From contig NZ_CP113068.1 of assembly GCF_026625885.1 (NCBI RefSeq), positions 310,001 through 374,000 on the forward strand: a stretch of DNA of 64,000 nucleotides. The letters run 5' to 3'. Below, piece after piece: positions 1 to 64,000 of this stretch; position 1 is the first letter of the stretch; the number at the start of each line of letters is the position of its first letter. A program made the translations under genes and the position numbers. The stretch comes from Roseateles sp. SL47 (GTDB lineage Bacteria > Pseudomonadota > Gammaproteobacteria > Burkholderiales > Burkholderiaceae_C). The notes under the pieces were generated by a model. It ran no database searches. It had not been told where the DNA came from and saw only the letters and a program-made list of their open reading frames with translations.

Positions 1-747
1 GCCTTCATTACGCGCCGCTATCTGATCACCGCGATTGCCGCGACCGTCATGGCGCTGCTGCAAGCCCATCTGGCCGACCCCACCCATGGTGTGGCGGTGG
101 TGGAGCGCCTGGCCGACACGGTGCTGGGAGCCGCCCTGGCCTGGGCCTTCAGTTATGTGCTGCCGGCCTGGGAGCGGCGCCACCTGCCCCGTTCGGTGAA
201 GCGAGCGCGCAGCGCCTTGCAGCTGTATGTGAAGAAGGCCATGACGGCGGAATTGACCCCGGCCGGCGCCCTCAGCCAACGGCTGGCGCGACGGCAGGCG
301 TATGACGCCTTGGCCGCCCTCTCCGCCGCCCTGCAACGCAGCGCCGCCGAGCCTCGCCGGGTGCGTCCGCCGCTGCAGGACCTCAACACCATGCTGGACC
401 ACGGCTATCGCCTCATGGCGCATTTGTCGATGATGCGCCAGACGCTGATGCGCCGCGCCGATGAACTGGGGCCGGAAGGCCTGGCGGAACTGCCGCCCTA
501 TGCGCGCCGGCTGCAGCGTGCGCTGGAAGGCCAGGAGCCGGTGCCCCCCACCTTGCAAACGCTGCAGGACTGGAGCCTGCTGCCGGACGTCGGCCCGCGA
601 GAGAACCTGCGGCCCTGGATGCGTCGCCGCCTTCAGGTCAGCATGGACGACGCCGCTCGGGCCGGTCAGGCCGCCGCCTCCACCCTTGTCGCCATGGGCG
701 CCGAGCTGGCGAGCGAGACGGTGCAGAGCAGCATCAATGTCGAGTGA
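1..747 (+). CDS. FUSC-family membrane protein, C-terminal part (partial)
   Basis: The frame is open from the first base, so the gene starts outside the window; 248 codons plus stop remain. The visible part begins with a hydrophobic stretch, then a second one (about residues 35-55 of the visible part, ending LPAWERR), followed by a long Arg/Leu-rich soluble tail. This matches the last membrane helices and cytoplasmic helical domain of the FUSC/YccS family (fusaric-acid-resistance-type inner-membrane proteins, sometimes aromatic acid exporters). The real substrate cannot be read from this end. It converges on the Hsp20 gene, with the two stop codons adjacent. Confidence 0.7.
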   Translation, partial: AFITRRYLITAIAATVMALLQAHLADPTHGVAVVERLADTVLGAALAWAFSYVLPAWERRHLPRSVKRARSALQLYVKKAMTAELTPAGALSQRLARRQAYDALAALSAALQRSAAEPRRVRPPLQDLNTMLDHGYRLMAHLSMMRQTLMRRADELGPEGLAELPPYARRLQRALEGQEPVPPTLQTLQDWSLLPDVGPRENLRPWMRRRLQVSMDDAARAGQAAASTLVAMGAELASETVQSSINVE

Positions 748-1206
748 TCAGTTCAGGCTGACCTGAATCTTGCGCGGCTGTGCATGCGCGGCCTTGGGCA
801 GGCGCACCTGCAGCACCCCGTTGGTCAGTTCGGCGCGGATCTGTTCGGCGTCCAGTTCCTTGCTCAGGGTGAACGCGCGGCGGTAATGCTGGCGGGTGAC
901 CTCGGCATGGCCGGCGCGCAGGCCTTCGGGCATGTCCAGGCGCATCTCGGCCTCGATGATCAGCTGGTCGCCATCCACACGCAGGTTCAGCAGCTCGCGG
1001 GGCACGCCCGGCAGATCGGCATACAGCGTGATGCCTTGGGCATCCTCGATCACATCCACCGGCGGCACCAGGGCCAGGTCGTCACGCTGACGGCTGCTGG
1101 CCTGGGAGGCCGGACGGGTGGCTGCCGAGCCAGCGGCAGTGGGCGGCACCTGAGCGGCGACGGCCGGATGGACGGTGGAAGGGGCTTGAACGGCTTGAGT
1201 GCTCAT
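748..1206 (-). CDS. Hsp20/alpha-crystallin small heat shock protein
   Basis: A 152-residue small heat shock protein. The alpha-crystallin domain covers about residues 45-145: it opens with PPVDVIEDAQGITLYADLPG, contains the conserved GVLQVRLPK near the end, and finishes in an IQV-type C-terminal anchor used for oligomer assembly. The N-terminal arm is Ala/Pro-rich. Such proteins hold unfolding proteins in a refoldable state in the cytoplasm without ATP. The start at 1206 (MSTQAVQ) is preferred to a longer open frame that would run into the neighbouring gene. It lies 50 bp downstream of a second Hsp20 gene on the same strand, so the two are probably one heat-inducible unit. Confidence 0.88.
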   Translation of the reverse strand: MSTQAVQAPSTVHPAVAAQVPPTAAGSAATRPASQASSRQRDDLALVPPVDVIEDAQGITLYADLPGVPRELLNLRVDGDQLIIEAEMRLDMPEGLRAGHAEVTRQHYRRAFTLSKELDAEQIRAELTNGVLQVRLPKAAHAQPRKIQVSLN

Positions 1207-1256
1207 GATGTGTGTGCTCTTGAAAACGGTGGGGGGAAAGTCGCCGACAGGCGTTC

Positions 1257-1724
1257 TCAATGAATGTCGATGCGGCGCGGCTGGACGGCGGCCCGGCGCT
1301 TGATGCTGACGCGCAGCACGCCGTCGCGATAGCTGGCCTGCACCTGGTCCGGATCGATGTCGTCCGGCAGGCTCACCACACGGCGGAAGCGGCCACTGAA
1401 ACGCTCGTTCTGGTGGACGATGCTGCGGGCGTCCGGTGTGGTGCCTTCCGGCTTGGCGGCGGCCTGTGCTGCCGTCTGGGACGCACGTTCACCGGCCAGG
1501 CTCAGCACGCCGCGGTCCAGGTCCACGCTGATGGTGGCGGGGTCCAGGCCGGGGGCGAAGGCATACACCTCCACCGCCTCCGGTGACAGGCCGACATTCA
1601 GCGCCGGATAGCCGCCGCGCCCCTGGCCACGAATGCTGGACGAGACATCAAAGGCCTGGCTGACCTCGCGCTGCAGGCGCTCCAGGTCGTTGAACAGGTC
1701 ACGGGCGAACAGACGTTGGTACAT
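1257..1724 (-). CDS. Hsp20/alpha-crystallin small heat shock protein
   Basis: A 155-residue small heat shock protein with the alpha-crystallin core (ALNVGLSPEAVEVYAFAPG near residue 40, GVLRVSIKRR near the C terminus). The ATG at 1724 follows a strong AAGGAGG at good spacing, which decides the start against an upstream GTG-type extension. It is the first gene of the tandem pair. Paired, diverged Hsp20 genes are common in Betaproteobacteria and often form mixed oligomers; that the two products interact here is inference. Confidence 0.9.
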   Translation of the reverse strand: MYQRLFARDLFNDLERLQREVSQAFDVSSSIRGQGRGGYPALNVGLSPEAVEVYAFAPGLDPATISVDLDRGVLSLAGERASQTAAQAAAKPEGTTPDARSIVHQNERFSGRFRRVVSLPDDIDPDQVQASYRDGVLRVSIKRRAAVQPRRIDIH

Positions 1725-1810
1725 AGGGCCTCCTTCACGGACTGTGGGGGAATTCGTTCGGCGACCGACGTGGCCGCCATGCATCCAAGTTTTGGACGAC
1801 CCAGCGGTTC

Positions 1811-1824
1811 TTCAAGATCTTGAA
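1811..1824 (-). promoter_or_regulatory. 14-bp palindrome upstream of the hsp20 pair
   Basis: TTCAAGATCTTGAA is a perfect palindrome about 90 bp before the first hsp20 start. Read on the minus strand it contains CTTGAA, the core of a heat-shock sigma-32 -35 element. A convincing CCCCAT-type -10 box at the right distance was not found, so this is only a candidate site. Confidence 0.3.
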
Positions 1825-1876
1825 ATTGGGGGTGGGGTGCCCCCATATCGGCCGCCCGGCGGCGAATCCGTGGCCG

Positions 1877-3835
1877 TCAGTGCCGGCTATCGAGCCCCGG
1901 CCAGTGCTGGGCGGCGAAGCCATTGCGGCCCGCCCGTTTGGCCTGATAGAGCGCCCGGTCGGCCAGCGCCATGAGATCGCGCGCCGGGGCCTCCCCATCG
2001 GCCAGGGTGGCCACACCGACGCTGGTGGTGACGCTCAGGCCCGCCATCCGCTCGTTGCGCACCGCCTCCACGATCTTGGCCGCCACACTGGCCGCTTCGT
2101 CCGGGCGGTTCAGGTCTTCCAGCACGGCAATGAACTCATCACCGGCCAGACGCGCCACCAGGTCACTGGCCCGCACCGTGCGGCGCAAGCAGTGAGCAAA
2201 CGCACGCAGCACCTCATCCCCCACGCTGTGGCCGTGGGAGTCATTGATCTTCTTGAAGCCGTCCACATCCAGGAACAGCAAGGCCATGGCACGACCCTCG
2301 CGGGCGTGGCGGCGCTGGCGGGCCAGTGCGCTGTCCAGCGCCCGGTCCAGCTCCCGCCGGTTGGGCAGGCCGGTCAGCGCGTCGGAGCTGGCCAGTTGGG
2401 CCAGTTGCGCTTCGGCTTGCTTCATCGGGGTGATGTCCATGGACAGGATGTAGAGACCGACCACCCGGCCCGCCGCGCCCACATCGGGCACATAGATGCT
2501 CTTGAAATGCCGCAGCCGCCCCAGTTCGAGATTGGCGGTGTCGAACTCCACGCGCTCGCCCTGCAAGGCCAACGCCAATTGCACCCGGCGCTGGGCGTAC
2601 AGCTCCGGGCCCAGCAACTGTTCCAGCGTCTGTCCCAGTGCGTCCTCCAGATTCACGGCAAGCCAGCTGCGTACCGTTTCATTGGCATATTGCAGGCGCT
2701 GCTCCGCATCCACATAGGCCAGCGCAATGGGCAGGTTGTCGGTCACCGCCTTCAGGCGCTTTTCGCTGCGGGACACGCGCACCTCATCGCGGCGCCGCTC
2801 GGTGATGTCCATGGACACGGCGTAAAAGCCTTCGGGCTGTCCCGCCCCCCGGTCCGGCACAAAGCATTGATGAAAGTGGCGCAACTGCCCTTCCACCACC
2901 AGGTCGGCATCAAACTCCACCCGCTCGCCCGAGAGCACCCGGTCCACCTGCGGCAGCATCAGCGCCACGTCCTGAGCGCCGTGCAGGCCTTCCAGCGTCT
3001 TGCCCACCGCCGTCTCCGGCTCAAAGCCGAAGATGCGCGCAGCGGCCGCGTTGGCAAACAGCAGCCGGCCATGCCGGTCGAACTGGCCAATCAAGGCCGG
3101 GACGTTGTCGGCAATGCCACGCAGACGATGTTCCGAGCGCTCGGCTGCGCGGGTACGGCTGATGACCTGCGTCACCGCCAGCACGGTGAACACCGTCAGC
3201 GTGCCCAGGCCCCCCAGCAGCAGAAGCTCCGCCTGGCTGGCGTCCCGCTGCAGCCGCGCATTGATGGCCGCCCGCTCCGACTGAAGGTCCGTCAGCAATT
3301 CCCCCAGCAGGTCGCGCAGTTCGTCCATGTGGCCGGGGTCGCCCATCACCAGCTCCAGCGCCTCGTCATGCCGGCCGCTTTCGTGCAGGCGGAGCGTCTG
3401 GCTCATGTCGCTCAGTTTCATCAGCGCCAGTTCGCGCACCCGTTCCAGCCGAGGGCCGTGCATCGGGTCCGGATTGCGCTGCACCAGTTCGTCCAGCCGC
3501 TGCTCCAGCCCCAGCACCGCGTCCCGGTAGGGTTGCAGCGCGCTGCCTTTCTGGGTGAGCAGGTAACCCCGCTGGCCGGTCTCGGCATTGAGCAGGTCCT
3601 GCATCAGGCGGTTCAACTGCGGCAGCGTGCGGTTGATACGGTCGGCGCGCTGCAGATGGCCGAGGGAGACCTGGGCCCGCCAGGCCAGCAGGCCGGACAG
3701 CACCGTAATCGCCGCCAGCGACAGAAGCAGCCACCCCACGCCGCGACCCATCAGGGAGCGAAGCGTCTTGGAGAAGGGCGTGAGCATGCGGAAGCGGTCA
3801 GCAGGGCAATGGCGGACAGGGTCCTTGCGGGGCAT
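1877..3835 (-). CDS. CHASE3-PAS-PAS-GGDEF diguanylate cyclase
   Basis: A 652-residue membrane protein predicted to make cyclic-di-GMP. In order: a membrane helix (about 30-52), a CHASE3-like periplasmic helical sensor (about 55-200; note the NAETGQRGYLLT motif), a second helix (about 203-223), two PAS domains (about 235-350 and 360-475) and a GGDEF domain (about 485-640). The signature at residues 564-568 reads AGDEF rather than GGDEF; the inhibitory site RASD lies just upstream. Ala in the first position is tolerated in many active cyclases, so activity is likely but not certain. An internal ATG at 3787 is an alternative start that keeps the first helix. It is transcribed away from ltrA. Confidence 0.88.
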   Translation of the reverse strand: MPRKDPVRHCPADRFRMLTPFSKTLRSLMGRGVGWLLLSLAAITVLSGLLAWRAQVSLGHLQRADRINRTLPQLNRLMQDLLNAETGQRGYLLTQKGSALQPYRDAVLGLEQRLDELVQRNPDPMHGPRLERVRELALMKLSDMSQTLRLHESGRHDEALELVMGDPGHMDELRDLLGELLTDLQSERAAINARLQRDASQAELLLLGGLGTLTVFTVLAVTQVISRTRAAERSEHRLRGIADNVPALIGQFDRHGRLLFANAAAARIFGFEPETAVGKTLEGLHGAQDVALMLPQVDRVLSGERVEFDADLVVEGQLRHFHQCFVPDRGAGQPEGFYAVSMDITERRRDEVRVSRSEKRLKAVTDNLPIALAYVDAEQRLQYANETVRSWLAVNLEDALGQTLEQLLGPELYAQRRVQLALALQGERVEFDTANLELGRLRHFKSIYVPDVGAAGRVVGLYILSMDITPMKQAEAQLAQLASSDALTGLPNRRELDRALDSALARQRRHAREGRAMALLFLDVDGFKKINDSHGHSVGDEVLRAFAHCLRRTVRASDLVARLAGDEFIAVLEDLNRPDEAASVAAKIVEAVRNERMAGLSVTTSVGVATLADGEAPARDLMALADRALYQAKRAGRNGFAAQHWPGLDSRH

Positions 3836-3958
3836 TATCCGTGGCGCTGGTGACAGGCCGTCAAGGGAGGCGTGGAGGGGCGTCGTTCTACATCACCCCG
3901 TTCGACATCACCCCTTTGGCAGACGCGCAGCCACAGACCTGTCCCTACAGTCCCTGCT

Positions 3959-5134
3959 ATGCCTGCCTCCGTCCGACATCGCCGGTCCCTTCTTCGTACC
4001 CCCGACCCTCACGGCCATGCCAAGGTCAGCTTTGCCGAGCTGTTTTTTGACCTGGTGTTCGTGTTTGCCGTCACGCAGCTGTCGCACCGGCTCATCGGCC
4101 ATTTCACGCTGGAGGGGGTGCTGCAGACGCTGTTTCTGATGCTGGCGGTGTGGTGGGTCTGGGTCTTCACCTCGTGGGTGACCAACTGGCTGGACCCGGA
4201 GCTCACGCCGGTGCGGGCCTGCCTGTTTGCCTTCATGCTGCTGGGGCTGCTGATGTCGGGCGCCATTCCGGAGGCCTTTGATGGCCGGGCGCTGATGTTT
4301 GCCGGCAGTTACGTGGGCATCCAGGTGGGGCGCACCTTGTTTTTCCTCTGGGCGGCGCGCGGCGGCGGCCCGGTGCTGGTGAGGAATTTCCAGCGGATCC
4401 TGACCTGGTTGGCCTGCAGCGGCCTGCTGTGGATCGCGGGCGCCTTGGTGGACGAATGGCGGTTGCCCTGCTGGGTGGCAGCGCTGTCCCTGGAATATGT
4501 GGCGCCTTCGCTTGGGTTTGCGGTGCCGGGGCTGGGTCGGTCCGCCACGACGGACTGGGCGATTTCAGGTGGACACCTGGCGGAGCGCTGCGCGCTGTTT
4601 GTGATCATTGCGCTGGGGGAATCCCTGCTGGTGACCGGTGCCACCTTCTCGTCGCATGACGTGACGGCTGACACGGCACTCGCCTTTGTCGTGGCCTTTG
4701 CCGGCAGCCTGGCGCTGTGGTGGCTGTACTTCGACACCACCCACGACCTGGCCACCGGGCGCATCGCCCAAAGCCAGGACCCGGGTCGATTGGCGCGGCT
4801 GAGCTATACCTACCTGCATCTGCTGATCGTGGCCGGCATCATCCTCAATGCGGCGGGGGATGAGTTTGTGCTGGCGCATCCCATGGGCCCCACCGGGCTG
4901 CAGACGGCCGTCTGCGTGCTGGGCGGCTTTGGGCTCTACATCCTGGGCGTGGGGCTGTTCAAGTGGTCGGTGATGGGGCGCTGGCCGTGGTCCCACGCGG
5001 TGGCCATTGGGGTGCTGGGGCTGGCGAGCTTGGGCGCAGACCGGTGGCCGGCGGTGCTGACCAGCGCTGTGGCATGTGGGGTGCTGGTGGGGCTGGCGGC
5101 GTGGGAGCGGCATTCGCGCCGTCTGGCGGGGTGA
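3959..5134 (+). CDS. LtrA-family membrane protein (low temperature requirement A)
   Basis: 391 residues, almost all hydrophobic helices. The N terminus carries the family hallmark VSFAELFFDLVFVFAVTQLS, and DTTHD occurs mid-protein. LtrA proteins are multi-helix inner-membrane proteins of unknown biochemical role, named from a Listeria cold-growth mutant. A GTG 87 bp upstream would add a basic, non-conserved tail and sits one base behind a purine-rich AAGGGAGG, too close for a normal ribosome site, so the ATG at 3959 is preferred. It is a single gene with no obvious partner. Confidence 0.82.
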   Translation: MPASVRHRRSLLRTPDPHGHAKVSFAELFFDLVFVFAVTQLSHRLIGHFTLEGVLQTLFLMLAVWWVWVFTSWVTNWLDPELTPVRACLFAFMLLGLLMSGAIPEAFDGRALMFAGSYVGIQVGRTLFFLWAARGGGPVLVRNFQRILTWLACSGLLWIAGALVDEWRLPCWVAALSLEYVAPSLGFAVPGLGRSATTDWAISGGHLAERCALFVIIALGESLLVTGATFSSHDVTADTALAFVVAFAGSLALWWLYFDTTHDLATGRIAQSQDPGRLARLSYTYLHLLIVAGIILNAAGDEFVLAHPMGPTGLQTAVCVLGGFGLYILGVGLFKWSVMGRWPWSHAVAIGVLGLASLGADRWPAVLTSAVACGVLVGLAAWERHSRRLAG

Positions 5135-5475
5135 TACAGCCTCGTTGCTGAGAGCCGGGCTGGGGTGTGACGACGGGGGATACGTGAAGTGAGTCGAACG
5201 GAAAAAATCATGGCCGCCGTTGTTGTTGAAGAGGGCTGGCGTCCGGTCCACCTTCACGCGGACGGTAACGACCCACTCTGTGGCATTGAAACGGCGCTGA
5301 TCGAGTCGATCGATCTACCAGGTCGAAAGCTGTGCGCTCGATCGGTCGGTCGGTCTGCATTTTCAATGACCGGCGCGGCGCGACTTGCCTCCGAATCCTG
5401 ACGTCTGGCGAGGAGGTGTCGAGCGTGAGCATTGAAGGTTGGCGCTCCAACTGCCCTGACCCGCAGGCGGGCCCC
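5135..5475. other. Intergenic region without a recognisable gene
   Basis: About 340 bp between convergent ltrA and the GFA gene. Both strands contain open frames, but none has a plausible ribosome site with a protein-like composition. No tRNA, terminator with a T run, or repeat was seen. Confidence 0.4.
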
Positions 5476-5841
5476 TCACTCATCCAAAAACTCCCACGTA
5501 TCCGCTCCATCAAATCGCCGCACCCGCACCGACGCAATCAAAGCCGGATCGAAATTCCCCAGGTGCACCCCATGTCTGGCCCCCGGCTCCAGCGGAATCG
5601 GCTCCCAGTGCGTCACGCAGCCGCAATGCTTGCAGCGAATGGTGCTCAAGGTTCGGTCGCCCTGCACATAGGACTCCGTCGATTCGGGATGGCCTTCAAT
5701 CTTCACCGTGCCGAAATCGAAATAGACCCACGGCCCGCCAATGCGTCGGCAGAGCGAACAATTGCAGTCGGTGGCGACTTCGGGGGTGGAGGGAAGTGTC
5801 AGTCTCACTGCGCCGCAGTGGCACCAGCCTTCGTGGGTCAT
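5476..5841 (-). CDS. GFA/CENP-V domain zinc protein
   Basis: 121 residues, the normal length for a stand-alone GFA (glutathione-dependent formaldehyde-activating enzyme-like) domain. Zinc-binding cysteines are visible: CHCG at 8-11, CNCSLC near 27-32 and CKHCG near 70-74, then WEPIPLEPG and the NFDP segment typical of the fold. Despite the family name, most members are not shown to process formaldehyde; the substrate is unknown here. The GFA gene stops shortly downstream of the efflux-operon terminator and is probably transcribed alone. Confidence 0.85.
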   Translation of the reverse strand: MTHEGWCHCGAVRLTLPSTPEVATDCNCSLCRRIGGPWVYFDFGTVKIEGHPESTESYVQGDRTLSTIRCKHCGCVTHWEPIPLEPGARHGVHLGNFDPALIASVRVRRFDGADTWEFLDE

Positions 5842-5949
5842 CAGGTTCTCCTGTGTGGGCTCGCGCAGCCAAGCCTAGCGCAGCCGCCACGGCGCGTCTG
5901 CCCCCAAAGCTTTGACCCGCCCAGCACCGCACGCCCCCCGCTCCTCCAC

Positions 5950-5995
5950 AAAAAAAGGCGCCGAGAGCGGCGGAAACTCCGCTGCTGTCGGCGCC
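5950..5995 (-). terminator. Rho-independent terminator of the RND efflux operon
   Basis: On the minus strand an 18-bp near-perfect stem (GGCGCCGACAGCAGCGGA pairing with its complement, two mismatches) with a short loop is followed by a run of seven or eight T. It lies about 57 bp after the stop codon of the outer-membrane channel gene. Confidence 0.85.
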
Positions 5996-6051
5996 AAATA
6001 CATCCCGGCTGTTGGCACTGACCGGGAGTCCTACTCAGGGCAATGGATCGA

Positions 6052-7464
6052 TCAACCTGCCGGCGTCCAGCCCCCTCCGAGGGCCTTCACCAGACCCACC
6101 GTGGCCTGGTACTGCTCGGCCTGCACTTGCAGCGCCACCCGTCGGTTACGCAACTCGCTGCGGCGGGCATCCAGCAGGTCCAGCTGGCTGATGAAACCGT
6201 TGCGGTAGCGCGAGTCTGACAACGCCGTGGCACGCGCGGCAGATTCCACCGCCTGCGCCTGCACCTCGGCCTGGCGCGACAGCAGTTGCAGCCCGCTCAG
6301 GCTGTCTTCCACCTCGCGCAGCGCCTGCAGCAGTTGCTGCCGGTAACTGGCCATGGCCAGGTCCAGGCTCGCCTGCGCCGATTCGATGCCCGCCTTGCGG
6401 CGGCCACCATCAAACAGCGGCAGCGAGAGCAGCGCATCCACCGACCACGCGCGCGCCGACCACTTGAACACATCGCTCAGTTCCGGGGAGGCATAACCAC
6501 CGGTCGCCGTCAGCGTCAGGCTGGGGAACCATGCGGCCTGCGCCACACCCACCCGCGCCTGCGCCGCCAACAGGCTGCGCTGCGCCGCCGCCACATCCGG
6601 GCGGCGCGCCAGCACCGCGCTGGGCAGCCCGGCCGGGATGGCTGGCAAGGCCGCCAGGTCCGTCGCCTCGGGCAGCGTGAAGCCCGACGCCGATTCACCC
6701 AGCAGCACCGCCAGCGCGTTTTCCAGTTGGGCGCGTCGGCGGTCCAGCGCCACGGCGTCGGCTTCGGTGGACGCCACTTCCGTCTGCACCCGGGCCAGAT
6801 CCAGTTCCGCCACATCGCCCGCCTGATAGCGGCGCTGTGTCAGGGCCAGCGTTTCGCGGTAGGCCGTCACGGTGTCGCGCACCAGACGGCGTTCCTGATC
6901 GGTGAAGCGCAGCGACAGATAGGTCTGCGCCACATCCGCCTGCACCATCAAGCGCGTGCTTTGCAGCAGCGCTTCACGGGCCTGCGTGTCCAGTCGGGCC
7001 GCACGGCTGGCCTGCGACAGGCGGCCGGTGATGTCCGCCTCCCAGCTGGCATTGAGGCCGGCGCTGTACAGCGGCGTCAGGGCCGGGCCCTCCCCCGCCG
7101 TCGTGCCGCGATAAGCACCCACCGAGGCGCCCAACTGGGGCATCCGGTCCGCATCGGCGCTGCGCGACAAAGCCCGCGCCTGCGCCAGCCGCGCAACGGC
7201 CGATTGCAGGTCGGTGTTGTTGCGCAGGGCCCGCTGCACCAGATCATTCAGCTGGGCATCACCAAAGGCCAGCCACCAGTCGCCGCGCGGCTCGGCATCG
7301 GCGGGCGGCACCACCGCCCAGTGGCCATCGGCCACCGCAGCGCTGGCCGTCGCCCCCTTGAAGACGGTGGGGGTGGCCGGCAGGCGCGATTCATCCATCG
7401 GCGGCGGTGTGGCGCAACCGGCCAGCACCAGCGCAGCCAGCAGCGTTGTCATCATCAGTTTCAT
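6052..7464 (-). CDS. opcM: RND efflux outer-membrane channel lipoprotein (NodT/OprM family)
   Basis: 470 residues, the usual length for OprM/NodT-type channels. The signal peptide ends in the lipobox LAGC (Cys16), so the mature protein is lipid-anchored. Two repeated outer-membrane-efflux domains follow (about 60-255 and 270-460), with the typical DLQSAVARLAQARA and LRNRRVALQVQAEQYQATVGL helical segments. It forms the TolC-like exit duct for the pump encoded immediately upstream (36-bp gap) and is the last gene before the terminator. The symbol rests on gene order (regulator-llpE-adaptor-pump-channel) as in Burkholderia ceoAB-opcM / bpeEF-oprC; the drug range is not readable from sequence. 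Confidence 0.9.
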   Translation of the reverse strand: MKLMMTTLLAALVLAGCATPPPMDESRLPATPTVFKGATASAAVADGHWAVVPPADAEPRGDWWLAFGDAQLNDLVQRALRNNTDLQSAVARLAQARALSRSADADRMPQLGASVGAYRGTTAGEGPALTPLYSAGLNASWEADITGRLSQASRAARLDTQAREALLQSTRLMVQADVAQTYLSLRFTDQERRLVRDTVTAYRETLALTQRRYQAGDVAELDLARVQTEVASTEADAVALDRRRAQLENALAVLLGESASGFTLPEATDLAALPAIPAGLPSAVLARRPDVAAAQRSLLAAQARVGVAQAAWFPSLTLTATGGYASPELSDVFKWSARAWSVDALLSLPLFDGGRRKAGIESAQASLDLAMASYRQQLLQALREVEDSLSGLQLLSRQAEVQAQAVESAARATALSDSRYRNGFISQLDLLDARRSELRNRRVALQVQAEQYQATVGLVKALGGGWTPAG

Positions 7465-7500
7465 GGCAGGAATCCTTGTCTGTCTGCGGAACGGCGCGGG

Positions 7501-10500
7501 TCACTCATGGTCGTGGCGCGGTGCCGCCGGATGCGGATGGGCACCCGCACCGCCTCCGAAGTCATGGCCAGCGCCCTGCTCCGGCTGGGCAAAGGCCTCC
7601 AGGTGCGGCGTCTCCCCATGCTGCTTCAGCGGACGGTTGCCGGAGAGGCGACGCATCAGCACGTAGAACACCGGCGTGAGGAACAGGCCGAAGGCCGTCA
7701 CACCAATCATCCCGGCGAACACCGCCACCCCCATGGCATTGCGCATTTCTGCACCAGCGCCATGCGCCAGCACCAGGGGCAGCACACCCATCACAAAGGC
7801 CATCGAGGTCATCAGGATCGGGCGCAGACGCAGCCGGCTGGCTTCGATCGCGGCCTGCAGCGGACTGCGTCCGGCAAACTCCAGCTCCCGGGCGAATTCC
7901 ACGATCAGGATCGCGTTCTTCGCGGACAAGCCCACCAGCACGATCAAACCGATCTGCGTGAAGACGTTGTTGTCCCCATGGCTGAGCCAGACGCCGGTCA
8001 TGGCGGCCAGCAGGCCCATCGGCACTATCAGGATGATGGCCACCGGCAGCGCCAGGCTTTCGTACTGGGCGGCCAGCACCAGGAACACCAGCAGGATGGC
8101 CAGCGGGAAGACCCACAGGGCGGAGTTGCCAGCCAGGATTTCCTGGTAGGTCAGCTCGGTCCATTCATAGCTGATGCCCGGGGGCAGCGTTTCGGCCGCA
8201 ATGCGAGCGATGGCATCCTGGGCCTGACCGGTGGAGAAGCCGGGGGCCGGACCGCCGTTGATGTCGGCCGACAGGAAACCGTTGTAGCGCATGGCGCGTT
8301 CCGGGCCGAAGCTCGGTTCGATCTTCATCAGCGCGGACAGCGGCACCATCTCGCCGGTGTTGGAACGCACCTTGAGCTGGCCGATGTCTTCGGCACGGGC
8401 CCGGAACGGCGCATCCGCCTGCACCCGCACGGTGTAGGTGCGGCCGAACTTGTTGAAGTCATTCACATACAGGCTACCCAGGTAGATCTGCATGGTGTCG
8501 AACACATCGGTCACCGCCACACCCAGCTGACGGGCCTTGGTACGGTCCAGGTCGGCATAGAGCTGGGGCACGTTCACCTGATAGCTGGTGAACAGGCCGG
8601 CCAGTTCCGGTGCCTGCGAGGCCTTGGCCATGAAGGCCTTCACCGCCGAATCCAGGGCTTCATAACCCAGGCCACCACGGTCTTCCAGCTGGAGCTTGAA
8701 GCCACCGGTCGTGCCCAGCCCCTGCACCGGCGGGGGCGGGAACATCACCACGAAGGCGTCTTCGATCTTGCCGGCAAACTGGCCGTTCAGGTTGCCGGCG
8801 ATTTCGCCAGCCGACAGGCCCTTGCCGGTGCGCTCGTCAAAGGGCTTGAGCGTGGCGAAGACGATGCCGGAGTTGGAGCTGTTGGTGAAGCCGTTGATCG
8901 ACAGCCCCGGGAAGGACACGGCGTGGTCCACGCCCGGTGTCTTCATGGCGATGTCGCTCATGCGGCGGATCACATCTTCGGTACGGTCCAGGGTGGCACC
9001 GTCCGGCAGTTGGGCAAAACCGATCAGGTATTGCTTGTCCTGGGCCGGCACAAAGCCGCTGGGCACGGCCTTGAACAGGCCCACCGTCACCGCCACCAGC
9101 GCGGCATAGAGCACCAGCATGATCGCCTTGCGGGAGATCACACGGGTCACGCCACCGCTGTAGGCCTTGGCGCCGCGGTTGAACAGGCGGTTGAAGCCAC
9201 CAAAGAAGGGGCCCAGCACGCGGTCCATGCCCCGGGTCAGCCAGTCCTTGGGTTCGTCATGCCCCTTCAGCAGCATGGCGGCCAGGGCCGGCGACAGGGT
9301 CAGCGAGTTCACCGCAGAAATCACGGTGGACATGGCAATCGTCAGTGCGAACTGGCGATAGAACTGGCCGGTCAGGCCGGTGATGAACGCCAGCGGCACG
9401 AACACCGCCACCAGCACCAGCGCAATCGCGATGATGGGGCCGGACACTTCCTTCATGGCGCGGTAGGTGGCCGCACGCGGGCTGAGGCCCGCCTCGATGT
9501 TGCGCTCGACGTTCTCCACCACCACGATGGCGTCGTCCACCACGATACCGATGGCCAGCACCAGGCCGAACAGCGACAGCGCGTTGATGGAGAAGCCAAA
9601 GGCATGCATCACCGCAAAGGTGCCGATGATCGACACCGGCACGGCCAGCAGCGGGATGATGGAAGCGCGCCAGGTCTGCAGGAACAGGATCACCACCAGC
9701 ACCACCAGGGCCACGGCCTCCAGCAGGGTGTGCACCACCGATTCGATGGAGGCCCGCACGAACTGCGTCGGGTCGTAGACGATCTCGTAGTTCACGCCTT
9801 CCGGCATGCTCTTCTTCAGCTCGGCCATGGTGGCGCGCACGTTGTCCGAGATCTCGATCGCGTTGGAACCCGGCGCCTGGAAGATGGGAATGGCGACGGC
9901 GGACTTGTTGTCCAGCAGCGAGCGCAGCGCGTATTCAGCAGCACCCAGCTCGATGCGGCCGAGGTCGCGCAGGCGGGTGACCTGGCCGTTGGCACCGGTC
10001 TTCACGATGATGTCGCCGAACTCTTCCTCATTCCTGAGGCGGCCCTGGGCGTTAACCGGCAGTTGCAGGTCAATGCCTTGCAGGCCGGGCGAGGCACCCA
10101 CCACACCGGCGGCGGCCTGTACGTTCTGCTCGCGGATGGACTGCACCACGTCATTGGCGCTCAGGCCATGCTCGGCCACCTTCTGCGGGTCCAGCCAGAC
10201 GCGCATGGAATAGTCGCCGGAACCGAACAGCTGCACCTGCCCCACGCCCTGAATGCGAGCCAGGCGGTCCTTGACATTGAGCACCGCGTAGTTGCGCAGG
10301 TAGGTCATGTCATAGCGGTCGTTGGGCGACAGCAGGTGGACCACCATGGTGAGGTCGGGGCTGCTCTTGACGGTGGTCAGGCCCAGGCGGCGGACTTCTT
10401 CCGGCAGACGCGGCTCGGCTTGTGAGACGCGGTTCTGCACCAGCTGCTGCGCCTTGTCCGGGTCGGTACCCAGCTTGAAGGTGACGGTCAGCGTCATGTT

Positions 10501-10764
10501 GCCGTCGGTGTTGGCCTGGCTGCCCATGTAGAGCATGCCTTCCACGCCGTTGATGGCTTCTTCCAGGGGCGTGGCCACGGCTTCTGCAATCACCTTGGGG
10601 TTGGCGCCGGGATATTGCGCCCGCACCACCACCTGCGGCGGCACCACTTCCGGATATTCGGAGATCGGCAGCACGCGCAGGGCGAGCAGGCCGGCGACAA
10701 AGATCAGCACCGACAGCACACCCGCGAAGATCGGGCGGTCGATGAAGAATTTGGAGAGATTCAT
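7501..10764 (-). CDS. ceoB: RND multidrug efflux pump, HAE1 family inner-membrane transporter
   Basis: 1087 residues, close to AcrB/MexF length. It begins with the classic MNLSKFFIDRPIFAGVLSVL first helix. The proton-relay helix 4 contains GIVVDDAIVVVENVERN (two adjacent Asp), and two large periplasmic porter loops separate the helices 1-2 and 7-8. The protein belongs to the trimeric drug/proton antiporters. The last 40 or so residues are His/Gly/Pro-rich and extend past the usual end. It sits 122 bp after the adaptor gene and 36 bp before the channel gene, so all three parts of the tripartite pump are present. The MexF/CeoB/BpeF branch is inferred from the operon layout. Confidence 0.94.
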   Translation of the reverse strand: MNLSKFFIDRPIFAGVLSVLIFVAGLLALRVLPISEYPEVVPPQVVVRAQYPGANPKVIAEAVATPLEEAINGVEGMLYMGSQANTDGNMTLTVTFKLGTDPDKAQQLVQNRVSQAEPRLPEEVRRLGLTTVKSSPDLTMVVHLLSPNDRYDMTYLRNYAVLNVKDRLARIQGVGQVQLFGSGDYSMRVWLDPQKVAEHGLSANDVVQSIREQNVQAAAGVVGASPGLQGIDLQLPVNAQGRLRNEEEFGDIIVKTGANGQVTRLRDLGRIELGAAEYALRSLLDNKSAVAIPIFQAPGSNAIEISDNVRATMAELKKSMPEGVNYEIVYDPTQFVRASIESVVHTLLEAVALVVLVVILFLQTWRASIIPLLAVPVSIIGTFAVMHAFGFSINALSLFGLVLAIGIVVDDAIVVVENVERNIEAGLSPRAATYRAMKEVSGPIIAIALVLVAVFVPLAFITGLTGQFYRQFALTIAMSTVISAVNSLTLSPALAAMLLKGHDEPKDWLTRGMDRVLGPFFGGFNRLFNRGAKAYSGGVTRVISRKAIMLVLYAALVAVTVGLFKAVPSGFVPAQDKQYLIGFAQLPDGATLDRTEDVIRRMSDIAMKTPGVDHAVSFPGLSINGFTNSSNSGIVFATLKPFDERTGKGLSAGEIAGNLNGQFAGKIEDAFVVMFPPPPVQGLGTTGGFKLQLEDRGGLGYEALDSAVKAFMAKASQAPELAGLFTSYQVNVPQLYADLDRTKARQLGVAVTDVFDTMQIYLGSLYVNDFNKFGRTYTVRVQADAPFRARAEDIGQLKVRSNTGEMVPLSALMKIEPSFGPERAMRYNGFLSADINGGPAPGFSTGQAQDAIARIAAETLPPGISYEWTELTYQEILAGNSALWVFPLAILLVFLVLAAQYESLALPVAIILIVPMGLLAAMTGVWLSHGDNNVFTQIGLIVLVGLSAKNAILIVEFARELEFAGRSPLQAAIEASRLRLRPILMTSMAFVMGVLPLVLAHGAGAEMRNAMGVAVFAGMIGVTAFGLFLTPVFYVLMRRLSGNRPLKQHGETPHLEAFAQPEQGAGHDFGGGAGAHPHPAAPRHDHE

Positions 10765-10886
10765 GGCAGTCCTTCTAGACAGCTGTATGGATCAGCGGCA
10801 ATGGCGAGCCCGCCGCATCGGCCAAACCGATGCGTCAGGCGCGTCGATGTCCGGGCCGGACGGGTCCAGGCCCGGGTGCTGTCACA

Positions 10887-12119
10887 TCAGGATTTGTCAG
10901 CCTTGGGCGAACCGTCCCGGGCTTGCAACTCGGTCTTGGCGTTCATCGGCACCATCTGCGGTTGCACCAGGGCCCCCGGGCGCACACGTTGCAGGCCGTT
11001 CACCACCACACGCTCATTGGCCTGCAGGCCAGCGGTGACGATGCGCAGGCCATCGACGCTGGCGCCGAGCTGCACTTCGCGGTAGACCAGTGTGTTGTCC
11101 TTGCCCACCACCATCACAAAGCGCTTGTTCTGGTCGGTCCCCACGGCACGCTCGTTCACCAGCACCGCCGGCCGGCTCTTGGCCTGGCCCAGGCGGATGC
11201 GGGCGAACTGGCCCGGCATCAGCGCTCCGTCCTTGTTGTCCAGCACCGCGCGCACACGCACCGTGCCGCTACGGGCATCCACCTGGTTGTCCACCAGTTG
11301 CAAGCGGCCGGTGTAGGGCGTGTCGTTCGTGGCGGAGGTACCGATCTGCACCGGCACCTTGTCCAGCTGGTTGCGGGCACCGGCGCCACCGGGCAGGTCG
11401 GCCAGGGCGCGAGTCACGGTGCGCTCATCGGCGTCAAAGCTGGCGTAGATGGGGCTCACCGACACCAGCGTGGTCAGCACCGGGGCGCTGGGGCCGGCTG
11501 CCACCAGGTTGCCTTGGGTGACTTCAATGCGGCCCACGCGCCCGGCCACCGGTGCTCGCACCTGGGTGTAGCCCAGGTTCAGGCGGGCGGACTGCAGCGC
11601 AGCCTGGGCGGCGCGCAGGTTGGCATCGGCTTCGCGGAAGGCATTGCTGCGCTCGTCCAGTTCGCGCTGGGCAATTGCATGCTCGCTCCATAGGCGATTG
11701 GATCGCTCCAGCTCGCTCTTGGTGTAGCTCACGCGGGCCTGGGCGGCGACCACCTGGGCTTCGGCGCGATCCACTTCCGCCTGGAACGGGGCGGGGTCGA
11801 TGGTGATGAGCAACTCACCGGCCTTGACCAGCGAGCCCTCGCGGAAATGCACCGATTGGACGGCGCCGGCCACGCGGGAGCGGACATCCACGCGTTCCAC
11901 CGCTTCCAGGCGGCCGGAGAATTCTTCCCAGGCGGCGACATCCTGGGTGGCGACGGTCGCCACCGAGACGGGAATGGCTTGCGGGGCGGCTGCCGGCGGA
12001 TTGGCTTCCGCCTGCTGGCTGTGCAGGCCGACCACGCCGGCCGCGACCACGGCAGCAATGGCAGTCAAAGAGGTGGCAGTGATGGCGAACGGGCGCCGGG
12101 GGCTGAGCAGATTCTTCAT
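10887..12119 (-). CDS. ceoA: RND efflux periplasmic adaptor (membrane fusion protein)
   Basis: 410 residues from the ATG at 12119, which has GGAG nine bases upstream; a longer open frame adds an unlikely 29-residue extension. After an N-terminal membrane segment (about 15-35) come a split lipoyl domain (VRSRVAGAVQSVHFREGSLV and later APVAGRVGRIEVTQGNLV), a helical hairpin between the halves, a beta-barrel and a membrane-proximal domain. This is the standard AcrA/MexE order. It bridges the pump and the outer-membrane channel in the periplasm. The gap to the llpE-like gene is 135 bp and contains no other gene. Confidence 0.92.
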   Translation of the reverse strand: MKNLLSPRRPFAITATSLTAIAAVVAAGVVGLHSQQAEANPPAAAPQAIPVSVATVATQDVAAWEEFSGRLEAVERVDVRSRVAGAVQSVHFREGSLVKAGELLITIDPAPFQAEVDRAEAQVVAAQARVSYTKSELERSNRLWSEHAIAQRELDERSNAFREADANLRAAQAALQSARLNLGYTQVRAPVAGRVGRIEVTQGNLVAAGPSAPVLTTLVSVSPIYASFDADERTVTRALADLPGGAGARNQLDKVPVQIGTSATNDTPYTGRLQLVDNQVDARSGTVRVRAVLDNKDGALMPGQFARIRLGQAKSRPAVLVNERAVGTDQNKRFVMVVGKDNTLVYREVQLGASVDGLRIVTAGLQANERVVVNGLQRVRPGALVQPQMVPMNAKTELQARDGSPKADKS

Positions 12120-12254
12120 TGTTGTAACTCCGTAGACGGTTCGAGACGGTTCTGGATCAAGGCGCAGAAGGCGGCAGACAGGGGGCGGGACGAGGGCGGT
12201 GGACATCGCCCCAGAGGCTGGTCGGGTGAAACAAGGTTCATGGCTGGCGGCTCC

Positions 12255-13112
12255 CTAGGTGGGTTGAGGCCGTGAGCCACGCGAGGAGGTCAGCGGCGGG
12301 ATGGCGTGAAGAAATTCAAACAGCCGCTGGCGCAGCGCCTTGACCCAGGGCGGCTGCAGGCCCTGCAGAGAGGGCCAGCGCATCAGGCTGCACGGCCAGC
12401 CGGTGGGGCCCGGCAGGATGGTCTGCTGCACGTCCACACCCGCGCGCTGCATCGCGCGGGCATAGGCCACCGCTTCATCGCGCATCGGGTCGTCGTCGGT
12501 GCTCAGCACCAGGGCCGGTGCCAGACCGGCCAGGCGGTGCGTGCAGGCGGGCGCTGCGTAGGGATGGTCCCCCTCCTCGCATTCACCCAGATAGGCGCGC
12601 CAGCCATGGGTCCAACGGCATTCGCCGCTGCCCGCTTCTGCCTGCCGCAGCGAGGCCGTCGCCAGGCAGGGGTTGAGCATCGGCCCGATCAGAATCTGGC
12701 CGGCCAGCTTGCGGTGGCCCTGATCGCGCGCCATCAGCGCCAGTGCCGCTGCCAGGTTGCCGCCGGCCTCCTCACCCGCCACCAGCACCGGGCTGGAGCG
12801 GCCAGAGAGCCGGCTGCGGCTCTTGTAGATGCCGTGCAACAGTGCGTCGATGGCCCGGAGTGCGGTCGGAAACACCTGGTCCGGCCCGGTGGGGTAATCC
12901 ACATCCACCACCACCGCGCCCGCCTCGGCCAGCAGGCGGGAGACGAGTTCACCGTCGTCCAGCGTGCCGCTGGTGAAAGCGCCGCCGTGCAAATGCAACA
13001 CCACCGGGGCCTGCGGCCGCCGGGTGGCGCCCTTGTAGACGCGCACCGGCATGACGCCGTCGCCGGCGGGCATCAGGTCGTCGTAACAGGAGGTGAGCGG
13101 CAAGGCGTCCAT
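12255..13112 (-). CDS. llpE: LlpE-like alpha/beta hydrolase, catalytic residues lost
   Basis: 285 residues of the hormone-sensitive-lipase (acetyl esterase) fold. The oxyanion-hole motif HGGAF is at 42-46. The nucleophile elbow, normally GDSAGG, reads GEEAGG at 113-118: the serine is Glu115. The region where the catalytic His should lie (usually near PG..HGF) reads PGPTGWP at 234-240, so His is also missing; the acidic residue (DDDPMRDE, about 206-213) is kept. It is therefore probably not a normal esterase. It is first in the efflux operon, matching llpE of Burkholderia ceo/bpe loci. The start at 13112 has AAGGA ten bases upstream. The operon is probably controlled by the divergent LysR gene. 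Confidence 0.8.
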   Translation of the reverse strand: MDALPLTSCYDDLMPAGDGVMPVRVYKGATRRPQAPVVLHLHGGAFTSGTLDDGELVSRLLAEAGAVVVDVDYPTGPDQVFPTALRAIDALLHGIYKSRSRLSGRSSPVLVAGEEAGGNLAAALALMARDQGHRKLAGQILIGPMLNPCLATASLRQAEAGSGECRWTHGWRAYLGECEEGDHPYAAPACTHRLAGLAPALVLSTDDDPMRDEAVAYARAMQRAGVDVQQTILPGPTGWPCSLMRWPSLQGLQPPWVKALRQRLFEFLHAIPPLTSSRGSRPQPT

Positions 13113-13134
13113 GGCCGTTGAATCCTTGGGAAAA

Positions 13135-13178
13135 CGGGGCGAAGGCGGGGCGAAGGCGGGGCGAAAGCGTGGCGAAAG
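13135..13178. repeat. Four 11-bp tandem repeats upstream of llpE
   Basis: The unit CGGGGCGAAGG occurs four times in a row with two variant copies (CGGGGCGAAAG, CGTGGCGAAAG). It lies 22 bp in front of the llpE start, inside the divergent promoter region. Confidence 0.85.
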
Positions 13179-13299
13179 CGTGGGAATGCTGCGGAGACAG
13201 CAAAGGCCTGCGCAGACAAGGGGCAGGCGTTCATGTTGCAATGCAGCGAAATTTAGAGATTCGGCCGCGTTCGATAAATGGCCGCCGACGCGAATCAAT

Positions 13300-13315
13300 G
13301 TTTCGCGGGCGAAAC
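13300..13315. promoter_or_regulatory. Perfect inverted repeat, candidate LysR operator
   Basis: GTTTCGC and GCGAAAC face each other across 2 bp, 70 bp before the LysR start and 188 bp before llpE. Position between a LysR gene and its presumed target operon makes it the best operator candidate. It does not contain a simple T-N11-A palindrome, so binding is inference. Confidence 0.45.
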
Positions 13316-13384
13316 AATGGATCAGGCAGGATGCGGCCTCGCGCGCGCATCAGCGCATCAGCGCAAGAGGAAGAGGAACGTCAG

Positions 13385-14395
13385 ATGGACAAGCTCAATG
13401 CCATGCAGGCCTTCGCACGGGTGGTGGAGGCCGGGACCTTCACCAAGGCGGCGGAGTCGCTGGATCTGCCCAAGACGGCAGTGACGCGGCTGATCCAGTC
13501 CCTGGAGGACCACCTCAAGGTCAAGCTGCTGAACCGCACCACGCGCCGTGTGAGCGTCACGCCCGATGGCGCCGCCTATTACGACCGTGTGACCCGCCTG
13601 CTGTCGGACATCGAAGAGCTGGAGGGCTCGGTATCGAATGCGCGGGCCGCCCCCCGCGGGCGCATTCGTGTGGATGTGGCCTCGTCTGTGGCGCGGATGC
13701 TGATCATTCCTGCACTTCCGGAGTTTTATGCAAAACATCCGGACATTCAGATCGACCTCGGCGTGTCAGACCGTCCGGTGGACCTGATCAGCGACAACAT
13801 CGATTGCGTGGTGCGCGGCGGTGAAATCACCGACCAGTCTCTGGTGGCCCGCCGCATCGGCGACTGGGGCTATGGCTGCTGCGCCTCCCCGGAATACATC
13901 CGCCGCCACGGCCTGCCGCAGCATCCGCTGGACCTGGAATCGGACCAGCATTTCGTGGTGAGCTATTTCTCGGCCCGCACCGGCAAGCGCTTCCCGTTCG
14001 ACTACAGCAAGAACGGCCAGCGGTATGAGGTGTATGGGCGCTACCAGGTCTCGGTGAACGACGGCAATGCCTACATGACTGCCGGCCTCACCGGGCTGGG
14101 TGTGATCCAGGCGCCCTATTTCATGATCAAGCCCCACGTGGATGCGGGCGAGCTGGTGCCCTTCCTGTGTGACTGGGAGTCGGACCCCTTGCCGCTGTAT
14201 GTGGTGTACCCGCCCAACCGTCACCTGAGCACCAAGCTGCGGGTGTTTGTGGACTGGGTGGCGGAACTCTTCGCCCGCCACACCGTGTGGCAGAAGCAGC
14301 TGATTGCCAGCTGTGATGCCAAGAAGGGCAATACCGACGCGAGCGTGACGGCAGAACCCAACGGCGCCAAGCTCGCGGTGATGAGCGCGGCTTGA
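13385..14395 (+). CDS. ceoR: LysR-family regulator of the efflux operon (CeoR/BpeT-like)
   Basis: 336 residues. Winged helix-turn-helix at the N terminus (MDKLNAMQAFARVVEAGTF, then KAAESLDLPKTAVTRLIQSLE), followed by a type 2 periplasmic-binding-like effector domain to about residue 300 and a charged tail of about 35 residues. The ATG at 13385 follows AGAGGAA; the open frame continues upstream but without a protein-like sequence. It is divergent from the llpE-RND operon, the arrangement of ceoR (B. cenocepacia) and bpeT (B. pseudomallei), whose products activate the adjacent pump. The inducer is not known from sequence. Confidence 0.87.
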   Translation: MDKLNAMQAFARVVEAGTFTKAAESLDLPKTAVTRLIQSLEDHLKVKLLNRTTRRVSVTPDGAAYYDRVTRLLSDIEELEGSVSNARAAPRGRIRVDVASSVARMLIIPALPEFYAKHPDIQIDLGVSDRPVDLISDNIDCVVRGGEITDQSLVARRIGDWGYGCCASPEYIRRHGLPQHPLDLESDQHFVVSYFSARTGKRFPFDYSKNGQRYEVYGRYQVSVNDGNAYMTAGLTGLGVIQAPYFMIKPHVDAGELVPFLCDWESDPLPLYVVYPPNRHLSTKLRVFVDWVAELFARHTVWQKQLIASCDAKKGNTDASVTAEPNGAKLAVMSAA

Positions 14396-14428
14396 GGTGA
14401 AGCGCTGGCGGGGGGGCGCCGTCCGCGT

Positions 14429-15913
14429 TCAGGCCCGCAGCGGCATGCTCAAGCGCACCCGCAGGCCCTGGCCGGAGGTGGCGTCCAGCAGCTCCAGCCG
14501 CCCGCCGTGGCGCTGGGCGATGTCGACCCCGATCGCCAGACCCAACCCGCTTCCCGTGGCCTTGGCCTCGCTGCCACGCTGAAAGCGCTGCAGGGCGCGG
14601 CTACGCTCTTGCGGTGGAATGCCCGGGCCGTTGTCTTCCACCTCCAGATAGGCCCATGCGTCCTGCGCGCCACTCCGCACCGTGATGCGCGCGGCCGGGC
14701 CCGCATAGTTGAGGCTGTTGTGCAGCAGGTTTTCCAGCAGCTCCCGCAGCAGGAAGGCCTGGCCCAGCACGGGCGCATCGCTCAGCTCAAAGCCCAGGTC
14801 CATGCCGGTTGCCAGCGCACGGGGCACCCAGTCTTCGGCCACCTGGGCGGCAATGTCCCGCAGGTCCAGCGGGCGCTCCCGCTGGGCCGGTTCGGCTTCG
14901 GCGCGGGCAATCGACAGCATCTGCTGCGCCAGGCGCGCACTGCGGTCCACCGATTTCTGCAGGCGCTTGAGCAGCGGCTCCACTTGCGGATCATGCGGTT
15001 CCAGCAGCGCCAGGTCGATTTCGGTGCGCAGCGAGGTCAGCGGCGTGCGCAGCTGATGGGCGGCATTGGCCAAAAAGTCCTGCTGGGCGGAGGACGCTCG
15101 CCGCAGGCGTTCAAACAAGCGGTTGAAGGCGGCGACCAAGGGACGCAGCTCGGCCGGCACTTCCAGCGCCATCGGCTCCAGGCGCGCCAGGTCCCGGCGC
15201 TCCAGTTCCGCGCTCAGCCGGGCCAGCGGCCACAGGCCCTCATGGGTGGCCCACCAACCGGCGGCGGCCAACAGCACGGCCATGCCGCCGATCAGCAGGC
15301 TGACCACGGCCAGCAGCTGGCGCTGCAACGCATCCCGCTTGTGCAGGGTTTCGGCCACCACGATCTGACAGGACTGGGCAAAGCGGCAGGCCGTCCCCAG
15401 CACCCCCACCCGAAGGGCCTCGCCGTTCAGCGTGGTAATGGTGAAGTACCACTCACCCGCCGCACGGCGTGGCAGGTTCAAGGCCTTGAGGGAGGCGTCG
15501 CCATGCAGCACATGGCCGTCAGGGTCCGACACCAGGTAATAGACGCTGTCGGTGCGGTCGAAACGCAGTGCGCTGTCGGTCGGGCCCGACACATCCACAT
15601 AGATCTGCCCGTCCCGTTCATGGATGAGGCTGGCCACGGCGAGGGCGGTGTCCCCCAGGGACTGGTCCAGCCAGGAGATGGCGGTGTCATGCATCACCCG
15701 GTAGAGCACCGCGCCGGCCACCGGCACAGCCACCACCACCGGCACCATCAACCACAGGAGCAGCCGCTGCTTGAGACTCAGACGGGAGCGCCGCTCCGGC
15801 GGGCCGGGTCGGGTGGACGTGGACTTGGACTTGGACGCCGCAACGGGAGCTGCAGCGAGATCAGCAACGGGATCAGGAACGGGGTCGGACTTGTTATCGG
15901 CTGGCTGCTGCAT
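14429..15913 (-). CDS. Sensor histidine kinase (TctE/QseC-like)
   Basis: 494 residues from the ATG at 15913; a TTG at 15937 would overlap the regulator stop by 4 bp. A Pro/Ser-rich cytoplasmic start is followed by a membrane helix (about 50-72), a periplasmic 2CSK_N-type sensor domain (ISWLDQSLGDTALAVASLI), a second helix, a HAMP-like linker, HisKA with the phosphoacceptor in AAHQLRTPLTSL, and HATPase_c with N, G1 (DNGPGIP) and G2 (GSGLGLAIG) boxes. The sensor domain type is that of tricarboxylate or cation sensors, but no transporter lies next to it, so the signal is unknown. It is the partner of the response regulator just upstream. Confidence 0.9.
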   Translation of the reverse strand: MQQPADNKSDPVPDPVADLAAAPVAASKSKSTSTRPGPPERRSRLSLKQRLLLWLMVPVVVAVPVAGAVLYRVMHDTAISWLDQSLGDTALAVASLIHERDGQIYVDVSGPTDSALRFDRTDSVYYLVSDPDGHVLHGDASLKALNLPRRAAGEWYFTITTLNGEALRVGVLGTACRFAQSCQIVVAETLHKRDALQRQLLAVVSLLIGGMAVLLAAAGWWATHEGLWPLARLSAELERRDLARLEPMALEVPAELRPLVAAFNRLFERLRRASSAQQDFLANAAHQLRTPLTSLRTEIDLALLEPHDPQVEPLLKRLQKSVDRSARLAQQMLSIARAEAEPAQRERPLDLRDIAAQVAEDWVPRALATGMDLGFELSDAPVLGQAFLLRELLENLLHNSLNYAGPAARITVRSGAQDAWAYLEVEDNGPGIPPQERSRALQRFQRGSEAKATGSGLGLAIGVDIAQRHGGRLELLDATSGQGLRVRLSMPLRA

Positions 15914-15933
15914 GAGACGCCCGGAAGGAAGGA

Positions 15934-16614
15934 TCAACGCTTGGCGGCCTGACCTTCTTCCAGCAAATAGCCCAGGCCGCGGACCGTGCGCAATTGCAGG
16001 CCGGCCGGTTCAATCTTGGCGCGCAGCCGGGAGACGCAGACCTCGATGGCATTGTCGCTGACGCCCTGCTCCCAGCCGTTGCTGGCCGAGCCGATCTGTT
16101 CCTTGGCCACCACCTTGCCGGCACGGGCCAGCAGGAAGCCCAGCACATCCCATTCGCGGGCGGACAGGGCCAGCGGCTCTTCCGCCACGTAGGCCCGGCG
16201 GGCCTCCAGGTCCATGCGCAGCGACCCCAGGCTGAGCTCATTGCCGGTACGGGCCTGGCTGCGACGCACCAAAGCACGGGCCCGGGCAATCAGCTCGCTC
16301 AGGGCAAAAGGCTTGACCAGATAGTCGTCCGCCCCCCCCTCCAGGCCGCGCACCCGGTCTTCCACCGCATCCCGGGCGGTGAGCAGCAGCACCGGCACGG
16401 TGCTGCCCTGAGCGCGCACCCGGCGCAGCGTTTCAAAACCGTCGATGCCGGTGAGGCCGATGTCCAGGATCAGCAAGTCATAGCGGTCCTCACGCAGCGA
16501 CCGCGGAACCGGTTCTCCACGGCCGGTCACATCCACGACCCAGGACTGGGATCGCAGTGCCCGCGCCGTGGATTCGGCCAGGAATTCATCGTCTTCGACC
16601 AACAGAATACGCAT
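15934..16614 (-). CDS. OmpR-family response regulator
   Basis: 226 residues. The receiver domain starts MRILLVEDDE, has the phosphorylated Asp in LLILDIGL (about residue 51), the Thr of LLLTARD and the Lys of VKPFA. The C-terminal winged helix (about 125-220) includes LSAREWDVLGFLLARAG and VSRLRAKIEPAG. A second ATG 12 bp upstream is possible; this start gives the typical first residues. It is transcribed just ahead of the sensor kinase, with adjoining ends. Target genes are not apparent in the window. Confidence 0.92.
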   Translation of the reverse strand: MRILLVEDDEFLAESTARALRSQSWVVDVTGRGEPVPRSLREDRYDLLILDIGLTGIDGFETLRRVRAQGSTVPVLLLTARDAVEDRVRGLEGGADDYLVKPFALSELIARARALVRRSQARTGNELSLGSLRMDLEARRAYVAEEPLALSAREWDVLGFLLARAGKVVAKEQIGSASNGWEQGVSDNAIEVCVSRLRAKIEPAGLQLRTVRGLGYLLEEGQAAKR

Positions 16615-16748
16615 GGGGAGAAGCATAAAGCCTGTGTCTTGCAGCCGTCATCCGGCTTCCTTGCAGAAACCTGAGGGCAACGGCAGGGACAGCTTTCTGC
16701 AAGCTTGGCGACAAGTACGCAACAGCGACCGCCGCCAGACTGCCGGAC

Positions 16749-17687
16749 ATGGTTGATTCATTCACTACCCCGTCTGCGGCCCCCGCCCAAGAGTCACGAC
16801 GCGATCCACGTCCAGCCGTCCTGCTGCTGCATGGCCTGTGCGCCAATCCGCTGGAGCTGATGCCGCTGGCCCGCACGTTGCGCACCGCCGGTTATGTGGT
16901 CGATGCCCCGGCCCTCTCAGGCTATGGTGTCTCGCCCGATCAGCGAGATCGGGGCGCTGTCACCCGTTTCGAGGACTGGCTGTCGTTGGCGGTACGCCAC
17001 TTCGACGACCTTGCTGCGCGCCATGAACGGGTGGTGGTGGGCGGGCTGTCGATGGGCTCGGTCCTTGCGCTGGCCGTGTCGCTGCGTCGGCAGGCGGCGG
17101 CCCAACTGCTGCTGTCCACCTCGCTGCATTTCGACGGATGGAACGTGTCGCCATGGCGGCGCCTGCTGCCGCTGGCCTTTGTGCCGCCGCTGCGCCAGTG
17201 GCTGAACTTCCGTGAACGCGCCCCCTACGGCATCAAGAACGAGCGTCTGCGCGCCTGGGTGGCACAGGCCATGGTGTCGGAGCACGTGTCGGCGGCGGGG
17301 GCTGACACCTTGTCTGCCGCCGCGCTCTACCAGGCCAGCCGCCTGATCCGCTTCGTGCGCGGCGGCCTGCCCATGGTGCAGGCGCCAACGCTGATCCTGC
17401 ATGCCAGCGAGGACGACGTGAGCGGCCCCCGCTCGGTGCAGGAATTGCAGAGCCGCCTGGGCACCCCGGCCGAAGAGATCGAGATCCATTGGTTCCATCA
17501 CAGCTATCACATGCTGACGCTGGACAACGAACGCAGCGCTGTGGCCAACGTGGCCCGCGATTTCCTGCTGAACCGCGTGCCCTTGGGAGCGCCCCAGGGC
17601 CACGCGGTGTCCCATCCCCCCTTTTCCAACCCAACGGCCTCGCGCCCCTTCCCCCACGAGGAGACATTCCATGAGCAACACGCTTGA
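16749..17687 (+). CDS. Alpha/beta hydrolase (carboxylesterase-like) of an ACP/ketosynthase cluster
   Basis: 312 residues. LLLHGLCANP (oxyanion region, about 25-34), the nucleophile elbow GGLSMGS with Ser101, an acidic residue at 222-223 (HASEDDVSG) and His254 (SYHMLTLD) give a complete triad. The pattern resembles the Est30/YvaK carboxylesterase group. The last 17 bp overlap the acyl carrier protein gene, which argues for translational coupling and a shared role, for example release or transfer of an acyl chain from the carrier protein. The C-terminal tail of about 35 residues is low-complexity. The actual substrate is unknown. Confidence 0.8.
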   Translation: MVDSFTTPSAAPAQESRRDPRPAVLLLHGLCANPLELMPLARTLRTAGYVVDAPALSGYGVSPDQRDRGAVTRFEDWLSLAVRHFDDLAARHERVVVGGLSMGSVLALAVSLRRQAAAQLLLSTSLHFDGWNVSPWRRLLPLAFVPPLRQWLNFRERAPYGIKNERLRAWVAQAMVSEHVSAAGADTLSAAALYQASRLIRFVRGGLPMVQAPTLILHASEDDVSGPRSVQELQSRLGTPAEEIEIHWFHHSYHMLTLDNERSAVANVARDFLLNRVPLGAPQGHAVSHPPFSNPTASRPFPHEETFHEQHA

Positions 17688-17946
17688 ATCCCTGCGCCAA
17701 CTGGCCTGCCGTGAAATCGGCCTGACCGACGCGGATCTCCACAGCAACGCCACCTTCGCCGATCTCGGCCTGGACTCGCTGATGCTGGTGGACTTCATGT
17801 TCGCCGTTGAAGACCACTATCTGATCCAGATCGACCACGACACCGCCATGAAGACACCGACCCTGGCCGGCCTGGCGGATCTGGTCGATGTGTTGCTCGC
17901 GGCCCAGCCAGAGATGCCCGCCGGCCGCACGCCTGCCGTGGCGTGA
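17671..17946 (+). CDS. Acyl carrier protein
   Basis: 91 residues, the usual ACP size. Ser36 in LGLDSLMLVDFMF is the attachment site for 4'-phosphopantetheine. The start is preceded by an ACGAGGAGA ribosome site inside the end of the hydrolase gene. It is a specialised carrier rather than the housekeeping AcpP, because the helix II sequence differs (DSLMLVDFMFAVED) and it sits between a hydrolase and a ketosynthase instead of fabG/fabF. It probably holds an acyl intermediate for a small secondary lipid or polyketide pathway. Confidence 0.9.
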   Translation: MSNTLESLRQLACREIGLTDADLHSNATFADLGLDSLMLVDFMFAVEDHYLIQIDHDTAMKTPTLAGLADLVDVLLAAQPEMPAGRTPAVA

Positions 17947-17986
17947 CCGTCGGCGCATTGAATCACCTCAGCAGGACCTCGTGGCC

Positions 17987-19215
17987 ATGAGCGGAGAAGA
18001 GATATGGATCACCGGCATCGGCGCCTGCAGTGCGCTCGGCCCGGATGCGCAGGCGCTGGCCGACGCCCTGGAGTCGGGGCGCTCCGGCGTGCGGCTGCAC
18101 GCGGGCGATCCGGCCCGGGGGTGAAGCCCTTCGCGGCGGCGTCGATCGAGGCCCCGCTGGGGCAGGAGATGCCGCCGGCCCAGCGCAATCTCTACGACCG
18201 GCACAGCCTGTTGGGCTTGCAGGCAGCCGCCGAGGCCTGGACGCAGGCCAATCTGCCGGCCACGGCCATGGCGCCGGACCGGGCGGCGGTGGCCTGGGGC
18301 ACCGGGCTCGGTGGCTCCAACTCATTGCAGCAGTCCTATACGGAAGTGCTGACGAAGGAATCCCCGCGGGTGCATCCCTACACGGTGGTGCGGGTGATGA
18401 GCAACTCGGCGGCGTCCCACCTGTCGATGCGTTATCAACTGCGGGCGGCGATGCTGACGCTGTCGAATGCCTGTGCGTCGTCGGCGCAGGCGCTGGGCGA
18501 GGCGCTGCTGCTGATGCGTCAGGGCCGGGCGGATCTGGTGCTGGCGGGTGGCTCGGAGGCGATGCTGAATCCGGGGTCGGTGGCGGCCTGGCAGGCGATG
18601 GGCGTGATGGCGCCGCCGGAGGTGGACGATCCGTCGCAGAGCTGCCGCCCGTTCGACGACCAGCGGCGTGGTCTGGTGCTGGGCGAAGGTGCGGCGGCGC
18701 TGGTGCTGGAAACAGCGTCCCACGCCCGCGCACGCGGCGCCTCGGCGCTTGCCGTGCTGGCCGGTTATGGGCATAGCGTGGACGCGGTGCATCTTTCCCG
18801 GCCGGATGCGGACGGGCAGGAGCGTGCCTTGCGCGCGGCACTGGCCGATGCGGGGCTGACCCCGGACCAGATCGGGTATGTGAATGCCCATGGCACGGCC
18901 ACCGAGGTGGGCGATGCGGTGGAAGCCGAGAGCCTGGCCCGGGTCTTTGGTCCCCGGGGGGTGCCGGTGAGCGCGACCAAGGCGCTGCATGGCCACCTCA
19001 TCGGCGCGGGCGGCGCCCTGGAACTGGTGGCCTGCGTCCAGGCCCTGCGCCGCGGGCGTCTACCGGTGAGCGCCCATGTGCGCCAGTGCCAGCTGCGCGG
19101 GATCACGGACCTGATCGAAGGTACGCCACGCGGGCTGGCACCGGATCACGCCATCGTGTCCAACTCCTTCGCCTTTGGCGGCAGCAACGTGTCGCTGGTG
19201 CTCAAGCGAGCTTGA
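17987..19215 (+). pseudogene. Beta-ketoacyl-ACP synthase, interrupted by a one-base frameshift
   Basis: The N terminus (MSGEEIWITGIGACSALGP) begins at 17987 but meets a TGA at 18122. From 18121 on, the next frame continues as a normal ketosynthase: Cys in NACASSAQALGEAL, His in VNAHGTATEVGD, the TKALHGHLIGAGG segment, and the end NSFAFGGSNVSLVL. The break is at a run of five G (18117-18121); one extra G would restore about 409 residues, the usual FabF length. It may be a real mutation, a sequencing error in the G run, or a -1 slip at GGG before the stop. With the neighbouring ACP and hydrolase it would carry out decarboxylative chain extension. Confidence 0.85.
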
Positions 19216-19216
19216 C

Positions 19217-19396
19217 GTCCTCCCCACGCGAACCTTTGACCGCTGGCTGAGCCGTCTTCGAGACTTGCGGGCCATACGGTCCATCAACGCACGGATCGAC
19301 CGTCTCGTCGATTCCTACGAGAAGGGTGACGCGAAGGCCGTCGGGCACAGTGTGCGAGAACTCCGGATTCGGGCAACTGTGCGCGCGTCCCATGGC
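19217..19396 (+). pseudogene. RelE/HigB-type toxin remnant
   Basis: In frame from 19217 the sequence reads VLPTRTFDRWLSRLRDL, then INARIDRL, KAVGHSVRELRI. This is the recognisable front and middle of the RelE/HigB addiction-module killer family. There is no start codon of its own: it begins right after the ketosynthase stop. The C-terminal catalytic strand (normally GPGYRVYF) is replaced by unrelated residues. No antitoxin gene follows. It is a decayed fossil, about 60 codons long. Confidence 0.6.
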
Positions 19397-19409
19397 CTCC
19401 TGACCGGCC

Positions 19410-20030
19410 TCACTTCAGCTCAAACCGCTCCAGCAGCGTCGCCAGCTCTGCGGCGGAGCGCAGGCCGAGTTTGGTGAATGCGCGGGCCCGGTGGACTTCC
19501 ACCGTCCGGATGGCAATGCCGAGTTCATCGGCCACCTGCTTGTTCAGCTTGCCAGCCGCCACCCGCAGCGCCACCTCGCGCTCACGATCTGTGAGGCTGG
19601 CCAGGCGCCCAGCCGCATCCGCATGGGCCACCGCTTCCCGGTGCCGGTGCGTGTCCAGCGCCAAGGCGCGCTGGACCTTGTTCACCAGGGCCTGATCGTT
19701 GAACGGCTTCTCAACAAAGTCGATGGCGCCCTTCTGCATCGCATCCACGGCCATCGGGATGTCGCCATGCCCACTCAGGAAGATCACCGGAAGCTTGACG
19801 CCCCGGCGCATCAACTCGTCCTGCACCTGCAGCCCCGACAGCGGCTCCATGCGCACATCCAGCACGATGCATCCCATCGGGTCCGGCATGGCATCCAGCG
19901 CGGCCAGCAGCTCCGGGCCGCTGGCGTGGGCGGACACCTTCAGTCCGTGCGACCGCATCAGGAACGCCAGCGCGTCCCGCACCGCGGCCTCGTCATCGAC
20001 CAGATGCACCGTCGAAGAAAGATCGGTCAT
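19410..20030 (-). CDS. dctR: FixJ/LuxR-type response regulator, DctR-like
   Basis: 206 residues. Receiver domain at 1-120 with the acidic pair DDE (11-13), the phosphorylated Asp in CIVLDVRM (about 58), Ser/Gly in FLSGHGD and Lys in VEKPF. The LuxR-type helix-turn-helix at about 145-200 reads LTDREREVALRVAAGKLNKQVADELGIAIRTVE (in part). It overlaps the sensor gene by 4 bp and lies beside the divergent TRAP transporter dctPQM, the same layout as dctSR-dctPQM in Rhodobacter, where DctR activates C4-dicarboxylate uptake. The ligand is inferred from that context. Confidence 0.88.
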   Translation of the reverse strand: MTDLSSTVHLVDDEAAVRDALAFLMRSHGLKVSAHASGPELLAALDAMPDPMGCIVLDVRMEPLSGLQVQDELMRRGVKLPVIFLSGHGDIPMAVDAMQKGAIDFVEKPFNDQALVNKVQRALALDTHRHREAVAHADAAGRLASLTDREREVALRVAAGKLNKQVADELGIAIRTVEVHRARAFTKLGLRSAAELATLLERFELK

Positions 20031-21991
20031 GGTGTGTTCTCCTGTCCTGCCGCAGGGGTATCCGCCACCGCCTGGGTTTGTACATCCGCCAGGGGCAGGG
20101 TAAAGCTCAAACGCGCGCCGCCCAGCGGCCCCGTCCCGGCTTCCATGCCGCCATGGTGCGCTTCAATCACCGAGCGGCAGATCGCCAGCCCCATGCCCAT
20201 GCCCTCCGGCTTGGTGGAATAAAACGCCGTCGTCAGCTGCTCGATGCCGCGCCCCTGCAGACCCGGCCCGTTGTCGTCCACATCCACCCGCATGAAGCGC
20301 TGGCCGACCAGGGCCGCGCTGATGCGGATGTGCGGGCGCGGTGCCGGCTGCTGGCGCCCCTGCAACTCATCGGCCGCATTGCGGATCAGGTTGATGAGCA
20401 CCTGCTCGATCAGCACCGCATCCGCATTCACCGGCGGCAGCTCGGGCGGCAGAGCCTGCTCCACCCGCAGCCCGCGCAGGTCACGCTTGAGCAGCACCAG
20501 CACCCGCGCCACGATGTCCGCCACGGCGCACACCTCCGGCTGGGGCGCACGCCGCGTCAGGAAGGCCCGGATCCGCTGCACGATGCGCCCTGCCTCGGCG
20601 GCCTGCTCCCCCAGCCGGCGCAAGGCCTCCATCACCATGTCGTCCGGCGGGCCGCTGCGCTCCAGGATGCGCAGCGCCCCCGCGTTGTAGCCGGCGATCG
20701 CCGCCAGCGGCTGGTTGAGCTGGTGGGCCAGGGCCGACGCCACCTCGCCCAGTGTGCTGAGCCGCGCCTGATGCGCCAGGGCTTCGGTCTGGCGGCGCTC
20801 CCGCTCCTCGGCCATCTTGCGGGCGCTGATGTCCACGATGGACCCCATCCAGCCGATCTGCCGACCGGCCGCATCCACCAACGGCGCTTCAAAAATCATC
20901 ACTTCAATGATTCGGCCATCACTGCGCAGCCAGCGCGCTTCGTAACCTTCACGCGGCGCGCCCCCCGCCATGTTGCGGCGGTGGCGGCGCAGGCTGTCTT
21001 CCATATCGTCCGGCAACCAGTACGGCATGGGCGGCAGGCTGCCCAACAGTTCCTCGGGCGAATAGCCCACCAGATCGCAGAAGGCCCGGTTCACATGGGT
21101 CACACGGCCTTCCAGATCCCGTCCCCGCAGGCCCACCGTCAGCGAGTCCTCCACCGCACGGCGCCACGCCGCTTCGGTCCGCGCTTCGCCTTCCGCCCGA
21201 CGCACCTCCTGCATCTGCCGCCGCAGCATGGCACTGGCCAGGGCAGACAGCACGATGAACACCGCCATCAATGCCGCCGCCAGCGTGGTCCACCAGGGCA
21301 CGTGGCGATCGCGGGTGTTGAGTTCCAGCCAGGTCTCGCGCATGGCCGGATCCATGCTGATGCGATAACTCTGCGTGCCCACCGGCACCTCTTCGTTGCC
21401 CGTCTGGGCCAGACGTTGCCCCAGCGCATCCACCAGCCGGACATCGTATTTCTGGGCCAGCCACCAGGGCAGCGTCTGACGCAACAGCACGTTCGGCGCA
21501 AAACGCACGATGAGCCGACCGCCCCCGGGACGATCCGCGCTCCAGTGGGCGGTCACCCCTCCATCGTCCAGGCTCACGCCAGTCCGCTCACGCGGCGGGG
21601 TCGGTTGCGGGGTCACTTGCGGGGTGAAATGCGGCACATGGGCCACCACCCGGTTGTTGGCATCCAGCACCGTCACGCCCACCCACAGCCGGCGCAGCCC
21701 TTCCGCCACCGCCGGATGATTGAGCAGCGAGGAATCATCCACCGCCCGCGGCAGTTGCAGGGCCAGCCGGTCCACCACCGCATGCTCGGCATTGAGCCAG
21801 TCGCTGATGCGGGCTTCCAGGGTGAGTGTGTCCGCAATCAGGGTCAGCCGTTCTTCCTCCAGATCACGTGCATCGCTGTGGCGCAGCCAGCCGGCCACCG
21901 AGGCCGCAAAGGCCAGCGCCAGCAGCAGCGGCAGGGCCCAGCTGACTCGCCGCACCGCTTCGAAACCGGGAAAGAACAGTCGCATGCCCAA
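20027..21991 (-). CDS. dctS: Membrane sensor histidine kinase, DctS-like
   Basis: 654 residues. Two membrane helices (about 18-36 and 237-258) enclose a periplasmic sensor domain of about 200 residues. A PAS/PAC unit follows (about 280-400, ending WMGSIVDISARKMAEE), then a HisKA-type dimerisation region with the phosphoacceptor in ALAHQLNQPLAAIAGY and an HATPase domain (LINLIRNAADEL, VDVDDNGPGL, GMGMGLAICRS). Pro after the Asn of the H box is typical of FixL/DctS-type kinases. It overlaps dctR by ATGA. It probably senses an extracellular carboxylic acid and controls the divergent dctPQM genes. Confidence 0.88.
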   Translation of the reverse strand: MGMRLFFPGFEAVRRVSWALPLLLALAFAASVAGWLRHSDARDLEEERLTLIADTLTLEARISDWLNAEHAVVDRLALQLPRAVDDSSLLNHPAVAEGLRRLWVGVTVLDANNRVVAHVPHFTPQVTPQPTPPRERTGVSLDDGGVTAHWSADRPGGGRLIVRFAPNVLLRQTLPWWLAQKYDVRLVDALGQRLAQTGNEEVPVGTQSYRISMDPAMRETWLELNTRDRHVPWWTTLAAALMAVFIVLSALASAMLRRQMQEVRRAEGEARTEAAWRRAVEDSLTVGLRGRDLEGRVTHVNRAFCDLVGYSPEELLGSLPPMPYWLPDDMEDSLRRHRRNMAGGAPREGYEARWLRSDGRIIEVMIFEAPLVDAAGRQIGWMGSIVDISARKMAEERERRQTEALAHQARLSTLGEVASALAHQLNQPLAAIAGYNAGALRILERSGPPDDMVMEALRRLGEQAAEAGRIVQRIRAFLTRRAPQPEVCAVADIVARVLVLLKRDLRGLRVEQALPPELPPVNADAVLIEQVLINLIRNAADELQGRQQPAPRPHIRISAALVGQRFMRVDVDDNGPGLQGRGIEQLTTAFYSTKPEGMGMGLAICRSVIEAHHGGMEAGTGPLGGARLSFTLPLADVQTQAVADTPAAGQENTP

Positions 21992-22180
21992 AGTCTAGGT
22001 CCCCGCGCGCCGCCGCATGGGCGATTGGTACGCCGAAAGCCGGGCCGATGTGGAAGTCCACAACTGGGCGGCGGCGGCACAGATTTTCACAATCCGCCGC
22101 TGGCAGGGGGAGCCTGGACGCTCCGCGCTCGCGCTCCCGCCCCTGACACCACAACATCAGAAGTCCACCAGGAGACAGAC

Positions 22181-23200
22181 ATGTCCGTTGCCCTTCCCCG
22201 CCGCCTGTTGCTGTCCGCCGCTGTTGCGGTGGCCGGCCTGTCCATCGGTCTGAGCGCCTTCGCCCAGGCCCCCATCGTCATCAAGCTCAGCCACGTGGTG
22301 GCCCCCGACACGCCCAAGGGCAAGGGCGCGCAGCGCTTCAAGGAGCTGGTGGAAGAACGCAGCAAGGGCCGCCTGAAGGTGGAGGTCTACCCCAACAGCC
22401 AGCTCTACAAGGACAAGGAAGAACTGGAAGCGCTGCAGCTCGGTTCGGTGCAGATGCTGGCCCCGTCCCTGGCCAAGTTCGGCCCGCTGGGTGTGAAGGA
22501 ATTCGAAGTCTTTGACCTGCCGTTCCTGTTCAAGGACGACGCCTCTTTCCGCAACACCACCCAGACCCTGGGCATGGAGCTGTTCAAGAAGCTGGAGCCT
22601 AAGGGCATCAAGGGCCTGGCCTTCTGGGACAACGGCTTCCACATCATGAGCGCCAACAAGCCGCTGCACCATGTGGCGGACTTCAAGGGCCTGAAGATGC
22701 GCATCCAGAGCTCCAAGGTGCTGGACGCCCAGATGCGCGCACTGGGCGCCATCCCGCAGGTGATGGCCTTCTCGGAGCTGTATCAGGCGCTGCAATCCGG
22801 CGTGGTGGATGGCACGGAAGGCGTGCCGTCCAACTTCTACACCCAGAAGACCTACGAAGTGCAGAAGCACACCACGCTCAGCAACCATGGCCATCTGGCT
22901 TATGCGCTGATCATCAACAAGAAGTTCTATGACGGCCTGCCGGCCGATCTGCGTGCGGTGGTGGACAGCAGCGTCAAGGACGCCACCGTCTACGCCAACG
23001 CCATCGCCGCCACCGAAAACCAGCAGGCCCTGGAGAAGATCCGGGCCAGCGGCAAGACCACCATCTACACGCTGACCCCGGCGGAAGTGAACGAGTGGAA
23101 GCTGGCCCTGATGTCCGTGCACAAGGACATGGAAGGCCGCGTGGGCAAGGGCACCATCGAAGCCGCCTACAAGGCTGCCGGCTTCGTGAAGCCCCAATAA
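22181..23200 (+). CDS. dctP: TRAP transporter substrate-binding protein DctP
   Basis: 339 residues with a Sec signal peptide cut after about residue 28 (GLSAFAQA). The mature protein starts PIVIKLSHVVAPDTPKGKGA, the standard DctP opening, and holds the Arg of MRIQSSKVLDAQMRALGA (the residue that binds the substrate carboxylate in this family) and FSELYQALQSGVVDGTEG. The ATG has AGGAGA seven bases upstream. It captures a C4-dicarboxylate or similar organic acid in the periplasm and passes it to DctQM. The gene is divergent from dctS and first of the transporter operon. Confidence 0.93.
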   Translation: MSVALPRRLLLSAAVAVAGLSIGLSAFAQAPIVIKLSHVVAPDTPKGKGAQRFKELVEERSKGRLKVEVYPNSQLYKDKEELEALQLGSVQMLAPSLAKFGPLGVKEFEVFDLPFLFKDDASFRNTTQTLGMELFKKLEPKGIKGLAFWDNGFHIMSANKPLHHVADFKGLKMRIQSSKVLDAQMRALGAIPQVMAFSELYQALQSGVVDGTEGVPSNFYTQKTYEVQKHTTLSNHGHLAYALIINKKFYDGLPADLRAVVDSSVKDATVYANAIAATENQQALEKIRASGKTTIYTLTPAEVNEWKLALMSVHKDMEGRVGKGTIEAAYKAAGFVKPQ

Positions 23201-23239
23201 CCGCCACTCACACATGAACGCCGGCGCGGGGGACACCGT

Positions 23240-23872
23240 ATGAAATGGCTGGATCGATTGGAGGAGGGGCTGATCAGTCTCCTCATGGGCGCGGCGACGC
23301 TGGTGATTGCGATGGCGGTGCTGCACCGCTTCCTCGCAGGCGTGCCGGTGCTGCAGGACTGGGCGATCCGTATCGACGTGAGCTGGGCGCAGGAACTGTG
23401 CATCTACATGTTTGTGTGGATGGCCAAGTTCGGCGCGGCTTACGGCGTGCGGGCCGGCACCCACGTGGGTGTGGATGTGGTGGTGCGCAAGCTCAAGCCG
23501 GCACATGCCAAATACCTGGTGATCTTCAGCCTGCTGGCGGGTGCGGTCTTCACCGCCACCATCGGCACGCTGGGCGCCACCTTCGTGTGGGAAAACGGCG
23601 CTCACTACGCCTTCCTGCACGCCTTCGGCATGGACACCGGAGAGATCCCGGAAGGGCCGACTTCCCCGGACATGGAGATCCCCACCTGGATCGCCTATGC
23701 CTGCGTGCCGGTGGGCAGCTACCTGATGTGCTTCCGTTTCCTGCAGGTGTGCTGGCACTTCATCCGCACCGGTGACGTGCCGCATGCCGACCACGGCCAT
23801 GTGGAAGGCGTCGAAGACACCCCCTCGCCGGCGAAGCCGAATGCCCTGGCCCAGGAGGAGCTCAGCCAATGA
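23240..23872 (+). CDS. dctQ: TRAP transporter small membrane subunit DctQ
   Basis: 210 residues with four hydrophobic helices (about 10-30, 50-70, 92-115 and 150-172) and the family motif WAQELCIYMFVWMAKFGAA. The C-terminal tail of about 30 residues is soluble and acidic. It lies 39 bp after dctP and overlaps dctM by 4 bp, which fits a DctPQM complex made from one transcript. Confidence 0.92.
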   Translation: MKWLDRLEEGLISLLMGAATLVIAMAVLHRFLAGVPVLQDWAIRIDVSWAQELCIYMFVWMAKFGAAYGVRAGTHVGVDVVVRKLKPAHAKYLVIFSLLAGAVFTATIGTLGATFVWENGAHYAFLHAFGMDTGEIPEGPTSPDMEIPTWIAYACVPVGSYLMCFRFLQVCWHFIRTGDVPHADHGHVEGVEDTPSPAKPNALAQEELSQ

Positions 23873-25197
23873 ACACCCTCATCATCTTCTCGCTGCTGGT
23901 GTTGCTGATGCTCACCGGCATGCCGATCTCGATCTCGCTGGGCCTGACGGTCCTGACCTATCTCTTCACGATGACCCAGGTGCCGATTGAATCGGTGGCC
24001 CTGAAGCTGTTCACCGGCATCGAGAAGTTCGAGATCATGGCGGTGCCCTTCTTCATCCTGGCGGGCAACTTCCTCACCCATGGCGGGGTGGCCCGAAGGA
24101 TCATCCATTTCGCCACGACCATGATCGGGCATTGGTATGGGGGCCTGGGCCTGGCCGGTGTGCTGGCCTGCGCGATGTTCGCGGCCATTTCCGGTTCGTC
24201 GGTGGCCACGGTGGTGGCGGTCGGTTCCATCATCCTGCCAGCCATGACCAAGCAGGGATATCCCAAGCAATTCGGGGCCGGGGTGGTGACCACCTCGGGA
24301 GCCTTGGGCATTCTGTTCCCGCCGTCGATCAACCTGGTGATGTTCTCCATCGCCACCGCCGGCATGTCGGCCACCGGGCCGAATGGCGAGACGGTGGGCA
24401 CCGCGTCGGTGGGCCAGCTGTTCATGGCGGGTGTGGTGCCGGGCCTGGTGCTGTCGCTGCTGCTGGGCGTGACCACCTGGTATCGCGCCAAGAAGTTCGA
24501 CTACCCGCGCATGGCCCGCGCCAGCTGGGGCGAGCGCTTCAAGGCCTTCCGTGAGAGCTTCTGGGGCCTGATGCTGATCGTGGTGGTGATCGGCGGCATT
24601 TACAGCGGCAAGTTCACCCCGACCGAAGCGGCGGCGGTGGCGGCGGTGTATGCCTTCATCATCTCGGTCTTCGTCTACAAGGACATGGGGCTGAAGGATG
24701 TGCCCAAGGTGCTGCTGAAGGCGGCAGCCATGAGCTCCATGCTGCTCTACATCATCACCAATGCGGTGCTGTTCAGCTTCCTGATGGCCTCGGAACAGAT
24801 CCCTCAGACGATGGCGGCCTGGATGTCGGCCCAGGGCTTTGGCCTGGTGGTGTTCCTGCTGCTGGTCAATCTGATCCTGCTGGGGGCCGGCAACTTCATG
24901 GACCCGGCGGCCATCGTGCTGATCATGGCGCCCATCCTGTTCCCGGTGGCGGCCAAGCTGGGCGTGGACCCGGTGCACCTGGGCATCCTGATGGCGGTGA
25001 ACATGGAGGTGGGCCTGTGCCACCCGCCGGTCGGCCTCAACCTGTATGTGGCGTCCGGCATCACCAAGATGGGGATCACCGAGCTGACCGTGGCGGTCTG
25101 GCCCTGGCTGCTGACCATGCTGGGCTTCCTGCTGGTGGTGACCTACTGGCCGGGCCTGTCCCTGGCATTGCCGAGGCTGCTGGGGTTGGTGACCTGA
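23869..25197 (+). CDS. dctM: TRAP transporter large permease DctM
   Basis: 442 residues, the usual DctM length, with about 12 hydrophobic helices. Typical segments include SGSSVATVVAVGSIILPAM, GALGILFPPSINLVMF and the conserved NLILLGAGNFMDPAAIVLI. It is the sodium-coupled channel part of the transporter in the inner membrane. Its ATG overlaps the dctQ stop (ATGA). A rho-independent terminator follows 23 bp downstream. Confidence 0.94.
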   Translation: MNTLIIFSLLVLLMLTGMPISISLGLTVLTYLFTMTQVPIESVALKLFTGIEKFEIMAVPFFILAGNFLTHGGVARRIIHFATTMIGHWYGGLGLAGVLACAMFAAISGSSVATVVAVGSIILPAMTKQGYPKQFGAGVVTTSGALGILFPPSINLVMFSIATAGMSATGPNGETVGTASVGQLFMAGVVPGLVLSLLLGVTTWYRAKKFDYPRMARASWGERFKAFRESFWGLMLIVVVIGGIYSGKFTPTEAAAVAAVYAFIISVFVYKDMGLKDVPKVLLKAAAMSSMLLYIITNAVLFSFLMASEQIPQTMAAWMSAQGFGLVVFLLLVNLILLGAGNFMDPAAIVLIMAPILFPVAAKLGVDPVHLGILMAVNMEVGLCHPPVGLNLYVASGITKMGITELTVAVWPWLLTMLGFLLVVTYWPGLSLALPRLLGLVT

Positions 25198-25220
25198 GAC
25201 CCCGCCGCTTCGCTTCCCGA

Positions 25221-25243
25221 GGGCCGCTGATGCGGCCCTTTTT
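25221..25243 (+). terminator. Rho-independent terminator of dctPQM
   Basis: GGGCCGC, a TGAT loop, GCGGCCC and then five T. The stem is perfect at 7 bp and starts 23 bp after the dctM stop. Confidence 0.92.
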
Positions 25244-25283
25244 CATGCCCTTTTCATGAGCTTTTTCATGCTTTTTTTCATTC
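25239..25283. repeat. Four degenerate T4-7CAT repeats after the terminator
   Basis: The motif T-run followed by CAT(G) occurs four times in 45 bp directly behind the dctM terminator. It may be a slippage product of the terminator T tract. No further T-run hairpin was seen. Confidence 0.55.
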
Positions 25284-25400
25284 CCCTCTCAGGGGCTTCC
25301 CCCAAACCTGGGACATTCCCCTAGGCCGGCGCGGGGGGACTTCAGCGCGCCTTCAGCCAGCGGGTTCACGCTGAGTGCACAACACTTGGCGGGAGGCCGT

Positions 25401-26228
25401 ATGGCCAAGGACAGCGGTAACAGGGCATGGCGCGTTCGAGGCCGCTCACCGGGCGGCATTCGCTGTCGGCATTGGTGCAGGAGTGGCTGGCGTCTGGCGG
25501 TGCTGTGTGCCGCCGCAGGACCGGCTTGGGCCGTGCACAGTCTGCCCCCGCGCGACGGCGATGCACCGCCTCAGCAGGACTCCAGCTTCACGGCGCCGGG
25601 CCGCATGGGTGGCGCTGTTACCTCGGTGGGGCCGCAGCTGGCGCTGCTCAGTATGTCGTCCGTTGCGTCGTCCGTTGCGTCGCCCGTCGGAGCGTCCGTT
25701 GCGTCGTCCGTGGTGGCATCTTCCGTGGTGACGTCGGTCGCGCCATCACAGGCAGGGCCCTCCGGCCCTCCCTCGCCGGTGGCCCCCGCAGCGGATGCCC
25801 CTGCGGCTGGCGGTCGCAACGCGACGCCGGGCTCGTCGTTCGCCACGGCTTCAGCGCCGTCTGCCGCGTCCTCGCCGGTGTCCAGCTGGCTCAGCCTCCG
25901 TCCCCGCTTCAATATGCGGCTGCCCCTTCGCCCTCAGGACTGGCGCGCAATGGCCGCCACCGAGGAACGCAGCAAACTCAGCGCCTTGCCCACCATCCAG
26001 GTGGTGGAGTTGCCGAGGGAGCCTACGGTGATCGGGCCACCGCCCAAGCGCGCCCATCACGCCATCAGCGTCGCCATGGACGCGCCCAAGCAGTTCCTGC
26101 GGAGCATGGGGCTGGACGCCACCGAATGCGCCACCCGCTTCCGTCTGCCCTCGCGGCTGGGGAAGAACCAGAACGGCGACACCACGGTGGAGGTCTCGGC
26201 CCATCTCGGCCTGGGCTGCAAGTTCTGA
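25401..26228 (+). CDS. Exported protein of unknown function, Ser/Val/Ala-rich
   Basis: 275 residues; no family recognised. The ATG at 25401 has GGGAGG four bases upstream. A twin-basic N terminus and a hydrophobic core (GWRLAVLCAAAGPAWA) suggest a signal peptide ending near residue 45. Residues about 80-105 are a repeat of Ser-Val-Ala-Ser units encoded by GTCCGTTGC-like DNA repeats, followed by a Pro/Ala-rich linker. The last 110 residues look like a folded domain (MDAPKQFLRSMGLDATECAT, ending HLGLGCKF). Placement of two Cys there may allow a disulfide. It stands alone between dctM and fdhD. Confidence 0.6.
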   Translation: MAKDSGNRAWRVRGRSPGGIRCRHWCRSGWRLAVLCAAAGPAWAVHSLPPRDGDAPPQQDSSFTAPGRMGGAVTSVGPQLALLSMSSVASSVASPVGASVASSVVASSVVTSVAPSQAGPSGPPSPVAPAADAPAAGGRNATPGSSFATASAPSAASSPVSSWLSLRPRFNMRLPLRPQDWRAMAATEERSKLSALPTIQVVELPREPTVIGPPPKRAHHAISVAMDAPKQFLRSMGLDATECATRFRLPSRLGKNQNGDTTVEVSAHLGLGCKF

Positions 26229-26257
26229 GGACCGCTGCCCGTGCTGCGCCCGGGGAC

Positions 26258-27133
26258 TCAGGTGCCGCTGTAGAGCGTGGCGCGTCCTTCACGGACAAAA
26301 CCCGCCAAAGTCAGACCGCAGGCCTGGGCGGTACGAATGGCCAGGTGGGTTGGCGCAGAGACCGCTGCCAACAGGCCAATGCCCGCGCCGGCCGCTTTCT
26401 GCACCATCTCGAAACTGGCGCGGCTCGTCACTGCCGCGAAGCCTTGGGACGTGTCCACCTGGGCACGCGCCAGGGCACCCACCAGCTTGTCCAGCGCGTT
26501 GTGGCGGCCCACGTCCTCTCGGACCATCAGCACCTGCCCCTGCGGACTGCACCATGCGGCGGCATGAATGCCGCCAGTGCGCTGCTGCAAGGGCTGGGCC
26601 TCGGAGAGTTCCCGCATGGCGCGGGACAGCACCGGGACGAGCTGATCACGCTCCACCGGGACCGGCGGCAAGGGCTGGGTGGGGGGACGGAAGACCTGGT
26701 CCAGGCTGTCCGTCCCGCAAAGACCGCAGCCGGTGCGGCCGGCCAGCGTCCGGCGGCGTTCTTTCAGCATCAGTTCGCAGCGGGCGGTCACGCGCAGCTG
26801 CAAAGCCACGCCCTGCGGACGGGTCTGGACTTCCACATCCAGCAGGTCGGCGGGCGAGGCAATCAGGTTTTCGCTGAGGGAAAAGCCCAGCGCAAAATCC
26901 TCCAGATCCAGCGGCGTGGCCAGCATCACGGCATGGGACAGACCGTTGTATTCCAAGGCAATGGGCACCTCCTCGGCCACCCATTCCTCATCCCCACGGG
27001 CGGAAGCGCCCAGGCGCGTGGGTTGCACCGCCACCAGCGCGGCGGGCAGCGGGGCATCGTCGATGGGGGCCAGGTCACAGGCCACCAGGGCGGCGAGGGG
27101 AACGTCCGACGGAACGGAAGGGCTGCGGCTCAT
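26258..27133 (-). CDS. fdhD: FdhD sulfurtransferase for formate dehydrogenase
   Basis: 291 residues. FdhD passes sulfur from the IscS desulfurase to the molybdenum cofactor of formate dehydrogenase, without which that enzyme is inactive. The two essential cysteines are in GRTGCGLCG (Cys136 and Cys139). Other family signatures are LEYNGLSHAVMLATP, RTGGIHAAAW and VREDVGRHNALDKLVGA. The ATG at 27133 overlaps the stop of the small upstream gene (ATGA), so the two are coupled and follow the FdhF-type enzyme gene in one operon. Confidence 0.94.
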   Translation of the reverse strand: MSRSPSVPSDVPLAALVACDLAPIDDAPLPAALVAVQPTRLGASARGDEEWVAEEVPIALEYNGLSHAVMLATPLDLEDFALGFSLSENLIASPADLLDVEVQTRPQGVALQLRVTARCELMLKERRRTLAGRTGCGLCGTDSLDQVFRPPTQPLPPVPVERDQLVPVLSRAMRELSEAQPLQQRTGGIHAAAWCSPQGQVLMVREDVGRHNALDKLVGALARAQVDTSQGFAAVTSRASFEMVQKAAGAGIGLLAAVSAPTHLAIRTAQACGLTLAGFVREGRATLYSGT

Positions 27134-27504
27134 GGAGTGGAATGATCCCACTGTTCGGGATCCCCTCGCCCGGCTGCTGTCATGCTGGCCATCCAGCGGC
27201 CGTCCTCTTCCAGCACCAGCCGCACCCAGCCGGGGCCGACGCTGTCGCCCACACGCGCATCGCTGAGCAGGGTGAAGAGGCGCAGCAGCACACTCACCCG
27301 CAGGCCAGTGCGTTTGGCCAGCCGCGGCAGCGACACGCCTTTGCCGCCGTCGAGTTCCGCCAGCGCCTGCAGGGCCAGCCGGGCCTGATCCTCGAAAGCA
27401 GGTCCTTCAGCAGGTCCTTCTGCAGGTCCTTCTGCAGGTCCTTCTGCAGGTCCCTCCCCGTCCGGAGAGGGCCCGGTCCCGGACACAAGCGTCGATGCAT
27501 CCAT
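27130..27504 (-). CDS. Small winged-helix-like protein of the formate module
   Basis: 124 residues from an ATG with GAGGGG nine bases upstream; an ATG at 27513 is the alternative. The N-terminal third is disordered and holds five consecutive Gly-Pro-Ala-Glu units encoded by 12-bp repeats. The rest (ARLALQALAELDGGKGVSLP, then LAKRTGLRVSVLLRLFTLLS and VRLVLEEDGRW) resembles a winged helix-turn-helix. It lies 13 bp after the molybdoenzyme gene and overlaps fdhD by 4 bp. It may be a regulator or assembly factor of this operon; that is inference. Confidence 0.7.
   Translation of the reverse strand: MDASTLVSGTGPSPDGEGPAEGPAEGPAEGPAEGPAFEDQARLALQALAELDGGKGVSLPRLAKRTGLRVSVLLRLFTLLSDARVGDSVGPGWVRLVLEEDGRWMASMTAAGRGDPEQWDHSTP
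27398..27457. repeat. 12-bp tandem repeat, five copies, coding for GPAE units
   Basis: GCAGGTCCTTCT (plus-strand view) repeats about five times with small changes. Each unit is four codons, so changes in copy number keep the reading frame of the small formate-module protein. Confidence 0.85.
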
Positions 27505-27517
27505 GCCGGGCATCCCC

Positions 27518-29872
27518 TCAGACCGGAGCGCCTTCGATCGAGCGCGCCTGTTCCTGCGGGATCGGCGTGTCCTGCGGACGCAACGTCAGCACCACCGGAA
27601 TCGACTTCGATGTGGGCGTGCCCGCACCGATCGACACACTGGACAGCGGCACCATGCCGTTGGTCTCGGGGAAGTAGCTGGCCAGGCAGCCGCGCGGGAT
27701 GTCGTACTCGATCAGCACGAACTTCTCGGCCCGGCGCTCCTGCCCGTCGCTGAAGACGCTGGTGATGTCCACCCACTCGCCGGCCTTCATGCCGATGGCC
27801 TTCAGGTCTTCCGGATGGATGAACACCACACGCCGATGGCCCCAGACGCCGCGATAGCGGTCGTCCATGCCGTAGATGGTGGTGTTGTACTGGTCGTGCG
27901 AGCGCACGGTGGCCAGGTTGAACACCACCGTCTTGTGCTCGCGCATGCGCTCGCGCGCCTGATGCACCGGTGTGTCGGTCGGCAGGGCGTAGGGAATGAA
28001 CGTCGCCTTGCCGGCCGGTGTGGCCCACACCCGCTCGCTGGCGGTGTTGCGCAGACGGAAGCCGCCGGGCGTCTTGATCTTCTCGTTGAAGCCCTTGAAG
28101 TCGTCGAACACCTCCTCGATCTTGTCGCGGATGCGGCTGTAGTCTTCCACCAGCCACAACCACGGCGTCTTGCTGTGCTGGAGCGTGGCAGCCGCCATGC
28201 GGGCGACGATCATCGGCTCGGACAGCAAATGCTCCGAGGCCGGCGCATTCATGCCGCTGGAGAGGTGCACCATGCTCATCGAGTCTTCCACCGTCACGCC
28301 TTGCGGGCCACCGGCCTGCATGTCGATCTCGGTGCGTCCGAGGCAAGGCAGCACCAGGGCGTCCTTGCCGTGGATGGTGTGGCTGCGGTTGAACTTGGTG
28401 GTGACATGCACCGTCAGCTCGGTGTTGCGCAGCGCCTTCCAGGTCGCGGCGGTGTCCGGCGTGGCGGAAGCGAAATTGCCGCCCAGTGCGATGAAGACCT
28501 TGGCCTTGCCGTCCAGCATGGCCTGAATCGCTTCCACCGTCCCGTAGCCATGCTTGCGGGGCGGCTCGAACCCGAAGACCTTGCCCAGGCGGTCCAGAAA
28601 CGCCGGGGCCGGCTTTTCATAGATGCCCATGGTGCGGTCGCCCTGCACATTGCTGTGGCCGCGCACCGGGCAGGCGCCCGCGCCTTCACGGCCCAGATTG
28701 CCGCGCAGCATCAGCAAAGCGGCGATGTGCTGGATGGTGGCCACCGAATGCTGGTGCTGGGTGATGCCCATGCCCCAGCAGATGATGACGCGCTTGGATT
28801 CGGCATACAGGTCGCCAGCCGCGCACAGTTGCTCCTGCGAGAGGCCGGATTCGGCTTCCAGGGTCTCCCAGGCTTCGGCACGGATGCTGTCGGCAAAGGC
28901 TTCGAAGCCGGCGGTGTGCTCTTCGATGAAGGCCACATCCAGCACGCGCTCGCGGCCGGCGGCCACGGCGGCATCGTCCAGCTCCAGCACCCGCTTGCAC
29001 AGGGCCTTCATCACGGCCATGTCGCCGCCAATGCGCAGCTGGAAGTAGTGCGACGAAATCGGCGTGCTGCCCAGCGTCGCCATTTCCATCTTGCTCTGCG
29101 GATCGGCAAACCGCTCCAGGCCGCGCTCGCGCAGCGGGTTGAAGCTGACGATCTTGCAACCGCGCTTGGAAGCCTCGCGCAACTCGCCCAGCATGCGGGG
29201 GTGGTTGGTGCCGGGGTTCTGGCCGAAGACAAAGATGGCGTCGGCCTTCTCGAAGTCATGCAGCGTGACCGTGCCCTTGCCGATGCCAATGGTGGGCTTC
29301 AGGCCCTGGCCACTGGGTTCATGGCACATGTTGGAGCAATCCGGGAAGTTGTTGGTCCCGAACTCCCGCACAAACAGCTGGTAGAGGAAGGCCGCTTCAT
29401 TGCTGGCCCGTCCCGAGGTGTAGAACAGGGCTTCGTCCGGATGGGACAGCGCTTGGAGCCGGGTCGCGATCAGCTCGAAAGCGGCGTCCCAGGTGGTGCG
29501 CTGGTAGGTGTCCGAGGCGGCGTCGTAGACCATGGGCTCGGTGATGCGGCCCATGTTTTCCAGGTCGTAGTCGGACTGCTCGGCCAGCCAGCTCACCGTG
29601 TGGGCGCTCAGCACGTCCGGCGTGGCGCGTCGTGCGGTGGCTTCGGCGGAAATCGCCTTGGCGCCGTTCTCGCAGAACTCGAAGGTGGAGCGGTGGTCGC
29701 GGTCCGGCCAGGCGCAGCCGGGGCAGTCGAAGCCATCGGGCTGGTTGGCCGACAGCAGCGTCTTGGCGCCCTTCACGGCAATGCCCTGCTCCTGCAGATG
29801 CTTGGCCACGCTGCGCAATGCGCCCCAGCCACCGGCGGGGCCCTTGTAGAAGTGGATTTTTTGTTCGCTCAT
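27518..29872 (-). CDS. FdhF/YdeP-family molybdopterin oxidoreductase (formate dehydrogenase-like)
   Basis: 784 residues of the Mo-bis-MGD family. The N terminus has GFDCPGCAWPD, which replaces the usual CxxCxxxC iron-sulfur motif in the YdeP branch. The molybdopterin-binding parts include NNFPDCSNMCHEPSGQGLKP, DAIFVFGQNPGTNHPRML and GMGITQHQHSVATIQ, and the C-terminal molydopterin dinucleotide-binding domain begins near residue 650 (TVRSHDQYNTTIYG). The ATG at 29872 has GAGGA upstream. FdhD and an OFA transporter in the same orientation support formate as the substrate, but YdeP itself is linked to acid resistance and its reaction is uncertain. Confidence 0.88.
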   Translation of the reverse strand: MSEQKIHFYKGPAGGWGALRSVAKHLQEQGIAVKGAKTLLSANQPDGFDCPGCAWPDRDHRSTFEFCENGAKAISAEATARRATPDVLSAHTVSWLAEQSDYDLENMGRITEPMVYDAASDTYQRTTWDAAFELIATRLQALSHPDEALFYTSGRASNEAAFLYQLFVREFGTNNFPDCSNMCHEPSGQGLKPTIGIGKGTVTLHDFEKADAIFVFGQNPGTNHPRMLGELREASKRGCKIVSFNPLRERGLERFADPQSKMEMATLGSTPISSHYFQLRIGGDMAVMKALCKRVLELDDAAVAAGRERVLDVAFIEEHTAGFEAFADSIRAEAWETLEAESGLSQEQLCAAGDLYAESKRVIICWGMGITQHQHSVATIQHIAALLMLRGNLGREGAGACPVRGHSNVQGDRTMGIYEKPAPAFLDRLGKVFGFEPPRKHGYGTVEAIQAMLDGKAKVFIALGGNFASATPDTAATWKALRNTELTVHVTTKFNRSHTIHGKDALVLPCLGRTEIDMQAGGPQGVTVEDSMSMVHLSSGMNAPASEHLLSEPMIVARMAAATLQHSKTPWLWLVEDYSRIRDKIEEVFDDFKGFNEKIKTPGGFRLRNTASERVWATPAGKATFIPYALPTDTPVHQARERMREHKTVVFNLATVRSHDQYNTTIYGMDDRYRGVWGHRRVVFIHPEDLKAIGMKAGEWVDITSVFSDGQERRAEKFVLIEYDIPRGCLASYFPETNGMVPLSSVSIGAGTPTSKSIPVVLTLRPQDTPIPQEQARSIEGAPV

Positions 29873-30120
29873 CCGGTCCTCGGCAGTGGCGTCAATCACG
29901 GAGGGAAGCCATGCAGCGGCGGCGGCGGCTCGGAGGGCCGCGGCGGCCCGCGTTGCGTCCAGGCTCCCTAACGAAACTCGCCCCGCGGCGCCGACAACTG
30001 GCCGCCGACGGGGCGAAGCTGAGAATAGCTGCGAGCGCTTGGACGCGCTCGCGAAGGGTCATGCCCCGGCCCTCGCCGCCCGGAACGGGTCCAGGGCGGC
30101 AGGCCGGGTCAGCAGCAGGG

Positions 30121-31791
30121 TCAGGCGAACAGCTTGGCGACCGTCAGCAGCGTGCGGTACACGCCCCAGCCGAGCGGAATGCCCACGGCGGCCCAGGCCA
30201 GCACCACCAGCACGGTCGGCGTGGCCTTGCCAGCGCCAGGGCCGCTGCCCACTTCGTTGGCGGCTGCGCGCTCGCTGGCCAGCTGCTTCTCCACCGCCAG
30301 TTCGGCGTCGGACATGAAGTGCTTGTCGGCCACCGGACGCACCAGCAGGTTGGCGATCAGGCCGATCACCAGCAGGCCGACCAGGATGTACATGGTCTGG
30401 TTGTAGACCTGCTCGCGCGGAATGCCCAGGCCCAGTTGATAGTCGCGCATGTAGTTCACGACGATCGGGCCCAGGATGCCGGCGGTAGCCCAGGCCGTCA
30501 GCAGACGGCCGTGGATGGCGCCCACCATCTGGGTGCCGAACAGGTCACCCAGGTAGGCCGGAACCGTGGCGAAGCCACCACCATACATCGACAGGATCAC
30601 GCACACGGCGCCCACGAAGGCCACCTTGTTGCCGGCAGCGGCGCTGCTCGGCAGGCTGGCATACAGCAGGCCACCCAGCACGAAGAAGACGGTGTAGGTG
30701 AGCTTGCGGCCCAGCTTGTCCGACAGCGTCGCCCAGACGAAGCGGCCACCGATGTTGAACAGGCTCAGCAGCGCGGCGAAACCGGCGGCAATGCCAGCAA
30801 TGGCAGCCAGCTGGGTCTTGTCCAGCTCAGCATACTTGGCGTCCACACCAATCAGCGAGCCACCGAAGATTTCCTGCAGCATCGGGCTGGCCATGCCGAT
30901 CACGCCGATGCCGGCGCTCACGTTCATGCACAGGACGATCCACACCAGCCAGAACTGGGGAATGCCCCAGACCTTCTTCACGTGCACATGACGTTGGGTG
31001 ACCATGGCCTTGCCGGCCTGCGCCACCGGCGGCGTCCAGCCTTCCGGCTTCCAGCCCGACGGCGGCACGCGGTAGCCCAGGGCACCCGCCACCATGAAGG
31101 CGAAATAGATCAGCGCCATGACGATGAAGGTCTGCATCACGCCCGAGTCGGTCGGGGTGGAGAAGGACTTCATCAGTTCCACGGCCAGCGGGGACCCGAT
31201 CATCGCGCCGCCGCCGAAGCCCATGATGGCCATGCCGGTGGCCATGCCACGACGGTCCGGGAACCATTTGATCAGGGTGGACACCGGCGAGATGTAGCCC
31301 AGACCCAGGCCAATACCGCCGATGACACCGGAGCCCAGAATCATCATCCACAGCTGATGGGTATGGATGCCCAGCGCCGAAATCAGCATGCCGCCGCACC
31401 AGCAGACAGCGCTCACCAGACCCGCCTTGCGCGGACCGGCACGTTCCAGCCAACCGCCCCAAATGGCGGCAGAGCAACCCAGGAACACGAAGAACAGGGT
31501 GTACATCAGGCCCAGGGTGGTCACCGTCCAGTCGCACTGGGTGGTGAACAGCTGGTCCAGGAAGCTCACGTCCTTGCCGCAGGCCGCGCCGGTACCGGCG
31601 GTTTGCATCAGCTTGGACAGGGGCAGCCAGAACACCGAGAAGCCATAGGCCATCCCGATGCAAAGATGGATGGCGAGGGCGCTGGGCGGCACCAGCCAGC
31701 GGTTGAAGCCAGGCGCGGCAATCGTGCGCTCCTTGCTCAGCCAGCTCGCGCCACTGGGCGCGACGCTCGGGTCGGTCAACACTGAAGACAT
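30121..31791 (-). CDS. OFA-family MFS transporter (oxalate/formate antiporter type)
   Basis: 556 residues with about 13 hydrophobic helices, longer than the typical OFA protein because of an extra C-terminal loop and helix (about 490-550). The major-facilitator loop GWLERAGPRKAGL and the OFA hallmark IHLCIGMAYGFSVFW near the N terminus are clear. The ATG at 31791 follows AGGAGG. It is in the same orientation as the molybdoenzyme gene, 248 bp upstream of it, and may import formate or exchange it for another acid. No terminator with a T run was seen between them. Confidence 0.86.
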   Translation of the reverse strand: MSSVLTDPSVAPSGASWLSKERTIAAPGFNRWLVPPSALAIHLCIGMAYGFSVFWLPLSKLMQTAGTGAACGKDVSFLDQLFTTQCDWTVTTLGLMYTLFFVFLGCSAAIWGGWLERAGPRKAGLVSAVCWCGGMLISALGIHTHQLWMMILGSGVIGGIGLGLGYISPVSTLIKWFPDRRGMATGMAIMGFGGGAMIGSPLAVELMKSFSTPTDSGVMQTFIVMALIYFAFMVAGALGYRVPPSGWKPEGWTPPVAQAGKAMVTQRHVHVKKVWGIPQFWLVWIVLCMNVSAGIGVIGMASPMLQEIFGGSLIGVDAKYAELDKTQLAAIAGIAAGFAALLSLFNIGGRFVWATLSDKLGRKLTYTVFFVLGGLLYASLPSSAAAGNKVAFVGAVCVILSMYGGGFATVPAYLGDLFGTQMVGAIHGRLLTAWATAGILGPIVVNYMRDYQLGLGIPREQVYNQTMYILVGLLVIGLIANLLVRPVADKHFMSDAELAVEKQLASERAAANEVGSGPGAGKATPTVLVVLAWAAVGIPLGWGVYRTLLTVAKLFA

Positions 31792-32037
31792 GGGTCCTCC
31801 TGAAATGATGAATGGGCCAAGGGCCTCTTCTTCGGTTACTTCGGTTACTACACCAGCGTGCGGGACCCTCCTCCCGCCGCCAGCCAGGGCGCGCATCATG
31901 GAGGTTTCGCACCCCCGCGACATACGTAGAACTCCGAGCTGACAAGGGCTCGAAGCTCGTTTCCGTTAGGAACCACTCACTCGTTACATCCGGTAAAGAT
32001 TGAATTGCTCAGCGCGGAAGCGCACATATTGACCGCT

Positions 32038-32053
32038 CGTTTTGACGAAAACG
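32038..32053. promoter_or_regulatory. Inverted repeat in the OFA/DUF1275 intergenic region
   Basis: CGTTTT and AAAACG face each other across GACG. It is a perfect 6-bp-arm palindrome, a possible regulator site; the regulator is unknown. Confidence 0.35.
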
Positions 32054-32100
32054 CACAACCCCACAGTTCGTACGGACGTATATGGCGTTCAAACGACAAC

Positions 32101-32118
32101 TTGTGCACGTTTGCACAA
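32101..32118. promoter_or_regulatory. Inverted repeat in the OFA/DUF1275 intergenic region
   Basis: TTGTGCA and TGCACAA face each other across CGTT. The 7-bp perfect arms make a good operator candidate, 48 bp beyond the first palindrome. Confidence 0.45.
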
Positions 32119-32498
32119 CTCCGTGCGGATCGCGTATGCACTGTTTATGCCCATCGCGGTGGGCGTGCGAGGGGGTGCTTCAGCCGACGGCATGCGGCTT
32201 CGGCCGATTCAGACGCTGCCAGGCCCCATGCACCGTGCTGAGGGATTTCCAGCCCATCTCGATGCAGCACGTATCAGGGCATTTCCGGGGCTAGGGAGGA
32301 TGCCTATTGTTCAGATCGCGAAGTTTTGGGCGTGTAGGCGACCCCTGCCATCGATTCGGCGAATGACAACTTCGCCGGCGGGGAAGTGACTGCTGCCGCT
32401 CCATGGATGGGTGGATGCGCAACCGTGCCCGAATGGGATAAGACGATGGCCGGGCATGCGTTCACGATGCAGGGGTCCACTTTTGACCCGCAGTTCTC

Positions 32499-33209
32499 AT
32501 GAGCACCCTTCCCCCTTCCGTCATTCCGGTCCCTGAGGGGGCCACCCCGCTGTCCTCCAACCAGAGCGCGACGCTCTTGGCGGCCGTTGGTGGCTATGTC
32601 GACACCCTTGGTTTTGTGGCCCTGTTCGGGCTGTTTACCGCCCATGTCACCGGCAACTTCGTGCTGATCGGCGCGGAGCTGGCGCGGCCTGGCCATGGCG
32701 TACTGCTGAAGCTGCTGGCCTTTCCGGCCTTCATTCTGGCGGTGGCGGCCTCCCGACTGATCTCCCTCTGGTGTGAGCGCCGGGGGTATCCGGCGGTGCG
32801 GGTGATCCTGGGCCTTCAGGCCTTGTTGCTGCTGGCCTTCATGCTGGCGGGCTTCTACGGCCACCCGATTCGCGGCGCTGAGCATCCACTGGCCATCACG
32901 GCCGGCCTGCTGGGCGCCGCCGCCATGGGCCTGCAGAACGGCATGGGACGCCTCCTGCTGAGCAAGCTGACGCCGCACACCGTGATGACCGGCAATGTGA
33001 CGCAGCTGGTGCTGGACCTCACCGATCTGCTGCTGGGGCATGGCACGGCGGAGGTGAAAGGCCGGGTGCAGAAGATGCTGTGGCCGATCGTGGCCTTTGG
33101 CGCGGGCGCCATTCTGGGCGCGCTGGCCTTTGTGCAGGTGGGATGGCTGGCGCTGGTGCCCGCCGTGGGGGCCGTGGCATTTCTGGCGTGGAAGGGGATT
33201 GCCGCCTAG
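32499..33209 (+). CDS. DUF1275 (YoaK-like) membrane protein
   Basis: 236 residues, six or seven hydrophobic helices. Family signatures are GGYVDTLGFVALFGLFTAHVTGN near the N terminus and MGLQNGMGRLLL plus TPHTVMTGNVTQLVLDLTDL in the middle. The biochemical role of the family is unknown. It appears to be a single gene. Confidence 0.87.
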   Translation: MSTLPPSVIPVPEGATPLSSNQSATLLAAVGGYVDTLGFVALFGLFTAHVTGNFVLIGAELARPGHGVLLKLLAFPAFILAVAASRLISLWCERRGYPAVRVILGLQALLLLAFMLAGFYGHPIRGAEHPLAITAGLLGAAAMGLQNGMGRLLLSKLTPHTVMTGNVTQLVLDLTDLLLGHGTAEVKGRVQKMLWPIVAFGAGAILGALAFVQVGWLALVPAVGAVAFLAWKGIAA

Positions 33210-33426
33210 GATGGAAGTTGGGGATGGTGAAGGCACCGCCAGGCGGCCATGCTTGGGCGCTGGGCGGACCTGCCATCTACCTGCCATCTGCATCCCCCTG
33301 AATTCTTCCTTTTGTCCTACAAGCGCTGACGGCATCAACTCACGCACAGATCGCGGCGCAAGGTCCACAGTTGTTCCTGCCCGATCCAGCGATCGGCTTA
33401 GCCATTCAAGCCTGAAGGAGAGACTG

Positions 33427-33816
33427 ATGAACCCGACCAAATCCCTTGTGACCGGTGCCGTCGCCCTGACCGCTTTTGCAAGCGTGCTGGGGCTGGCCTA
33501 TGCGCAAGTCGAGAACACCCCCGACACCACGCAGACCCAATCGGCACAGCAGCCTGGGTCCCCCATGACCGACCCGTCGCAGCAGGCGGTGCCGGCCGAG
33601 CAAAGCATGGCCCAGTCCCAGGACCCGGCCGCCAGCAGCGCCAACCCGCAGCAGCAGACCTACAGCGAGTCACAGTCCAACCAGTCGCTGACCTCGCAGC
33701 AGGCCCAGACCCAGGACAACACCTGGCAAAACCAGAACGCTGCTTCCCAGCAGGACCCGCTGCCGACCGAGCCCACCTCGGCCGGTACCCCAGCGCCGCG
33801 GGCTGACCGCAATTAA
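33427..33816 (+). CDS. Exported Gln/Ser-rich low-complexity protein
   Basis: 129 residues; no family recognised. AGGAGA precedes the ATG. A clear signal peptide (about residues 1-26, ending LGLAYA) is followed by a disordered segment made almost only of Gln, Ser, Ala, Thr, Pro and Asn. It may be a small periplasmic or surface protein. It is 37 bp upstream of the L,D-transpeptidase-like gene on the same strand. Confidence 0.7.
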   Translation: MNPTKSLVTGAVALTAFASVLGLAYAQVENTPDTTQTQSAQQPGSPMTDPSQQAVPAEQSMAQSQDPAASSANPQQQTYSESQSNQSLTSQQAQTQDNTWQNQNAASQQDPLPTEPTSAGTPAPRADRN

Positions 33817-33853
33817 GCGGCGTTGGGTCTGATGCCGGCCTGGAGGTTGCGCC

Positions 33854-34702
33854 ATGCTGCGTGCTTCGAGTGGATATTTCAGCGGTGATGAACCACCGAA
33901 GGAGCCGGCTCCGCCGGTTGCTCCTTCCATCCGCGAGCGTGCAGCTTGGGCAGCCCAAGGCTTGGCGCTGGGCCTGGCGGCTGCGCTGCTCGCGTGGCCG
34001 GCCGCCACCTATCTGATGAAACAGGCGCGTGCGGTCCAACAGCCTCCTGTGGCCCAGGCCGCCGGGCCGCTGCGAGCAGCCGGGCAGATTCCACCGCGCC
34101 ACCCGGTGGTGCTGGGCGGCAAGGCGGATTTCGGCAAGGTCAAGGCATCGGCTCAAGCACGTCAGTTGGCGGGCTGGGTGATGGCCGGTTATGACCATGG
34201 CGGACGCCCCTTCGCCATCCTGGACAAACGCCAGGCCCAGGTGTTTGTGTTCTACCCGGACGGCAAGCTGGCGGGCTCCACGCCGGTGCTGTTGGGTTAC
34301 GCCGCCGGTGACGACAGCGTGGCCGGTATCGGCCTGCGACCGATCGCGGAAGTGCGCCCGTCTGAACGCACCACGGCGGCGGGGCGATTTGTGGCGCAAC
34401 CCGGCCGCAATGCACTGAATGAAGATGTGTTGTGGGTGGACTATGACGCGGCGGTGTCCATGCATCGCGTACGGGTCACCACCCCTGCGGAGCGGCGACT
34501 GGAACGCCTGGCCTCCCCCACACCGAAGGACAACCGCATCAGCTACGGCTGCATCAACATGCCGGTGAAGTTCTTCGAAAACCAGCTGTGGCCCATCATG
34601 GGCAAGCGCGGCGGCATCGTGTACGTGCTGCCGGAGAAGAAGCCGATGGAGCAGGTGTTTGCCAAGCAGATGCAGCGGGCCAAGGCCGGATTGCCGACCT
34701 GA
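33854..34702 (+). CDS. Membrane-anchored L,D-transpeptidase-like (YkuD fold) protein
   Basis: 282 residues. An N-terminal cytoplasmic tail, one membrane helix (about 35-55) and a periplasmic domain. The YkuD signature is visible as the His in SMHRVR and the Cys in ISYGCINMP (usual form SHGCI[RN]), 12 residues before the conserved aromatic stretch. It may cross-link or modify peptidoglycan; the rest of the domain is divergent, so peptidoglycan activity is inferred only from those residues. Confidence 0.75.
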   Translation: MLRASSGYFSGDEPPKEPAPPVAPSIRERAAWAAQGLALGLAAALLAWPAATYLMKQARAVQQPPVAQAAGPLRAAGQIPPRHPVVLGGKADFGKVKASAQARQLAGWVMAGYDHGGRPFAILDKRQAQVFVFYPDGKLAGSTPVLLGYAAGDDSVAGIGLRPIAEVRPSERTTAAGRFVAQPGRNALNEDVLWVDYDAAVSMHRVRVTTPAERRLERLASPTPKDNRISYGCINMPVKFFENQLWPIMGKRGGIVYVLPEKKPMEQVFAKQMQRAKAGLPT

Positions 34703-34781
34703 AGCAAGTGACGGCCCGGCCCGTCGATGACGCGTATGCTGGCGAGCTTGGATTTCAGCAACGCCATCGGCCCGCTTCATC

Positions 34782-35339
34782 ATGACGCCTCGCACTGCCC
34801 TTCTTGTGATCGATGTTCAGCAGTTGCTGTGTAATGGCACCTACGCGTGCTTTGACATCGACAAGGTGACGGCCCGCATCAACGGGCTGAGTGAGCGCGC
34901 CCGGGACGCCCATGTGCCGGTCATCTTCGTCCAGCACGAAGATGAGGAGGGCAATGGCCTGCGCCACGGCTCTGCAGCCTGGCAATTGGATCATCGCCTG
35001 GTGGCAAAACCGGGGGATCCGCGCATCCGCAAGACGTCCCCCGATTCGTTTCACAAGACCGACCTGGATGCGCTGCTGCGCATGCTCGGTATCCGGCATC
35101 TGGTGATTTGTGGATTGCAGAGTGATTACTGCGTGGACACCACCGTGCGGCGGGCACTGTCATCTGGATATGACGTGACGCTGGCCGAGGACGCTCACAG
35201 CACCATCGACGACGGTGCGCTGACCGCCGCGCAGATCTCGGCGCACCACACCCGCATCCTGCGTCAGTTGACCAGCTTCGGTCCGGCCATGTCGGCCCGG
35301 CCGTCGGCGGAGATCGTCTTCTCTCGCCAGGAAGGCTAA
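34782..35339 (+). CDS. Isochorismatase-family cysteine hydrolase
   Basis: 185 residues. The catalytic triad is visible: Asp11 in LLVIDVQQ, Lys84 in RIRKTSPDSF and Cys117 in LQSDYCVDTTVRRA. Members cleave amides or vinyl ethers (nicotinamidase, isochorismatase and others); the substrate cannot be assigned from sequence. It is 79 bp after the transpeptidase-like gene and may be transcribed on its own. Confidence 0.9.
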   Translation: MTPRTALLVIDVQQLLCNGTYACFDIDKVTARINGLSERARDAHVPVIFVQHEDEEGNGLRHGSAAWQLDHRLVAKPGDPRIRKTSPDSFHKTDLDALLRMLGIRHLVICGLQSDYCVDTTVRRALSSGYDVTLAEDAHSTIDDGALTAAQISAHHTRILRQLTSFGPAMSARPSAEIVFSRQEG

Positions 35340-35393
35340 GCCTCGCCTTGGTGGGTGGCTCACGCCTGCGCGCTGGATCCCTCTTGTCGGCAA

Positions 35394-35417
35394 TGAAGTG
35401 AGCCCAGGCTCACTTCA
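35394..35417. terminator. 11-bp inverted repeat between convergent genes
   Basis: TGAAGTGAGCC pairs perfectly with its complement across a 2-nt gap, starting 3 bp after the end of the minus-strand small gene. There is no T run, so it is a hairpin-type, possibly bidirectional, terminator candidate. Confidence 0.5.
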
Positions 35418-35420
35418 AAC

Positions 35421-35639
35421 TCACTTCTGGCCGTGGTTTACCACTTCCGCCCAGTCGTCCCAGGTGGATTCGGTCACTTCCAGGCCGTCCAGCGACGGAT
35501 GCTCCGCTTCGGACTGCGAAGCGGCGGTGGTCAGCCGACGCTGCATCAGCACTTCGGTCTGGCGCAGGATGCGTTGCATCACCAAGCTGAACTGGTGGTG
35601 GTGAAGCGCCACGGAATGGTTGGCGAATCGGTGTCGCAT
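35421..35639 (-). CDS. Small protein of unknown function
   Basis: 72 residues; no family recognised. The ATG at 35639 has GGGGAG upstream; a longer frame starting at 35693 is possible. His- and Gln-rich in the first half (RHRFANHSVALHHHQFSLVM), acidic and Trp-containing in the second (TESTWDDWAEVV). A strong hairpin directly follows the stop codon, which supports a real gene. Confidence 0.5.
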   Translation of the reverse strand: MRHRFANHSVALHHHQFSLVMQRILRQTEVLMQRRLTTAASQSEAEHPSLDGLEVTESTWDDWAEVVNHGQK

Positions 35640-35998
35640 GTCTTGATCTCCCCTCATGCCGCCACTATCGGGCGGAGCCGATGGACGTGCCATCCCACCA
35701 TAGGGTGTACCCGGCCGTCCGCCAGCCCCTCGGGACGGACGGTGGAAGGCGCCCGGGTGGACGGCAGCCGGGAGACCTCCGGCAGGCCCCGGATGCCTGT
35801 GACAAGCAGGGGAAAAGTGAGCGAAAACTGGGGGGAAAGCGGGCGAAAGCGGAGGAAAGCGAAGAAAAAGCGCGGGAAACAGGGGGAGATGGCGGGACGG
35901 TTTTGCAGGGCGCAGCGGACAACAAATCGCCCCTGCGTGAGGCGCGCCCCCTCTCCCCCAACGGAAGGAGATGGAGGGAGCGAGTCCGTCCTGTGAGG
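35640..35998. other. Intergenic region with a purine-rich tract
   Basis: No supported gene. Positions about 35808-35895 of the plus strand are almost all purine (runs of GAAA, GGGG, GGAA with repeated GCGAAAGCG), an unusual strand asymmetry. The same GGCGAAAGCG core occurs in the tandem repeat at 13157-13178. Confidence 0.6.
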
Positions 35999-36139
35999 TC
36001 AGATCACCTGACGCAGCAAGGCATACAGTGCGATCACCGCCGAAATGAGGCAGAACACGGTCTTCATCGAGCGGCTGCTGATGAATGCACCGAGGGTGCT
36101 GGAGACCAGGATGGCGGCGAGGAGATAGTTGGTTTTCAT
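35999..36139 (-). CDS. 46-residue membrane protein overlapping dmeF
   Basis: The start ATG overlaps the dmeF stop by 4 bp (ATGA) on the minus strand. The 46 residues form two hydrophobic segments (NYLLAAILVSSTLGAFI and TVFCLISAVIALYALL) linked by a Ser/Arg/Lys turn, ending in Arg-Gln-Val-Ile. The composition is that of a small inner-membrane protein. No family was recognised. Tight translational coupling suggests it acts with DmeF, as small membrane partners do for other transporters; that is inference. Confidence 0.7.
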   Translation of the reverse strand: MKTNYLLAAILVSSTLGAFISSRSMKTVFCLISAVIALYALLRQVI

Positions 36140-37239
36140 AGGGCCGCGATTGTGGCGCGGTTCACCTCGACCGTGATGTGACGCAATTCCTCATGAACGG
36201 CCAATAGTCGCTTGAAATCTTCCGGCTGGGCGTCCGTGGCCGTCACCACCGACAGGATGCAGGCATAGTGGCCACGCCCCACGCGCCATACATGCAGGTC
36301 GGCGATGCTGGCCGGCCAGGGGCTGGTGGCGATGACTTCCCGCACCTCCTGCACCACCGGTGCGTCCATTTCGGCGTCCAGCAGCACACGCCCGGTGTCG
36401 ATCAACAGGCCACGCGCCCAGACCAGCACCAGCACCGCCCCCACCACCCCCATGACCGGGTCCAGCCAGGCGGCACCGAAATACCAGCCCGCCAGCAGCG
36501 CCGCGATGGCCAGCACGGAGGTGGCGGCATCGGCCAGGACGTGAACGTAAGCGGCCCGGAGATTCAGGTCCTCATGGCCATGGGGAGAGTGGTTCCCTTC
36601 CTCGTTGGGGTGGTCATGGTCATGGTCATGCCCGTGGCCGTGGCCGTGGCCGTGGCCGTGGCCGTGGCCGTGGCCGTGGCCGTGGCCGTGGCCGTGGCCG
36701 TGGCCGTGGCCGTGGCCGTGATGATCATGCCCCCCACGCAGCAGCCACGCACACGCCAGATTCACCAGCAGACCCAACGCCGCCACCGCAACGGCTTGCT
36801 CGTAATGGATCGGGCTGGGCGAGATCAGCCGCTCCACCGACTGCACGACCATCAGCACGGCCACCCCGACCAGCAGCAGTGCGCTGCTGAAACCACCCAG
36901 AATTTCAATCTTCCAGGTGCCAAACGCGAATCGCCCATCCCGGGCCCAGCGTCTTGCGGCACCGTACGCCAGCACGGACACCCCCAGCGCCACCGCATGC
37001 GAACTCATGTGCCAGCCGTCCGCCAGCAGCGCCATGGAGTTGAAGACATAACCGCCCGCAATCTCCACCACCATCATCACCACGGTCAGCAGCACCGCCC
37101 AGCGCGTGTTGCGCTCGGCCAGCGGGTTGCCCTCGTCAAAGAGGTGGGTGTGCTGGTGGGGTGCGGCAGAGAGTGCGGCAGAGGGTGCGAGGGATGGTGG
37201 GGTGTCTGGCACGGTAAGCGCTGCAATAGGCGAAGACAT
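36136..37239 (-). CDS. dmeF: Cation diffusion facilitator DmeF (nickel/cobalt efflux) with long His-Gly repeat
   Basis: 367 residues. Six membrane helices with the CDF signatures MALLADGWHMSSHAVALGV (helix 2, metal-binding Asp and His) and HVLADAATSVLAI (helix 5). Between helices 4 and 5 there is a cytoplasmic stretch of about 15 alternating His-Gly pairs followed by His-Asp pairs, a metal sink. The divergent dmeR regulator carries a full nickel/cobalt site, so nickel/cobalt export is more likely than zinc. The ATG at 37239 is preferred; ATG 37260 with AGGAGG directly before it is too close to a ribosome site to be clearly better. It is followed by the overlapping small membrane gene. Confidence 0.9.
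   Translation of the reverse strand: MSSPIAALTVPDTPPSLAPSAALSAAPHQHTHLFDEGNPLAERNTRWAVLLTVVMMVVEIAGGYVFNSMALLADGWHMSSHAVALGVSVLAYGAARRWARDGRFAFGTWKIEILGGFSSALLLVGVAVLMVVQSVERLISPSPIHYEQAVAVAALGLLVNLACAWLLRGGHDHHGHGHGHGHGHGHGHGHGHGHGHGHGHGHGHDHDHDHPNEEGNHSPHGHEDLNLRAAYVHVLADAATSVLAIAALLAGWYFGAAWLDPVMGVVGAVLVLVWARGLLIDTGRVLLDAEMDAPVVQEVREVIATSPWPASIADLHVWRVGRGHYACILSVVTATDAQPEDFKRLLAVHEELRHITVEVNRATIAAL
36634..36720. repeat. Hexanucleotide tandem repeat GTGGCC, about 14 copies, in dmeF
   Basis: GTGGCC repeats without interruption for 87 bp. Read on the minus strand it encodes alternating Gly and His. Each unit is two codons, so any change in copy number leaves the reading frame unchanged. Confidence 0.97.
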
Positions 37240-37253
37240 ACTCCCCCCCAGTA
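37239..37253. promoter_or_regulatory. RcnR-type operator TACT-C7-AGTA between dmeF and dmeR
   Basis: TACT, seven C, then AGTA (on the other strand TACT-G7-AGTA). This equals the known RcnR/DmeR-type consensus TACT-G6-N-AGTA. It overlaps the dmeF start codon and ends 24 bp before dmeR, where repressor binding would block dmeF. Confidence 0.85.
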
Positions 37254-37277
37254 TATTCATCCTCCTAGAATGACCCC

Positions 37278-37553
37278 ATGGCACACACCATCACCGGAAA
37301 GAAAAAACTGCTGGGCCGCATCCGCCGCATCCAGGGCCAGACCAGTGCGCTGGAGCGGGCCGTCGAGAACGAAGACGACTGCATCGACGTGTTGCAGCAG
37401 ATTGCGGCGATCCGCGGTGCGGTGAACGGACTGATGGCCGAGGTGATGGAAGGCCATCTGCGCGAGCATCTGGCCGCTCCGGACGTTAACGAACAGACGC
37501 GGCTGGCCGATGCCGAAGCCGTCACCAGGATCATCAAGTCCTATCTTCGTTGA
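37278..37553 (+). CDS. dmeR: DmeR, RcnR/FrmR-family nickel/cobalt-sensing repressor
   Basis: 91 residues, the family length, all helical. The four metal ligands of RcnR are all at the same positions: His3, Cys35, His60 and His64. Metal binding would release the repressor from the operator in front of dmeF. The region just upstream of the ATG lacks a purine-rich ribosome site; the message may be nearly leaderless. It is divergent from dmeF with 38 bp between start codons. Confidence 0.92.
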   Translation: MAHTITGKKKLLGRIRRIQGQTSALERAVENEDDCIDVLQQIAAIRGAVNGLMAEVMEGHLREHLAAPDVNEQTRLADAEAVTRIIKSYLR

Positions 37554-37805
37554 TGGCCGCATCGGAGGTGCGCTCTGCGGCGACGAGCGCCCTCTTTCAA
37601 CACGGCGCACGCCCACCGGGCACGCTGCCTGCTCCATGTGAATCCGGCCTGACAGCGTTCGCAAGGCCGGGGCGTCCATCGATCCCATCTGTCCCATTCG
37701 CAGGGCGGTGCGCGGGAGGGCTGATGCTCGGTTCTCCCGAGCGGCACAACGGTAGACTCGGGCCGCCAAATTCACAGCCAATTCACAGCCACAAGGGGCA
37801 CAGGG

Positions 37806-40800
37806 GTGGACCCAGACCAGAATCCGGTAGTGCGTGTCGTTGTCCTGGGCGGCTCGGCCGGCAGCATCGAAGTGCTGAGTACCGTGTTGTCCGGTCTGCC
37901 GAGCGCACCAGGCTTTGCGGTGCTGGTCATCACCCATTTGCCACCTGACATCGAGTCCCATCTGGACGAGCTGCTTCAGACCCGCACTCCGCTGGCAGTG
38001 AAGCGGCTGCAGCATCTGACCAAGATCGAGCACGACCATGTCTACGTGCTGCCGGAGAACGCGCTGGTCCATGCGCTGGATGGCCATTTCCGTTTAACAC
38101 GCCGCCAGCCGGGGCCGCACCTGCCCCTGGACGTCTGCCTGGGTTCGATGGCCCAGGACCCGGACGTGCATGCGGCCGTGGTGGTGCTCTCCGGCTCCGG
38201 GCGGGACGGCGCTGCCGGACTGGCCGATTTGCGCTCCGCCGGTGGCCTCGTCATTGCGCAGGCTCCCAACACCGCCGAACACGACGGCATGCCCACCGCA
38301 GCCATCAATACCGGGCTGGTGGAGCAGGTGCTGCCGCCGGCCGAGATTGCGCCGGCCCTGGTCAAACGCTTTGGAGACCCACAGCACGACACTGACGCAG
38401 GCCCTGTCGCGACCAACGCCGATGCGCTCGAAACCGCACTGGCCATCGTTCAGCAGAAGACCGGTGTGAACCTCGCTTATGTGAAGGACGTCAATTTGCG
38501 CCGTCGCTTCCTGCGCCGGGTGCTGCTGCAGAAGAACCGGGACGTGCCGGCCTATCTCCAACTGCTGCGAGCGGACGGCCAGGAGGCCGCCGCGCTGAGG
38601 GACGACGTGCTGATTGGCGTCACTGCCTTCTTCCGGGACGCCGAATTCGTCAACGTGCTGCGGCAGACGGTGATCCCCAAGCTGCTGGAACTGCGCCACG
38701 ATCCAATCCGCATCTGGGTGCCGGCCTGCTCCACCGGGGAGGAGGTCTACACCATCGCCATGCTGCTGCGGGATGCGCTGCAGACCGAAGGGGTGAATCG
38801 CCGGGTGCAGATCTTCGGCACCGACATCAACGAGGCCTCGATTGAAACCGCACGCGCGGGCCGCTACAGCGCCGCTGCCGTGGAGAACGTGCCCGAGCCC
38901 TTCCGGGACACGGCCTTCAACGTCACCTCCGGCGGCTATCTGGTCAGCAAGGACTTGCGCGAAATGTGCGTCTTTGCCAGGCACAACCTGCTGACGCATG
39001 CGCCGTTCTCCGGCTTGGGGCTGATCAGTTGCCGCAACATGCTGATCTACCTGCGCAAGGAAGCGCAGCAGCATGTGCTGGAAGTGCTGCACTATGCCTG
39101 CCGCCCCGATGGGCTGCTGGTGCTGGGCCGTGCGGAAGCTGCCTCGCTGGCCGATGGCTTCGAGCACGCGGGCGCACCGCATCTCTACCGCAAGCTCACG
39201 TCGGCACGCCGGCAACGGCCGCTGTTCCCGATTGATGCGCTGCGCCCCTGGGCCAGCGAAAGTGCAGCGCCCCGCCAGACGCCGCAGCCGGCACCCGATC
39301 TGTTGGCTGATGCGGTCAACCGCGTGGCCCTGGCCCGGTATGTGCCGCCCGGTTTTGTGGTGGATGCCAATGGGGATGTGGTGCAGTTCCGCGGCGATGT
39401 GGCCGCCTTGATCGCCCCGGCCTCCGGCGAAGCCACGCTGGCCCTGCCGCGGCTGCTGCATACCGAGCTGAATGTGCCGGTGCGCACCGCGCTGATCGAG
39501 GCCAAACGCACGGCTGGGCCGGTGCGCCGCGAACGGGTGCAGTTCATGGAACGGCGGTATGTGCTGGAGGTGCTGCCGGTGGATACGAAGGCAGCGGTAC
39601 CGCATTTTCTGGTGACGCTGGCTCCGCAGGTGGATGAAACCGGGCCAGCCATCGTGCTGCCGTCGCAGCCGCCGCGTGCGCGCATGGATGAACTGGAGCG
39701 GACGGTGACCACGCTGTCCGACGAACTGGAGGCCACCCAGGCCCAGTTGAAGACCGTCGTCATTGAATTCGAGTCGGCCAATGAAGAGCTGCGCACCGCC
39801 AATGAGGAGATGCTCAGCACCAATGAAGAGCTGCAGAGCGCCAACGAGGAATTGCAGAGTGCGAAGCAGGAGCTGGAGTCGGCCAATCAGGAACTGCTGT
39901 CGCTGAATGAAGAGCTCAAGTCGCGCAATGACCAGCTGGATCTGGTCAACGACGACCTGACCAATCTGGTGGAAGGCATTCCGTTGCCAGTGGTGCTGCT
40001 GGACCGCCAACTCAAGCTGCGCCATGCCTCACCACAAGCGGCGCAGCTGTTCGGATTGGCGGCAGAACACATCGGCCAGCCGCTGAGCGCCGTCAGCAAC
40101 CGTTTCTCGCTGGGCGACCTGGAGCACCTGGTGCAGGCCGCCGTGCAGGGCCTCACGTCGGTCGAGCATGAGTATCAGGACAACGAGCGACGCTGGTGGA
40201 TGGTGAATGTGCGGGCGTACCGCACGGCCGATGACCGCATCGACGGCGCCGTGATTGCCTTCCAGGACATCGACCAGCTCAAGCGTGCTCTCGACCAGGC
40301 GCAGGATGCACGCGTGGATGCGGAACGCGCCAACACGGCCAAGGACGACTTCCTGGGCATGGTCTCGCATGAACTGCGAGCGCCGCTGAATGTGATTGCC
40401 GGCTGGGCGTCCGTGCTGCGGCAGGCCCACGAGCGTCATTCCCTGAGCGAGGCCTTAACCGGCCGCGCCATCAGCACCATCCTCAAACATTGCCAGGCGC
40501 AGGCCCAGTTGATCGATGATCTACTGGACGTGTCGCGCATCACCTCGGGCCACCTGGCGCTGGAGATGCGCCCGATCGATCTGGCGGCCAGCGCCCGCGC
40601 GGTGATCGAGGGTCTGCAGCCCGCCGCGCAGGCCAAGCAACTCCAGTTGGTGGCGTCGGGCCTGCAGGAAACGCTGCGGGTGCAGGGTGACCCACGCCGT
40701 GTGCAGCAGGTGGTGTCCAACCTCCTTGGCAACGCGCTCAAGTTCACGCCGTCGGGCGGGCGGATCACGCTGAGCCTGAATCGGGTCGGCGCCATGATTG

Positions 40801-41498
40801 AGCTGGCGGTGGCGGACACCGGCATTGGTGTCAGCCCGGAACTGCTGCCGCATCTCTTCGACCGTTTCACCCAATCGGACATCAGCCGCACCCGCGAATA
40901 CGGCGGGCTGGGGCTGGGGCTGTCCATCGTGCGCCATCTGGTGATGGCACATGGCGGCACGGTGGCGGCCCACAGCGATGGAGCCGGACGGGGCACCCGA
41001 TTGACGGTGCGTTTCCCGGCGGTGGAACTGGGGCAGGACCTGACGCCCGCCTCGACGGCGGCGAGCAATGGCCCGGTGGACCTCACCGGCCTGCAACTGC
41101 TGCTGGTGGACGATGACGGACATGCGCTGGAAGCGCTGGAACAGGTGATGCGGATGGCCGGGGCCTCGGTGCTGACGGCAGGCTCGGTGTCGCAGGCGCG
41201 TGATCTGCTGGCACTGAATCGCTTTGATGCGCTGGTGAGCGACGTCGCCATGCCTGGCACGGACGGTTATGCGCTGATCCGCGAGCTTCGGGAGCAGGAG
41301 CATCGACGGCAGGTCTCTGGCCTCTCGCCGGAAACGTCCACCTCGCCGTTGCTGCGCACGACGGCCATCGCGCTCAGCGGTCTGGCCACGCTGCAGGACC
41401 GGGATGCTGCGATCAGCGCCGGTTTTGATGACCATCTGCCCAAGCCGGTGGACATTGACCGCCTGATGGAACGCCTCGGGTTGACCCGACGGCCGTGA
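37806..41498 (+). CDS. CheB-CheR-PAS-histidine kinase-receiver hybrid protein
   Basis: 1230 residues in one frame, from a GTG with AAGGGG upstream. Order: CheB methylesterase domain (about 10-190) with Ser in GGSAGS, His in ITHLPPD and Asp in SGSGRDGAAGL; CheR methyltransferase (about 205-470; PACSTGEEVYTIAMLL, SCRNMLIYL); a coiled coil of repeated NEEL units (about 630-715); PAS (about 720-835); HisKA with His in VSHELRAPLNVIAGW; HATPase (GLGLGLSIVRH); receiver with Asp in DALVSDVAMPG. CheB lacks its usual receiver. It combines methylation-type adaptation with a phosphorelay; no chemotaxis gene lies next to it, so the partner is unknown. Confidence 0.93.
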   Translation: MDPDQNPVVRVVVLGGSAGSIEVLSTVLSGLPSAPGFAVLVITHLPPDIESHLDELLQTRTPLAVKRLQHLTKIEHDHVYVLPENALVHALDGHFRLTRRQPGPHLPLDVCLGSMAQDPDVHAAVVVLSGSGRDGAAGLADLRSAGGLVIAQAPNTAEHDGMPTAAINTGLVEQVLPPAEIAPALVKRFGDPQHDTDAGPVATNADALETALAIVQQKTGVNLAYVKDVNLRRRFLRRVLLQKNRDVPAYLQLLRADGQEAAALRDDVLIGVTAFFRDAEFVNVLRQTVIPKLLELRHDPIRIWVPACSTGEEVYTIAMLLRDALQTEGVNRRVQIFGTDINEASIETARAGRYSAAAVENVPEPFRDTAFNVTSGGYLVSKDLREMCVFARHNLLTHAPFSGLGLISCRNMLIYLRKEAQQHVLEVLHYACRPDGLLVLGRAEAASLADGFEHAGAPHLYRKLTSARRQRPLFPIDALRPWASESAAPRQTPQPAPDLLADAVNRVALARYVPPGFVVDANGDVVQFRGDVAALIAPASGEATLALPRLLHTELNVPVRTALIEAKRTAGPVRRERVQFMERRYVLEVLPVDTKAAVPHFLVTLAPQVDETGPAIVLPSQPPRARMDELERTVTTLSDELEATQAQLKTVVIEFESANEELRTANEEMLSTNEELQSANEELQSAKQELESANQELLSLNEELKSRNDQLDLVNDDLTNLVEGIPLPVVLLDRQLKLRHASPQAAQLFGLAAEHIGQPLSAVSNRFSLGDLEHLVQAAVQGLTSVEHEYQDNERRWWMVNVRAYRTADDRIDGAVIAFQDIDQLKRALDQAQDARVDAERANTAKDDFLGMVSHELRAPLNVIAGWASVLRQAHERHSLSEALTGRAISTILKHCQAQAQLIDDLLDVSRITSGHLALEMRPIDLAASARAVIEGLQPAAQAKQLQLVASGLQETLRVQGDPRRVQQVVSNLLGNALKFTPSGGRITLSLNRVGAMIELAVADTGIGVSPELLPHLFDRFTQSDISRTREYGGLGLGLSIVRHLVMAHGGTVAAHSDGAGRGTRLTVRFPAVELGQDLTPASTAASNGPVDLTGLQLLLVDDDGHALEALEQVMRMAGASVLTAGSVSQARDLLALNRFDALVSDVAMPGTDGYALIRELREQEHRRQVSGLSPETSTSPLLRTTAIALSGLATLQDRDAAISAGFDDHLPKPVDIDRLMERLGLTRRP

Positions 41499-41507
41499 GA
41501 GCGAGGC

Positions 41508-42692
41508 TCAGGCACTGCGCGCGGGGACGGTCCGTGCCGCCGGGCCCGCCGTGAGCCGCCGCCACAACGCCAACCAGGCGCCGGCCAGCAAGTAGGTCAG
41601 CCAGCAACTGACGCTGCCGGTGACCACAAACTTGATCAGCGGTGGTGCATGGACCTCTTGCCAGGCCAGTGACACGGCCACCACCACCGGTGCGTGCAGC
41701 ACGAAGATGGCGTAAGCCCGGTCGGACAAGCGACGCCACAGGGGTGAAGCGGCCCCCGGCCAGTGCTGGAATCGCCAAAGCAGGCGAAGGATCACGCCCC
41801 AGGCCACCAAAGGCTCCCAGAACGCATACACAGCCGCCAGGGGATGCCATCCGCCTTCTGCCGGGCCTTGCAGTGCGGGCACGACGGGGGCCACAAGGGC
41901 CAGGACCGGCAACACCGGCAAGGTCACCCACATGACACGACGCCAGACCGACATCTGCGACGCGGACACCTGCTCCAGCCAACGCGAGGACGCGGCCGCA
42001 TCACCGGCCCAGAACAGGGTGATGTAGCCCGCGAAATAGCCCAGTTGCAGCCCCCACCACTGCGTGCCCACCGGCCACCACAGGCGCAGCACAAACGCGG
42101 CAGCGCCGGTGAGGAGCGCAGCCAGTAGCAGCATGAGGTTGGAAGGAGAGCGAGGGACGGAGGCGGGCCGCCGGACGCATGCATGCACCACTGTCGCCGC
42201 CCCCGCGAATATCAGCAGGGCCTGGCAGAACCACAGCGGACCTCGTTCGAACTCGCCATCACGCCACAAGGACTGGAGCGTCGTCAGAACCTCCTCGCCA
42301 TGGGCCGTCTGTGCCAATGCAATGGTGACGGGCCCCAGCACAAAACCGAAGAACAGCAGCGGCACGCCGAGACGCAAAAATCGCTCGCGCAGATAGCGCC
42401 AGGTGCCATGACGTTCGATGGCTCGTGGGGTGAAGTAGCCGGCCAGAAGGAAAAACAGGCCCATGAAAAAGGCCTGGTTGAAGGTGCAGAAGAAGATCAG
42501 CGCCTTGGACGACAGCGAGTCGTTGGGCAGCACCTCCTTGTAAAACCACCCGCCGATGGCGCCATAAGTGATGGCGGTGTGGTGGAAGACCACCAGCAGG
42601 GTCATGGCGGCGCGCAAGGCGTCCAGGCCAGGGTTCTTGGGCGCGCGGCCAAGGGCGGGGTCTGCAAGGGAAGTCAGTGGGGGGATGCTCAT
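41508..42692 (-). CDS. Membrane acyltransferase family 3 protein
   Basis: 394 residues with about ten hydrophobic helices. It begins GLDALRAAMTLLVVFHHTAI, with the HH/His-Arg pattern of the acyltransferase-3 (OafA/OpgC) family, and has a second motif FNQAFFMGLFFLLAGYFTP. These proteins transfer acetyl or succinyl groups to extracellular polysaccharides or glucans. The acceptor is unknown. It converges on the hybrid kinase gene with a 9-bp gap. Confidence 0.87.
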   Translation of the reverse strand: MSIPPLTSLADPALGRAPKNPGLDALRAAMTLLVVFHHTAITYGAIGGWFYKEVLPNDSLSSKALIFFCTFNQAFFMGLFFLLAGYFTPRAIERHGTWRYLRERFLRLGVPLLFFGFVLGPVTIALAQTAHGEEVLTTLQSLWRDGEFERGPLWFCQALLIFAGAATVVHACVRRPASVPRSPSNLMLLLAALLTGAAAFVLRLWWPVGTQWWGLQLGYFAGYITLFWAGDAAASSRWLEQVSASQMSVWRRVMWVTLPVLPVLALVAPVVPALQGPAEGGWHPLAAVYAFWEPLVAWGVILRLLWRFQHWPGAASPLWRRLSDRAYAIFVLHAPVVVAVSLAWQEVHAPPLIKFVVTGSVSCWLTYLLAGAWLALWRRLTAGPAARTVPARSA

Positions 42693-42981
42693 CTGGGGTC
42701 CCTGGGGGCCGGTGGGTCAGCACTGGAATCGCGCCCAAGCTGCCGCACGATGTATATCAGGCCCAACGCAGTCGATGTATGAGCGCTTCCCCGCAGCTGT
42801 CAACTGCAATCGTCTGCTCCTGCATTCTTCAACCAGTCACTGCAATGGCGGATCGCCTTCCACCGGGACAGACTTTGGCGCAATCCTCTCAATCGCTGCG
42901 CCAGAAACCGTCTGGTCGCCAAGTCAATGCAAGAAGCGGATGCTGCCTTCCGCGTGGGGTTAAAAGCCTGAGGTTGAAAAG

Positions 42982-43701
42982 ATGGTTCGATTGCATGCGC
43001 TTCCGCGCCTTTGGCGCTACGCCACCTTCTCCTTGATTGCCAGCCTGCTGGCCCCGGAGACATGGGCTCAGGATGCTCCCCTCTTCCGACAGGCATTGAG
43101 GTTTGATCAGACGGGTGCCGTTTTTGATGAGGTCATCAAAGTTCCCAGGAGAAGAGGCCCTTACCTCGATCTCAAGCTCAACTTCTCGGACGATGTTCCC
43201 AACCGCCACGAACGGCAACTTCAACAGGCCACACCCGCATGGAACCGTGACCCTCAGCTGTGGCGAGGGGTCACTCTGTTCAGCGTCACAGGTCTCAGAG
43301 ACGGCAACCCAACCAAGCGAAAAATCTCCAGTTCCATTGAGCTCTACGAGCATTCACACAAGTTCAAGTTGCTGGGGCTGCCAATACGTCTGCGGGTGCT
43401 CGTCACTCCCTTGGAGCCCAGGGACAGGGTCTCTTACGTCCCCGGGCAGTGGGCCTATGTGTGGACGGATCCACGCAACCTCGTCCAGAAGGTCGCTTCA
43501 TTTGCCTTCGAAGAGGTGGACCTCTCTCGGGTTCAGCCAGAGACGAGCGGTCGAAGCTCAAGGAACAAGTACCTGCTCCAGTTTCAGTCCATGCATCCCG
43601 GCCACTCCTATCGAATTCAGATATTCAACCTAGCAGCGATTCAGCTACCTGATGGGATATCCGCAGTCCTGATTCTTCAAGAGCCTGAAATTTCCAAATA
43701 G
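42982..43701 (+). CDS. Exported protein of unknown function with atypical composition
   Basis: 239 residues; no family recognised with confidence. Signal peptide (about 1-30, ending ETWAQDA). The mature part has many beta-strand-like hydrophobic/charged alternations (LDLKLNFSDDVPN, GLPIRLRVLVTP, SYRIQIFNLAAIQL). Third codon positions are visibly less GC-rich than in the neighbours, and there are long non-coding margins (289 and 229 bp) on both sides. This suggests acquisition by transfer. The start ATG at 42982 is the most likely one. Confidence 0.6.
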   Translation: MVRLHALPRLWRYATFSLIASLLAPETWAQDAPLFRQALRFDQTGAVFDEVIKVPRRRGPYLDLKLNFSDDVPNRHERQLQQATPAWNRDPQLWRGVTLFSVTGLRDGNPTKRKISSSIELYEHSHKFKLLGLPIRLRVLVTPLEPRDRVSYVPGQWAYVWTDPRNLVQKVASFAFEEVDLSRVQPETSGRSSRNKYLLQFQSMHPGHSYRIQIFNLAAIQLPDGISAVLILQEPEISK

Positions 43702-43930
43702 CCCGCACCCAATGAATCACCTTGCCGTGAAGAACCTGCCGATCGAAGGGACCGCCTCGATTCGGAGCGTTTGAGCCACGTACGGATCGCGGACGACGTC
43801 ATTGGAATCTCCTCCAGTTCATACCCTCCACAGCAGTCACTGGTGTTTGAATCATCGCTTCGCTGGAACACCCGTATTCATCGGGCATGCACCTTGCCGC
43901 GCTCCCCGTCAGCATCCTTGGAGCCTTCGC

Positions 43931-45034
43931 ATGAGTCCATTCACCGACATCCAGCCGGTTGTCTTCACGCCAGACATGGAACAGCCCGCGCCGGACGAGA
44001 TTGCCACCATCACCGAACTGGTCGAGGTCTTCCTTGGCATGGCACATACGGTGGCCGACTATGAAGGGCATGCCTTCCGCGCCGTTCATGCCAAGGGTCA
44101 TGCCTTGCTGCGCGGCAAGCTCACCGTGCTGAAGGACCTGCCGCCCGCTTATGCACAAGGCCTGTTCGCGCAGCCCGGGGAGTACAACGCCATCATGCGA
44201 ATGTCTTCCCCCCCGGCGGAACAATTGTCCGATCAGGTGTCCACACCGCGAGCCATCGCACTCAAGCTGATGAGTGTTCCCGGCGAGCGGGTCCCCGAAT
44301 CGCGGGACCACGACACTCAGGACTTCCTGATGGTCAACGCACCGGCCTTCACGCGTCCGGGCCCCAAGGAGTTTCTCCGGGATGCCAAGCTGCTCGCCAC
44401 CACCACCGAGAAGGCACCTGAAGCCAAGGAGATGCTGTCCACCGTGCTGCGCACCGCCGAGAAAGTGATCGAAGCGTTTGGGGGAGAGAGCGAGACGCTC
44501 AAGACCATGGGCGGTGAACCCGCCACGCACCCGCTGGGCGATACCTTCTATGCCCAGACCCCTTTCCTGTACGGTCCCTACATGGCCAAGTTCGCGTTGG
44601 CACCCGTGTCACCAACGCTGGTGGCACTGACGGACCGCCCCCTCGACAGTGAGGACGAGGACGCGCAACGCCACGCCATCTCCGCCTTCTTCCATGATGG
44701 CGGCGGCGCACCGGCCGAATGGGAACTGCGCGTTCAACTCTGCACGGATCTGGAACACATGCCCATCGAGGACGCCTCGGTGGAATGGCCGCAGGACAAG
44801 AGCCCGTTTGTGGCGGTGGCCTCGCTGGTGATGCCCCCTCAGCAGAGCTGGCTGCAGGGCCGCAGCCAGGTGGAGGAAGATGAGTTGGCCTTTGACCCGT
44901 GGCACACCGTGGCGGCCCACCGGCCGCTGGGCGCCTTGAACCGGGCGCGCAAGGTGGTGCTCGCGGCGTCGCGACACTTCCGGGGGGCTTTTAACCGCTG
45001 CCCGATTCACGAGCCGAAACTGCGTCGCGCCTAG
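43931..45034 (+). CDS. Catalase-fold heme protein, proximal ligand unclear
   Basis: 367 residues of the stand-alone catalase-like family (y4iL/SrpA type). The distal histidine is His53 in FRAVHAKGHALL and the heme-pocket Asn is in FLMVNAPAF. Near the C terminus, where the family has Arg-x-x-x-Tyr with Tyr as the iron ligand, the sequence reads Arg340-Lys-Val-Val-Leu344, so the tyrosine appears to be absent. Activity as a peroxidase or catalase is therefore in doubt. The ATG at 43931 fits best; an upstream frame gives a non-homologous tail. Confidence 0.78.
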   Translation: MSPFTDIQPVVFTPDMEQPAPDEIATITELVEVFLGMAHTVADYEGHAFRAVHAKGHALLRGKLTVLKDLPPAYAQGLFAQPGEYNAIMRMSSPPAEQLSDQVSTPRAIALKLMSVPGERVPESRDHDTQDFLMVNAPAFTRPGPKEFLRDAKLLATTTEKAPEAKEMLSTVLRTAEKVIEAFGGESETLKTMGGEPATHPLGDTFYAQTPFLYGPYMAKFALAPVSPTLVALTDRPLDSEDEDAQRHAISAFFHDGGGAPAEWELRVQLCTDLEHMPIEDASVEWPQDKSPFVAVASLVMPPQQSWLQGRSQVEEDELAFDPWHTVAAHRPLGALNRARKVVLAASRHFRGAFNRCPIHEPKLRRA

Positions 45035-45076
45035 GCCCTACGGCAAAGGGTCGCGCAGGCGGCGCCGCGACCGCCT

Positions 45077-46171
45077 TCAGCTGGCAACGTCCGCCGTTGC
45101 CAGACGCTGCTGCTGGCGCGCCCGTTTCACCTCATACATGCGCGCATCAGCCAGTTGCAAGGCTTCCTCAGCGGTCAGGCCGACCGGATTGAGCGGCACC
45201 ACACCAACGCTGGCGCCCCCATACTGGACGAACTGACCGTCCAATTCGAAGCGGCCGACCGTGGCCAGGCTGGCCCGCTGTTCCAGCGTATGGGCGGCCT
45301 GCAAGGCGTCTGCGTGGTCAAGGCTGGGCCCGCTACTGGCAGGCCGTGCCCGCAGGTCGACGCCAGGGCCGACCACCACAAATTCGTCTCCGCCCATCCG
45401 GGCCAGCATGTCGGACCCGCGCATCTCCAGGGACAGGCGCTGCGCCACTTCCTGCAAGAAGCGGTCACCAGCCTGATGGCCCAGGCGGTCATTGATGGCC
45501 TTGAAACCATCCAGATCGATGCAGCCGACCAGCAGGCTGGACCCATCCCGGCTCGCGCGCTGGATCAGCCGCTGCAGTTCATCAAACAGGGCCCGGCGGT
45601 TGGGCAGGCCGGTCAATGGATCGGTCAGCGCGAAAGTGGCCAGTTGTTCGTTGGCCGCTCGCAATTCCTCCACCAGGCGTTCGCGCTCGATGAATTGGCC
45701 GACCAGGGAAGAAAACAGTGTCAGCACCGACAGCGCCTCGGGCCGGACCTCCTGCCGCTGCGCACTGGCTGCACACAAGGTGCCCATCAGCGCGCCATCT
45801 TCCGTCCGCACCGGGGTGCTGACGTAGGTCTGAATACCCAGACGGCGCGCCGGTTCGCTGTCACCCCAGCGCTCGGGCACATCGCTGCAGGCGACCACGC
45901 CCTCGTCCAGCGCTCGTTTGCACAGGGTGTCTTCCCAGGCCACGACCAGTCCTTCGGGAATCTGGAGGCTGCCCGCGTTGCGGGCCAGCCGCACCTGCTG
46001 CTGGCCGCCACGCTCATCCACCGAGGTCAGGTAGGTGGATTCGAGGCCCGTGACGGCCCCCAGCATGTCCAGCAGCGGGCGGGTGAGCTGTTCAAGATTC
46101 CGGGCCGTGGGAACGGTGCTGGACAACTGGGCAATCAGGGCATCCAAGATATAGCGCGTCGAGAGCGTCAA
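45077..46171 (-). CDS. GAF-GGDEF diguanylate cyclase
   Basis: 364 residues. GAF domain at about 20-165 (GIQTYVSTPVRTEDGALMGTLC), then a helical linker and GGDEF at about 185-350 with an intact signature MGGDEF and an inhibitory RxxD (RGSD) ahead of it. No membrane helix, so it is cytoplasmic. It should make cyclic-di-GMP in response to a small ligand bound by GAF. It converges on the catalase-like gene. Confidence 0.9.
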   Translation of the reverse strand: MTLSTRYILDALIAQLSSTVPTARNLEQLTRPLLDMLGAVTGLESTYLTSVDERGGQQQVRLARNAGSLQIPEGLVVAWEDTLCKRALDEGVVACSDVPERWGDSEPARRLGIQTYVSTPVRTEDGALMGTLCAASAQRQEVRPEALSVLTLFSSLVGQFIERERLVEELRAANEQLATFALTDPLTGLPNRRALFDELQRLIQRASRDGSSLLVGCIDLDGFKAINDRLGHQAGDRFLQEVAQRLSLEMRGSDMLARMGGDEFVVVGPGVDLRARPASSGPSLDHADALQAAHTLEQRASLATVGRFELDGQFVQYGGASVGVVPLNPVGLTAEEALQLADARMYEVKRARQQQRLATADVAS

Positions 46172-46197
46172 ACGCGCTGATCTTAGCCTGAGGGGCC

Positions 46198-46515
46198 TCA
46201 GGCGCCGCGTGCGTAGTCTCCGAGCCCCGGAACCACCCCGTCACCGTCGTTGGAATCCCGGGTGGGGAAGCCCAGGGCCGGGCGGCTGTGGCGTTGCAAG
46301 GCCTCGCCGGGATTGGCCACCCCTGCGACCCTGGAAATGCCCTCGGCGGGCGGCGTGGCGGCCATGCCGTCACCACCGCTCTTCGGCATCAACAGCGGCT
46401 GGTCCGCACCGTGGCGTTGCCAGCCGCTGCTCAGCGAGGCGCGGGCGCCGCGCATGGCGTAATACCCCAGCGCGGCGACGCCGCTGAGCACTACGATTCG
46501 AGTCAGGCTACTCAT
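46198..46515 (-). CDS. Small membrane-anchored protein of unknown function
   Basis: 105 residues. AAGGAA precedes the ATG. One N-terminal hydrophobic segment (about 6-22, VVLSGVAALGYYAM) is followed by a Gly/Ala/Pro-rich hydrophilic tail. It lies 26 bp before the GAF-GGDEF gene on the same strand and may share its transcript. No family recognised. Confidence 0.6.
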   Translation of the reverse strand: MSSLTRIVVLSGVAALGYYAMRGARASLSSGWQRHGADQPLLMPKSGGDGMAATPPAEGISRVAGVANPGEALQRHSRPALGFPTRDSNDGDGVVPGLGDYARGA

Positions 46516-46675
46516 GTGGATTCCTTGGTGGTTGGAGGGAAGTTGAGGCCACTCCGGCAGGCGGCGCGCCCAGGCTTTTCGGGATGTTTCCGGGTGGTTC
46601 TACTGGTCTCCGTCGCCCCCTTCCAGGCTCGCGACTTGCCACCCCCCTTCCATCCATTTCCCGAAGGAGCCCACC

Positions 46676-46963
46676 ATGGGACAAGAAAGCACCTATCGCG
46701 GCGTGACCTATGGGGTCGAAGCCGTGCCGGTGGGCCAGGACGCCTGGCACGGCCGATTCCACCTGCTGGACGGCAGCGCCTCCGGAGACGTGGATGCACT
46801 GCATCCATCGATGGATACGGTCTGGGGCAGCGAAAACGAAGCGCTGACCTACGCCACCGAGGCGGCCTGCCACGCCATCGAGATCCTGCAAACCGGCCGT
46901 CCTCAGGGTCAGGGTCACGGCAGTCCGTCCTCGGAGCGACGCTTCAACAGCCTGGGTCAATGA
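46676..46963 (+). CDS. Small soluble protein, possible homologue of the 47.2-kb gene
   Basis: 95 residues; AAGGAG six bases before the ATG. The pattern (WHGRFHLLDGSA, SENEALTYATEAACHAIEIL) is similar to the product encoded at 47223-47453 on the other strand (FQGRFILRAQDEG, SEEEALRHADQVARQYI): both have a GRF strand followed by Ser-Glu-x-Glu-Ala-Leu and a helix. They may be a diverged pair. Function unknown. Confidence 0.6.
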   Translation: MGQESTYRGVTYGVEAVPVGQDAWHGRFHLLDGSASGDVDALHPSMDTVWGSENEALTYATEAACHAIEILQTGRPQGQGHGSPSSERRFNSLGQ

Positions 46964-46976
46964 CAGGAGCGTTCCC

Positions 46977-47171
46977 TTACGCGCTCCCCCGCGCGCCCAA
47001 CGCCCTCGACACCGCCGTGGCGCTGGCCTGATTGGCATGGTCGGCACTCATGCGCACCGCTGCAGTCAGCTGCTCCATGGCGGACGCTGTCTGCTCCAGG
47101 GCTCCGGCCTGCGCTTCCCTGCGGGCCGACAGGTCGGCATTGCCCTTCGCCACCACATGCAGGGTGAGATC
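46977..47171 (-). pseudogene. Methyl-accepting chemotaxis protein fragment
   Basis: In one minus-strand frame the sequence reads DLTLHVVAKGNADLSARREAQ, then ALEQTASAMEQLTAAVRMSAD and ends in TAA. The second part is the start of the chemoreceptor signalling helix (normally ADLSARTEQQASSLEETAASMEEL). No start codon, membrane region or the hairpin tip remain, and the upstream LAEEVAK (about 47172-47200) is in another frame. It is a decayed gene, about 64 codons. Confidence 0.75.
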
Positions 47172-47222
47172 TCTTTTGCCACCTCCTCCGCCAACGTAAT
47201 CTGCAAACGAGGCATTCGAGCT

Positions 47223-47453
47223 TCAGGCCTGATCCGCAAATGTGGTGATGTACTGGCGTGCCACCTGATCCGCATGTCGCAAGGCTTCTTCTTCACTGGA
47301 CCATTCATCGTCCAGTTCATGCCAGCGGGTGTTGTCCATCTGCCCTTCGTCCTGAGCACGCAGGATGAAGCGCCCCTGGAAGGGGCCGTTGCCTCGGGCG
47401 GCCAGCACGTAGGTGCGGCCTTTATGTTGGCGGAGGTTTTGTTGCTGCTGCAT
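47223..47453 (-). CDS. Small soluble protein, possible homologue of the 46.7-kb gene
   Basis: 76 residues from the ATG at 47453; the ribosome site is weak. A longer frame to 47570 would add residues that look non-coding. It begins Gln-rich (MQQQQNLRQHKG) and then matches the 46.7-kb product in pattern (see there). It lies directly before the chemoreceptor fragment on the same strand. Confidence 0.5.
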   Translation of the reverse strand: MQQQQNLRQHKGRTYVLAARGNGPFQGRFILRAQDEGQMDNTRWHELDDEWSSEEEALRHADQVARQYITTFADQA

Positions 47454-47669
47454 ACACAAGGGCCCGGAACCGACGGCCCACGGGCGGTGCTGACAGACCA
47501 CGGCAGGGCACTCGGTGCGACACCACAGCGAGTGGACGTGCCCGCGTTTTACACCCCAGCGCTGCTTCACAGTATGAAAAACCGCAATGGAAAAGCGTGA
47601 TGCAGCGCAGCAATAAGCGGACTTTTTTCTGTCGATGCGGGAGGGACGGCCCGGCCCATGCCTTCCCGC

Positions 47670-48683
47670 TCAGGCGCTTTCGCGCGCCAGCAGTTCGCAA
47701 TGGAAGGCGGTCATCCGGGGCGGGGTCTGGCCCTCGGCCAGGGCCAGGATCAACTGCGCCGCGCTGGCGCCGATCTCCCGGGCCGGTGGACGGATGGTGC
47801 TGAGGCTGGGCAGCAGCTTGTCGGAAAAGGCGTAATCCCCAAACCCAAACAGCGCCACATCGTCCGGCACGGACAGCCGCTGCCGCTGGGCTGCCAGCAC
47901 TGCGCCGCACGCCAGGTTGTCGTTGGCAAAGAAGATGGCCCGGGGCCGGCCCCGGCTGCGGGCCAGCAAGGCATCCAGCGCCTGCGCCCCGGCGGCCAGT
48001 GGGTCGGCTTCCGTGGGGGTGTAGAACATCGGCTCCAGGCCGCATTCCTTCAGCGCTTCCGCATAACCTTCACAGCGCTCCTGCGCACTGAGGTCGCCGG
48101 CGGCGCTGTTGTGGACAAACGCAATCCGTCTGTAGCCCTGCCCAGTGAGGTAGCGCACGCCCTCCCGTCCCACTTCACGGTGGGAGAACCCGATCTGATA
48201 GGGCTTGCGGCGCGCGGCCAGGTCCCAGGTTTCAATCACCGGCACACCGGCCGACTCGATCAAGCGCTCCGTGCCCGTGCTGTGATGCCGGCTGGTAAGT
48301 ACCAGCGCCGCAGGTTGCCAGCCCAGGAAGGCCCGCACCGCACGCTCTTCCGTCTCCAGCGAGAAATAGCTGGAGGCCAGCAGCAGTTGATAACCCGCCG
48401 ACGACAGACCATCGGAGAGCGACTGCAGGGTGTGCGCAAAGATGGGCCCGGAGATGTTGGGGACCACCATCGCCACCACCTTGTTGTGCGCCGACGCCAG
48501 CCCCCCGGCCGCCAGATTGGGCACGTAGTTCAGCGCCTCCACGGCGGTCTGGATGCGCAGCCGGGCTTCTTGGCCCACCCGCGCCGGCTCATTGAAAAAA
48601 CGCGACACGGTGATGGCCGACACCCCGGCCTGGGCCGCCACATCGGCGAGCGTGGGTCGGTCCGTGGCCCGGCGTTTACGCAT
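47670..48683 (-). CDS. LacI-family transcription regulator
   Basis: 337 residues. The LacI helix-turn-helix and hinge are at 1-60 (PTLADVAAQAGVSAITVSRF and VEALNYVPNLAAGGLAS). The effector domain follows (about 65-330), of the GntR/gluconate-repressor type with IFFANDNLACGAVL and ALFGFGDYAFSD. A TTG 12 bp upstream is an alternative start. Its likely operator, a perfect 14-bp palindrome, lies 95 bp upstream, in front of the collapsed gene cluster, so the regulator seems to have outlived its target genes. Confidence 0.9.
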   Translation of the reverse strand: MRKRRATDRPTLADVAAQAGVSAITVSRFFNEPARVGQEARLRIQTAVEALNYVPNLAAGGLASAHNKVVAMVVPNISGPIFAHTLQSLSDGLSSAGYQLLLASSYFSLETEERAVRAFLGWQPAALVLTSRHHSTGTERLIESAGVPVIETWDLAARRKPYQIGFSHREVGREGVRYLTGQGYRRIAFVHNSAAGDLSAQERCEGYAEALKECGLEPMFYTPTEADPLAAGAQALDALLARSRGRPRAIFFANDNLACGAVLAAQRQRLSVPDDVALFGFGDYAFSDKLLPSLSTIRPPAREIGASAAQLILALAEGQTPPRMTAFHCELLARESA

Positions 48684-48777
48684 GAACGGACTCAAGTCGG
48701 CGACGACGGAAATCGAGTAACCAAATCATCTTTTCTGCTTTGACGTTGAACTGCTGCGCTCCCGATGATGCGGGCCA

Positions 48778-48791
48778 TGTTAGCGCTAACA
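48778..48791. promoter_or_regulatory. LacI-type operator, perfect 14-bp palindrome
   Basis: TGTTAGCGCTAACA is a perfect palindrome with the central CG of LacI/GalR-family sites. It lies 45 bp before the TonB receptor relic and between it and the LacI gene. Confidence 0.8.
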
Positions 48792-48836
48792 CAGCGCGAG
48801 TGTCGTTGATCGCTTCTGCAATAAACGGAGATCGTC

Positions 48837-49079
48837 ATGCGTCCCACGTCTATCGGGAAAACGTCTTCCAGTCCGGCAACTGGGAGACCTGACCACCGTC
48901 CGCAACCCTGGTTGGGGGCCGCCATGGTGGTGGCGGCCGGCCTGGTGTCGGCCACACTGCCGGTGACGGCGCAGGCGGAGCCGGAAGCCGCCGATGTCAA
49001 GGCGGCTGCGGCCCCCACCGACAGCCATCAGCTCCCCACCGTCACCGTGACATCGGCCAAACGCAGCGAATCGCTGCAG
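48837..49079 (+). pseudogene. TonB-dependent receptor, N-terminal fragment only
   Basis: From an ATG with GGAG upstream: a signal peptide (ending about residue 43, VTAQAEPEAA), a linker and the TonB-box/plug start LPTVTVTSAKRSESLQ. At 49080 the homology stops and the sequence switches, out of frame, to the end of a monooxygenase. More than 600 codons of the receptor are missing. Confidence 0.75.
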
Positions 49080-49293
49080 ACCCGGCGCCGCCGACGGCTT
49101 CAACCTGATGGCACCGGTGCTGCCCACCGGCTTTGAAGCCATCACCCGCCTGCTGGTGCCGGAGTTGCGCCGCCGTGGCCTGGTGCGCGAACGCTATGAA
49201 GGTCGCACCCTGCGCGACCACCTGGGCCTGCTCCGTCCCGCTCACCGCCGCCCGGCGGATCACGTCGCCGCTTTGCAGGAGCCTCAAGCATGA
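49080..49293 (+). pseudogene. LLM-class flavin monooxygenase (NtaA/SnaA type), C-terminal fragment
   Basis: In the frame of codon 49087: ADGFNLMAPVLPTGFE, then LLVPELRRRGLVRERYEGRT and LRDHLGLLRP. This is the conserved end of NtaA/SnaA/DszA-type flavin-dependent monooxygenases, which are often sulfur-compound enzymes. The N-terminal part is missing. The stop overlaps the next ATG by 4 bp (ATGA), evidence of the former operon. Confidence 0.78.
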
Positions 49294-49613
49294 AACGCCG
49301 CCAATTCCTCACCTCTGCCTCCACCGCCGTGGCCGCCGCTGCAGCCGCCCTGCCGATCGCCTCCCCAGCCGCCGCCGCATCGGGCGACAAGGTGCTGCGT
49401 GTGGGTTTCCAGAAGGGAGGGCTGCTGCTGCAGTTGCAGCAACGGGTGCGCTTCGGCGCCCGGCTGCTGGACGACACCATTGCAGCCGACCAGCAACGCA
49501 TGGCCGATGCCTTTGCCGCGCAGCGCCTGATCCCCCGACCGGTGCGCGTGCGGGAGGCCTGGGCGCCGGCGCTCTACCCGGGGAAGGGCGGCGGTGGGGC
49601 GTCAGGTGGGTGA
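49290..49613 (+). pseudogene. Sulfonate-type ABC substrate-binding protein with internal deletion
   Basis: The first 53 residues (signal MKRRQFLTSAS and KVLRVGFQKGGLLLQLQQR) match the start of SsuA-like sulfonate-binding proteins. They run in frame into the last 40 (DDTIAADQQRMADAFAAQRL, IPRPVRVREAW), which match the SsuA end. About 200 central residues are absent. It cannot bind a ligand as a two-lobed protein; only a 107-residue remnant could be made. Confidence 0.75.
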
Positions 49614-49734
49614 GTCCCGGCCAGGTCCAGGGGGGAGTTTCAGGAAAGCCTCGGCTGTGTCTCAGGTGAGCGCATCCGACGCCACAATGCAGGCCACCGC
49701 CCGCAAGGATGGCGTTGCACAACGAGAGACCCCC

Positions 49735-50715
49735 ATGCCCAGCCCATCGATTCCCCTTCAGCAGTCCTTCCCTTCCGTCAGCCCCCTGGCCTTTGGCTGC
49801 ATGGGCCTGGGCGGTTCCTGGGACGAGTCCCCCTACACCGAAGACCATGTGGCGCATGCCCATGCCGCCGTCGAAGCGGCACTGGACATCGGTGTCACCC
49901 TGTTTGATCACGCGGACATCTACACCCGTGGCAAGGCCGAGTCCGTCTTTGGTGAACTGATGCGGCGCCAACCGTCCTTGCGCGACCGCATCGTGCTGCA
50001 GAGCAAATGCGGCATCCGTTTTGCAGATGCCGAGGGCCCCAAGCGTTTTGACCTGTCCCGCGACTACATCGTCTCCGCCGTGGAAGCCAGCCTGAAGCGG
50101 CTGGGCACCGAACGCCTGGACATTCTGCTTTTGCACCGCCCGGACCCGCTGTGGGAGCCGGAAGACATCGCCCTGGCCTTCCGGCAGTTGCGTGAGCAGG
50201 GCAAGGTGCTGCAGTTCGGCGTCTCCAACATGCATGCCGCCCAGATGGCCTGGCTGAGCCGCTCGCTGGACCAGCCGCTGGTGGTGAACCAGTTCGAGAT
50301 CGGGCTGGGGCATCTGGAGCCGATCGAATCGGGCACCACCTTCAATGACCGGCAGGCGGCTCACCGCCCGGGCAGCCTGGCCTGGAACGGCACGCTGGAG
50401 CATTGCCAGCAGCACGGCATCCAGGTGCAGGCCTGGGCGGCACTGGCGCGCGGCCGGTTCAGTGGCGACACCGCCAAGGACCCCGCCGACGAGCCGGCCC
50501 GGCAACTGGTGCATCAACTGGCCGAACGGCACGGCGTGTCCACCGAAGGGGTGCTGCTCGCCTGGCTGATGCGCCACCCGGCCCGCATCCAGCCGGTGAT
50601 CGGCAGCAGCCAGCCCGCACGCATCCGCGCCTGTGGGGACGCACTCCGGCTGCAGCTGACACGCGGCGAGTGGTATGCGCTGTATGAAGCGGCGCGCGGT
50701 CAGGCGCTGCCCTGA
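49735..50715 (+). CDS. Aldo/keto reductase (YdhF-like)
   Basis: 326 residues, a TIM barrel using NADPH to reduce carbonyls. The catalytic tetrad is visible: Asp and Tyr in LFDHADIYTRGKAE, Lys in VLQSKCGIRF, His in LLHRPDPLWEPED. The C-terminal nucleotide-binding part is GSSQPARI. The start at 49735 begins MPSPSIPLQQS; upstream frame is not protein-like. The substrate is unknown. It may have been a downstream member of the deleted cluster, but nothing proves it. Confidence 0.9.
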   Translation: MPSPSIPLQQSFPSVSPLAFGCMGLGGSWDESPYTEDHVAHAHAAVEAALDIGVTLFDHADIYTRGKAESVFGELMRRQPSLRDRIVLQSKCGIRFADAEGPKRFDLSRDYIVSAVEASLKRLGTERLDILLLHRPDPLWEPEDIALAFRQLREQGKVLQFGVSNMHAAQMAWLSRSLDQPLVVNQFEIGLGHLEPIESGTTFNDRQAAHRPGSLAWNGTLEHCQQHGIQVQAWAALARGRFSGDTAKDPADEPARQLVHQLAERHGVSTEGVLLAWLMRHPARIQPVIGSSQPARIRACGDALRLQLTRGEWYALYEAARGQALP

Positions 50716-50751
50716 GGTCTCAAAGAGCGACCTGGCGAGAGATCCGGTGGG

Positions 50752-50787
50752 CGCGTTGGTGGGAGCGTTGGTGGGAGCGTTGGTGAG
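50752..50787. repeat. 12-bp tandem repeat, three copies
   Basis: CGCGTTGGTGGG, AGCGTTGGTGGG and AGCGTTGGTGAG follow one another between the reductase stop and the convergent nitronate monooxygenase gene. Confidence 0.85.
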
Positions 50788-50820
50788 CGGCCCGTCCGGC
50801 CACTCGCTGAGCGCAAACCT

Positions 50821-51885
50821 TCAGTCAAACGCCTGCGCCAATTCCTGCACCAGCTCGGCGGCACCCACTTCCTTGAGCCCGCTGAAATTCTGACCGGCCC
50901 ACAGCGGCGAGAAATCGCCACTGCCCTCGGCTTCGGCCTTGGCGCGCAGCGGCGCCAAGGCATTGCCCGCCAGGGGGAAGGCCGGCGCCAGCTCATTAAT
51001 CGGTCCCACCTCGCGCATCAACCGGTTGACGATGCCGCGCGCCGGTCGCCCGGTCATCAGGTTGGTCAAGGCCGTGTGATGGCCGTCGGGCTGCCGCAGC
51101 ACCTGACGGTGCGGCGCACTGGTGATGGATTCATTGCACAGCAGGAAGGCCGTGCCCAGTTGCACCGCGCTGGCCCCGAGCGTCAGCGCCGCCCGGATGC
51201 TGGCCGCATCCACGATGCCACCGGCGGCAATCACCGGAATGCGCAGCGCCTTGACGACCTGCGGCAACAGCGCCAGCAGACCGGTCTGGCGGGTCAGGTC
51301 GGTGCTGAGGAAATGGCCGCGATGGCCACCGGCTTCCCAGCCCTGCGCAATCACCGCATCGGCCCCGTGGGCCTCCAGCCAGACGGCTTCTTCCACCGTG
51401 GTGGCGCTGGACAGCACCCGGCTGCCCCAGCCCTTGACCCGCGCCAGCAGGTCCGGTGCCGGTAGCCCGAAATGGAAGCTGATGATGGCTGGTTTAAACG
51501 CCTCCACCACGTCCGCCATTTCATGGCTGAAGGGCTGTCGGCCAAAGCCGCCGGTGATCGTGCTGGGGTCCACACCGAACTCGTTGTAATACGGGGCCAA
51601 CCGCTCGCGCCAGCGGGCTTCACGGGCCGGATCGGGCAGCGGCGGCACATGGGCGAAGAAGTTGACGTTGTAGGGCTGCTGCGTGCCAGCACTCAACAGC
51701 TGCAGCTCCCGTTGGAGCACGTCCGGCGTCAGTTGCGCAGCAGGCAAGGAGCCCAGCCCCCCTGCATTGCTCACGGCAACGGCCAGCTTGGCAAGCTGAG
51801 CGCCAGCCAATGGCGCCTGGATCAGCGGGAGCCGGGTGCCCAGCACCTGGGCGGCGAAGTCTGCGGGGGCAAGGGCAGTGGTCAT
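50821..51885 (-). CDS. Nitronate monooxygenase
   Basis: 354 residues, FMN TIM barrel. LIQAPLAGAQLAKLAVAVSNAGGLGSLP opens the family (written in part), GADAVIAQGWEAGGHRG contains the catalytic His, and AAGGIVDAASIRAAL plus GASAVQLGTAFLLCNES bind the phosphate. It oxidises nitronates such as propionate-3-nitronate to less toxic products. A single gene; ATG at 51885 preferred. Confidence 0.9.
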   Translation of the reverse strand: MTTALAPADFAAQVLGTRLPLIQAPLAGAQLAKLAVAVSNAGGLGSLPAAQLTPDVLQRELQLLSAGTQQPYNVNFFAHVPPLPDPAREARWRERLAPYYNEFGVDPSTITGGFGRQPFSHEMADVVEAFKPAIISFHFGLPAPDLLARVKGWGSRVLSSATTVEEAVWLEAHGADAVIAQGWEAGGHRGHFLSTDLTRQTGLLALLPQVVKALRIPVIAAGGIVDAASIRAALTLGASAVQLGTAFLLCNESITSAPHRQVLRQPDGHHTALTNLMTGRPARGIVNRLMREVGPINELAPAFPLAGNALAPLRAKAEAEGSGDFSPLWAGQNFSGLKEVGAAELVQELAQAFD

Positions 51886-51970
51886 GTCGGCGGATCCTGA
51901 GGGCAGGGAGTGATCACCCGCCCATCATCGCAAATCCGCGTCACCCCTGGCCCCGCAGGGGGCGCTCAGA

Positions 51971-52909
51971 TCAGATGGAATAACCCAGCAGCATCGCCAC
52001 GCCGGCCTCCTTGTTGGGACGCACAAAGCTGTCCCGCGTCAGGCGGCTCATCGGGATGGTCAACGTCGGCGTCTCGAACCACTTCTTGTAGACGTTCTGA
52101 ATCTCGCCGCTGGCATAGATGCGGCTCAGGCTGCGGTCCACGATCTCGCCCAGGCGGGTGTCGCCCTTGCGCATCATGATGCCGTAGGGTTCCACCGAAA
52201 ACGCCATGCTGGCCAGGCCCAGCGCATCCAGCGCCTTCTCCTTGGAGGCCAGCCCCTGCAGCAGCGCATCGTCCTGCGGGAAGGCGCGCGCCTTGCCCTC
52301 ACGCAAGGCCTTGAAGGCCTCGTTGTTGTTGGCAAAGGGCATCAGCTGCATCTTGGCTTCGCCGGAGCTGTTGAGCTGCGTGAACAGTTTCTCCGACGTG
52401 GTGCCCTTGCTGAGCGCCACCGTCATGCCGTCCAGGTCCTTGAGCGTTTCCACCCGCGTGCCGCGCGGCACCAGCACCTTCATGCCGGCCACAAAGATGG
52501 TGTAGCTGAAGGCCACCTGCTCCTGACGCGATTTGGTGTTGGTGGTGGACCCACATTCCAGGTCGATCTCTTCCTTCTGCAGCTTTGGAATCCGCTCCGG
52601 CCCGGAGACCACCACGTAGTTGACCTTCAGGTCCGGCAGCTTGAGTTCCTTCTTGATTTCCTCCACGGCGACCAGGCACAGGTCGACCGAATAACCAACC
52701 GGTTGCTTGGCTTCGTTGAGATAGGAGAAGGGACGTGCGGCTTCTCGCACACCGAGGTTCACCGTCTTGGTCTCGCGGATGCGGGACAGCGTGTCGGCAT
52801 GGGCGGCCACGGTGGCCAGGGAAGCCGCCAGACCGAGCAGGCTCACGGCCAGGGGCCGGACACAGACGGCCAGGGGCCGGACAAACAGACGCAGGTTGGA
52901 GGCAGGCAT
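51971..52909 (-). CDS. Amino-acid ABC transporter substrate-binding protein (GltI-like)
   Basis: 312 residues from the ATG at 52909 with GAGAG upstream. Signal peptide (about 1-38, ATVAAHA) with a 7-residue in-frame duplication (VRPLAV twice). The binding domain starts TLSRIRETKTVNLGVREAAR and includes GYSVDLC and GSTTNTKSRQ, typical of glutamate/aspartate-binding GltI proteins. No permease or ATPase gene is adjacent, so the partner is elsewhere. Confidence 0.88.
   Translation of the reverse strand: MPASNLRLFVRPLAVCVRPLAVSLLGLAASLATVAAHADTLSRIRETKTVNLGVREAARPFSYLNEAKQPVGYSVDLCLVAVEEIKKELKLPDLKVNYVVVSGPERIPKLQKEEIDLECGSTTNTKSRQEQVAFSYTIFVAGMKVLVPRGTRVETLKDLDGMTVALSKGTTSEKLFTQLNSSGEAKMQLMPFANNNEAFKALREGKARAFPQDDALLQGLASKEKALDALGLASMAFSVEPYGIMMRKGDTRLGEIVDRSLSRIYASGEIQNVYKKWFETPTLTIPMSRLTRDSFVRPNKEAGVAMLLGYSI
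52845..52886. repeat. 21-bp tandem duplication in the signal-peptide region
   Basis: ACGGCCAGGGGCCGGACA occurs twice in direct order, with 21-bp spacing and only three differences in the last bases. It encodes the duplicated VRPLAV in the GltI-like signal peptide. Confidence 0.9.
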
Positions 52910-53170
52910 GGACGCTCTCAAAATGAATACAACAGCACGGGCAAGAGCGGCTGTGAACGCACCGGAACGGCGCGAACGCGGCACGGTACCTCAGCCTGAG
53001 TGTGGACGGCCAGCCCAGTGGTGAAGCGGCGACAGCCGTTCGTCGGAAACTATCGATGAACAGGACGTTTGCATGTCGCCTCCCCCTCGGATTTGCGCGA
53101 AATCCGCCCTTTGTCATGATGGTTGCGGTATCACCCAACGAACCGGCCAGCAGCCGCTACAGTCACGGCC

Positions 53171-53413
53171 ATGGAACTCAAGATCGTTGTTTATTCGAAG
53201 TCGGCCTGCCCGCAATGCGACACGGCCAAGATGCTGCTCAAGTCCCGCTCGCTCACCTATGAAGAGATCAAGATCGACGATGAAGCGGAGCGCCTGGCCT
53301 TCTATGAGAAGTGCGGCCCGTCGGTGCGCCAGATGCCCCAGGTGTTCATCAACGACCAGCGGGTCGGCGGTGTGACCGGGCTGCAGGCCGCGCTCAAGCA
53401 GCTCGGTCTCTGA
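53171..53413 (+). CDS. Glutaredoxin
   Basis: 80 residues. The redox motif is CPQC at 13-16 (YSKSACPQCDTAKMLL), followed by the cis-Pro and Gly segment RQMPQVFINDQRVGG. The motif CPQC differs from the usual CPYC and resembles NrdH-type glutaredoxins. It supplies electrons from glutathione or thioredoxin reductase to disulfides. ATG 53171 is preferred over an upstream codon. Confidence 0.93.
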   Translation: MELKIVVYSKSACPQCDTAKMLLKSRSLTYEEIKIDDEAERLAFYEKCGPSVRQMPQVFINDQRVGGVTGLQAALKQLGL

Positions 53414-53425
53414 CCCGCCCCCTCC

Positions 53426-55966
53426 TCATTCGGTGTCCGTCAGGCCCCAGGCCTTCAGCATGAAGGCATACACGCGCGCACGCTCCTTCAGGGCGTCATA
53501 ACGGCCGGAGGCGCCGCCATGCCCGGCGGTGAGATTCACGTCGAACAGCAGCGGCTGGTCATCGGTCTTCAGCGTACGCAGCCGCGCCACATATTTGGCC
53601 GGCTCCCAGTACGGCACCTGGCTGTCGTTCAGGCCCGCCCGGGCCAGGATGGCCGGATAGGCGCCGCGTCGCAGCTGGTCGTAGGGGCTGTAGGCGCGCA
53701 TCCATGCGTAGTCCTTGGGCTGCTTGGGATTGCCCCATTCCACAAACTCTTCCGTGGTCAGCGGAATGGTCTCGTCCAGCATGGTGGTGATCACATCCAC
53801 AAAGGGCACCTCGGCCACCACGGCCTTGAACAGGTCCGGCCGGAGATTGGTCACCGCGCCCATCAGCAAGCCGCCGGCACTGCGCCCGGTGATCACCAGT
53901 TGATCCGGCCGTGTCCAGCCCTGCTGGATCAGCGCCTCTGCGGAGGCGATGAAATCGGTGAAGGTGTTCATCTTGTGGCTGAGCTTGCCGTCGAGATACC
54001 AGCGCCGGCCCATCTCGCCACCGCCGCGCACCGCAGCAGTGGCCAGCACCACCCCGCGGTCCAGCAGCGAGAGGTCGTTGGCATTGAAGCGGTGGTCCAC
54101 GGAGAAGCCGTAGCTGCCGTAAGCGCGCAGCAGCATCGGGCGCGGCCCCTGGCCGCGTTGGGCCTTGGCATACAGCAGCGTCACCGGCACTCGTGTGCCG
54201 TCACTGGCGGTGGCCCAGATGCGCTCGCTGGCGTAACGTGAGGCGTCATAGCCGATCACAGTCTGCTGCTTGCGGATCTGGCGGCTGCCATCGCTGAAGC
54301 GGTAGTCCACCACCGTTGGCGGTGTGAGCAGGGACTGGTAGACGATGCGCAGCACGTCGCTGTTGAACTCGCGGTTCTCGCCTACCGTGGCGCTGGACAG
54401 CAGCTCGGGGAACGCGATGGGCTGCAGCTTCACGGGCGCAGCGGTGCGCCTGGCCAGACCGGCTTCATCCAGCACACCGAGCTTGACGGCACCATCCTCC
54501 CGCCACTGCACCACCATCTGCCCCTGGAAGGGCCGCAGTTGCTCCAGGGACACGTCTTCCCGATGTGGCAGCAGCTCTCGGGCCCGCGTCAATCGGGCAT
54601 GTGTGAGCAACGGGCCCGGAGCGGGGGCCTGAGTCGTCGTGTGCCGCGGGTGGCCCGTCGATCCGGCTTCGGGAGAGGCCGGAGCCGACCGGCTCGCAGT
54701 GCCCTGATGTCGCCCCTCCGCGACCGGCGCTGGCAGTGGCACCTCCATCAATCGGAAATTGGGCCCTCGGTCATTGATCAGCAGATACAGCTGCCCGTCC
54801 CGGTGCTCCACCCGATATTCCAGCCCCACCCGGCGCGGCAGCACCACGCGCCAGTCGGCATCGGCCCGGAAGGCCGGCAGCCATCTCACCTCGGTGGTGT
54901 CCTTGGCATGGCTCATTAGAGAAAGAAAACGGCCATCCGCCGTCTGGCCCAGTTCCAGGTTGAATAGCTCGTCCTTCTCTTCAAAAATCAGCACATCGGG
55001 CCCGGCCCCATCCACCGCATGGCGCCAGAGCTGATTGCGGCGACGGGCTTCGTTGGAGGTGATGTAGAACACAGTGCGCCCGTCCGCCGACCAGACCGCA
55101 CCGTCCGTGCGCTCGCCCACCCAGGGCAGATCCCGCCCGGTGCTCAGGTCGCGGATGCGCAGCTGGTAGTCGCGATAGCCGGTGTCGTCCATGGCATACA
55201 GCAGGCGCCGGCCGTCCGGGCTGGGCTCCACCAGGCTGACCGACAGGAATTGCCGCCCACGGGCCAGTTCGTTGAGGTCCAGCAGCACCTGCACCGTTGC
55301 GTCCAGCGGTGTCCCTGGCGGTGCCTCCCCCCTTGCTCCCGCTCTGGCGTGCGCCGCCCCCAGCGGCTGGGCGCCTGATGCAGCCCGGCGGATGTATTGC
55401 GGGTATTGATCGCCCGCCTGGGTCCGTTTTCCATACCACCAGTGGCCGCGACGCACCGGCACATCCTCGTCGGCGGGCGCCATGCGGGCGGCCATCTCCT
55501 GATAAAGGCGGTCCTGCAGCCCTTGCAGCGGCTGGAACCACTGATCGGCATAGGCGGCTTCGGCCTTGAGGTAGTCCAGAACCGCCGGGTTGTCCCGCTC
55601 ACGCAGCCAGAAGTAGTCGTCGATCCGGGTGTCCCCATGGACGGTGACATCGTGGGGAATGCGGCGCGCCACCGGGGGTGGCAAGCGACCCTGCCGGGGC
55701 TGGCCGTGGGTCTCATCGCCCAGGGCCGCCTCCTGCCGGATGGCGCCCTGCCCTGCCGCACCAGACGCCGCTGCCATTGCTGCGGTTGCCATTGCTGCGG
55801 TTGCCGTTGCCGTTGCCGTTGCGGCCCCGGTTGCGGTTCCGGTTGTGGTTCCAGCTTCGGTTCCTGCTTTGGTTCCTGCCCGGGAGGCCCCCGGTGTCTG
55901 TCCATGGACGCCCAGGCTTGCCCCTGCCTGCAAAATCAACAAAACGGCCAGGATCTGCACTTTCAT
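53426..55966 (-). CDS. ptrB: Exported oligopeptidase B (protease II, prolyl oligopeptidase family S9A)
   Basis: 846 residues. An N-terminal signal peptide (KVQILAVLLILQAGASLGVHG), then a low-complexity segment of repeated Ala-Thr and Gly-Thr/Ala units (about 28-70), then the beta-propeller (IPHDVTVHGDTRIDDYFWLR, the OpB opening) and the catalytic domain with Ser in ITGRSAGGLLMGA, Asp in GLNDSQVPYWEP and His in AGHGGASGRYD. It cleaves short peptides after Arg/Lys. Export is unusual for OpB and is inferred from the signal sequence. It converges on the glutaredoxin gene (12-bp gap). Confidence 0.9.
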   Translation of the reverse strand: MKVQILAVLLILQAGASLGVHGQTPGASRAGTKAGTEAGTTTGTATGAATATATATAAMATAAMAAASGAAGQGAIRQEAALGDETHGQPRQGRLPPPVARRIPHDVTVHGDTRIDDYFWLRERDNPAVLDYLKAEAAYADQWFQPLQGLQDRLYQEMAARMAPADEDVPVRRGHWWYGKRTQAGDQYPQYIRRAASGAQPLGAAHARAGARGEAPPGTPLDATVQVLLDLNELARGRQFLSVSLVEPSPDGRRLLYAMDDTGYRDYQLRIRDLSTGRDLPWVGERTDGAVWSADGRTVFYITSNEARRRNQLWRHAVDGAGPDVLIFEEKDELFNLELGQTADGRFLSLMSHAKDTTEVRWLPAFRADADWRVVLPRRVGLEYRVEHRDGQLYLLINDRGPNFRLMEVPLPAPVAEGRHQGTASRSAPASPEAGSTGHPRHTTTQAPAPGPLLTHARLTRARELLPHREDVSLEQLRPFQGQMVVQWREDGAVKLGVLDEAGLARRTAAPVKLQPIAFPELLSSATVGENREFNSDVLRIVYQSLLTPPTVVDYRFSDGSRQIRKQQTVIGYDASRYASERIWATASDGTRVPVTLLYAKAQRGQGPRPMLLRAYGSYGFSVDHRFNANDLSLLDRGVVLATAAVRGGGEMGRRWYLDGKLSHKMNTFTDFIASAEALIQQGWTRPDQLVITGRSAGGLLMGAVTNLRPDLFKAVVAEVPFVDVITTMLDETIPLTTEEFVEWGNPKQPKDYAWMRAYSPYDQLRRGAYPAILARAGLNDSQVPYWEPAKYVARLRTLKTDDQPLLFDVNLTAGHGGASGRYDALKERARVYAFMLKAWGLTDTE

Positions 55967-56091
55967 GGATGAATCACTCCCTGCGTGGTGGCCGCCTGCG
56001 CGACGCGGCTGCGGCGGATTGTGACGCCAGTGCCGCCGGTGCCAGGCGCTTGATGGCAAGATGCCGCCATCTCACCCGAATGAGGATCGCC

Positions 56092-56931
56092 ATGAACGCC
56101 ACCGTCACTGCCCTGCCCACCGTCCGCAGCCGCTGCCGTCTGATGGCGGCCCTGGTGCCAGGCCTTGCCGCCTTGCTGGTGGCCACCGCCCCCGCCGCCC
56201 GGGCCGCCGACCTGCTGGATGAAGTGAAGACGCGCGGCACCTTGCGCATCGCCTGCGAAGGCACCTACCCGCCGTTCAACTTCAAGAACGACAAGGGCGA
56301 ACTGGCCGGCTTCGATGTGGACATTGCCAAGGCCATCGCCGCCAAGCTGGGCGTGAAGCCCGAATTCACCACCACCGAGTGGAGCGCCATTCTGGCCGGC
56401 CTGCAGGCAGGCAAATACGACGTGATCGTCAACCAGGTGGCCGCCACCGACCAGCGCCGCCAGACCTTTGATTTCAGCGGCCCCTACGTCATCTCCTATC
56501 CGCAGCTCATCGTGCGGGCCAACGAGACCCGCAAGCTGGACACACCGGCGGATTTGAAGGGCAAGAAGGTGGGCGTGGGCCAGGGCAGCAATTTCGCTGC
56601 GCTGGCAAAGAGCATTGAAGGCGTGGAGGTGCGCACCTATCCGGGCGCTCCGGAATATCTGCAGGACCTGGCCACCGGCCGCATCGATGCCGCCATCAAC
56701 GACAGCCTGCTCATCCCCTACCTCAAGGCCAAGACCCGACTGCCGGTGAAGGCCGGGGCCGCCCTCGGCAAGCCGGAAAGCAATGCCATTCCGTTCCGCA
56801 AGGGCAGCCCCAAGTTCAAGGCCGCCATCGACAAGGCGCTGGACGACCTGAAGAAGGACGGCACCTACGCCAGGATCTCCACCCAATGGTTTGAGCGCGA
56901 TGTCAGCCAGCCGCTGGCCGGTGCGCAATAA
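56092..56931 (+). CDS. Amino-acid ABC transporter substrate-binding protein (FliY/cystine type)
   Basis: 279 residues; GAGGA five bases before the ATG. Signal peptide ending ARAAD (about 38). The binding protein begins VKTRGTLRIACEGTYPPFNF, with GELAGFDVDIAKAIAAKLGV and the Asp of ATGRIDAAIND as ligand contacts of the polar-amino-acid family. Cystine or cysteine is likely but not proven. It is 6 bp before the permease gene. Confidence 0.88.
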   Translation: MNATVTALPTVRSRCRLMAALVPGLAALLVATAPAARAADLLDEVKTRGTLRIACEGTYPPFNFKNDKGELAGFDVDIAKAIAAKLGVKPEFTTTEWSAILAGLQAGKYDVIVNQVAATDQRRQTFDFSGPYVISYPQLIVRANETRKLDTPADLKGKKVGVGQGSNFAALAKSIEGVEVRTYPGAPEYLQDLATGRIDAAINDSLLIPYLKAKTRLPVKAGAALGKPESNAIPFRKGSPKFKAAIDKALDDLKKDGTYARISTQWFERDVSQPLAGAQ

Positions 56932-56937
56932 GGCCTG

Positions 56938-57591
56938 ATGGACCTCGCCGCCCTGTTCGCCCTGGCGTGGCCGGTGCTGCTCAAAGGCACCGGCTACACG
57001 CTGTTCTTTGCCGTGTCCAGCATGCTGCTGGGGCTGCCGCTCGCCGGTCTGATTGCCCTGGTGCGGGTGCTGCGGGTGCCGGTGCTGCTGCAACTGTGCG
57101 CGGTGTATGTCAGCGCCATGCGCGGCACTCCGCTGCTGGTGCAGGTGTTCATCGTTTATTACGGGCTGCCCAGCATCGGCATCGAGTTATCGCCGGTGTC
57201 TGCCGGCATCCTGACACTGACGCTCAACGTGGCCGCCTACATGAGCGAAACCCTGCGAGGCGCCATCCATGCGGTCGATCAGGACCAATGGCTGGCCGGC
57301 ACCAGCCTCGGCCTGACCCGCCAGCAGACCCTGCGCCATGTGATTGCACCGCAGGCGCTGCGGGCCGCGGTGCCGAGCTTGTCCAACAGCCTGATCAGCC
57401 TGATCAAGGACACCTCGCTGGTGTCGGTGATCGCGGTCACCGAGCTGATGCTGGCCACCAAGGAACTGATCTCCACCACCTTTCAGCCCTTCCCGCTCTA
57501 CATGATGGCGGCGGTCATCTACTGGCTGCTGAGCTTTGTCTTCGAGCAGTTGCAGCGGTGGATGGAAAAGCGCATGGCCTACCCGCATTGA
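56938..57591 (+). CDS. Amino-acid ABC transporter permease
   Basis: 217 residues, the usual length of HisM/TcyL-type permeases, with five hydrophobic helices and the EAA loop ALRAAVPSLSNSLISLIKDTSL where the ATPase docks. The ATG follows AAGG. It is co-transcribed with the binding protein just upstream; no ATPase gene follows before the next gene on the opposite strand, so the ATPase must be supplied from elsewhere. Confidence 0.9.
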   Translation: MDLAALFALAWPVLLKGTGYTLFFAVSSMLLGLPLAGLIALVRVLRVPVLLQLCAVYVSAMRGTPLLVQVFIVYYGLPSIGIELSPVSAGILTLTLNVAAYMSETLRGAIHAVDQDQWLAGTSLGLTRQQTLRHVIAPQALRAAVPSLSNSLISLIKDTSLVSVIAVTELMLATKELISTTFQPFPLYMMAAVIYWLLSFVFEQLQRWMEKRMAYPH

Positions 57592-57643
57592 GCGGAACAG
57601 CCGTGGGCCAGGGCCGCCCTGGCCGTCCTGGCCGTCCGGCCAG

Positions 57644-57679
57644 CCCGATGTACCCAGCCCGCCCGATGTACCCAGCCCG
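57644..57679. repeat. 18-bp direct repeat, two copies
   Basis: CCCGATGTACCCAGCCCG twice in tandem, in the gap between the permease and the metallo-hydrolase gene. Confidence 0.9.
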
Positions 57680-57693
57680 CCAGAGGAGCCCGT

Positions 57694-58482
57694 CTACCCC
57701 GGAATGGCATAGTCCTTCTGCGTCACGAGGTCGATGCCGCAGGAGAGTGTCTGGATCCAGTCGATGAATTGCTGCACGGCGGCGCCTTCCAGAGGCGCGC
57801 CGTGCTGCGGCACAATCATCCGGATGGGCAAGGACTTGACCATTTCCGCCCACAGCCGCAGCACCTTGCCGCTGACCATGTAACGGCGGTGGAAGGCCAG
57901 CATCGACGGGATGTGCGGCTCCAGCTCGGTGATGGTGGTGCCGGGGTCCACGCCAATCGACACGCCCAGATCACCGGAGAACAGAATGCCGGCGGTGGGG
58001 TCCCAGAACTGGAAGTTGCCCTCGGAGTGCATGAAGTGCGCTGGCAGCGCCACCAGCTCATTCTGGCCCACCTGGATGCGCATGCCCCGGTCCGGCACGC
58101 CAATCACCCGCCCGCTGGTCTTGCCCGGCTTGCAGAAGTGCGGAATGAAACGTTCCCAGATGCGCGAGATGTAGACCGGCGCCGAGGTGGCCGTCATCCA
58201 GCGGTCCAGTGAGGCGATGATGTCCGGGTCCGCATGCGAGGCCAAGATGGCTGACAGCTTGTGCGGCGGGAAGCAGGCGGTGACACCGAGATACAGCTCT
58301 CCATAGGCCAGGTTGCCCCCCGGATCAATCAGCGCACCGGTGCCGCTGTCCACAATCAGAAACTGGTTGGCCTGTACGCCGTCTTCGTGGCCGAAGTCGG
58401 AAAACATGAGGCAGCGATGGCTGCCATTGTTGAAGAGTTCTATCGCCAAGGGGGCTCCGCGGAAGTCAGTCCCCGTGACCAT
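57694..58482 (-). CDS. ODP-type MBL-fold di-iron/metallo-hydrolase
   Basis: 262 residues. The metal ligands are in ILASHADPDIIAS (HxDxD, the flavodiiron-type pattern with Pro), HFMHSEGNFQF, LFSGDLGVS and VPQHGAP. This is the ODP (oxygen-binding di-iron protein) or FprA-like branch without the flavodoxin half. It may react with oxygen or NO or sense them. It is divergent from a LysR gene, which may control it. Confidence 0.85.
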   Translation of the reverse strand: MVTGTDFRGAPLAIELFNNGSHRCLMFSDFGHEDGVQANQFLIVDSGTGALIDPGGNLAYGELYLGVTACFPPHKLSAILASHADPDIIASLDRWMTATSAPVYISRIWERFIPHFCKPGKTSGRVIGVPDRGMRIQVGQNELVALPAHFMHSEGNFQFWDPTAGILFSGDLGVSIGVDPGTTITELEPHIPSMLAFHRRYMVSGKVLRLWAEMVKSLPIRMIVPQHGAPLEGAAVQQFIDWIQTLSCGIDLVTQKDYAIPG

Positions 58483-58586
58483 AGTTCGCTCGCCTCAACA
58501 TGCCACCACGCGACATGCGCCACTTTTGATTAATGGCAAATGAAGTTGCATCCATTTGCGAACCGAACTGCTGCTCCAATACCGTC

Positions 58587-59510
58587 ATGCTGCTGCGTAC
58601 CCTCGATCTCAATCTGCTCAAGGCCTTTGATGCCCTGATGGATGAACGCAATCTGACCCGGGCGGCGGAGCGCCTATCGGTGACCCAGCCGGCGGTCAGT
58701 GCCACCTTGAACCGCCTGCGCGAGGCCCTGGGCGACCCCTTGTTTGTGCGCACCCAGCGCGGCATGGCCCCCACGCCGCGCGCCCTGGCACTGGGCGGTC
58801 CGATCAAGCGCATCCTGGCGGACATCGAGACGGTGATCCAGCCGACCGAATTCGAACCGGCATCGGCCGCATTCACCGTCACGGTATCGGCCACCGACTA
58901 CGCGCTGCGCGCCGTGGTGATGCCCTTCATCGCCGCCCTGCGTCCCCAGGCGCCGGGGGTGCGGGTGGCAGTGGTCCAGGCGCACGGCAACGACCTGCTG
59001 GAGCGCATGGAACGAGGTGAACTGGACCTGGCGCTGATCACGCCCCAGATGTCACCCCCAGACCTGCACAGCCGGACACTGTTTGAGGAACGGTATGTCT
59101 GCGTGATGCGGGACGGCCACCCGGCGGCGGCGGCCGACGGCCTCTCGCTGGACGTGTTCTGCGGCCTGGACCACGCCATGGTGTCGCTGATGGGCGGAGG
59201 CTTTGAAGGCCCGACCGATGACGCGCTGGCCCGGCTGGGACGCCAGCGGCGGGTGATGGTCTCGGTGCCCAGCTTTGGCATGTTGCTGGACCTGGTGCGG
59301 CATACCGACCTGGTAGCCCTGGTGCCCCAGCGTCTGCTGCCAGGCACGGCGGGCCTGACCGTCCGCCCACCTCCGCTGGAGGTGGCGGGCTTCACCAAGC
59401 TGCTGGTGTGGCATGCCCGCACCCATGCCGACCCGCGCCAGCGCTGGGTACGCGATCAGCTGGTGCGCGCCTGCCAGGCGGATCAGGGGGCGGGTGCTGA
59501 AGCGCCGTAG
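58587..59510 (+). CDS. LysR-family transcription regulator
   Basis: 307 residues. Helix-turn-helix at about 5-65 (LDLNLLKAFDALMDERNLTRAAERL, written in part, then VTQPAVSATLNRLREALGDPLFVR), then an effector domain to about 295. The opening resembles the NodD-type LysR branch. It is divergent from the ODP-type gene. Its last 28 bp overlap the end of the convergent dehydrogenase gene. Confidence 0.88.
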   Translation: MLLRTLDLNLLKAFDALMDERNLTRAAERLSVTQPAVSATLNRLREALGDPLFVRTQRGMAPTPRALALGGPIKRILADIETVIQPTEFEPASAAFTVTVSATDYALRAVVMPFIAALRPQAPGVRVAVVQAHGNDLLERMERGELDLALITPQMSPPDLHSRTLFEERYVCVMRDGHPAAAADGLSLDVFCGLDHAMVSLMGGGFEGPTDDALARLGRQRRVMVSVPSFGMLLDLVRHTDLVALVPQRLLPGTAGLTVRPPPLEVAGFTKLLVWHARTHADPRQRWVRDQLVRACQADQGAGAEAP

Positions 59511-60364
59511 AGTCGGGCCACGGCGGTCATGTTCTCGGCCCCCATCGACTGCGCCAAGGCCTGGTGATAGACGTCCATCGCCGCAGCAGCCAAGGGCATG
59601 CGCGCCATGCCACCACCGGCGGACAGCGCATAAGCGAAGTCCTTGGCGATCAGCTCCACCGGGAATTGCGGACTGAAGTCGCCCTTGAGCATCGATGTGG
59701 ACAGGTAGTGGTCCACCGGCGCCCAGACCGGCGTCCCTGCCACCGCCTGCAACACGGTCTGGGGCGGCACGCCCTGGCGGTGCAGCAGGCCCAGCAGTTC
59801 CGCCAGGGCCGCCACATGGACACCCAGCAGCGTATTGGTGACGAGCTTGGCCAGCGCGCCATGGCCCACGGGGCCGACATGCTGGACCGCCCCACCCATG
59901 GCTTGCAGCACCGGACGCGCCCGCTCAAACGGCTCCGCCGCGCCGCCCACCAGAAACACCAGCTGGCCGGCCTCGGCCGCCGGCCTGGAGCCGGACACCG
60001 GCGCATCCAGCAGATCGATGCCCGCCCGACCAGCCGCCTCCTGCAGGGTGCGCAGGCCCCCCAGCGAGAGGGTGGAACTTTCGATGGCCACACTGCCGGG
60101 CGCCATGGCCGTCAGCGCCCCGGTTTCCGGATGGCACCAGACATCTCGCGAGGCTTCGTCGTCGCGAACCATCGCAATGACAAAGTCGGCCCCATCCGCC
60201 GCTTCACGCGGGCTCAATGCGCGCCGCGCACCTGCGGACGCCAGCGCCCGGGCCGGAGCGGGGCTGCGGTTCCACACCATCACATGGTGGCCCGCCTGGA
60301 CCAGCCGGGCCGCCATCCGGCTGCCCATCGCCCCCAAGCCCAGAAATGCAATGCGTGCGCTCAT
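59483..60364 (-). CDS. Beta-hydroxyacid dehydrogenase-like NAD(P)-dependent oxidoreductase
   Basis: 293 residues of the 3-hydroxyisobutyrate dehydrogenase family. Rossmann motif FLGLGAMGSRMAARL, NAD-binding MVWNRSPAPARAL, substrate-binding LLDAPVSGSRPAAEAGQL, and the catalytic Lys in LAKLVTNTLLG. The substrate is unknown (members reduce glyoxylate derivatives, tartronate semialdehyde and others). It overlaps the LysR gene by 28 bp tail to tail. Confidence 0.9.
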   Translation of the reverse strand: MSARIAFLGLGAMGSRMAARLVQAGHHVMVWNRSPAPARALASAGARRALSPREAADGADFVIAMVRDDEASRDVWCHPETGALTAMAPGSVAIESSTLSLGGLRTLQEAAGRAGIDLLDAPVSGSRPAAEAGQLVFLVGGAAEPFERARPVLQAMGGAVQHVGPVGHGALAKLVTNTLLGVHVAALAELLGLLHRQGVPPQTVLQAVAGTPVWAPVDHYLSTSMLKGDFSPQFPVELIAKDFAYALSAGGGMARMPLAAAAMDVYHQALAQSMGAENMTAVARLYGASAPAP

Positions 60365-60395
60365 GCCAACCCCTGTCCGAAAAATTCAGGAACGA

Positions 60396-60914
60396 TCATG
60401 CCAGCGTCGCCTGCCGTGCGGCATCCACAAGACCATTGAGCCAGTCCTGGTGGCCATTGATCATCGGATTGGGCTGGGCCTTGGCCAGCGCCTGGGCCGG
60501 CACGCCGCACTGCGTCTCCTGCGTGAGGATGCGCAAGCGTCCCCCCGACAGTTCTTCAATGAGCCAGGCGTGATGCACATCCAGACGGCTGTCGGTGCCG
60601 GGCTCACCGGCCCAGCCGTGCCAAGCCACGCGGGCCGGCTGACCCTTCACCGGCGGCACATGCTCCACCACACGCGCCTCGACCGGAAAGCCGAAGGTGG
60701 AGAAATAGAACCGAACCCCGGCTTCCAGTTCCGGCCCCTTGTTGTCATGGAAACGGATGTCCGCCGAATTGGCATAGTAGGTCGGCCAGCGGGTCGGGAT
60801 GTTCAGGAAGGGCCAGACCTCCTCCACGGTCAGTCCGGTGACGATCACCTCGTTGGAGCAGAAGTTGTCGGTAAAGCCCGGCACAAAGCCGGCGGGCCAG
60901 AGAATGTCGCTCAT
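60396..60914 (-). CDS. SRPBCC-domain protein
   Basis: 172 residues, a START/Bet-v1-like lipid- or ligand-binding domain: EVIVTGLTVEEVWPFLNIP opens it, RFHDNKGPELEAGVRFYFSTFG and WLIEELSGGRLRILTQE continue. Often used for polyketide or small-ligand binding or as a toxin-defence enzyme; no more can be said. The ATG at 60914 is preferred; a longer frame reaches 61280 but is not protein-like. Confidence 0.8.
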   Translation of the reverse strand: MSDILWPAGFVPGFTDNFCSNEVIVTGLTVEEVWPFLNIPTRWPTYYANSADIRFHDNKGPELEAGVRFYFSTFGFPVEARVVEHVPPVKGQPARVAWHGWAGEPGTDSRLDVHHAWLIEELSGGRLRILTQETQCGVPAQALAKAQPNPMINGHQDWLNGLVDAARQATLA

Positions 60915-61062
60915 ACTGTGTTGCGTGGAGGACCATGGCGAAACTGCCAAGCCCGTTATGGTGCGCAACAGCGCGTTATCAGGGAACTCACAAGTTCTGA
61001 TCGCTGACATCAGCCGGATTGATGTCGGCAGGGGGCGCCGCCTGGCCGCGTACACTCCGCGC

Positions 61063-61470
61063 ATGTATGCCTCACGGCCTGTTGTCCACCGCCTGGTCTG
61101 GATCGTGTGTTTCGCGATCCTGCTCAGCGCACTGCTACCGCTGCTGTCGCACCTTGCGTTGCCGCGGGATGCAGCGGTGTGGACCGAGGTCTGTACGGTC
61201 ACGGGCGCCAAGTTCGTTCGTGTGGACGTGAGTCCGTCCGATGAGCTTGTCCCGGCACCCAAGCCGGGCAAGGACACCATGGCATCAATGATGGAGCGTT
61301 GCGCCTACTGCGCCATCCATGCGGGGATTCCCGCCCTGCCGCCAGCAGCCATGAACTGGCGGTTGAACGAGTCGCTCAGTTTCGAGCGGCCAAGACTCTT
61401 CTATCTCGCTCCGCGACCGCTTTTCGCGTGGGCCAGCGCGCTCGCTCGCGCCCCTCCTCTCTCGGTTTGA
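61063..61470 (+). CDS. DUF2946-family protein
   Basis: 135 residues. A membrane helix or signal segment (about 10-32, LVWIVCFAILLSALLPLLSH) is followed by CTVTG and the ERCAYCAIHAG motif (CxxCxxH) typical of DUF2946, a family often found beside TonB receptors and metal-handling genes. It lies upstream of the TonB receptor, 260 bp away, and the CxxCxxH group may bind a metal; both points are inference. Confidence 0.75.
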   Translation: MYASRPVVHRLVWIVCFAILLSALLPLLSHLALPRDAAVWTEVCTVTGAKFVRVDVSPSDELVPAPKPGKDTMASMMERCAYCAIHAGIPALPPAAMNWRLNESLSFERPRLFYLAPRPLFAWASALARAPPLSV

Positions 61471-61599
61471 TCCTCTCCGCTGACTGACCTGCCCGACGAG
61501 GCCTGCGTGGCTCGTTCGGATGGGGCCGTGCAGCCGACCGCGGTGTGCTCACCTCTGAGCCGCCGCGCGGATGCAATCTGCCGTCCGGCCTTGGCGTCC

Positions 61600-61613
61600 G
61601 CTCCTGCAGGAGC
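61600..61613. promoter_or_regulatory. 14-bp perfect palindrome upstream of the TonB receptor
   Basis: GCTCCTGCAGGAGC lies 118 bp before the receptor start. It is a possible regulator site or a short hairpin. It is not Fur-like. Confidence 0.25.
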
Positions 61614-61730
61614 CATCCATTCCGCACGGCACGACTCCGGCCATCACAAGCAGTGATCCACCACTCGGAACCGGCCATGGTTCGTCGGCCTCACCGGCGC
61701 ATCAGGCGTTGCCGAACCAGAAAGAGAACA

Positions 61731-63896
61731 ATGACATTCCAACGATTCACGCCCATCGCCTGCGTTGTTACCAACGCCGTCGCCAGCGCTGTTGCCTTCG
61801 CGATCTCCGCTCAGGCCCAAGCCCAGACCCAGACCCAGGAACTTGAACGCGTCGAGGTCACGGGCACGTCTCAGAGCTATCAGGCACCGGCCACTTCAAC
61901 AGCCACCAAGACCGACACACCGAATCTACTCACACCGCAATCGGTTCAGGTCGTGCCTCGCGCGGTTCTGAACGACCAAAAGGCGCTGACCCTGACCGAC
62001 GCCGTTCGCAACGTCGCCGGCACGGGCGGGGATTTCGGCTTCAACGGCAGTGCGCAACCACTCATTCTGCTGCGGGGCTTTCAGACCGAGTCGATGACTG
62101 CATCAGGCCCCATGTCGGGCATGTCCACCTATTACATCAATGGGGTCAAGGTCAAAGGCGTGCCGGTGAACATGGCCAACGTCGAGTCTGTTGAGGTGGT
62201 CAAGGGGCCGGCGTCGGTGCTCTATGGACGTTCTGAACCGGGTGGACTGATTAACATCGTGCCGCGCGCCTTGTCGGCCACGCCAACCCTGGGTTTTGAG
62301 CAGACGATCGGCCAGTACGATCAGTCGCGCACCATCCTCGAAGGCGGTGGCGCCTTGGACAGCAACAAGACGCTGCTCGGCCGTGCCAGCGCTTCGTACG
62401 ACACCGCGAAGTCCAACCGGGACTTCGTCGAGAACCGACTGGCGGCCTTCAGCGGCACGATTGCCTGGATCCCAGACGCCGACACGCGCGTGTCCCTGGC
62501 CTACGACCGCAATGCGCAGAAATACCGCAACGACTTCGGCGTCTACGCGGATGGCAACCGACCGGCGCAGGTGCCGCACTCGTTGCAGTTCAACAATGCA
62601 CCCGAGTTGTCTTCCTTCGACAGCCAATCACTGACGCTGGATGCCTCGACTCGACTGTCACCCGCATGGACGCTGAAGGCCCGTGCAGTGACGCTGCGCG
62701 CGAAGACGAAGGAGGTCGACATCTGGCCTTACCGGGTCGATCTGGGCGCTGGCACCGGCCCTGCCGACAGCTGCGTGGAGACCACTCCGCTGCAGCGCAT
62801 GTGCCGCTACTACTATTACGACCGCCCTGACGGTCGAGTGCGCCTGGACCAGGCCACCGTGGACCTGCAGGGTGACATCGCCTGGGGCGGGCTGACGCAC
62901 AAGCTGCTGTTCGAGCTGGATCACTACGAGACCCGGCGCACCGGGGCGCTGGTGTTCGCCCAGGTCAATGCGGTGGACGTCAATCACCCGGACTTCAGCG
63001 GCACCCCCACCATCGGCCAGACCCTGGCGCCCGGATCGGAGACACGGGACGTGCAGCGCTGGACCAGCCTCGTTGTGCAGGATCAGATCCAGCTCGGCAG
63101 CGGCTGGCACGCCGTGTTCGCGCTGCGCCACGATCACACGGCGGGCCTGTACAGCGCCGATCCATCGCTGGACCTGAACCGGCAGAGTTTCACGACGCCG
63201 CGTGTGGGCATCGTCTACGAGGTATCGCCCGGGCAGACGCTCTACTCGCAATACCAGGACTCGGTCGCCGCCAACAATGGCCGCAATCCCGACGGATCGC
63301 CATTGGCGGCCGAGCGTGCGCGACAGGTGGAAATCGGCTGGAAGAGCTCCGCGCTCGATGGCCAGCTCAACACCACGGTCGCCGTGTTCGACTTGGTCAA
63401 GCGCAACCGCGCGGACTACAGCTTGTATCCCACGATCACCACCATTGGCGAAGCCCGTTCACGCGGACTGGAAATCGACCTGCTGGGCCAGCTCACCCGG
63501 CAACTGGCCGTCATGGCTTCGTATGCCTACCTGGACGCGAACATCACCGACGCAGGCACCTACGCCGGCACACGTCTGGCGAATGCTGCGCGCAATTCCG
63601 GCAGCCTGTGGGGGCGTTGGATGTTCGATGCGCAATGGGCAGCCGGCGCTGGCGTGTTCTTCCAGAGCCAACGCGAAGGCGACCAATTGAACAGCTTCCA
63701 GCTACCCGGCTATGGCCGCGTTGATGCCATGTTGTCCTACGGCTTCCGGGCGGGTGCGGGCAAAGGTTCCGTCCAGTTCAATCTGAAGAACGTGTTCAAC
63801 AGGCTGTACTACAGCGGCAGCCATCCCGGGGCCCGTGACTGGATCCAGACGGGCGCGCCCCGGACCGCATCGGTCACGCTGCGCCTGGACTATTAA
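61731..63896 (+). CDS. TonB-dependent siderophore receptor
   Basis: 721 residues. Signal peptide (about 1-30), a TonB box-like ELERVEVTGTS, a plug domain (about 55-165; VESVEVVKGPASVLYGRSEPGGLINI) and a 22-strand beta-barrel ending in an aromatic residue (RLDY). These are the features of a ferric-siderophore receptor in the FhuA/FecA group. The ATG at 61731 follows an AGAGA. The ligand is unknown. No siderophore synthesis gene lies in the window. Confidence 0.92.
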   Translation: MTFQRFTPIACVVTNAVASAVAFAISAQAQAQTQTQELERVEVTGTSQSYQAPATSTATKTDTPNLLTPQSVQVVPRAVLNDQKALTLTDAVRNVAGTGGDFGFNGSAQPLILLRGFQTESMTASGPMSGMSTYYINGVKVKGVPVNMANVESVEVVKGPASVLYGRSEPGGLINIVPRALSATPTLGFEQTIGQYDQSRTILEGGGALDSNKTLLGRASASYDTAKSNRDFVENRLAAFSGTIAWIPDADTRVSLAYDRNAQKYRNDFGVYADGNRPAQVPHSLQFNNAPELSSFDSQSLTLDASTRLSPAWTLKARAVTLRAKTKEVDIWPYRVDLGAGTGPADSCVETTPLQRMCRYYYYDRPDGRVRLDQATVDLQGDIAWGGLTHKLLFELDHYETRRTGALVFAQVNAVDVNHPDFSGTPTIGQTLAPGSETRDVQRWTSLVVQDQIQLGSGWHAVFALRHDHTAGLYSADPSLDLNRQSFTTPRVGIVYEVSPGQTLYSQYQDSVAANNGRNPDGSPLAAERARQVEIGWKSSALDGQLNTTVAVFDLVKRNRADYSLYPTITTIGEARSRGLEIDLLGQLTRQLAVMASYAYLDANITDAGTYAGTRLANAARNSGSLWGRWMFDAQWAAGAGVFFQSQREGDQLNSFQLPGYGRVDAMLSYGFRAGAGKGSVQFNLKNVFNRLYYSGSHPGARDWIQTGAPRTASVTLRLDY

Positions 63897-64000
63897 CAGA
63901 GGGATGAATGGCACAAGCACAACATGCAATGCCTCACACACGAGGCGAGTGCAGACAAGCCGGCAGTCCTGGAAACAGCAATGACCCTATGAACAAAGGC

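Follow-up and report, generated by a model that had tools for sequence, protein, structure and literature searches.

Probable recent collapse of a three-gene operon, with survival of its promoter, operator and LacI-family regulator gene, in Roseateles sp. SL47

A locus in the genome of the soil bacterium Roseateles sp. SL47 is very probably a recently collapsed three-gene operon, in which two separate deletions took out the central parts of all three genes while the promoter, the operator and the repressor gene survived. The gene set probably once served to import a sulfur compound and cleave it. This is a clear but ordinary case of recent gene decay of a known kind, and its value beyond that lies in a readable breakpoint, a second lost cluster, and the stages of loss that are preserved in sister species. 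The window that we analyzed is a stretch of 64,000 nucleotides (positions 310001-374000) from a complete single-contig genome of 6,388,479 bases, and the genus comparison comprised 16 genomes, with the host genome (G000) counted in. The relatives referred to most often are Roseateles sp. YR242 (G012), R. terrae CECT 7247 (G001), R. depolymerans DSM 11813 (G003), and a metagenome-assembled genome labelled Rubrivivax sp. C4_MAG_00089 (G009).

Results

A first-pass annotation of this DNA had named a TonB receptor start, a monooxygenase end, a binding protein without its middle, a LacI regulator and an operator, and all of these features are present in the window (Table 1). It had also described the three remnants as each joined to the next, which we could confirm, and they are co-linear with a single operon that is intact in another genome. 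Comparison with related genomes, the route to which it had pointed, uncovered an intact three-gene version in YR242, where LacI, operator, receptor, monooxygenase, binding protein and aldo/keto reductase stand at the same place as an intact orthologous operon. Three segments align to this YR242 locus (L023) in order and on the same strand, as expected of a pseudogene cluster: window positions 47715-49079 to 3049-4398, 49082-49439 to 7695-8040, and 49423-50717 to 8708-10039. The alignment ends at 49079/49082, and the neighboring aligned segments overlap at 49423-49439. A chance string of partial homologies was rejected, as order, strand and junctions all fit one intact operon. The intact YR242 genes encode a TonB receptor of 783 residues, an SsuA-type binding protein of 326 residues, and an NtaA/DmoA-type flavin monooxygenase (a 476-aa ORF when read from an upstream GTG, with the profile match starting at residue 32); the intact YR242 cluster includes neither a permease nor an ATPase gene. 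The monooxygenase and binding-protein genes overlap as ATGA at L023 7903-7906, and the same overlap, already noticed in the first pass, lies at 49290-49293 of the window. In Ideonella azotifigens, a 3.8-kb contig that ends within both outer genes (L086) carries LacI, the operator, the receptor (70% identical) and the monooxygenase (68% identical) in unchanged order, and this match supports the arrangement as ancestral. YR242 is the only genus genome with all three genes, which counts against the collapse reading.

Table 1. Features of the collapsed locus, in window coordinates
Feature	Position	Strand	Remark
LacI-family regulator gene, intact, 337 aa	47670..48683	-	80-87% identity to four orthologues
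Promoter-like site: TTGACG, 18-nt spacer, GATGAT	48740..48769	+	1 found vs mean 0.1 in shuffles
Operator TGTTAGCGCTAACA, perfect palindrome	48778..48791	.	sole genome site at ≤1 mismatch
TonB-dependent receptor gene, 5' remnant, 81 codons	48837..49079	+	aligned to intact 783-aa YR242 gene
Junction 1, ~3.3 kb deleted	49080..49083	.	breakpoint placed within a few bases
NtaA/DmoA-family FMN-dependent monooxygenase, 3' remnant	49084..49293	+	residues 408-476 of intact protein, plus stop
SsuA-type binding protein, 107-aa ORF, 228 residues deleted in frame	49290..49613	+	both ends kept
Junction 2, TGCTGCTGCAG	49423..49433	+	at both ends of 684-bp stretch in YR242 and G009
Aldo/keto reductase, intact	49735..50715	+	matched in 15/16 genus genomes, cluster present or not

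The receptor gene opens with its ATG at 48837 and keeps homology up to 49079, from where an out-of-register frame continues to a stop at 49134-49136, giving a 99-aa ORF. This remnant is 61% identical to YR242, and the same part is 55% identical between the intact copies of YR242 and G009 over 76 codons, which we likewise counted against a collapse. At junction 1, a deletion of about 3,296 bp leads out of frame from about codon 81 of the receptor to about codon 408 of the monooxygenase, and with it went the remainder of the receptor gene and the greater part of the monooxygenase gene. A fusion protein at this junction was rejected, since the two frames differ. The surviving monooxygenase codons run from 49084 to 49290, with the stop at 49291-49293, and this tail is identical to YR242 at 60 of 66 positions (dN/dS 0.13) and contains no stop. 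It matches TIGR03860 at positions 377-422 (E 8e-15) and, with 54.6 bits, falls below the family cut-off of 279.7 bits, which the intact YR242 protein passes with 557.6 bits.

The second deletion measures 684 bp and is in frame, and a single copy of TGCTGCTGCAG is left in the window. In a full repeat scan of the YR242 gene, which covered 278,332 possible junctions with a separation of at least 100 bp, TGCTGCTGCAG was the only identity of 11 bp or longer; on G009, this pair of copies was measured. Replication slippage or single-strand annealing would yield a deletion between direct repeats, and either may have produced the loss between the two 11-bp copies. Together, the two deletions amount to about 3.98 kb (3,296 + 684 bp, in YR242 coordinates), in agreement with the several kilobases initially proposed. 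The accompanying suggestion of deletion between short direct repeats holds for junction 2, with a repeat of 11 bp rather than 6, and fails for junction 1, where none is visible, a further point against the collapse reading. Of the two CTGCAG sites cited in its favor, the one at 49074-49079 is correctly placed, and the other lies within the repeat at 49428-49433 rather than at 49430-49435. The hexamer is indeed common, with 64 occurrences in the window, and is therefore weak evidence taken alone. CTGCAG at 49074-49079 is the conserved left (receptor) flank in YR242 and G009, but it is absent from the right flank of junction 1 in YR242, the sole relative that keeps this monooxygenase, and on that ground a role as the shared repeat of both deletions was rejected. 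With no monooxygenase at this place, G009 offers no right flank to compare. A match of a few bases at junction 1 may nevertheless have existed in the true ancestor, whose letters at this point were not recoverable from more distant monooxygenases (seven loci, with a motif match in L019, L020 and L033).

The shortened binding-protein ORF has no match to the SsuA family model TIGR01728 at E ≤ 0.001, for which the intact YR242 protein scores 205 bits against a cut-off of 163.5, and it reaches 24.1 of 299 bits with NF008588. Its 3' part is identical to YR242 at 42 of 48 positions and to G009 at 43 of 48, and the two intact copies agree with each other at 39 of 48. As the scraps have barely diverged and there is no visible drift, the collapse looks recent on the scale of these comparisons. 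One could also read the low divergence as a sign that the shortened ORF, or the receptor stub, has become a new, small gene with a function of its own and is retained for that function, the more so as the deletion in the binding-protein gene preserves the frame, and the resulting 107-aa ORF has no stop, keeps its N terminus and both ends, and begins, by eye, with something resembling an export signal. We consider this very improbable: neither ORF has a Pfam match, a recent loss predicts low divergence equally, and the adjoining monooxygenase tail, whose start region is lost, is equally conserved. Still less probable is an assembly artefact, in which a collapsed or chimeric join dropped some 4 kb of a truly intact operon. 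We found no positive point for it, and the sequence is a single 6.39-Mb contig with a completeness rating of 100%; a repeat of just 11 bp, as at junction 2, is too short for collapsing an assembly, none is visible at junction 1, and another sulfonate cluster of the host has decayed independently and contains a frame change.

Full-length genes of this cluster, whose presence immediately upstream in the same assembly would, according to the first-pass annotation, have spoken against a collapse, were sought throughout the host genome. With the intact receptor as query, there was no match at E ≤ 1e-60; the queries with the monooxygenase (E ≤ 1e-20) and the binding protein (E ≤ 1e-10) picked up just the remnants, and compensating full-length copies elsewhere in the host genome were thus rejected at these thresholds. 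R. depolymerans and a further genus genome, G007, gave no monooxygenase or binding-protein match either. The alkanesulfonate monooxygenase SsuD scores above its cut-off in 13 of the 16 genus genomes and has no match at E ≤ 1e-60 in the host, R. depolymerans and G007. In G009, ssuD belongs to a second cluster (L069), together with NtaA-type, SsuA, SsuC, SsuB and methionine-transporter-like genes. The host retains the right end of this cluster at C1:3446468-3447820 (L081 10469-11821), consisting of an ssuC remnant and ssuB; the ssuC remnant starts at residue 137, with the first 136 lost, and is split over two frames, and ssuB is apparently intact in one open frame. R. depolymerans lacks the 13 kb of L069 4424-17388, the matching flanks being 137 bp apart (C1:1534605-1534743), and most of this stretch is present in R. 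terrae. Judged by these searches, the host genome and R. depolymerans appear to have lost both organosulfur clusters examined, which makes a testable physiological prediction.

The regulator passes the LacI-family domain cut-offs (PF00356 with 56.2 against 27 bits, PF13377 with 108.1 against 26.5 bits), and its best NCBIfam model is the Pseudomonas GntR model NF052440, to which it scores 285 bits and thereby stays below the cut-off of 400. It is seldom found: a search of 399 sampled family genomes at E ≤ 1e-100 yielded two that match, both of this genus. With dN/dS values of 0.085-0.176 in the ten pairs of five genes, the LacI gene is under purifying selection. Relaxed selection was sought by parsimony branch counts of synonymous/non-synonymous codon changes, which were 27/10 for the host versus 42/9 for YR242 (Fisher p 0.31), 31/5 for R. 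depolymerans and 28/11 for G009 (p 0.16), and 47/14 for R. terrae. In these small counts, no relaxation was detected, and none was significant on the host lineage or the R. depolymerans branch. As the losses are recent, the selection data cannot separate an idle repressor from a reused one.

The promoter-like site has the same layout, with the same short gap to the operator, in the window, YR242 and Ideonella azotifigens, and in G009 the spacing is as in the window, but TTGACC takes the place of TTGACG. The operator, initially described as perfect, is indeed a perfect palindrome, TGTTAGCGCTAACA. By exact-match search, it occurs in 3 of the 16 genus genomes—precisely those with the cluster or its scraps—and it is also found in Ideonella azotifigens, and the promoter-operator pair is conserved as far as Ideonella.

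Sister species preserve different stages of the loss. LacI lies beside the reductase in five genomes (the host, R. terrae, R. depolymerans, G009 and YR242). Ten more genus genomes match the reductase but show no adjoining LacI match, and the stretch is unmatched in G007. The five LacI genomes form one clade, with support 100/100, in the reductase tree (16 rows, with one outgroup among them) and in the tree of the flanking gene at 50821-51885 (14 rows), which by eye is nitronate-monooxygenase-like. Within the clade, R. depolymerans and G009 are sisters, with support of 92/92 and 91/92, values below the star of the tree tool. The LacI tree (five rows, unrooted) groups the host with YR242, separate from the remaining three, and does not conflict with the flanking-gene tree. 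The states are a whole cluster in YR242, a cluster minus the monooxygenase in G009, scraps in the host, and LacI only in R. terrae and R. depolymerans. Because most of the cluster survives in the probable sister of R. depolymerans, this species and R. terrae probably lost it independently, unless G009 regained the cluster.

The metagenome assembly G009 (L024) has a whole receptor and a whole binding protein with the monooxygenase absent, an observation that we counted against the collapse reading; in this assembly the binding-protein start comes almost immediately after the receptor stop. In R. terrae and R. depolymerans (L025, L026), LacI is intact and constrained, and the operator and the upstream stretch common to the other species are gone; an exact-match search of both genomes found no operator.

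The suggestion in the first-pass annotation that LacI and its operator may now control nothing stands in one part, as there is no second operator site at up to one mismatch, and needs amendment in another, as the intact promoter faces the aldo/keto reductase gene, which follows on the same strand about 120 bp past the binding-protein remnant. Read-through from the operon promoter into the reductase is possible. A promoter capture would go further: the deletions would have moved the LacI-controlled promoter about 4 kb nearer to the reductase, read-through would drive this gene, and the switch would have been kept for that reason. The intact promoter and operator, the orientation and proximity of the reductase, the purifying selection on LacI, and the direct adjoining of LacI and reductase in R. 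terrae and R. depolymerans all fit such a capture, as does the lack of any terminator-like site in 48650-49800, between promoter and reductase, but shuffles average just 0.6 terminators, and this absence therefore tells little. We nonetheless regard promoter capture as unlikely, because the reductase is present in 15 of the 16 genus genomes and must have its own expression in the ten without an adjoining LacI, because it lies downstream in the intact state too, and because no exact operator exists in the two species where LacI adjoins it. A recent collapse of the operon remains our preferred reading.

The surroundings hold further traces of change. Some 0.5 kb past the LacI 3' end, at 47007-47159 on the minus strand, lies a collapsed gene for a methyl-accepting chemotaxis protein (named by eye), of which 51 codons remain, corresponding to residues 286-336 of 521 with 90% identity; nothing else of this gene was found, and R. 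terrae and R. depolymerans have the protein at full length. Where the window has positions ~46946-47007, R. depolymerans carries an 849-aa ORF between matching flanks (L026 169-2718), by eye of the 2-oxoglutarate dehydrogenase E1 type, with no match in the whole 64-kb window, and the difference is either a further deletion in the window genome or an insertion in R. depolymerans. Just past the reductase gene, at 50746-50785, there is a short tandem array with 3.3 copies of GGTGGGAGCGTT.

Discussion

We infer the substrate class and the mode of repression from the intact YR242 version. In the working state, a GntR-like LacI repressor on the operator just downstream of the −10 element would block the promoter, and a ligand would release the repressor from the operator. 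The receptor would then carry an organosulfur compound across the outer membrane, the SsuA-type protein would bind it in the periplasm, an ABC importer with its genes elsewhere would take it in, and the NtaA/DmoA-type FMN-dependent monooxygenase would cleave the C–S bond. The module of the window would now be able to yield just short stub peptides. A GntR-like LacI over a receptor, a monooxygenase and a binding protein looks unusual as a control of organosulfur genes, and the GntR-like regulator of the intact cluster may hint at a sugar-acid-like inducer.

The four states in the clade (whole, one gene short, scraps, regulator only) make an unusually complete series for the loss of one regulated operon, and for one of the deletions, that at junction 2, the breakpoint repeat can be read. 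Two sister species hold the same repressor without the operator, yet the gene is under purifying selection. We also considered a "ghost regulon", in which repressor and unique operator outlived the operon and were selected for some other control, for example, of a read-through reductase. This is a tentative idea with a small chance of being right; if it were true, the sister species would be a natural series on the reuse or death of a regulator after the loss of its target.

Comparison with known systems

For E. coli K12, a report describes RecA-independent deletion between short direct repeats and calls the mechanism unknown (PMC5426353). Our locus resembles the case described there in that the intervening DNA is lost and one repeat copy is left, and differs in that only the evolutionary outcome is seen here, and for one of two deletions. 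In a literature search, no sulfonate operon with both LacI control and a TonB receptor was recognized among the matches listed, going by titles and abstract openings; one match dealt with RpoN of Bradyrhizobium.

Like NtaA/DmoA monooxygenases (TIGR03860), the YR242 enzyme matches the nitrilotriacetate monooxygenase of PDB 3sdo (E 8.7e-105), and also DszA (5tlc, E 8.1e-90) and a dimethyl-sulfide monooxygenase (6ak1, E 1.3e-66), whereas the window keeps just the last 69 residues. Similarly, the YR242 binding protein matches the aliphatic-sulfonate binding protein SsuA (TIGR01728; PDB 2x26, E 3.1e-67), but unlike SsuA systems, the intact cluster comes without a permease or ATPase gene, and the window copy is short of 228 residues. 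The regulator is closest, by best model, to the gluconate repressor GntR of Pseudomonas, whose published sites contain an AGCGCT core and overlap the promoter (PMC12195362, PMC5902321). It departs from GntR in that it stays under the model cut-off, its adjoining genes are of the organosulfur and not the gluconate type, and the flanks of the sites differ. As GntR is the best model and the AGCGCT core is common to both sites, a sugar-acid-like inducer is, by analogy, a fair guess.
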